A DNA stretch of 34,061 nucleotides from an uncultured Pelagibacteraceae bacterium. GTDB taxonomy: Bacteria > Pseudomonadota > Alphaproteobacteria > Pelagibacterales > AG-422-B15. The notes beneath the pieces were generated by a model, which saw only the letters and a program-made list of their open reading frames with translations, was not told the DNA's origin and ran no database searches. The stretch spans positions 1-34,061 of the forward strand of contig CABZHO010000008.1 of the NCBI GenBank assembly GCA_902525595.1, in the 5' to 3' direction. The first letter of the stretch is position 1. Each line of letters starts with the position of its first letter. A program made the position numbers and the translations under genes. Below are positions 1-34,061 of this stretch, in pieces.

Positions 1-292
1 ATTTCTTTTTCTTTTTTGATTGCTCAGTTTTCTCCGAAATTTCATTTTCAATGATTTTTAGTGACTCATCTTCATTATTTGTACATCTATCTATTTCATC
101 TTTTGTTAACTGACCACTAGTAATAGGATTAAGTCCTTTAATGCCAATACCAACTTCACCGTCAGCTATGCCTTTGATTTCTAGTTCGTGCATACCGCAG
201 AAATCACCTATCTGTCTGAATGAGAGTGAGGTATTATCAACAAGCCATATCGCAGTGGCTTTTGGCATTAATGGTAATTTTGCTGTCTTCAT
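1..292 (-). CDS. DUF1013-type (cell-cycle-associated in alphaproteobacteria) protein, truncated by the window edge
   Basis: Manual reverse translation from ATG at 292: MKTAKLPLMPKATAIWLVDNTSLSFRQIGDFCGMHELEIKGIADGEVGIGIKGLNPITSGQLTKDEIDRC...; open to position 1. Matches the recognisable DUF1013 N-terminal pattern. Not in the ORF track because it has no stop in the window. Confidence 0.8.
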   Translation of the reverse strand, partial: MKTAKLPLMPKATAIWLVDNTSLSFRQIGDFCGMHELEIKGIADGEVGIGIKGLNPITSGQLTKDEIDRCTNNEDESLKIIENEISEKTEQSKKKKK

Positions 293-343
293 ATTAATAA
301 AGAGCCCCTTATATGTTAATTTTTCGTTTTTTAAAAGGATATC

Positions 344-1318
344 CTAAAATTTAAGCAGTAATTTACCAATATTCTTATTATTTTCCATGTATTGATGTGC
401 TTTTTGAACATTACTGAAATCAAATCTTTGGTCAATGTGCAATTTAATATCTTTACTTTCAATTAATGGCCAGACATGTTTTTTAAGATTATCAGCAATG
501 ATTTTTTTTTCGTCATTACTCCTTATTCTTAATGTTGAACCAGAAATTGTCAATCGCTTCAACATAATTGGCAATAAGTTTACCTCAACCTTTGATCCCT
601 TTAAATACGCAATATTAAGAAGCCTTCCTAGTCTTGTAAGAATATTAATATTTTTTTGAAAATAATCTCCTCCTACCATGTCGAGTATTACATCAACCCC
701 TTTAAATTCGTTTTTGATTATTATTTCAAAATCTTCAATGTTATAATTAATTACTCTTTCTAATCCTAAACTCTGAAGATATTTATATTTCTCATCTGAT
801 CCTACAGTCGCAATACATTTAATTTGCATTGCTATTGCAATTGAAATAGCAGTTAAACCTATGCCACTAGCACCACCGTGCACTAGCAATGTTTCGCTAC
901 GTTTTAAATTTGCCTGATCAAATAGATTTGTCCAAACCGTAAAAAAAGTTTCAGGAATTGTACAGGCGTCAGCTATTGAAATACCTTTTGGTATTGGAAG
1001 AATTGTTGAGGTATGACATTTTACAAACTCTGCATAACCCCCACCAGGTACAAGTGCACAGACTTTGGCATTAAGTAAATTCTTATTTATATCCTCACCA
1101 ACATCAACGATTTCTCCTGAGACTTCTAAGCCTAATATTTTTGATGCACCAGGTGGCGGTGGATAACCGCCAGATCTTTGAAGTATATCGGGTCGATTTA
1201 TACCCGCCGCATGAACTTTTATTAAAACCTCGTCTTTTTCAATTTTAGGCATCTCAACATTATTAGAGACTTCTAAAACTTCAGGTCCACCAAATTCTCT
1301 GTGTAATATTGCCTTCAT
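344..1318 (-). CDS. NAD(P)H quinone oxidoreductase, zinc-type MDR superfamily (PIG3-like)
   Basis: MKAILHREFGGPEVLEV..., AAGINRPDILQRSGGYPPPPGAS, LLVHGGASGIGLTAI motifs. Confidence 0.9.
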   Translation of the reverse strand: MKAILHREFGGPEVLEVSNNVEMPKIEKDEVLIKVHAAGINRPDILQRSGGYPPPPGASKILGLEVSGEIVDVGEDINKNLLNAKVCALVPGGGYAEFVKCHTSTILPIPKGISIADACTIPETFFTVWTNLFDQANLKRSETLLVHGGASGIGLTAISIAIAMQIKCIATVGSDEKYKYLQSLGLERVINYNIEDFEIIIKNEFKGVDVILDMVGGDYFQKNINILTRLGRLLNIAYLKGSKVEVNLLPIMLKRLTISGSTLRIRSNDEKKIIADNLKKHVWPLIESKDIKLHIDQRFDFSNVQKAHQYMENNKNIGKLLLKF

Positions 1319-1360
1319 TTTATTTTAGGAGCCAATTAGATAATGGCTCCTGACTCTTAA

Positions 1361-1789
1361 TTAGTTAATTTTAGAATTAATTTCAACTTTTCTAGGTCTT
1401 TGATGTTCTGGAATTTCTCGTTCTAGAAAAATGTGGAGTAATCCATTTTCGCAATTTGCATCAGAAACTTTTATAGTATCAGCTAACCTGAATTTCCTTT
1501 CAAAATTTCTACCTGCTATACCCCTATGCAAAAATTCGATTTCCTTATTGGCGTCTTTAATTGAACCTTTAATAACCAATTCATTTTCCTGAACAGATAT
1601 ATCTAGATCTGACTTTGAAAATCCAGCAACAGCTAATGAAATAGTATAATTATTGCCTGATTTAACAATATTGTATGGTGGATAAGCTCCACTGGACTCA
1701 TTTAAATTAAATACTGAGTCAAAAATGTTGTCGAATGCATCGAAACCAATACTAGAGCGTAGTAATGGTGATAAGTCATATGTAGTCAT
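1361..1789 (-). CDS. Small heat shock protein, Hsp20/IbpA family
   Basis: Alpha-crystallin domain: YNIVKSGNNYTISLAVAGFSKSDLDISVQENELVIKG...FLHRGIAGRNFERKFRLAD...; strong SD AGGAGG upstream on the minus strand. Confidence 0.93.
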   Translation of the reverse strand: MTTYDLSPLLRSSIGFDAFDNIFDSVFNLNESSGAYPPYNIVKSGNNYTISLAVAGFSKSDLDISVQENELVIKGSIKDANKEIEFLHRGIAGRNFERKFRLADTIKVSDANCENGLLHIFLEREIPEHQRPRKVEINSKIN

Positions 1790-1791
1790 AA

Positions 1792-1815
1792 TTTAATCCT
1801 CCTTAAGCGATTAAA
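1792..1815 (-). promoter_or_regulatory. Hairpin overlapping the hsp20 Shine-Dalgarno (candidate RNA-thermometer element)
   Basis: On the minus strand: TTTAATC (1815-1809) / GCTTAAGGAG loop / GATTAAA (1798-1792), a perfect 7-bp inverted repeat with the SD (AGGAGG) in the loop and stem base, directly upstream of the ATG at 1789. Confidence 0.45.
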
Positions 1816-1844
1816 AAAATTTGCTTACTCATTGTGAGCTAAGC
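1813..1844 (-). terminator. Terminator-like hairpin plus U-tract downstream of rpmE, within the hsp20 leader
   Basis: Minus strand GCTTAgCTCA-CAA-TGAGTAAGC (9 bp with a G bulge) followed by AAATTTTTTT. Confidence 0.5.
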
Positions 1845-1877
1845 TTTATTTGCTGATGCAAAATGCCACCAGCCACT

Positions 1878-1907
1878 GATATATTGTGACTAATTAGAAA
1901 TTTTCAA
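1878..1907 (-). promoter_or_regulatory. Candidate promoter for hsp20
   Basis: Minus strand TTGAAA (1907-1902), 18-nt spacer, TATATC (1883-1878). Sequence-only match to a sigma70-like pattern. Confidence 0.3.
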
Positions 1908-1922
1908 TGCTTGAAGTTTGAA

Positions 1923-2141
1923 TTATGTTTTAAGATTACTAAATCTTTTTTTGAAACGACTAACTTGGCCTTTATCCTGAATTTTTTGTTGCCCACCTGT
2001 CCAAGCTGGATGAGATAGGGGATCTATGTCTAATGACATTGTATCACCTTCTTTTCCCCATGTAGACATAGTCTCAAATTTAGTTCCATCAGTCATCATG
2101 ACAGTTATTTTGTGGTAATCAGGGTGTTTATTTTTTTTCAT
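1923..2141 (-). CDS. rpmE: 50S ribosomal protein L31
   Basis: [29 protein letters not shown]...[18 protein letters not shown]...GRVxxFxKRF-like pattern typical of L31. Confidence 0.95.
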
Positions 2142-2210
2142 ATATGATCTATTTTATACGAGTAGTTATCCTATATAGTATTATTGATCAATAATTATTT
2201 GTTAAATTTT

Positions 2211-2513
2211 ATGAATATTATCTCAATTATGATGAGGAGACTTAATATTCAGAGCTTCTATCAATTTATGGTCATTATGATGATATTTGCGATAACAGGG
2301 TCTCTGTCGCTATATATTACTATTGAGTTATTTCAATTCATTGGACTTCAGGCAGAAAACTTAAATCCAATAATTTTTTGGCCAATCAGAATAATATTAC
2401 TTTTTATAATCTATCAAGTCTTACTGTTACTTGTTGCATTGCCATTTGGTCAATTTCAATATTTTTGGAAATTTGAAAAAAAATTTTTAAATAGATTTGG
2501 ATTTAAATTATAG
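2211..2513 (+). CDS. Small membrane protein, possibly DUF6787-like
   Basis: ORF 2184-2513; the ATG at 2211 is more likely than the TTG at 2184. Two hydrophobic segments and C-terminal GQFQYFWKFEKKFLNRFGF. Family assignment is tentative. Confidence 0.6.
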   Translation: MNIISIMMRRLNIQSFYQFMVIMMIFAITGSLSLYITIELFQFIGLQAENLNPIIFWPIRIILLFIIYQVLLLLVALPFGQFQYFWKFEKKFLNRFGFKL

Positions 2514-3296
2514 CCTAATTATTTTTTGAAGCTTTTCATGAATTCTAAAGTTAGATGCTAATATTCTTCCAGTTTTTTGGTAGTCATCTTTTCCATCAAA
2601 ATCAGTTACCTTTCCGCCGGCTTCTTTCACAATTAATGAACCAGCCGCGATATCAACCAACTTTAGATTTTTTTCCCAATAGCCGTCAAATTTTCCTGAA
2701 GCCACATACGCTAAATCTAATGATGCAGAACCAAATCTCCTGACGCCACATACTTTTTCCATAACCTGCTTTAAACCAGGAATATATTCTTCATGGCCTT
2801 TCATACCTTTATGAGGAATACCTGTTCCAATCATGCAGTCTTCAAGATTTTCTTTTGATGATACCCTTAATCTTAGATTATTGCAGTAGGCGCCTCTTCC
2901 TTTAACCGCCCAAAAGAATTCATCGGTAAGAGGCTGATACACACCTCCGACTACTACTTCATCATTTTTTTCAAGAGCGATTGATATAGCAAAGTGTGGG
3001 ATGCTAAATACAAAGTTGCTAGTGCCGTCAAGTGGATCAATAATCCATCTAATATTTTCCTCAGAATTTTTTATAACGCCTGTTTCCTCTGCAATTATAT
3101 TTATTTTTGGGTATGAATAAGTTAGTTCTTTAATTAACATTTTCTCAGCTTTTGTATCCGCTAATGAAACAAAATCAGAAACACCCTTTAATGATACTTG
3201 AAGTTTTTCAACCTCTCCGAAATCTCTAATCAGGTTCTTACTTGCTTTTCTGCAGGCTAAGAAAATTGCATTGATATAAGGATCTGAGTAGCTCAT
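2508..3296 (-). CDS. suhB: Inositol monophosphatase family protein
   Basis: IIAEETG, WIIDPLDGTSNFVFSIPHFAISIAL, WEKNLKLVDIAAGSLIVKEAGG motifs. Confidence 0.92.
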   Translation of the reverse strand: MSYSDPYINAIFLACRKASKNLIRDFGEVEKLQVSLKGVSDFVSLADTKAEKMLIKELTYSYPKINIIAEETGVIKNSEENIRWIIDPLDGTSNFVFSIPHFAISIALEKNDEVVVGGVYQPLTDEFFWAVKGRGAYCNNLRLRVSSKENLEDCMIGTGIPHKGMKGHEEYIPGLKQVMEKVCGVRRFGSASLDLAYVASGKFDGYWEKNLKLVDIAAGSLIVKEAGGKVTDFDGKDDYQKTGRILASNFRIHEKLQKIIRL

Positions 3297-3859
3297 TAGT
3301 CAACTCTTTTTGAATAGGACAGATCCTCGGTATTAATTTCTATCTTCTCACCCTGTTCTATAAAAGGTGGGACCATAACTCTAATACCATTTTCAAGAAT
3401 GGCTGGCTTATTTGATGAAGCAGCTGTTTGCCCTTTAACTACAGCTTCTGTTTCATTAACAACAAAAGATAAGGTTTTAGGAAGCTGAATTCCTATTGGC
3501 TTTTCATTATACATTTCTAAGATCACTTCGTCGTTTTCACTCATTAAAACCAGTTTTTCCCCAACTATTTCGTCATCAACTTCAATTTGTTCGTATGATG
3601 TACTGTTCATTAAGAAAAGCTTTTTGTCTTGCTTATACAGATACTGGTATTTTTCTTCATCTACTCTAACCCTCTCCACCTCTTCTGATGCCCTGAAACG
3701 TTCATTTAATTTCGTATTATTTTTAATATTTTTCATTTCAACTTGGTTAAAAGCGCCGCCTTTGCCAGGTTTTACAGAATGAGATTTATTTACAACCCAT
3801 AATTCTCCCTTGTGTTCAATAATCATTCCGGGTTTAACAACATTACCATTAATTTTCAT
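3296..3859 (-). CDS. efp: Elongation factor P
   Basis: MKINGNVVKPGMIIEHKGELWVVNKSHSVKPGKGGAFNQVEMKNI...; EF-P KOW/OB architecture and the conserved PGKGGAF loop. Confidence 0.96.
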   Translation of the reverse strand: MKINGNVVKPGMIIEHKGELWVVNKSHSVKPGKGGAFNQVEMKNIKNNTKLNERFRASEEVERVRVDEEKYQYLYKQDKKLFLMNSTSYEQIEVDDEIVGEKLVLMSENDEVILEMYNEKPIGIQLPKTLSFVVNETEAVVKGQTAASSNKPAILENGIRVMVPPFIEQGEKIEINTEDLSYSKRVD

Positions 3860-3864
3860 TTTTA

Positions 3865-4878
3865 TTAGCTTTCGAGAGATTTATCCCACTGTCCTTCTGC
3901 AGCCTTCATATTCATTATAGCTCTGTGACTAAATGCCATTTGAGCAGCTTCAAGCTTACTATCGTTACCTGCCCAAGTTTTAAGAGCTGCTTGCTGTAAA
4001 GCTCTTCCATAGGAAAAACTGAGTTTCCATTTGAAGCCACCTATTTTATTCATAGCGTCGAGATGCGCTGTTGCATCAAGATCAGACTGACCTCCAGATA
4101 GAAAGACAATTCCAGGCAATTCATCTGGAACAGATGATTTTAGGCATTGAATTGTTTTATTTGCAACCTCTTGAATAGTAGCTTGATAGTTATTTTCTGT
4201 TCCTGAAACTACCATATTTGGTTTGAGAAGAGTTCCTTTGATATTAACATTTTTTTTATCCAGCATTTCAAATAAAATTAATAGTGCTTGATTAGTAACT
4301 ACATGACACCTTTCCACAGAATGTGATCCATCCATAATAACCTCAGGCTCTACAATTGGTACCATATTGTTTTGTTGAGCAATCAAAGCATATTCAGCCA
4401 ATGCATTCATATTTTCTCTTATACATTTGTCTGACGGTAAATTGTCAGTAACATGAAGAACAGCTCTCCATTTTGTAAACTTTGCTCCTAGTTTATCATA
4501 TTCCTGACACCGTTCATGAAGCCCATCTAAACCAGTTGTAATTTTCTCGTCGCTACCGCTTTCAAGTTCTTTAACTCCCTGGTCAACTTTGATACCTGGT
4601 AGTGAGCCGTGATCAAGTATGACATCTCTTAAATAGTTTCCATCGCTTGCTTTTTGTCTTAGAGTTTCATCAAAAAGTATTACACCGCCAATTGCCTCTG
4701 TCATTGCTGGAGATCTAAACAACATTTCTCTATACTTTCTACGATTATCTTCAGTCGACTCAACATCAATTGACCTAAATCTTTTTTCAATTGTTCCTGT
4801 ACTTTCATCTGCCGCTAGAATTCCTTTACCATCACGAACAATATAACTTGCAATCTCTTCTAATGTTTTTGGTATCAT
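3865..4878 (-). CDS. Fructose-bisphosphate aldolase, class I
   Basis: GKGILAADESTGTIEKRF, PGIKVDQGV, LLKPNMV, FLSGGQSD, LSFSYGRALQ. ATG at 4878 (MIPKTLEEIAS) preferred over the ORF start at 4911, which overlaps pgk. Confidence 0.95.
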   Translation of the reverse strand: MIPKTLEEIASYIVRDGKGILAADESTGTIEKRFRSIDVESTEDNRRKYREMLFRSPAMTEAIGGVILFDETLRQKASDGNYLRDVILDHGSLPGIKVDQGVKELESGSDEKITTGLDGLHERCQEYDKLGAKFTKWRAVLHVTDNLPSDKCIRENMNALAEYALIAQQNNMVPIVEPEVIMDGSHSVERCHVVTNQALLILFEMLDKKNVNIKGTLLKPNMVVSGTENNYQATIQEVANKTIQCLKSSVPDELPGIVFLSGGQSDLDATAHLDAMNKIGGFKWKLSFSYGRALQQAALKTWAGNDSKLEAAQMAFSHRAIMNMKAAEGQWDKSLES

Positions 4879-4891
4879 TTTTTTCTCCTTT

Positions 4892-6088
4892 TCACAAAGC
4901 CCCAAGGGCAACTAAACCAGGCAATTTCTTACCCTCTATTAACTCAAGTAGCGCTCCTCCGCCAGTAGAAACATAAGTAAATTTTTCTTTGACGGCTGCC
5001 ATGTCTAGTGCAGAAATCGTATCTCCACCTCCAGCAAAAGACCGTAGATTATTCTTAATAGTAATTTCAGCAATGTATTTAGCAATTTCAAATGTACCCA
5101 AATGAAAAGGTCTAGATTCAAAGACACCAACTGGTCCATTCCAGAATACTGTCTCGCATTTAGAAATTTCACTCTTAATCAATTCAACAGTTTCTTTGCC
5201 TATATCTAAAATCATATGATTGTCTTTAATTGAATTAACAGTACATTCGTTTATACTTCCAGTATTAGAAATTTCCTCAGCCGTTATTACGTCTACAGGT
5301 AAAATTAACTTGCAGTTTTGTTCATTTGCAAACTCAATGATCTCTTTTACTAGATGACCTACATCACTTTCTATTAATGAATTTTTTGTATCATTACCTA
5401 AATATTTGAGAAAATTATTTGCCATTCCACCAGCAATGGCAACTGAGTCCATTTTCTTTAATAGGTTTTTAATAACTGTAATTTTTGTAGAAATTTTTGA
5501 ACCCCCTATAATTGTTAATGCTGGCCTGTTTGGATTATTAACTACCTCATTTAAATTTAATATTTCTTCATGCAATAGCTCTCCACAATAAGAAGGCATG
5601 TAATTTGTTATTGCTTCAATAGAAGCATGCGCTCTATGAGAGCATGCAAATGCATCATTTATATAAACGTCTGCTAATTTTGACAATTTAGATGCAAAAA
5701 GATTATCGTTTTTCTCCTCGCCTTCGTGAAATCGGCAATTTTCAAGAAGAATCAATGAATCTTGGCTTAGAGAATTTATTTTTTTTTCAACTTCATCACC
5801 AATACAGTTTGAAAGAAATATAATTTTTTTTTGTAATACATCTTCTAGTAAGTTGACTATTTGTTTCAGTGAAAGTTCGTCATTTTTCTTGCCTTTTGGT
5901 CTTCCTAGGTGAGATAAAATTATAACTTTATTTTTTTTACTAAGAAGGTTGTGTATTGGATTTTTAATTCTCGTAATCCGATCACTTATGGCAGAGCTTT
6001 CTTCATTAAGTGGGATATTTAAGTCAAAACGAATAAGTACAGTTTTATTTTCTTCAGTAAATGTTTTTAAAGCTTTAACATTCAGCAT
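4892..6088 (-). CDS. pgk: Phosphoglycerate kinase
   Basis: LIRFDLNIPLN, ILSHLGRPKG, LLENCRFHEGEEKN, VFWNGPVGVFE, STGGGALLELIEGKKLPG motifs. Confidence 0.97.
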   Translation of the reverse strand: MLNVKALKTFTEENKTVLIRFDLNIPLNEESSAISDRITRIKNPIHNLLSKKNKVIILSHLGRPKGKKNDELSLKQIVNLLEDVLQKKIIFLSNCIGDEVEKKINSLSQDSLILLENCRFHEGEEKNDNLFASKLSKLADVYINDAFACSHRAHASIEAITNYMPSYCGELLHEEILNLNEVVNNPNRPALTIIGGSKISTKITVIKNLLKKMDSVAIAGGMANNFLKYLGNDTKNSLIESDVGHLVKEIIEFANEQNCKLILPVDVITAEEISNTGSINECTVNSIKDNHMILDIGKETVELIKSEISKCETVFWNGPVGVFESRPFHLGTFEIAKYIAEITIKNNLRSFAGGGDTISALDMAAVKEKFTYVSTGGGALLELIEGKKLPGLVALGAL

Positions 6089-6089
6089 T

Positions 6090-7100
6090 CTATCTTGTTC
6101 TTTTCATCGCAACCGCAGTATCACACATTCGATTTGAAAAACCCCATTCATTATCGTACCAACTTAAAACTCTTCCAAATTTACCTTCAATTACCTGTGT
6201 TTGTGTTAAGTCAAAATTAGACGAGGCAGGGTTATGATTAAAATCAGACGAAACTAGTGGCTTGGAGTTTACACATAAGATTCCATTTAGTTTATTTGAT
6301 TTTGCAGCAGTTGACATAGCCTTATTGATACTATCGACTGTCATTCTTTTTTTTGAAACAAATTTAAAATCTATAAGTGAAACATTTGGTGTTGGGACTC
6401 TTATTGCAGTTCCGTCTAACTTGCCAGATAGTTCAGGCATAACAAGTCCTACTGCTTTTGCAGCTCCTGTTGATGTAGGTATCATTGATAAAGACGCGGC
6501 TCTAGCTCTTCTAAGGTCTGGATGAAATGTATCGAGAACACTTTGATCTCCAGTAAAAGCATGAATTGTTGTCATGTAGCCATGCACAATTTTAAACTTA
6601 TCGTGTAGAACTTTTGCAACAGGTGCTAGACAATTTGTTGTACAAGATGCGTTTGAAACAACCAGATCTTCCTTTGTAATCTCATCTTCATTCACTCCAT
6701 ATACAATAGTTTTGTCTGCATTAGTACACGGAGCTGAAACTAAAACTTTTTTTGCACCAGCCTTAATATGCATTGAAGCTTTATCTTTAGAGGTAAACAA
6801 TCCTGTGCATTCAAGAGCGACGTCAATTTTCAATCTTTTCCACGGAAGTTTTTGAGGATCTTTCTGACTTAATACTGTAATACTTTTTCTACCAATTAAT
6901 ATCTTATTACGTTTGAATGATACTTTTTCATTAAGAGGGCCGTGGACTGTATCATTTGCAAGTAAAAATGCATTTGTCTCGATTGGGGCTAAATCGTTAA
7001 TAGCGACAACATTTATATCTTTTCTTTTACTCTCAATGATTGATCTTAGAACCAGTCTCCCAATTCTTCCAAATCCACTTATTGCAACATTTACTGCCAT
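6090..7100 (-). CDS. gap: Glyceraldehyde-3-phosphate dehydrogenase, type I
   Basis: ISGFGRIGRLVLR, VSNASCTTNCLAPVAKVLHD, SWYDNEWGFSNRM. Confidence 0.97.
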   Translation of the reverse strand: MAVNVAISGFGRIGRLVLRSIIESKRKDINVVAINDLAPIETNAFLLANDTVHGPLNEKVSFKRNKILIGRKSITVLSQKDPQKLPWKRLKIDVALECTGLFTSKDKASMHIKAGAKKVLVSAPCTNADKTIVYGVNEDEITKEDLVVSNASCTTNCLAPVAKVLHDKFKIVHGYMTTIHAFTGDQSVLDTFHPDLRRARAASLSMIPTSTGAAKAVGLVMPELSGKLDGTAIRVPTPNVSLIDFKFVSKKRMTVDSINKAMSTAAKSNKLNGILCVNSKPLVSSDFNHNPASSNFDLTQTQVIEGKFGRVLSWYDNEWGFSNRMCDTAVAMKRTR

Positions 7101-7112
7101 ATTGAGTAACTC

Positions 7113-9110
7113 CTATATTTTCTTACTTATCAATTTGAATATTTTTTTTGCTGTAATTCCATAAAAATCATACAGTTTTTGATACGGTGCACTTGCCCCA
7201 AAATCTTTCATACAAATATTTAATGTATTTTCAGGACATATTTGGTTCCATCCAAAACTTGATCCTGCCTCTATTGAGATATTAAGTTCAGAGTTTCCTC
7301 TAATCATTTTTTGATAAGTTTTATTTTGGATTTTAAACTGTTCCATACAAGGAACAGATATAACTCTTACTAATTTTTTCTTCTTTTCCAATATTGACAT
7401 TAATTGAAGCCCAATTTCCACTTCAGATCCTGAAGCAAAAATTGAAATATCAGGGTTCTTTGAATTACTTTTTAGCTCATAAGCTCCTTGGGCGCTAATA
7501 TTTTTTGTCAGATACTTTTTTCTAATCATCGGAAGCTTTTGTCTTGTTAAAGCAATTACACTTGGCCCCTTTGAATTTGAAAGAGCTAATTCCCATGCTT
7601 CTGCAGTTTCAATTAAATCAGCTGGCCTAAAGACTTTCACATTTGGTGTAGCTCTTAATGATGCAAGCTGTTCAATTGGTTGATGTGTCGGACCATCTTC
7701 ACCAAGTCCGATTGAATCATGAGTTAATATATAAATAGCTCTTTGCTGCATTAAAGCTGCAAGACGAAGAGATGGTTTACAATAATCTAAAAAAATCAAG
7801 AAGGTTCCACCAAATGGAATAATGCCTTTATGAAGTGACATGCCATTCATGATGGAGGCCATACCATGTTCCCGAATACCATAGTAAATATAATTACCAT
7901 TGTAGTTTGCAGAATTAATAACTTCCATTTTTGCGCCCTTTGTATTATTTGAGCCAGTTAAGTCTGCCGAGCCTCCTACTAATTCAGGTAGTGTTGATGA
8001 TATTGTATTTATTACCATTTCAGACGCTTGTCGTGTAGCTACATCAAGAGGTTTTTTTATATATTTTTTCTTAAACTGATTAAAATTTTGACTTAACTTT
8101 AGTGGAAGCTTTCCATCAATTCTTCTTATGTATTGAGCTTTCTTATTCTTTGGAAGTTTCTCATAATTTAGTTTCCAAGTTTTATATTCATCAATTGATT
8201 TTTTACTGAGATTTTTCCATTCACCTAGAATATTTTTTGGAACTGTAAATGGTTTATGTGGCCAGTTTAATTTAGTTCTAGTAAGTTTTACTTCATTCTC
8301 TCCAAGTGGTGAACCATGCACTGATGACTTGCCTTGTTTATTTGGAGATCCAAAACCAATTTTAGTTTTACATGAGATCAAAGTAGGCTTCTTTGATCTT
8401 TGAGCCTTTTTAATCGATTGTATTATTTCTTTAGGTTTGTGACCATTAATTTTAATTGTATTCCAACCATAGGCCTTAAATCTTTCAGATGTATTTTCTG
8501 AGTTTGCGAGCTTTACGGGTCCATCTATTGAAATTCCATTGTCATCAAAAAAAACAATTAGTTTATTAAGTCTTAGATGGCCTGCAAAAGATGCAACTTC
8601 ATGTGAAATTCCCTCCATCAAATCCCCATCGCTTGCAATAACATAGGTGAAATGATTAACAATTTTTTCTCCAAATTGGTTTCTCAAAATTTCCTCTGCT
8701 AATGCCATCCCAACTGCATTACCGATACCCTGTCCAAGTGGCCCTGTTGTTGTTTCGATACCTTTTGCATGCCCGTATTCTGGATGACCAGCACATTTAC
8801 TACCCAGTTGTCGAAATTTCTTAATTTCCTGGATCGTCATATCTTTATGACCAGTTAGGTAGAGCAATGAATATAAAAGCATAGATCCATGACCAGCTGA
8901 AAGAACAAATCTATCTCTGTCGTGCCAATTTGGGGCGAGTGGATTGTACTTCAAAAATTTTGTATAGAGTATGGTTGCTACATCTGCCATTCCCATTGGT
9001 AAACCAGGATGCCCACTTTTAGCTTTTTCTACAGCGTCTACTGATAAAAACCTGATGGCATTAGCCAAATCCTCATGGCTGACAGATGACTGGTCTTTTT
9101 TATTAGACAT
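7113..9110 (-). CDS. tkt: Transketolase
   Basis: DAVEKAKSGHPGLPMGMAD, GPLGQGIGNAVGMALAE, SDGDLMEGISHE, YGIREHGMASIMNG, LGEDGPTHQPIEQLASLRA. Confidence 0.97.
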   Translation of the reverse strand: MSNKKDQSSVSHEDLANAIRFLSVDAVEKAKSGHPGLPMGMADVATILYTKFLKYNPLAPNWHDRDRFVLSAGHGSMLLYSLLYLTGHKDMTIQEIKKFRQLGSKCAGHPEYGHAKGIETTTGPLGQGIGNAVGMALAEEILRNQFGEKIVNHFTYVIASDGDLMEGISHEVASFAGHLRLNKLIVFFDDNGISIDGPVKLANSENTSERFKAYGWNTIKINGHKPKEIIQSIKKAQRSKKPTLISCKTKIGFGSPNKQGKSSVHGSPLGENEVKLTRTKLNWPHKPFTVPKNILGEWKNLSKKSIDEYKTWKLNYEKLPKNKKAQYIRRIDGKLPLKLSQNFNQFKKKYIKKPLDVATRQASEMVINTISSTLPELVGGSADLTGSNNTKGAKMEVINSANYNGNYIYYGIREHGMASIMNGMSLHKGIIPFGGTFLIFLDYCKPSLRLAALMQQRAIYILTHDSIGLGEDGPTHQPIEQLASLRATPNVKVFRPADLIETAEAWELALSNSKGPSVIALTRQKLPMIRKKYLTKNISAQGAYELKSNSKNPDISIFASGSEVEIGLQLMSILEKKKKLVRVISVPCMEQFKIQNKTYQKMIRGNSELNISIEAGSSFGWNQICPENTLNICMKDFGASAPYQKLYDFYGITAKKIFKLISKKI

Positions 9111-9216
9111 TTTTTTGTTATAAAGATTTAAGATAATATAAGCAATTATCGTTAAAGAGTCTTAAATTTTAGCAATTTATTAACAAAAAATTTTTTTAAG
9201 ATTGTTATATTAAAAG

Positions 9217-9246
9217 TTGACTGCGAACAAAAAAGACAGTTAAACT
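9217..9246 (+). promoter_or_regulatory. Candidate sigma70-type promoter for the DUF4164-zapA operon
   Basis: TTGACT (9217-9222), 18-nt spacer, TAAACT (9241-9246), 23 bp before the ATG at 9270. Confidence 0.4.
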
Positions 9247-9269
9247 CGCTTAAAGTTTGAGGGTAATAA

Positions 9270-9533
9270 ATGTCTGGTATTCAAGAGTCTAAAGATAAAT
9301 TCGATAATGCAATTGACAAACTTAGTGAAGAAATAGACAGACTGTCAAAAAAAGCCCTCAGAGTAGTTGATTTAGAAAATCAAAATGCAAAATTACAGGA
9401 AAATAATAATCACTTAGAAAATGAGATTAAAATTCTTAAGTCTGACTTCATGGAACTTAAGAATATTGCCGGCAATATTTCGTCTCAGCTTGACGAAAAT
9501 ATTTACACTATCAAAGACATACTGGACTCCTAA
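9270..9533 (+). CDS. Coiled-coil protein, DUF4164-like, upstream of zapA
   Basis: Short, highly charged coiled coil; genomic position directly upstream of zapA as in other alphaproteobacteria. Confidence 0.7.
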   Translation: MSGIQESKDKFDNAIDKLSEEIDRLSKKALRVVDLENQNAKLQENNNHLENEIKILKSDFMELKNIAGNISSQLDENIYTIKDILDS

Positions 9534-9535
9534 AA

Positions 9536-9898
9536 ATGCCTGAAATTATAGTCAATATAAACGATCAAGATTATGCTATTGTCTGTGATCCAGGTGAGGA
9601 AAATCACCTTAAACAGCTAAGTTCAAGAATAGATTTTAAAGTAAGAGAACTAACAAAAAGGTTCGGTAAAATTGGTGAGACTAGGCTGATGGTAATGGCG
9701 TCACTACTAATCGCAGATGAGATTCATGACCTAAATCAAAAATTGAAAATAAACTTAGAAAAAATAAACTCACTTGAAAACGATTTAAATACAAAAGAAA
9801 ATGTCATTTTGGATCAGCAAAAAGATAATGAAAAACATCTTGAAGCCGGAAATGAAAAGTTATCAGACCTTTTGTCTCGTTTATCACTGGTTAATTAA
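9536..9898 (+). CDS. zapA: Cell division protein ZapA
   Basis: MPEIIVNINDQDYAIVCDPGEENHLKQLSSRIDFKVRELTKRFGKIGETRLMVMASLLIADEI. Confidence 0.9.
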   Translation: MPEIIVNINDQDYAIVCDPGEENHLKQLSSRIDFKVRELTKRFGKIGETRLMVMASLLIADEIHDLNQKLKINLEKINSLENDLNTKENVILDQQKDNEKHLEAGNEKLSDLLSRLSLVN

Positions 9899-9924
9899 TT
9901 ACCAACAAAGTTCGACTCTAAGCA

Positions 9925-10497
9925 ATGACGAAAAGGGAAAGTCTTAGCGAAAAAAAAATATTAAGAAAATTTTTGACTAATCGAAGGTCAGAATTGAGTG
10001 TAATCTATGAGAGCAAAAATAACGCTCACATTCATCTACAACCATTGATACAGAATATAAAAAATGAAATTATTGGTACCTATATTAATTTCAGAAATGA
10101 ATTAGATACAAAAAAACTTAATCAATATTTAATAAAACAAAATATTAATATCGCACTACCCATCATAGATTTTGAAAATCAAGAAATGAATTTTTTTAAA
10201 TATGATGATAATACTGAATTAGTAAAAAATAAATACTGCATCCTTGAACCTAAATACCAAGAACAAATTATATTCCCAAAAAAAATATTAATTCCATTAC
10301 TAGGATATTCACTCAATGGCCAAAGACTTGGTTACGGAGGAGGTTATTACGATAAGTATTTTGCAAAGCATGGTGAGCGAGTACAAAAAATTGGACTTGG
10401 ATTTACATTTCAAGAAGTAAAAGATCTACCGACAGAAAAACATGATGTAAGACTGGATTGGATTTTGTCAGAGAAACATTTATATAAAGTTAGATGA
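9925..10497 (+). CDS. 5-formyltetrahydrofolate cyclo-ligase
   Basis: LIPLLGYSLNGQRLGYGGGYYDKYFA motif; located after zapA. Confidence 0.92.
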   Translation: MTKRESLSEKKILRKFLTNRRSELSVIYESKNNAHIHLQPLIQNIKNEIIGTYINFRNELDTKKLNQYLIKQNINIALPIIDFENQEMNFFKYDDNTELVKNKYCILEPKYQEQIIFPKKILIPLLGYSLNGQRLGYGGGYYDKYFAKHGERVQKIGLGFTFQEVKDLPTEKHDVRLDWILSEKHLYKVR

Positions 10498-11294
10498 AAA
10501 TAATATTTTTAGGTGATGTCATGGGTAGATCAGGCAGGCATGCACTGAGGGATCATTTGCCAGGCCTTATTGATGAACACCAAATAGATTTTGTAATTGC
10601 CAATGGTGAAAATTCTGCAGGAGGGTTTGGTATAACCGAGCCAATTTGTAAAGAACTTTATAGCTACGGTGTGAATGTTATTACAACTGGAAATCACTTA
10701 TGGGATCAGAAAGAGATAAGTAATTATATTGATAAGGACAATAAACTATTAAAACCATACAATTTTGCAGAAGGAACGCCAGGATTAGGTTTTAATACCT
10801 ACATAGATAAAAACGGAAAAAAAATTGCAGTGATTAATATAATGGGAAATTTATTTATGCGTTCTTGCGATAATGCTTTTTTTAAAGTCGAAGAAGTTCT
10901 TAAAAATATAGATACTCAAGATTTATCCTTTATTTTTGTAGATTTTCATGCTGAAGCAACAAGCGAAAAAATGGCTATGGGACATCATCTCGATGGGAGA
11001 GTAACAGCAGTTGTAGGGACTCACACCCATGTTCCAACAGCTGATGCAGTGATTATGGAGCATGGAACTGCGTTTCAAACAGATGCGGGGATGTGTGGAG
11101 ATTATGACTCAGTTATTGGTACAAAAAAAAATGAGTTTGTAAGAAAATTTGCAACTCAAGATACTGAAAGAAAACGTGTCCCTCCTGCAGATGGTGAGGG
11201 AACCTTGTGCGGCGTTATAATTGAGTCCAATAAAGAAAACTATTTAGCTCAAAGTATTATGCCAATTCGTATTGGTGGAAAAATTGGTATTTAG
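10494..11294 (+). CDS. TIGR00282-family metallophosphoesterase (YmdB-like)
   Basis: IFLGDVMGRSGR, VIANGENSAGGFGIT, TTGNHLWDQKEI, VDFHAEATSEK, VVGTHTHVPTAD. Confidence 0.94.
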   Translation: MKIIFLGDVMGRSGRHALRDHLPGLIDEHQIDFVIANGENSAGGFGITEPICKELYSYGVNVITTGNHLWDQKEISNYIDKDNKLLKPYNFAEGTPGLGFNTYIDKNGKKIAVINIMGNLFMRSCDNAFFKVEEVLKNIDTQDLSFIFVDFHAEATSEKMAMGHHLDGRVTAVVGTHTHVPTADAVIMEHGTAFQTDAGMCGDYDSVIGTKKNEFVRKFATQDTERKRVPPADGEGTLCGVIIESNKENYLAQSIMPIRIGGKIGI

Positions 11295-12038
11295 ATGGCA
11301 GGTCACTCAAAATTTAAAAACATCATGTATCGTAAGGGTGCCCAAGATAAAAAAAGAGCAAGTTTATTTTCAAAGTTATCAAAAGAGATTACAGTGGCTG
11401 CCAAATTAGGCTCACCTGATCCTGAACAGAATGCTCGTCTAAGATCAGCTATTCAGCTTGCTAAATCTTCAAGTTTCCCAAAGGAAAATATAGACAGAGC
11501 TATAAAAAAATCTTTGGATAAAGACACAGTTAATTACGATCAAATGAGATATGAAGGTTTTGGTCCCAATGGAACATCAATTATTGTTGAAGCACTGACT
11601 GATAATCGCAATAGAACTGCGTCAAATGTGAGATCTACGTTTCAAAAATTTGGTGGTTCAATGGGTGAAAGTGGTTCAGTATCTCATGCTTTTAATCATT
11701 ATGGATTTCTTCGTTATAATAAGAGCATTGCGATTGATGAAGAATTTTTCAATTATTCGATAGAGAATGGAGCGGAAGATTGTTTTTTAGATGAAGAAAC
11801 TTATGAAGCTGTTTGCACACCTGAGCAGTTGTCAAATTTTTATAGTATTCTTGAAAAAAAATATGGAGAACCAGTTTCATCAGGTTTTCAATGGAAGCCA
11901 ATTTCTTATATTAATATAGAAGGTGATAAACTTAAATCCCTCATTAATTTACTAAATGAACTAGATAATGATGAAGATGTTCAGCAAGTCTTTTCAAATT
12001 TTGAGGCAACAGATGAAGAATTAGCATTGTTTGCTTAA
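11295..12038 (+). CDS. yebC: YebC/PmpR family transcriptional/translational regulatory protein
   Basis: MAGHSKFKNIMYRKGAQDKKRASLFSKLSKEITVAAK..., FPKENIDRAIKK, TDNRNRTASNVRS, GGSMGESGSVS. Confidence 0.95.
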   Translation: MAGHSKFKNIMYRKGAQDKKRASLFSKLSKEITVAAKLGSPDPEQNARLRSAIQLAKSSSFPKENIDRAIKKSLDKDTVNYDQMRYEGFGPNGTSIIVEALTDNRNRTASNVRSTFQKFGGSMGESGSVSHAFNHYGFLRYNKSIAIDEEFFNYSIENGAEDCFLDEETYEAVCTPEQLSNFYSILEKKYGEPVSSGFQWKPISYINIEGDKLKSLINLLNELDNDEDVQQVFSNFEATDEELALFA

Positions 12039-12104
12039 TAAATTCACTTTCAAAAAAAAATATATGAATTAATCTTAGGTTATTAAGTAATTCTGATTCG
12101 CTTT

Positions 12105-12485
12105 ATGCCAGGTAGTTCTCCAAAAAGAAAAGGTGACGGTTATGAAAGAGAGCTCGCAAAATATTTCAATAAAAAAATTTTTGATGGTGAAGATAAAGTC
12201 CAACGAATGCCACTGTCTGGTGGTGGTGCGGTAAAATCTTCAGGTGGTAGTGATTTAAAGAATACACCTCATATTTATGTGGAAGCTAAAAGAACTGAAA
12301 AATTTAAAATTCACGAGTCCATGAGACAAGTCATTGATAACATAGAAATATCAAAGTCCGAATCTATGCCAGTTGTAATTACCCGAAGAAACCGAGAAGC
12401 TACAGGTGATTCACTGTGCATATTGAAACTGGATGATTTTATTGAACTGTATCGAATATTAATTGATAGCAAAAAGGGATCTTAG
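12105..12485 (+). CDS. PDDEXK-type nuclease, Holliday-junction-resolvase (Hjc)-like / phage-type putative endonuclease
   Basis: GDGYERELAKYF (helix Glu), RMPLSGGGAVKSSGGSDL (Asp), HIYVEAKRTEKFKIHESMRQ (ExK), MPVVITRRNREATGDSLCILKLDDFIELYR. Matches the E...D...ExK core and the C-terminal 'PVV..R.NR...L..DDF..L.' pattern common in this family. Confidence 0.75.
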   Translation: MPGSSPKRKGDGYERELAKYFNKKIFDGEDKVQRMPLSGGGAVKSSGGSDLKNTPHIYVEAKRTEKFKIHESMRQVIDNIEISKSESMPVVITRRNREATGDSLCILKLDDFIELYRILIDSKKGS

Positions 12486-12529
12486 GATTTGCCCTATTTA
12501 AGACAATATTTAACATTAGTTGAAGTTAT

Positions 12530-13234
12530 ATGGAAAATGAAGACCTGGTTAGTGTAAGTCAAGTAAATGACGAGTTTACTCTAATATCACTTTTTTTTAG
12601 AGCCGACATAGTAGTAAAACTAGTAATTTTAATTTTATTTGCTTCATCGATTTTATCGTGGACTATTATTATTCATAAAATACGATTATTCAGATTATTA
12701 AAAAGTATCAGTAAGCAATTTGAAGATGAATTCTGGTCAGGTCGTTCAATTAAAGAAATTACAAATAGCACTAAAGATTTACCTGACAGTCCAATTAAAT
12801 ACGTATTCTCCGAAGCTGTTGATGAGGTTGAAAAATCAAATAAAGAAACAACAAAAAAAATCGATAGTCTGATTGATCGCTTAAACCGAGTGATGGAAGC
12901 CGCTATTGACTATCAAAATGAAAAACTGTCTGAATATTTTAGCTATCTTGCAACAATTGGTGCTACCACGCCTTTTATTGGATTATTTGGAACAGTTTGG
13001 GGTATCATGAATTCCTTTCAGTCGATTGCAATATCTAGAAATACATCACTTGCAGTTGTTGCGCCAGGAATAGCTGAAGCATTATTTGCGACTGCACTAG
13101 GCTTGTTAGCCGCCATCCCTGCGGTTATAGCGTATAATATTTTCACCAGTCAAGTTAATGACGAAAACGCTCGGATGTATCGTTTTAAAGAACATTTTAA
13201 CGTTATTTTTTCTAGAGGCTTAAATACAAAATAA
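12530..13234 (+). CDS. tolQ: Tol-Pal system protein TolQ
   Basis: MotA/TolQ/ExbB domain: LATIGATTPFIGLFGTVWGIMNSFQSIA...VVAPGIAEALFATALGLLAAIPAVIAYN. Confidence 0.96.
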   Translation: MENEDLVSVSQVNDEFTLISLFFRADIVVKLVILILFASSILSWTIIIHKIRLFRLLKSISKQFEDEFWSGRSIKEITNSTKDLPDSPIKYVFSEAVDEVEKSNKETTKKIDSLIDRLNRVMEAAIDYQNEKLSEYFSYLATIGATTPFIGLFGTVWGIMNSFQSIAISRNTSLAVVAPGIAEALFATALGLLAAIPAVIAYNIFTSQVNDENARMYRFKEHFNVIFSRGLNTK

Positions 13235-13246
13235 AGAAAATTATTG

Positions 13247-13654
13247 ATGGTAGCACGTAATATCAGATCAAAACCTTTCAGCGATATAAATGTGACACCG
13301 TTTGTTGACGTAATGTTAGTTTTGCTGATTATTTTTATGGTAACCGCACCATTATTGACAGTAGGAGTTCAGGTTGATTTACCTGAAACAAACGCTGATA
13401 CTTTACAATCTGACAATGAGCCGCTTGAAGTAACAATAGACTCAAGTGGATTAATATTTATTCAAGAGACTGAAATTGGTCTTTCAGAGTTAATACCTAA
13501 AATGAAAGCAATTACTGAAAATAGGTTTGATACGAAAATTTATGTTAGGGGTGATGAGACAATCGATTACGGGCAAATTATGATGGTTTTAGGAGAATTA
13601 TCTGGATCAGGATTTTCGAAAGTTGCTCTGATTACGAAGCCATTAAGCAAATAG
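13247..13654 (+). CDS. tolR: Tol-Pal system protein TolR (ExbD family)
   Basis: FSDINVTPFVDVMLVLLIIFMVTAPLLTVGVQVDLPE. ATG at 13247 preferred over the TTG at 13244. Confidence 0.95.
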   Translation: MVARNIRSKPFSDINVTPFVDVMLVLLIIFMVTAPLLTVGVQVDLPETNADTLQSDNEPLEVTIDSSGLIFIQETEIGLSELIPKMKAITENRFDTKIYVRGDETIDYGQIMMVLGELSGSGFSKVALITKPLSK

Positions 13655-13670
13655 TTAATGCGATTATTAT

Positions 13671-14483
13671 ATGAGAATTTCTGTTTTAGGGTCAATTTTA
13701 CTTCACATTTTTATTCTTCTATTCACAATTTTATCATTGCCACTTTTTAATAATAATAATCTAGATATGCCACCTGTTATACAAATTGAATTAATTGAGA
13801 TAGCAGAAAAAACTAATATTCCTGAGATCAGTAAAAAAATTGAAGATCAGGAAAAACTGTTTGAAGAAAAAAAAGAGGAAACAAAGATTAATCAGCCTAT
13901 TCAAAAACCTAAAGAAGAAATATCAAATGAGAAGGTAAAAGATCCGAGTGAGTCAGAAAAAATTGAAAAAGCAAGAATAGAAGAAAAAATGTTACAAAAT
14001 ATGCCAGTGAGAAAGCCCGAGAACAAAAAAAAAGATAAATTTGATCCACTCAAATTAGCTGAATTAATTGATAAACAAAAAGATACTTTACAGAATAATC
14101 CTGAAGATATGGTGGAAAAAGATTATGAGGCCCTAGACTCAACTCCCAGTTTGGACAAACGATTAACACTCTCGGAGGAAGATGCAATTAGAGCTCAGTT
14201 CATGCAGTGCTGGAGCATTCCTCTTGGAATTCCATATGATGATACCATGGTTGTTAAAATTAAAATTTTTCTTAATACTGATGGCTCCCTGTTAAAACCA
14301 CCAGAGGTTGTTCAGCATGAAAGAATGAATAAACCAAGTGAAAAATACTTTAGAACTCTCGCTGAAAGTGCTTTGAGAGCTGTCAGAAGATGTGACCCAA
14401 TTAAAGTACCAGACCCTGAAAGATATAATAACTGGAAAAACCTACAGTTGAACTTTGATCCAAGGGAGATATTAAGAAGTTAG
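13671..14483 (+). CDS. tolA: TolA-like protein / cell envelope integrity protein
   Basis: N-terminal TM segment, long Lys/Glu-rich central region, C-terminal [32 protein letters not shown]; position between tolR and tolB. Confidence 0.88.
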
Positions 14484-14485
14484 CT

Positions 14486-15808
14486 ATGAAAAAAATTTTT
14501 ATAATTTTATTTTTTATTCTTTTTTCATCAAAAGTATCACATGCAATTATTGAAATTGATATCACAGAGGGCAACAGAGAGCCATTACCAATTGCAATTA
14601 CAGAATTTTTTCATGATGACAATGACGAATTATTGAAAAATGATATACCAAACCGAATTCGTAAGGTAATTGCTGACGACTTAGAAAGAAGTGGTTTATT
14701 TGAATCACTTGATCAGAAGGCATTTATCCAACGAAACAAAGCCATGCACATAAGTCCACGTTTTGCTGATTGGAGATTAATTAAAGCCCAGGGATTATTG
14801 ACTGGAGATTTATCAATAGAAAATGAAAGATTAAGAGTAGAGTTTCGTTTATGGGACACCCTAGCTGAAAAAGAAATTGAGGGACTAGTTCTTATTACTA
14901 CAATTAATAATTGGCGAAGAATAAGTCACATGATAGCTGACAAAATCTATGAGAGATTAACGGGTGAGGAAGGGTACTTTGATACAAGAATTGTATATGT
15001 TGCAGAAGAAGGTCCAAAGAACAAGAGAATTAAAAAGCTTGCTATTATGGATCAAGATGGCGCCAATCATAAATTCTTAACAAGTGGAAAAGAATTAGTT
15101 TTAACACCTAGATTTAATCCGGTGCGACAGGAAATAACATATTTGTCATACTTTAAAAATTTACCGCGTGTTTATCTTTTAAATATACAGAATGGGATAC
15201 AGGAAGTTGTTGGTGATTTTCCTGGTATGACTTTCGCTCCTAGGTTTTCCCCTGATGGTAATAAAATCATAATGAGCTTAGCAAGAGATGGAAATTCTGA
15301 CATCTATGTAATGGATATGATTTCAAGAGTAGTAGAGAGACTTACGGACAGTCAAGCAATTGACACATCACCAAGTTATTCTCCTGATGGCAAAAAAATA
15401 ACTTTTAATTCTGATCGCGGAGGATCACAACAAATATATGTAATGGATAGCAATGGAAGAAATCAGAAGAGAATTTCTAAAGGAACAGGTAATTATGCAA
15501 CACCAGTTTGGTCACCAAGAGGTGATTTAATAGCCTTTACAAAGAATTTTCAAGGACAGTACTTCATTGGTGTAATGAGAACTGATGGCACAGGTGAAAG
15601 ACTTTTGACTGAAAATTGGTATCAAGAAGCACCATCCTGGTCTTCAAATGGAAGAGTTTTAATTTTTTATAGGGAAACAAAAGCTAACGATGCTGGAGAT
15701 GGCCATTCTTCATCTATTTGGTCAATTGATTTAACTGGCTTCAATGAACGAAAACTGGAAACCCCTTTAGACGCTTCCGACCCTTCGTGGTCGAAATTAA
15801 TACAATAG
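14486..15808 (+). CDS. tolB: Tol-Pal system beta-propeller protein TolB
   Basis: Signal peptide and WD40/TolB repeats: [54 protein letters not shown]. Confidence 0.96.
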
Positions 15809-15941
15809 TTAAAACTGTACATAATTTTCTGAAAAAACTCCTAAAATTTAACATATTTACAATAAATTTGGTCTAGACTTGTTTCACTTAAATGAATAGA
15901 GTATCAGCGGGCTTACAAAAATATTACGGGAGTACTTAATA

Positions 15942-16451
15942 ATGTCATTTAAATTTGAAAATTTCACTAAATATTTAGTGATTATGTTTACAGCTCTTTT
16001 TTTAGCTGCATGTGAAACCACGCCAAAAGATGATGCGTTGTCGTCAGCACCGTCAGCTGCAGTTGAAGTTGTTGATGGAGTATATGTTGGATCTGAAACA
16101 GTTGAAATGTTGGCTGTTGATGTGCCAGATAGAGTTTTCTTTGCTTATGATAGTTATTCATTAACTAATGCCGCTCAAGACACTCTCGCTAAGCAAGCCA
16201 AATGGCTTAAGGCAAATGGATCAGTCACAATAGCAATTGAGGGTCATGCCGATGAACGTGGAACAAGAGAATACAACTTAGCATTAGGCGATCGAAGAGC
16301 AAATGCAGCTAAGGATTACTTGATGACACAAGGAATTAGTTCAAGCAGAATTACCACGATCAGTTTTGGTAAAGAAAGACCAGTAAATAATGCTTCTAAT
16401 AATAAGGCCTGGGCTCAAAATAGAAGATCGGTTACTGTAAGAACTAATTAA
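15942..16451 (+). CDS. pal: Peptidoglycan-associated lipoprotein Pal
   Basis: Lipobox LFLAAC; OmpA-like FAYDSYSLTNAAQDTL...IEGHADERGTREYNLALGDRRANAAKDYL. Confidence 0.96.
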   Translation: MSFKFENFTKYLVIMFTALFLAACETTPKDDALSSAPSAAVEVVDGVYVGSETVEMLAVDVPDRVFFAYDSYSLTNAAQDTLAKQAKWLKANGSVTIAIEGHADERGTREYNLALGDRRANAAKDYLMTQGISSSRITTISFGKERPVNNASNNKAWAQNRRSVTVRTN

Positions 16452-16465
16452 TCAGTCTCTATCGC

Positions 16466-16508
16466 CTTTTTTTGGACAAAAAAGTAAGTTTAATCTAAAC
16501 AGATTAAA
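16466..16508 (+). promoter_or_regulatory. Two tandem hairpins between pal and cpoB
   Basis: CTTTTTT-TGGAC-AAAAAAG (16466-16484) and TTTAATCT-AAAC-AGATTAAA (16489-16508), the latter ending 3 nt before the ATG at 16512. Confidence 0.5.
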
Positions 16509-16511
16509 TTG

Positions 16512-17537
16512 ATGTATAAATGTATTTACATATTTTTTGTAAGCTTAATTTTTTTTGCTAATTTTAACCTATATTCAATAGCAGAGGACTTAAATATTGA
16601 GAATCTAATTGAACGTCTCAATACAATTGAAAACCGTATAAAAGTTTTGGAAAAAGCAACGTTTAGTAAAACAACTCCAGATTTTAATAACAATGTCAGT
16701 CTTGATGACTACCAATCAATCATTACGAAACAATCAATTCAAATTTCAGAGTTACAGAATGAAATACAATTTTTAACTGCAAAAGTAGAAGAGATGATAT
16801 TCACAATGCAATTAACGGTTAATAATTTTAATACATTCAGAGAAGATACAGAATTTAGATTCACAGATATTAATAATAAAACAGAAAATATTGAAAAAAA
16901 TCAGAAAAGTGCCGAAAGTAATTTTTTATTTCCTGAGCAAGAAACACTTACAGCAACCAATCAGGCTGAATTACAACCCAAGTCTCTTGGCACTATTCAG
17001 GTGGTTCAGGATGAAAATCAAAATTCGCCATTTGAAATTAAAAAACCTGAAGATAATGCAGAACAAGAAATTATTGGAACAATAGCTCAAGATAACATTG
17101 TTATGTTAGAACAACAACAACCAGTATTAAACATTCTCCCGGAGGGAGATGAATTAGGGCAATATGAATATGCTATGAATTTATTAAAACAAGGCGATTA
17201 CATTACTGCAGAACAAGCTTTTGTTGAGTTTATTTCTATTGGTGAAGACAGTGATTTACTAAGTAATTCAAATTTTTGGCTAGCTGAAACGTATTATGTC
17301 AGGGAAAATTATAAAGAAGCTGCAAAGAATTATTTAAATTTATATCAGGCATACCCAGAAACAGCAAAAGCCCCAAATGCCCTGCTAAAATTAGGTATTT
17401 CGTTAGTCAATATGGGAGAGTTAGAGCAAGGCTGTATAACTTTTACACAACTACGAGATGTATTTCCTAATGCCAAATCATCGATAATAGAAAGAGGTAA
17501 TATGGAGATTGAAAAAAATAGCTGTGAAACTAATTAA
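16512..17537 (+). CDS. cpoB: Tol-Pal system protein YbgF/CpoB
   Basis: Signal peptide, coiled-coil N-terminus, C-terminal TPR: EYAMNLLKQGDYITAEQAFVEFI...NFWLAETYYVRENYKEAAKNYLNLYQAYPETAKAPNALLKLG. ATG at 16512 preferred over the TTG at 16509. Confidence 0.9.
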   Translation: MYKCIYIFFVSLIFFANFNLYSIAEDLNIENLIERLNTIENRIKVLEKATFSKTTPDFNNNVSLDDYQSIITKQSIQISELQNEIQFLTAKVEEMIFTMQLTVNNFNTFREDTEFRFTDINNKTENIEKNQKSAESNFLFPEQETLTATNQAELQPKSLGTIQVVQDENQNSPFEIKKPEDNAEQEIIGTIAQDNIVMLEQQQPVLNILPEGDELGQYEYAMNLLKQGDYITAEQAFVEFISIGEDSDLLSNSNFWLAETYYVRENYKEAAKNYLNLYQAYPETAKAPNALLKLGISLVNMGELEQGCITFTQLRDVFPNAKSSIIERGNMEIEKNSCETN

Positions 17538-18609
17538 GCCGGTTAATTATAGAAATATTAAAAACATCAATCCAGATGATTTCTATAAAAAAATGGAGAA
17601 ACTAGGAATTGATAAAAGTTTTGTTGTGGCTACTTCAGGTGGGCCAGATAGCTTAGCGCTAATGTTCTTAGCTAAAGGATATGCGATAAAAAAAAAAATT
17701 AAACTTTTTATATTCTGCTTTAATCACGGATTAAGAAAAGAGTCTATAGATGAAGTAAATTGGCTAAAAAAAATTGCAAAAAAAGAAAACATTAACTTTG
17801 CTACAAAAACTCTTAAGAAAAAAATAGATGGCTCAGATATATTATCTCAAGCTAGAAAAGTGAGATATGAAGAAATTGTTAATTTTTGTAATACAAAAAA
17901 AATTAAATATTTATTAACGGCACATCATCTTGATGATGAAATTGAAAATTTTTTAATGAGGCTTATTAGAGGAAGTGGCCTAAGAGGCCTTTCATCGCTT
18001 AAAGAGAAATCTAGATTTAAAAATTCTAACATATTCATAATTAGACCTCTTTTATCTTATCCAAAGAAAATGCTGATAAAATATTTAGCAAAAATTAAAC
18101 AAAATTATGTTTATGATATAACAAATAAAAATATTTTATTCGACCGCTCTCGAATTAGAAAATTATCAAATGAATTAATAAATGAGGGGTTAGATAAAAA
18201 AAGATTGAGTAGTGTATTTAATAATTTAAAAAGTGCTGAAAATGCTATTAATGTCACAGTAGACAAATTTCTTATTAAAAATATTATTAAAAAAAATAAC
18301 AATAGTATTTCAATTAATCAAAGAAAATTCATGATACAACCAAAAGAAATTCAACATAGGGTTATTGTCAAATTATGCCGGCTAATTGGTATGAATGATA
18401 AAAAACCAAGATCAAGCTCTGTCAATCGCCTTATTAATAATTTTCAGGATAAAAAATTTACAAAATTGACACTTAACGGCTGTATATTTCAAGCTCAGAA
18501 AAATAATATCCAAATCTTAACTGAAAAAAGAAGCCGTGCTAAAAGTAAATTAGACCTAGCAAAGTTGTTTAATAATAAGGAATGGCCTGAATTAATTAGG
18601 CATTTTTAG
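17509..18609 (+). CDS. tilS: tRNA(Ile)-lysidine synthase TilS
   Basis: PP-loop VVATSGGPDSLALMFLA, CFNHGLRKES, LLTAHHLDDEIENFLMRLIRGSGLRGL. The start is uncertain: TTG at 17509 overlaps cpoB; an in-frame ATG lies at 17593. Confidence 0.93.
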   Translation: MKKIAVKLIKPVNYRNIKNINPDDFYKKMEKLGIDKSFVVATSGGPDSLALMFLAKGYAIKKKIKLFIFCFNHGLRKESIDEVNWLKKIAKKENINFATKTLKKKIDGSDILSQARKVRYEEIVNFCNTKKIKYLLTAHHLDDEIENFLMRLIRGSGLRGLSSLKEKSRFKNSNIFIIRPLLSYPKKMLIKYLAKIKQNYVYDITNKNILFDRSRIRKLSNELINEGLDKKRLSSVFNNLKSAENAINVTVDKFLIKNIIKKNNNSISINQRKFMIQPKEIQHRVIVKLCRLIGMNDKKPRSSSVNRLINNFQDKKFTKLTLNGCIFQAQKNNIQILTEKRSRAKSKLDLAKLFNNKEWPELIRHF

Positions 18610-18699
18610 CTTAATTATTGATTTTATTTGAGAATTAAATGATATTTAAACTTGCATGCTAAAAAATAGTTATTACTTATAAATATATAATAAAAAAAT

Positions 18700-20613
18700 A
18701 TGATGAATTTAAGAAATTTAGCACTTTGGGTTTTTATTGCACTTATTGTATTCGGGCTTTTTAACCTCTTTAGCAATACCAGTACTGAAAGAAATAATAT
18801 TGATCTTTCATACTCTCAATTTCTTGATGAAGTTGAAAATGGATCTGTTAAAGATGTAGTTATCAGGGGCAATAATATAAATGGCTCATTTGACGATGGA
18901 AGAGCGTTTAAAACATATGCTGCAAATGATCCAACTTTAGTTGATAGATTAAATGAGCGTGGTGTAAATATTTCTGCTGCTCCACTTGATGATGGATATC
19001 CTTCATTACTTGGGGTTTTAATTTCTTGGTTTCCAATGCTTTTACTTATTGGTGTATGGATTTTCTTCATGAGACAAATGCAAGGTGGCCGAGGTGGTGC
19101 AATGGGTTTTGGTAGATCAAAAGCAAAACTATTAACTGAGAATAAAAATAAAGTTACATTTAATGATGTTGCTGGAATTGACGAGGCAAAAGAAGAGTTG
19201 GTTGAAATTGTTGAGTTTTTGAGAGATCCAAGAAAATTTCAAAAGTTAGGAGGTAGAATACCTAAGGGCGCTCTATTGATTGGACCTCCTGGAACAGGTA
19301 AAACTCTATTAGCGAGAGCAGTTGCAGGAGAAGCAGGGGTCCCGTTTTTCACGATATCGGGCTCTGATTTTGTTGAGATGTTTGTAGGTGTAGGCGCGTC
19401 AAGGGTTAGAGACATGTTTGAGCAAGGCAGAAGAAATGCCCCCTGTATTATTTTTATTGATGAGATTGATGCAGTCGGAAGAAGTAGAGGAGCTGGTTTA
19501 GGCGGAGGAAATGACGAGCGTGAACAGACGTTAAATCAAATACTTGTTGAAATGGATGGCTTCGATACACAAGAAGGTATCATCCTCGTCGCAGCAACTA
19601 ATAGACCGGACGTACTAGATCCCGCATTACTTAGACCAGGACGTTTTGATAGACAGGTTGTTGTGCCTAATCCAGATATACTGGGTAGAGAAGCAATACT
19701 TAAGGTGCACATCAAAAAAATATCTGTAGCCCCAGATGTTGATATTAGAACAATTGCAAGAGGAACTCCTGGATTTTCTGGTGCAGATCTAGCTAACATT
19801 GTTAATGAGTCAGCATTACTTGCTGCTAGAAAAAATAAAAAGATTGTCACAATGATAGATTTTGAGGAAGCTAAAGACAAGGTTATGATGGGATCTGAGA
19901 GAAGATCTCTTGTTATGAGTCAAGAGGAAAAAGAGCTAACCGCCTATCATGAGGGTGGTCACGCAATTGTGGCTCTTAATCAATCTGCTTCTGACCCAAT
20001 TCATAAAGCTACAGTCATTCCTCGTGGAAGAGCACTTGGCATGGTAATGCGCTTACCTGAGAGAGACCAACTTTCTCTACCAAGAGAAAAAATGTTAGCA
20101 GATATTACAGTTGCAATGGGTGGAAGAGTAGCTGAAGAAATTATTTTTGGAGACAAAAAAGTTACATCTGGTGCCTCATCTGATATTGAAATGGCAACTA
20201 AAATGGCTCGTAATATGGTTACAAAGTTTGGCATGAGTGAAAAACTTGGGCCGCTTCAATACGGTGAAAACGAAGAAGAAGTATTTCTAGGAAGATCCGT
20301 TCAAAAACATCAAAATGTTTCAGAAGAAACAGCTAAATTAATCGACTCTGAAATCAGAAAGATTGTTGATAGTTGTTATGATCTCGCAAAGAAAATATTA
20401 AACGATAAAATAAATGACCTTCATACTTTAGCAAAAGGTCTTATAGAATACGAAACGCTTAATGGTGACGAGATTAATGCTTTGTTAAAAGATGGCAAAA
20501 TAGACCGTTCAAATCCTGAAGAGGAAATAAGTAATGCAGGCCCATCGGTTCCAAAAAGTGGAAAATCGTCTTCTGCAACGCCAAGTTTTAAGCCTAAACC
20601 ACAAGCAACATAA
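18700..20613 (+). CDS. ftsH: ATP-dependent zinc metalloprotease FtsH
   Basis: Two TM segments, [36 protein letters not shown] zinc site, [18 protein letters not shown]. Confidence 0.97.
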
Positions 20614-20622
20614 ACATACCAT

Positions 20623-21681
20623 TTGATGTTAATGCAACGTAATTCGCATAGATATTACGTACGCCCAATCTTCAGCAAAATAAAAAAGAAAAACACACTT
20701 TTCCTTGGATCCTCAAAATTATTTTTCAATGAAGTTGAACTCATTCACAGAAGTAAAGACAAAATTCATAGAAAATTTTTGATGCTCGAAGAGGTCGAAA
20801 ATCAGCCAACGCACATTAAAAAAATTATAAATGAACAAATTAAAAATATAACGAGCAAAAGACAAAAAATTGGGAAGTTACGTCTAGATAGACCGGTCGT
20901 AATGGGCATACTCAACATTACTCCAGACAGTTTTTTCGATGGGGGAAAATATTTATCAATATCCAAGGCAATTGATCAAACTAAAATACTTATTAAAGAA
21001 GGAGCTGATATTATTGATCTTGGAGGTGAGTCTACTCGACCAGGGTCAAAGAAGATAAGTATTAGAGAAGAAATCAAAAGAGTTGTACCAGTCATTTCAC
21101 AAATAAGAAAACTACAAAAGAAAGTTTTTTTATCAATCGATACCAGAAAATCAGCGGTCATGAAAGAAGCACTAAAGTACAAAATAAATCTCGTAAATGA
21201 TGTTTCAGGACTTAGATTCGATAAACAATCCATCAAATTTTTAAGTACAAATAAAGTTCCGTTTATATTAATGCATTCCATTTCGACTCCTGAAAAGATG
21301 CAAAATGAAATAAACTATTCTGATGTTGTTTTGGACGTATATGACTTTTTCCAAAAACAAATTCAATTATGCGAGAAATTCAATATTTCCAAAAATCGTA
21401 TTATAATTGATCCCGGTATTGGCTTTGGTAAAACTTTGCAACAAAATTTGAAACTAATTAAAAATATTAGTTTATTCCATTCTCTGGGGCTTCCAGTTTT
21501 ATTAGGTAGTTCGAGGAAAAGTTTCATTGGTAAGATTGAAAAAAATGAATTATATCAAGATCGATTGGGAGGATCAATTGCTACAGTTCTCTACGCATTA
21601 GCAGAGGGGGTGCAAATCTTTCGGGTGCATGATGTGTACGCAACTAAACAAGCAATTAAAATATTTTCTAGCATAAAATGA
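20623..21681 (+). CDS. folP: Dihydropteroate synthase
   Basis: RPVVMGILNITPDSFFDGGKY, DLGGESTRPGSKKIS, LSIDTRKSAVMKEAL, NDVSGLRFD, IIDPGIGFGKTLQQN, LGSSRKSFIG. About 85-aa N-terminal extension; exact start uncertain. Confidence 0.95.
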   Translation: MMLMQRNSHRYYVRPIFSKIKKKNTLFLGSSKLFFNEVELIHRSKDKIHRKFLMLEEVENQPTHIKKIINEQIKNITSKRQKIGKLRLDRPVVMGILNITPDSFFDGGKYLSISKAIDQTKILIKEGADIIDLGGESTRPGSKKISIREEIKRVVPVISQIRKLQKKVFLSIDTRKSAVMKEALKYKINLVNDVSGLRFDKQSIKFLSTNKVPFILMHSISTPEKMQNEINYSDVVLDVYDFFQKQIQLCEKFNISKNRIIIDPGIGFGKTLQQNLKLIKNISLFHSLGLPVLLGSSRKSFIGKIEKNELYQDRLGGSIATVLYALAEGVQIFRVHDVYATKQAIKIFSSIK

Positions 21682-23009
21682 AAAATTATTTTGGAACAGA
21701 CGGAGTAAGAGCAAATTCAAATAGTAAAAAGCTAAATGGTATCACTCTTATGAAGCTAGGAATGGCGCTAGGTAAACATTTTACTGTTGGTGGACATCGA
21801 CACAAAGTTGTTATAGGCAAAGATACTCGTCTCTCAGGTTATATGATTGAACAGGCACTCACTTCAGGCTTATTATCAATGGGTATGGATGTTTTTCTTT
21901 TTGGTCCCATTCCAACACCAGCAGTAGCAATATTAACAAAATCAATGAGAGCAGATCTAGGTATTATGATAACCGCATCTCATAACCAATATAAAGATAA
22001 TGGAATAAAAATATTTGATAAAGATGGCAATAAACTCTCAGATGAAACAGAAATTCAGATTGAAAATCTTATGGATACCGATTTACAAAAATTACTTGTA
22101 AATCCTGCTGACATTGGAAGAGCAAAAAGACTTGAAGATGCCAATGGTCGATACATCGAGTATTTAAAATCAACTTTCCCAAAATCTCAGAGATTAGACG
22201 GACTTAAAATTGTAATAGATTGCGCTAATGGAGCTTCATATATATCTGCGCCTCTTATTTTATGGGAGCTTGGAGCTGAAGTTATACCAATAGCCAACGA
22301 ACCTAATGGTACTAATATAAATCAAGAATGTGGATCAACTAATACCGGATTACTCGCTAAAAAAGTATTAGAAGAAAAAGCTGATATTGGAATTGCTTTA
22401 GATGGAGATGGGGATCGACTCGCAATTATCGATGAAAATGGCAATTTAGTAAACGGTGATCAAATTATTGCTATGTTGGCGATAGAAATGTCAAAAAATA
22501 AAAATCTAAAAAGTAATAAAGTAGTCAGTACTTCAATGGCGAATATGGGCTTAGAAAGTTATTTGAATAATTATGATATTCAATTAATTAGAACAAAAGT
22601 AGGTGATCGTTACGTTAAAGAGAAAATGATTTCTGAAAATTTAAATTTAGGGGGAGAACAATCAGGCCATATTATAATGCGAGACTTCTCATCAGCAGGA
22701 GATGGTATTGTTGTTGCTCTTCAAGTCCTATCAATTCTTATTAGAGTACAAAAAAAAGCGAGTGAATGCTTCAAACTATTTAATCCTCATCCTCAAAATT
22801 TAATAAATTTTCCTGTAGAAAATAAAAATATTTTGAATCACGAAGATACAAAGGTATTTATTAAATCTTGTGAGGAAAAAGTTTCAAAAGATGGAAGAAT
22901 CATTGTTAGAATGTCAGGTACTGAACCACTTTTAAGGATAATGATCGAGAGTAGAAGTCAACAAACTATTGATGAGCTAACCGAAAGTGTAACAAGGTAT
23001 TTTTCATAA
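21678..23009 (+). CDS. glmM: Phosphoglucosamine mutase
   Basis: MKNYFGTDGVRAN, GIMITASHNQYKDNGIKIF, ALDGDGDRL, GGEQSGHII, VRMSGTEPLLRIMIE. Confidence 0.97.
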   Translation: MKNYFGTDGVRANSNSKKLNGITLMKLGMALGKHFTVGGHRHKVVIGKDTRLSGYMIEQALTSGLLSMGMDVFLFGPIPTPAVAILTKSMRADLGIMITASHNQYKDNGIKIFDKDGNKLSDETEIQIENLMDTDLQKLLVNPADIGRAKRLEDANGRYIEYLKSTFPKSQRLDGLKIVIDCANGASYISAPLILWELGAEVIPIANEPNGTNINQECGSTNTGLLAKKVLEEKADIGIALDGDGDRLAIIDENGNLVNGDQIIAMLAIEMSKNKNLKSNKVVSTSMANMGLESYLNNYDIQLIRTKVGDRYVKEKMISENLNLGGEQSGHIIMRDFSSAGDGIVVALQVLSILIRVQKKASECFKLFNPHPQNLINFPVENKNILNHEDTKVFIKSCEEKVSKDGRIIVRMSGTEPLLRIMIESRSQQTIDELTESVTRYFS

Positions 23010-23014
23010 TATAA

Positions 23015-25194
<2,180 letters not shown>

Positions 25195-25231
25195 GTTTAA
25201 GATATGGTTATATTTTCCTAAAAATCAATGA

Positions 25232-26203
25232 TCAGCTTTTAATTGAATTTATTAAATTGCTCAAGTAATCAGGCATAACTGATTGAAAATGAACAATTTT
25301 TTCTTTTTTAGGATGAATAAACCCTAAGGACTGTGCGTGAAGAGCTTGGCCAGGTAAATTTTTTACAGCTAACAACGTATTATCTGAGAGTAACTTTAAC
25401 TTACCCTGAGGTGATCGGCCATAAGTCTTATCACCAATTAATGGATTTCCCTTCTCTGATAAGTGAACTCTTATTTGATGAGTTCTTCCAGTTTCTAATC
25501 GACATTCCAATACAGTAGCTAAATTTACATTTTTTTTACTCTTAAGAATCTCCAATGTTTTATAATGAGTAACAGCTGTTTTGCCTTTACTCATAGAACT
25601 CATCATTTTTGTTCTATTTTTATTACTCCTAGTTAATAATGTTTTAATTTTCCCATTTGGTGGCGATAAAACATTCCAACAAATAGCAATATAAACTCTG
25701 TCAATGTTATGGGCAGCAAATTGATCAGATAAATGTTTATGAGTAAAATCATTTTTGGCAACCACAACTAGCCCACTTGTATCTTTATCAATTCGATGCA
25801 CAATCCCAGGTCTTTGAGAATCTCCTACAAACTTCAAATCCGCACCACAGTGCTCTATTAGTGCGTTTACAATTGTACCTGTTTTATTTCCAGCACCTGG
25901 GTGCATCACAATTCCTGTTGGCTTATTGATTACAATTAGATCTTTATCCTCATATACAATATTCAATTTAATATTTTCACCAGCGATATTTAATTTCTCA
26001 CTTATCTTTGCTTTTAATGTAATTATATCGCCGAGAGTAATTTTATAATCAGGATCAACAATCTTGTTATTCACTTTAACATTTGAGGATTTGATTAACT
26101 GTATTATTTTTGATCTACTGAATTGTTGTAGATTAGCACTGATGTATTTATCTAGCCTTTGACCTTCATTTTTCTTCTGGTTGACTTTAACTTGATAGAA
26201 CAT
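25232..26203 (-). CDS. rluD: 23S rRNA pseudouridine synthase, RluD family
   Basis: S4 domain, GIVHRIDKDTSGLVVVAKND, LETGRTHQIRVHLSEKGNPLIGDKTYG, QALHAQSLGFIHP. ATG at 26203 preferred over 26224. Confidence 0.93.
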   Translation of the reverse strand: MFYQVKVNQKKNEGQRLDKYISANLQQFSRSKIIQLIKSSNVKVNNKIVDPDYKITLGDIITLKAKISEKLNIAGENIKLNIVYEDKDLIVINKPTGIVMHPGAGNKTGTIVNALIEHCGADLKFVGDSQRPGIVHRIDKDTSGLVVVAKNDFTHKHLSDQFAAHNIDRVYIAICWNVLSPPNGKIKTLLTRSNKNRTKMMSSMSKGKTAVTHYKTLEILKSKKNVNLATVLECRLETGRTHQIRVHLSEKGNPLIGDKTYGRSPQGKLKLLSDNTLLAVKNLPGQALHAQSLGFIHPKKEKIVHFQSVMPDYLSNLINSIKS

Positions 26204-26215
26204 TATGACTAAGCA

Positions 26216-26503
26216 ATGTATCAAAAAATAATGCTTTTCGTTGTAATATTTTTAGGAATTCTCATTCTTATTGGTACCACAATTGTAATTACTACTATAA
26301 TTGAAAGATCATACAAGGTAGATTTTTTTAAATCCTCGAGCAGTGCAATAGATAATACAAACTCTATAAAAAAATGTGATCTTTTAGAGGAAAAAACAAG
26401 AGTTATCTCTTTAAGTGAGGATAAACTAGCAGTTATTTGTGATGATCGTATCGAAATTATCAACTTATCTAATGATCAAATTGAAAAAGTCGTTAATTAC
26501 TGA
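26216..26503 (+). CDS. Small single-pass membrane protein (possibly DUF6476 family)
   Basis: One strong N-terminal TM helix (IMLFVVIFLGILILIGTTIVITTII) and a short soluble C-terminus; divergent from rluD. Family call is tentative and rests on position. Confidence 0.6.
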   Translation: MYQKIMLFVVIFLGILILIGTTIVITTIIERSYKVDFFKSSSSAIDNTNSIKKCDLLEEKTRVISLSEDKLAVICDDRIEIINLSNDQIEKVVNY

Positions 26504-28134
26504 GTTGCTCTATAAAAATCAATTTCTTCAGCAGCTTTAAGTTCTTTTCTGAGTATTAAATCTGAAGCTTTTTCTGCTATCATAACAGTTGTTGCATTTA
26601 AATTGCCTGTAATAATGTTTGGCATAATAGAGGCATCAACTACTCTTAAATTATCAATTCCATAAACTTTTAATTCTTCATCCACTACTGATAATTCATC
26701 TTTTCCCATTTTGCATGTGCAGGATGGATGATAAGCTGTATCACCTTTACTTTTAATAAATTCATTTAAATCACTATCAGATTTTGAACTAAGGCCCGGA
26801 TTTATTTCTCCGCCCCTATATTCATCAAATGCTTTTTGATGAAAAATATCTCTAGCAATTTTTATGCCATCTCTCATTTCTTTTAAGTCATGCTCAGTTT
26901 GCATATAATTGAATTTTATCATAGGGGGGGCTAATGGATTTTTTGATTTTAATTTAATATGACCTCTACTTGTAGGCCTCATGGGTCCAACATGAGCTTG
27001 AAATGAATGTGCATTAGGAGACTTTCTTCCATGGTCTAGAACTAGTGATGGAAAAAAATGGTATTGAACATTTGGATAGTCAACCATTTCGTTACTTCGA
27101 ATAAAACCACCAGTTTCTAAATTTGAATAAGCTGCTACACCTGATTTGTTAACAAACCATTCCAATCCAATCATCGCCATTTTGAGAGGATTATAGGAAG
27201 TATATAAAGTTACTGGCTTTGTACATTCATACTGTAAATAAGTTTCTAAATGATCTTGTAGATTTTCGCCTACTCCTTTTGAATTATAATGAACAGGAAT
27301 ATCTAATTCTTTAAGATGATCTGCGGAACCAACTCCTGAAAGCATCAAAAGCTGTGGAGAGTTTATTGCTCCAGCTGATAATATGACTTCATTTTCTGCA
27401 TAAACTTCTTCTTTTCTCTTTCCTTGACTATATTCAACACCAACAGCTTTATTATTTTCGATCATGATTTTATGCACAACTGTTTTAGTGATCACTTTTA
27501 GATTTTTTCTTTTAATAATTGGATGGAGATAAGTGACACTTGTGCTTTGTCTCTTTCCTCCAAAAATGGTTGTATCCATCAAGCCAAAACCTTCTTGCTT
27601 ATAACCATTCATATCATTATTAATTTCGTATCCAGCCTGCTCAGCAGCTTCAAGATAAACCTTGCTGAGAACGTTGCCCTCCGAAGATCTTGATAACTTT
27701 AGCGGTCCATTATCACTCCTATATTTTGAGTCTAAACCTGAAATAGACTCTGATTTCTTAAAGTAAGGAAGCACATTGTTATAATTCCAAGATTTCAAAT
27801 CTTTTTGAGCCCAATTTTCAAAATCCATAGCATTTCCTCTTACATGAACCATTCCATTATGTGAGGAGCTTCCTCCAAGCATTTTACCTCTTGGACAAAA
27901 CATACGTCGATTGTTCATGTATGGCTCTGGATCCGTTTCGTAGAGATAATTGTATTTTGGATCATGCATTGTATACAATAATGCTGCAGGCATAGAAGTT
28001 TTCCATGTTTTATCCGATGGACCAGCTTCTATTAACAGAACATTTATATCTGGGTTTACTGAAAGTCTGTTAGCAAGTACACATCCTGCACTACCAGCAC
28101 CAATGATAATGTAATTAAAGGAACTAACTTGCAT
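26497..28134 (-). CDS. GMC-family oxidoreductase, choline dehydrogenase (BetA)-like
   Basis: FNYIIIGAGSAGCVLANRLS, GKMLGGSSSHNGMVHVRGNAMDFENW, GAINSPQLLMLSGVG, FQAHVGPMRPTSRG, ACDxSIMPNIITGNLNATTVMIAEKASDLI-type C-terminus. ATG at 28134 preferred over 28149. Confidence 0.9.
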   Translation of the reverse strand: MQVSSFNYIIIGAGSAGCVLANRLSVNPDINVLLIEAGPSDKTWKTSMPAALLYTMHDPKYNYLYETDPEPYMNNRRMFCPRGKMLGGSSSHNGMVHVRGNAMDFENWAQKDLKSWNYNNVLPYFKKSESISGLDSKYRSDNGPLKLSRSSEGNVLSKVYLEAAEQAGYEINNDMNGYKQEGFGLMDTTIFGGKRQSTSVTYLHPIIKRKNLKVITKTVVHKIMIENNKAVGVEYSQGKRKEEVYAENEVILSAGAINSPQLLMLSGVGSADHLKELDIPVHYNSKGVGENLQDHLETYLQYECTKPVTLYTSYNPLKMAMIGLEWFVNKSGVAAYSNLETGGFIRSNEMVDYPNVQYHFFPSLVLDHGRKSPNAHSFQAHVGPMRPTSRGHIKLKSKNPLAPPMIKFNYMQTEHDLKEMRDGIKIARDIFHQKAFDEYRGGEINPGLSSKSDSDLNEFIKSKGDTAYHPSCTCKMGKDELSVVDEELKVYGIDNLRVVDASIMPNIITGNLNATTVMIAEKASDLILRKELKAAEEIDFYRATQ

Positions 28135-28178
28135 AAGTAATTTTACCAAAGATTATAATTATAGTACAACATAAGATA

Positions 28179-29066
28179 ATGTTAAAAAAATTAAACCCAA
28201 ATTATGCAATAGTTCTCTCTACTTTGTTGTGGGGTACTTGGTGGTATCCATTACGATTACTAAATGAGTATGCAAATAATAATGCTGTACCATTGACACT
28301 TAGTTTCATTGTCGCAGGTATATTTTTACTATTCTTTTCGTATAAAAATATTCATATTCTTAGTAATCGAAATTTGATACTCACAATAATTGCTGCAACT
28401 GCAGGAGCTGCTGCTATGTGTCTTTATAACGAAGGTCTACTCAGAGGAAATGTTGCACGTGTATTAATTTTTTTTTATTTAACCGCAGTCTGGAGTACGC
28501 TGATTGAAATTATTTTTCTGAGAGCTTCATTAAATATTTACCGGTTTTTTTCAATTTCTTCTGGTTTTATTGGCCTATTTATAATCACAGGACTTGATCA
28601 AGGAAACTTTATGCCAAGCTCACTAGCAGATTTATTTGGTATTGTGTCAGGTTTGCTTTGGTCAATATGTGCAACGTTAATCAGAATAAATGAAGAACTT
28701 GATGTGAATTTTGGAACTTCAGTTTTTATTTTAATGGGTGGACTTTTTGTAGTCCTAGCAACATTTTTGCCAGATGGACAAATACTGTCTGGCTTTAATT
28801 TTGATGTTTTAAAAAATACTTTACTTATAGTCCTTATTTTCTCATTTATTTGGCTACTGCCAGGATATTGGCTTATTACTTATGGTCAAGATCAAGTTGA
28901 TCCTGGAAGAGCGGGTATACTATTAATGTTTGAAGTTGTAATTGGTGTTATCTCTGCATATCTTCTTGCTAACGAAATAATTAGTTTTAGAGAATTTATA
29001 GGCGCGATTTTTGTAATGAGTGCGCCATTAATTGAAATTTACTCCAGTAAACCTGCTCAGACATAG
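28179..29066 (+). CDS. EamA/DMT-superfamily transporter
   Basis: About ten hydrophobic segments in two halves; internal EamA-like pattern (AVWSTLIEIIFLRASLNIYRFFSISSGFIGLFIITG; GRAGILLMFEVVIGVISAYLLANEIISFREFIGAIFVMSAPLIE). Confidence 0.8.
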   Translation: MLKKLNPNYAIVLSTLLWGTWWYPLRLLNEYANNNAVPLTLSFIVAGIFLLFFSYKNIHILSNRNLILTIIAATAGAAAMCLYNEGLLRGNVARVLIFFYLTAVWSTLIEIIFLRASLNIYRFFSISSGFIGLFIITGLDQGNFMPSSLADLFGIVSGLLWSICATLIRINEELDVNFGTSVFILMGGLFVVLATFLPDGQILSGFNFDVLKNTLLIVLIFSFIWLLPGYWLITYGQDQVDPGRAGILLMFEVVIGVISAYLLANEIISFREFIGAIFVMSAPLIEIYSSKPAQT

Positions 29067-29161
29067 ACAATACGCTTAAAAATTTATTATTTTTTTTGCT
29101 AGAACCATTCATATATATATGTTTCAATAATCATGAATTATAAAATTTGGGAGAATAATTA

Positions 29162-30157
29162 ATGAAATATTTAAATAAAATTCTTATTTCAGCTGTTTTT
29201 GTATTTAGTTTTGGGTCATTTACGACTTCGGCTAATGCGTGTGGTACTATCACAGTTGCTGAAATGAACTGGGCATCTGCTGAAATGTTTGCTCATGTAG
29301 ACAAAATGATACTTGAAAATGGCTATGGTTGTGATGTGGAGCTTGTTCCAGGTGATACTATGCCAACAGCTACGTCGATGATGGAAAAAGGGGAGCCAGA
29401 TGTTGCGCCTGAATTATGGATTAATGCTGTCAGAGTTGCACTTGATGCTGCGACTAGTGAAGGAAGATTGCATTACGCAGCTGAAGTTCTATCCGATACT
29501 GGAGAAGAAGGCTGGTGGATACCTCAATATATGGCTGATGCTAATCCTGATATTCAAACCGTATATGATGTGCTAGATCGACCTGATTTATTTCCTCATC
29601 CAGAAGGTGGCAATGGTGCAATTTATACTTGTCCATCAGGCTGGAACTGTCAGATAAGTACCGGTAATTTGTTTAATGCATACGGAATGGAAGCTAAAGG
29701 ATTCAGACTTGTAGATCCAGGTTCTGGTGGTGCACTAGCTGGTGCAATAGCTGCAGCATATAACAAAGGTGAAGGTTGGCTTGGATACTATTGGGCCCCA
29801 ACGGCGGTTCTTGGTAAATACCCAATGAAAAAACTTAGCTTCGGCGTTCCTCACAGTAAAGAAGAATGGGATACTTGTACATCTCAAGCGGAATGTGCAA
29901 ACCCTCAGCCAAACGCGTGGGTTGTATCTGAGGTTTATACAGTTGTTACTGACAACTTTAAAAATGAATCCGCTACAGGTATGGAATATATCTCCAAAAG
30001 AGCACTTCCAAATTCAACTGTAAATTCTTTACTTGCTTGGAAAGATGATAATCAAGCAACTGGTGAAGATACTGCAATTTACTTCTTAGAAAATTACACT
30101 GAATGGCATAACTGGGTTGACAGTGATGCACGTTCAAAAGTAGAAGCAGCGTTATAA
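29162..30157 (+). CDS. ABC transporter substrate-binding protein, ProX/OpuAC family (betaine / carnitine / TMAO-type quaternary amine)
   Basis: Signal peptide, ITVAEMNWASAEMFAHVDKMILE, EPDVAPELWINAV, EGWLGYYWAPTAVLGKYPMKKL; multiple Trp consistent with a quaternary-amine cage. Confidence 0.85.
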   Translation: MKYLNKILISAVFVFSFGSFTTSANACGTITVAEMNWASAEMFAHVDKMILENGYGCDVELVPGDTMPTATSMMEKGEPDVAPELWINAVRVALDAATSEGRLHYAAEVLSDTGEEGWWIPQYMADANPDIQTVYDVLDRPDLFPHPEGGNGAIYTCPSGWNCQISTGNLFNAYGMEAKGFRLVDPGSGGALAGAIAAAYNKGEGWLGYYWAPTAVLGKYPMKKLSFGVPHSKEEWDTCTSQAECANPQPNAWVVSEVYTVVTDNFKNESATGMEYISKRALPNSTVNSLLAWKDDNQATGEDTAIYFLENYTEWHNWVDSDARSKVEAAL

Positions 30158-30169
30158 AAAAAATAATAT

Positions 30170-30192
30170 TGCGGGCTAATTATTAGCCCGCA
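30170..30192 (+). other. Stable intergenic stem-loop between substrate-binding protein and permease genes
   Basis: GCGGGCTAA-TTA-TTAGCCCGC, perfect 9-bp stem (10 with the flanking T-A); no T-tract follows. Confidence 0.75.
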
Positions 30193-30201
30193 TTATATTC
30201 A

Positions 30202-31098
30202 ATGAATTTATCAGAATTATTAATTACTTTTCCTGAAATGAGTAAGGAAAGTCTTCGGATGTTTAGGAAATCCGTAGATGGAGCTTATAGGAATTTCTCG
30301 AGGGAATACGGTGATGCAATTGAGGCGGTATTTGATCCCGTGCTATATTTTTTAGTATGGTTTGAAAAACTACTACAAAGCTCACCTTGGCCAATAGTAA
30401 TTCTAGTTATTCTTATTTTAGTTTATTTAGGCAGTCGAAGTATTTATTTAACAATTGGATCATTATTCGCTTTACTCCTCATTGGTTACTTTGGAATGTG
30501 GGAAGATACAATGTCCACAGTTAGTATTATCGGAGTATGCACATTTATGTCAATCGGTCTAGGAATACCAATAGGCATTGCGATGTCAAACTCGGACCGA
30601 GCTAGAGCGACAATAACACCCATACTTGACGTGATGCAAACCATGCCTTCATTTGTTTATTTGATACCGGTTGTTATGCTTTTGGGAATAGGAAAAATCC
30701 CAGGTTTACTTGCAGTAATTATTTATGCTATTCCTCCCATTATAAGATTAACTGATCTAGGAATTCGAGAAGTTGATAAAGAAGTCCTCGAAGCAGCCGA
30801 TGCATTTGGAGCTAATAAAAGACAAAAATTGTTTAGAGTTCAATTGCCACTGGCACTACCAACTATTTTTGCAGGCATAAACCAGACAATAATGATGGCA
30901 TTAGCAATGGTTGTTATAGCTTCAATGATTGGCGTAAAAGGACTTGGCCAGCCAGTATTGAAGGCAATTACTAATCAATATTTTACCATGGGTTTACTAA
31001 ATGGACTTGCAATTGTTGCGTTAGCAATAATATTTGATCGTGTTTCCCAATCATTTGGAAAGCGGTTACAACAACATAGGTCTGGCTCACGTGATTAG
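30202..31098 (+). CDS. ABC transporter permease, ProW/OpuAB family
   Basis: Binding-protein-dependent permease signature EAADAFGANKRQKLFRVQLPLALPTIFAGINQTIMMALAMVVIASMIG. Confidence 0.92.
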   Translation: MNLSELLITFPEMSKESLRMFRKSVDGAYRNFSREYGDAIEAVFDPVLYFLVWFEKLLQSSPWPIVILVILILVYLGSRSIYLTIGSLFALLLIGYFGMWEDTMSTVSIIGVCTFMSIGLGIPIGIAMSNSDRARATITPILDVMQTMPSFVYLIPVVMLLGIGKIPGLLAVIIYAIPPIIRLTDLGIREVDKEVLEAADAFGANKRQKLFRVQLPLALPTIFAGINQTIMMALAMVVIASMIGVKGLGQPVLKAITNQYFTMGLLNGLAIVALAIIFDRVSQSFGKRLQQHRSGSRD

Positions 31099-32107
31099 TA
31101 CAAAGATTAAAATATCAAACCTTTATAAAATCTTTGGTAGCAATTCAAAAAAATACATTCCTGAAGTTCGTGATGGCATGTCTAAAGATGAATTACTTTC
31201 AAAATACAATCATGTATTAGGGCTAGATAACATTAATTTGAAAGTTGAAGATCAATCTATTCAGGTTGTCATGGGTTTGTCAGGATCAGGTAAGTCTACA
31301 CTAATTAGACATATAAATAGACTAATTGAACCAACAGAGGGAAGTGTCTTAGTCGATGATCAAGATATAACAAAACTAAATAAATCAGAATTACTTGAAT
31401 TCAGAAGAAACAGGACTGGAATGGTCTTCCAGAGGTTCGCTCTTTTTCCTCATCAGAATATTATTGATAATGTTAAATTTGGACTCAGTATAAAAAATAT
31501 AGAAAAAGCAGAGTCAAATGATAAAGCAATGTTCTGGATTGATAAAGTAGGCTTAAATGGTTTTGAATATAAGTTTCCAAATCAGTTATCAGGGGGCATG
31601 CAACAAAGAGTTGGATTGGCAAGGGCACTTGCAACCGATCCGGATATTCTTTTAATGGATGAGGCTTTTAGTGCTCTTGATCCACTAATAAGAACAGATA
31701 TGCAGGATCAATTATTAGAGTTACAAAAAAATCTAAAAAAAACAATTATGTTTATAACACATGATCTCGATGAGGCCTTGAAATTAGGTGATCGTATTTC
31801 GATACTAAACGGTGGAAAACTGGTTCAAGATGGTAGCGCTGAAGATATACTACTGAACCCAGCTGATGACTATGTCAAAAATTTTGTCAAAGACGTCAAT
31901 CGAGCTAAGGTTTTAAAAATAAAATCGATAATGAATATTTCTGGAGTACAAAACAACTCTGACTCTTTTGTCAAAGTAGATGATAATATAGAGAGTTGCT
32001 TACCTAAAATCCTTGAAAGCGAAAATGATTTAAATGTCTTTGATGATAATAATAAATTTGTGGGTTTGATCTCGAGAAATAATGTTGCAAATATTTTAAA
32101 AAATTAA
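31091..32107 (+). CDS. Glycine betaine/proline-type ABC transporter ATP-binding protein, ProV/OpuAA family
   Basis: VVMGLSGSGKSTLIRHINRLIEPTEG, QLSGGMQQRVGLARALATDPDILLMDEAFSALDPLIR, partial CBS domain at the C-terminus. GTG at 31091 (VISTKIKISNLYKIFG) is the likely start, overlapping the permease by 8 nt. Confidence 0.9.
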   Translation: MISTKIKISNLYKIFGSNSKKYIPEVRDGMSKDELLSKYNHVLGLDNINLKVEDQSIQVVMGLSGSGKSTLIRHINRLIEPTEGSVLVDDQDITKLNKSELLEFRRNRTGMVFQRFALFPHQNIIDNVKFGLSIKNIEKAESNDKAMFWIDKVGLNGFEYKFPNQLSGGMQQRVGLARALATDPDILLMDEAFSALDPLIRTDMQDQLLELQKNLKKTIMFITHDLDEALKLGDRISILNGGKLVQDGSAEDILLNPADDYVKNFVKDVNRAKVLKIKSIMNISGVQNNSDSFVKVDDNIESCLPKILESENDLNVFDDNNKFVGLISRNNVANILKN

Positions 32108-33246
32108 GGATTTAAATTATTTAAATAATTTAGTCTTCCAATTATTTCGTCTCTATCAATATAATATCCTTGAAGGTGTCTTTCGCCGGAATTAGCATCG
32201 TATTCTTTTCTGCCATGAAGTACTCTTCTATTATTAAAGCTAAATATATCCCCGGCTTTAAGTCTAAAATTTATTTCAAACATTGGGTCGTGAAGTAAGG
32301 CAATGAGTTTTCGATAAGCTTCATAAAACTTATCCATTTGGTCTGGGTCACAGTCCATAACCCCCATATAAGCAACACTAAATCGAATATCATTAAAATC
32401 ATTATTATGATCTAGAGAAAATAAAGGTTTATGCATTACCCTTATTGCATTTGAAGTGTAATCTCTATTCACAAATTTAACTGGTGTTTCTAAGAGAGTT
32501 TCAAAATATTGTGTGTATTTTTCTTTCATATAATTAGCAACTTTAAATCCATCAACTGCTACAGACTCACCTCCAGATGCATTGTTAATCAAGCAATGTA
32601 GGAATTGATAACCCGGCGCTATTTCATAGTATGGAAGATCTAAATGATTTCTTAACGCGGCAGCTGTATAAGCTGAATTATTTGGATTAGGAATATCAAT
32701 AACTTCAAAAGGTGTTTTAAAAAATGTTTCTCTATGATGACTAATATTAGCAATTATATCAAATCCTGACTCCTTTTCTGTGGGTGCGTTTTTTACAATA
32801 GAAATACCTTTGTAATGTAGTTGCTCAAGCCACTTTTTTATTCCTTCATCTCCACTAATAATTTCTTCATATTCAATTTGGATATCATCAAATTTAGATT
32901 CAATGCTATGATCCCACAGAAAATATGGTGAACTATATTTTTTTTTACTTTTAAGTGTATAGCAATTATGTCTTAGCCAATCGACATCATAGTAACTTGT
33001 ATGTTCACCTTCGCTCCACTCAATTTCAAGCTGACCTTTATCATTTACCTTATAAGACTTTGGATGAATATTATCTGTAACTGTCAGTAGGTTGAAAGTT
33101 CGTTCTCTTGCAGTGGGATGTACTTCTGATGGGCAATTATCTCTTAGCCATAAAAAATTAAACTTACTTTGTTTGCCGTCACTCCAATCAACTAGGACTG
33201 ATTTACCATTCTTCTTTAGTGATGATATAAATAAATTATCATTCAT
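32104..33246 (-). CDS. Gamma-butyrobetaine dioxygenase-like 2-oxoglutarate/Fe(II) oxygenase (TauD/BBOX family, DUF971-like N-terminal domain)
   Basis: WSDGKQSKFNFLWLRDNCPSEVHPTARERTFNLLTV N-domain; RNHLDLPYYEIAPGYQFLHCL (HxD) and FSFNNRRVLHGRKEYDANSGERHLQGYYIDRDEI (distal His) core. Confidence 0.88.
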   Translation of the reverse strand: MNDNLFISSLKKNGKSVLVDWSDGKQSKFNFLWLRDNCPSEVHPTARERTFNLLTVTDNIHPKSYKVNDKGQLEIEWSEGEHTSYYDVDWLRHNCYTLKSKKKYSSPYFLWDHSIESKFDDIQIEYEEIISGDEGIKKWLEQLHYKGISIVKNAPTEKESGFDIIANISHHRETFFKTPFEVIDIPNPNNSAYTAAALRNHLDLPYYEIAPGYQFLHCLINNASGGESVAVDGFKVANYMKEKYTQYFETLLETPVKFVNRDYTSNAIRVMHKPLFSLDHNNDFNDIRFSVAYMGVMDCDPDQMDKFYEAYRKLIALLHDPMFEINFRLKAGDIFSFNNRRVLHGRKEYDANSGERHLQGYYIDRDEIIGRLNYLNNLNP

Positions 33247-33249
33247 ATT

Positions 33250-34061
33250 TTATTTAAAATTATTATATCTTTTATTCCAATTTGGAAATTTACTATTTCG
33301 ATTCTTATGTAAAGTTTTCATAATTTCAATCAAAAACAAATCTCTTTGTTCTTCCAATTCTTTGATGTTTACTTTTCCAGCTTGTTTCTTCGTTCCTGAA
33401 ACCATTGCCTTTTTCAGCCTGCTTGTTAATTTAGGCGCTCTCAATTTAGTCCATGGCAGCTTAAGAGCAGGACCAAATTGCTCAAGCATATGTTTCATAC
33501 CAGTTTCTCCGCCCGCTAAATGAAATGTTAAACAAACTCCCATAAAAGCCCACCTTAATCCTGGGCCATAGACTATTGCATCATCAACCTCATCAGTTGA
33601 TGCTACACCGTCGTTTATTAAATGTAACGCCTCACGCCATAGTGCTTCTTGCAGCCTATCTGAAATGTATCCCTCTATTTCTTTTTGAACTATAAGTGGT
33701 CGCATTCCAATATTTTCATATAATTGTCTTAGTTTTTTGACACTTTTACGACTTGTTTTTTCACCCGCCACAATCTCAACTAATGGCAAAAGGTATACTG
33801 GATTAAATGGATGTCCGATTAAAACTCGTTCAGGAAATTTACATGTAGATTGAATTTTAGATGGTAAAAGCCCTGATGAACTTGAAGCAATTAAAATATT
33901 CTTATCAACTAAATTATCAATTTGTTTAAGAATATTTTTTTTTATTTTTTCATTTTCAGGTGCATTTTCTTGAACAAAACTTGTCTTACGTAATGCGTCA
34001 GGTAATTTTGAAAAGACTTTAAGGTTTTTTAGTGAGGCATTTTTATGCAAACCAATTTTAT
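33250..34061 (-). CDS. Carnitine 3-dehydrogenase-like / 3-hydroxyacyl-CoA dehydrogenase family protein, truncated by the window edge
   Basis: FVQENAPENEKIKKNILKQID, IASSSSGLLPSKIQ, RVLIGHPFNPVYLLPLVEIV, GYISDRLQEALWREALHLINDGVASTDEVDDAIVYGPGLRWAFMG. The frame stays open past the TTG at 34050 to 34061; the Rossmann N-terminus lies outside the window. Confidence 0.87.
   Translation of the reverse strand, partial: KIGLHKNASLKNLKVFSKLPDALRKTSFVQENAPENEKIKKNILKQIDNLVDKNILIASSSSGLLPSKIQSTCKFPERVLIGHPFNPVYLLPLVEIVAGEKTSRKSVKKLRQLYENIGMRPLIVQKEIEGYISDRLQEALWREALHLINDGVASTDEVDDAIVYGPGLRWAFMGVCLTFHLAGGETGMKHMLEQFGPALKLPWTKLRAPKLTSRLKKAMVSGTKKQAGKVNIKELEEQRDLFLIEIMKTLHKNRNSKFPNWNKRYNNFK

Follow-up and report, generated by a model that had tools for sequence, protein, structure and literature searches.

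The question raised by this locus is which enzyme resolves Holliday junctions in a bacterium whose yebC-tolQ interval lacks the genes expected there. Recombination has the resolution of such junctions as one of its core steps, and SAR11 bacteria are among the most abundant and most recombining bacteria. The window, by which we mean the whole stretch of 34,061 nucleotides analysed here, is a contig of a 1.0-Mb SAR11 (Pelagibacterales) genome that is 72% complete. As the initial annotation had stated, ruvC, ruvA, ruvB and ybgC are all absent between yebC and tolQ, and the place is taken by a 126-aa ORF within the gene order ymdB-yebC-ORF-tolQ-tolR-tolA-tolB-pal, which was read in the sequence, with the identities of yebC and tolQ confirmed by Pfam. 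The features referred to below are:

10494 to 11294, forward strand: ymdB-like gene, upstream of yebC; the order ymdB-yebC-resolvase is conserved.
11295 to 12038, forward strand: yebC, the upstream neighbour, marking the ancestral ruvC slot.
12105 to 12485, forward strand: PD-(D/E)XK nuclease of 126 aa, the proposed Holliday junction resolvase, with core residues E14, D50, E60 and K62.
12530 to 13234, forward strand: tolQ, the downstream neighbour and slot marker, after which tolR-tolA-tolB-pal run to 16451.

The interval originally assigned to the nuclease, 12039 to 12529, is thus the entire gap between yebC and tolQ, of which the ORF fills only the part listed above.

To establish whether the ORF is a genuine gene, we compared it across the window's own SAR11 family (f1) and its sister family (f2, which we take to be the Pelagibacteraceae). 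Close relatives of the protein occur in 42 other SAR11 loci, and in every one of these yebC lies next upstream and tolQ next downstream, counting among the window's genes. The 76-96% identity across 20 aligned SAR11 proteins, together with dN/dS values against the window of about 0.02-0.15 (for pairs with unsaturated dS), which denote strong purifying selection, excludes a chance ORF. The gene is present as a single copy in 43 of 53 f1 genomes and in all 12 with a completeness of 90% or more, while the ten genomes without it are all at most 79% complete; none of the 44 f2 genomes carries it.

The protein is a member of the Pfam family PF24608 (PDDEXK_15, ‘Phage putative PDDEXK endonuclease’), which it matches with 33.7 bits at a cut-off of 27 and which is also matched by 63 of 63 relatives, and it matches PHROG 244 (‘RusA-like Holliday junction resolvase’) with an E-value of 1.4e-19. 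The E...D...ExK nuclease core noticed at the outset is borne out: it consists of E14/E16, D50 and E60-x-K62 (VEAK), with E14, D50, E60 and K62 invariant both in 20 SAR11 sequences and in 63 SAR11 and phage sequences, and it has the PD-(D/E)XK arrangement of an acidic residue on a helix (residues 12-25), D50, and the ExK on a strand (57-63). The Pfam model for archaeal Hjc, PF01870, scores 13 bits against the nuclease, below its cut-off of 21.1; canonical RuvC (PF02075) is not among the protein's Pfam matches, and an NCBIfam search returned no match. Searching the PDB by sequence with the single protein as query gave just designed proteins and chance matches, and the profile match there was not significant (E 0.74). 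The fold is described from an AlphaFold model built with 63 sequences (pLDDT 85.6), in favour of which a poor model from 20 close homologues (pLDDT 46) was dropped. The 12 best PDB fold matches of this model are all archaeal Hjc-type resolvases, at weak scores (E-values of at least 0.011, TM-scores of at most 0.47), and several of its viral fold matches are annotated as Holliday junction resolvases. Of the original description as an archaeal/phage-style nuclease, the phage half is thus upheld by the sequence relatives, and the archaeal half would hold by the fold matches, not by the sequence.

Among annotated phage proteins the closest, with 51% identity, is CRP810_gp22, which Roseobacter phage CRP-810 encodes as a ‘Holliday junction resolvase’; this phage is capable of integrating into the genome of its host, and a member of its group has been reported as a SAR11 prophage (PMC11288001). 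Relatives of the nuclease lie on at least 109 viral contigs. In one of these loci (L179) the gene is accompanied by genes for a primase-polymerase, a Sak4-like annealase, SSB and an integrase, and Sak4 is also found near it in two others (L155 and L204). In a tree of 64 sequences, eight SAR11 proteins form one clade (100/99) among phage proteins, and when 289 genomes of the class, few of them Pelagibacterales, were searched with a profile, one weak match (1.7e-4) appeared besides the window's genome. Judged from these sequence comparisons, a single capture from phage would be the simplest history of the f1 nuclease. One could also read the phage kinship as the mark of a defence or restriction nuclease, or of an integrated-phage remnant, that came to lie next to tolQ by chance. 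This we regard as highly improbable: PADLOC finds no match to the protein, no phage genes surround its gene in the window, and the slot kept in 42 of 42 loci, the single copy, the purifying selection and the family-wide presence largely refute it.

We then ask what the slot would otherwise hold. The canonical RuvC profile, PF02075, matched none of 97 Pelagibacterales genomes, 56 of which are at least 90% complete, whereas the same search was positive in 270 of 289 sampled alphaproteobacteria and in controls. RuvA and RuvB were likewise not found above cut-off in any of the 97. The RuvB profile matches that did appear (the best at 34.5 bits, against a cut-off of 299) were attributed to other AAA ATPases, and RuvA profile matches spanning just about 30 residues were not counted. 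The loss of the canonical resolvasome, proposed from the window alone, accordingly extends through the family and the order, and an intact ruvCAB elsewhere, which would have spoken against the proposal, was not found as canonical RuvC, RuvA or RuvB in the window's genome, itself 72% complete, or in 96 relatives. RecG, by contrast, is retained: in the window's genome it is nearly full length (645.7 bits, just below the cut-off of 659.4, covering profile positions 6-629 of 629), as it is in most relatives tested. Since the genome searches covered RuvC, RuvA, RuvB, RecG, the f1 nuclease and the f2 protein described below, f1 genomes may hold a second resolvase, such as RusA, RecU or YqgF, beside the nuclease. 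A core SAR11 cluster termed ‘putative Holliday junction resolvase’, with no further identification, was listed in 2013 (PMC3686209); it could be YqgF or the f2 protein.

Of the 30 best RuvC loci in other alphaproteobacteria, 27 have yebC within the 1.5-kb flank, mostly directly upstream, and because of this adjacency the yebC-tolQ slot can be equated with the ruvC slot, as the initial annotation expected. The ymdB gene also precedes yebC-ruvC there, and one locus (L233) shows the arrangement in full, ymdB-yebC-ruvC-ruvA-ruvB, with ruvA and ruvB named from sequence. In another alphaproteobacterium (L235:1996-2529) canonical ruvC follows yebC, and an amidase-like ORF, named by eye, comes directly after ruvC instead of ruvA, so that ruvCAB is no longer an unbroken cluster there either. 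Canonical RuvC is also lacking in 15 small-genome alphaproteobacteria (G112, G121, G135, G169, G210, G230, G240, G261, G271, G274, G298, G310, G320, G349 and G378); that these use either of the SAR11 substitutes is not supported, both being missing there.

The sister family provides an informative parallel. Between yebC and tolQ it encodes another protein, about 164 aa long, with matches to PHROG 1770 (‘Holliday junction resolvase’; 3.9e-36) and to chloroplast MOC1 (6kvn; 1.9e-13). Its residues D7, E67, D143 and D148 align with four acidic positions that are alanine in the otherwise similar MOC1 chain 6lct; a quadruple mutant is mentioned in PMC7078210. A profile of this MOC1-type protein is found in 43 of 44 f2 genomes and in none of 53 f1 genomes, and the lone f2 exception (G072) has an assembly from which yebC is missing as well. 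In 5 of 23 loci read (L097, L100, L109, L110 and L111) the f2 resolvase gene is followed by a YbgC-like thioesterase ORF, which the slot lacks in f1 and in most other f2 loci. Two f2 members scanned (from loci L097-L119) had no Pfam family over cut-off, and the protein may therefore go unrecognised in SAR11 annotation.

PF02075 does not detect this MOC1-type protein, which shows that a divergent RuvC can escape the profile, and the window's genome is incomplete; one could thus suspect that a canonical RuvC is encoded elsewhere and was missed, in which case nothing was replaced. Set against 0 of 97 genomes with the class and the controls positive, the absence of the MOC1-type profile from every f1 genome, and RuvA and RuvB without a match over cut-off, this explanation has very little probability. 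The nuclease and the MOC1-type RuvC are mutually exclusive between f1 and f2, and one slot holding two unrelated resolvases in this way is hard to explain unless both fill the role of RuvC. As f2 puts a MOC1-type resolvase in the identical slot, a resolvase role is the simplest reading for the f1 nuclease.

We consider it likely that the ORF encodes the housekeeping Holliday junction resolvase of f1, derived from a tailed phage, fixed in the former ruvC slot and predicted to cleave junctions. The slot, the conservation, the absence of RuvC, RuvA and RuvB, the phage ancestry, the marginal fold matches to Hjc, the active-site residues, RecG and the different resolvase of f2 are the direct observations behind this assignment. 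The nuclease would be a stand-alone, presumably dimeric, Mg-dependent PD-(D/E)XK enzyme that acts after RecA-mediated strand exchange and makes paired nicks in opposing strands at four-way junctions, with an expected junction specificity like that of Hjc; because RuvAB is absent, RecG would have to provide branch migration, in putative cooperation with the nuclease. While it is feasible that a phage-derived nuclease serves another housekeeping role, for instance in processing intermediates of recombination or replication that are not four-way junctions, with the ruvC slot only partly related to its function, we think this unlikely. PD-(D/E)XK nucleases are functionally diverse, weak matches to Mrr_cat or HSDR_N occur as well in a few members of the family, and the fold E-values to Hjc are marginal, but the slot is that of a junction resolvase in f2 and of canonical RuvC in other alphaproteobacteria, and the 12 best fold matches are Hjc-type enzymes.

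For the resolvase reading, the order of events can be partly traced. RuvC is absent genome-wide, the proposed substitute sits in the slot, and related lineages keep ruvC there, in line with replacement in situ. What surrounds yebC in other alphaproteobacteria points to canonical ruvC as the ancestral occupant of the slot, and, as both SAR11 families are without RuvA and RuvB, these were probably lost before f1 and f2 split. The earlier proposal that the nuclease substitutes for RuvC in situ is thereby largely supported by the slot, the RuvC absence and the f2 parallel, and needs qualifying as to the predecessor: since RuvABC loss is order-wide, the nuclease may have displaced either RuvC or a MOC1-type enzyme. 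For SAR11 as a whole it appears probable that the entire order gave up ruvCAB and that two unrelated resolvases of phage type came to occupy the slot: in the Pelagibacteraceae a MOC1-type RuvC, in the sister family an Hjc-like PD-(D/E)XK enzyme, each of which would work without RuvAB. If so, a highly recombining and hugely abundant order resolves its junctions by phage-type enzymes, which would explain the apparent gap of an order without canonical RuvABC, provide a clear example of phage genes taking over the chromosomal position of a core gene, and make available a compact means of resolving junctions independently of RuvAB that lends itself to direct testing. A search of the open-access literature, with subscription journals outside its scope, found no paper describing this replacement.

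Among known systems, archaeal Hjc (PF01870; A. fulgidus 2wcw, Sulfolobus ST1444 2eo0) provides the best solved fold for the SAR11 nuclease, with the E, the ExK and an R-x-P-x-SG stretch in alignment; it differs in that identity is about 15% and the SAR11 protein, under the Pfam Hjc cut-off, is of bacterial/phage lineage. RecU is a PD-(D/E)XK resolvase serving where RuvC is absent, in Firmicutes, which retain RuvAB; it belongs to another family and locus, and is a weak fold match to the model at rank 26. The MOC1-type RuvC (PHROG 1770; chloroplast MOC1) shares the slot, yebC-X-(ybgC)-tolQ, and presumably the function, but has a RuvC fold unrelated to PD-(D/E)XK and, within Pelagibacterales, occurs in f2 alone. 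Closest in sequence are the phage nucleases of PHROG 244/PF24608, such as CRP810_gp22, which are of similar length, about 40-54% identical, and share the motif set KRKGDGYEREL...RAPLSGGG...D...EAKRtE; whereas their genes sit in replication-recombination modules, the SAR11 gene is chromosomal, vertically inherited and placed in the ruvC slot.
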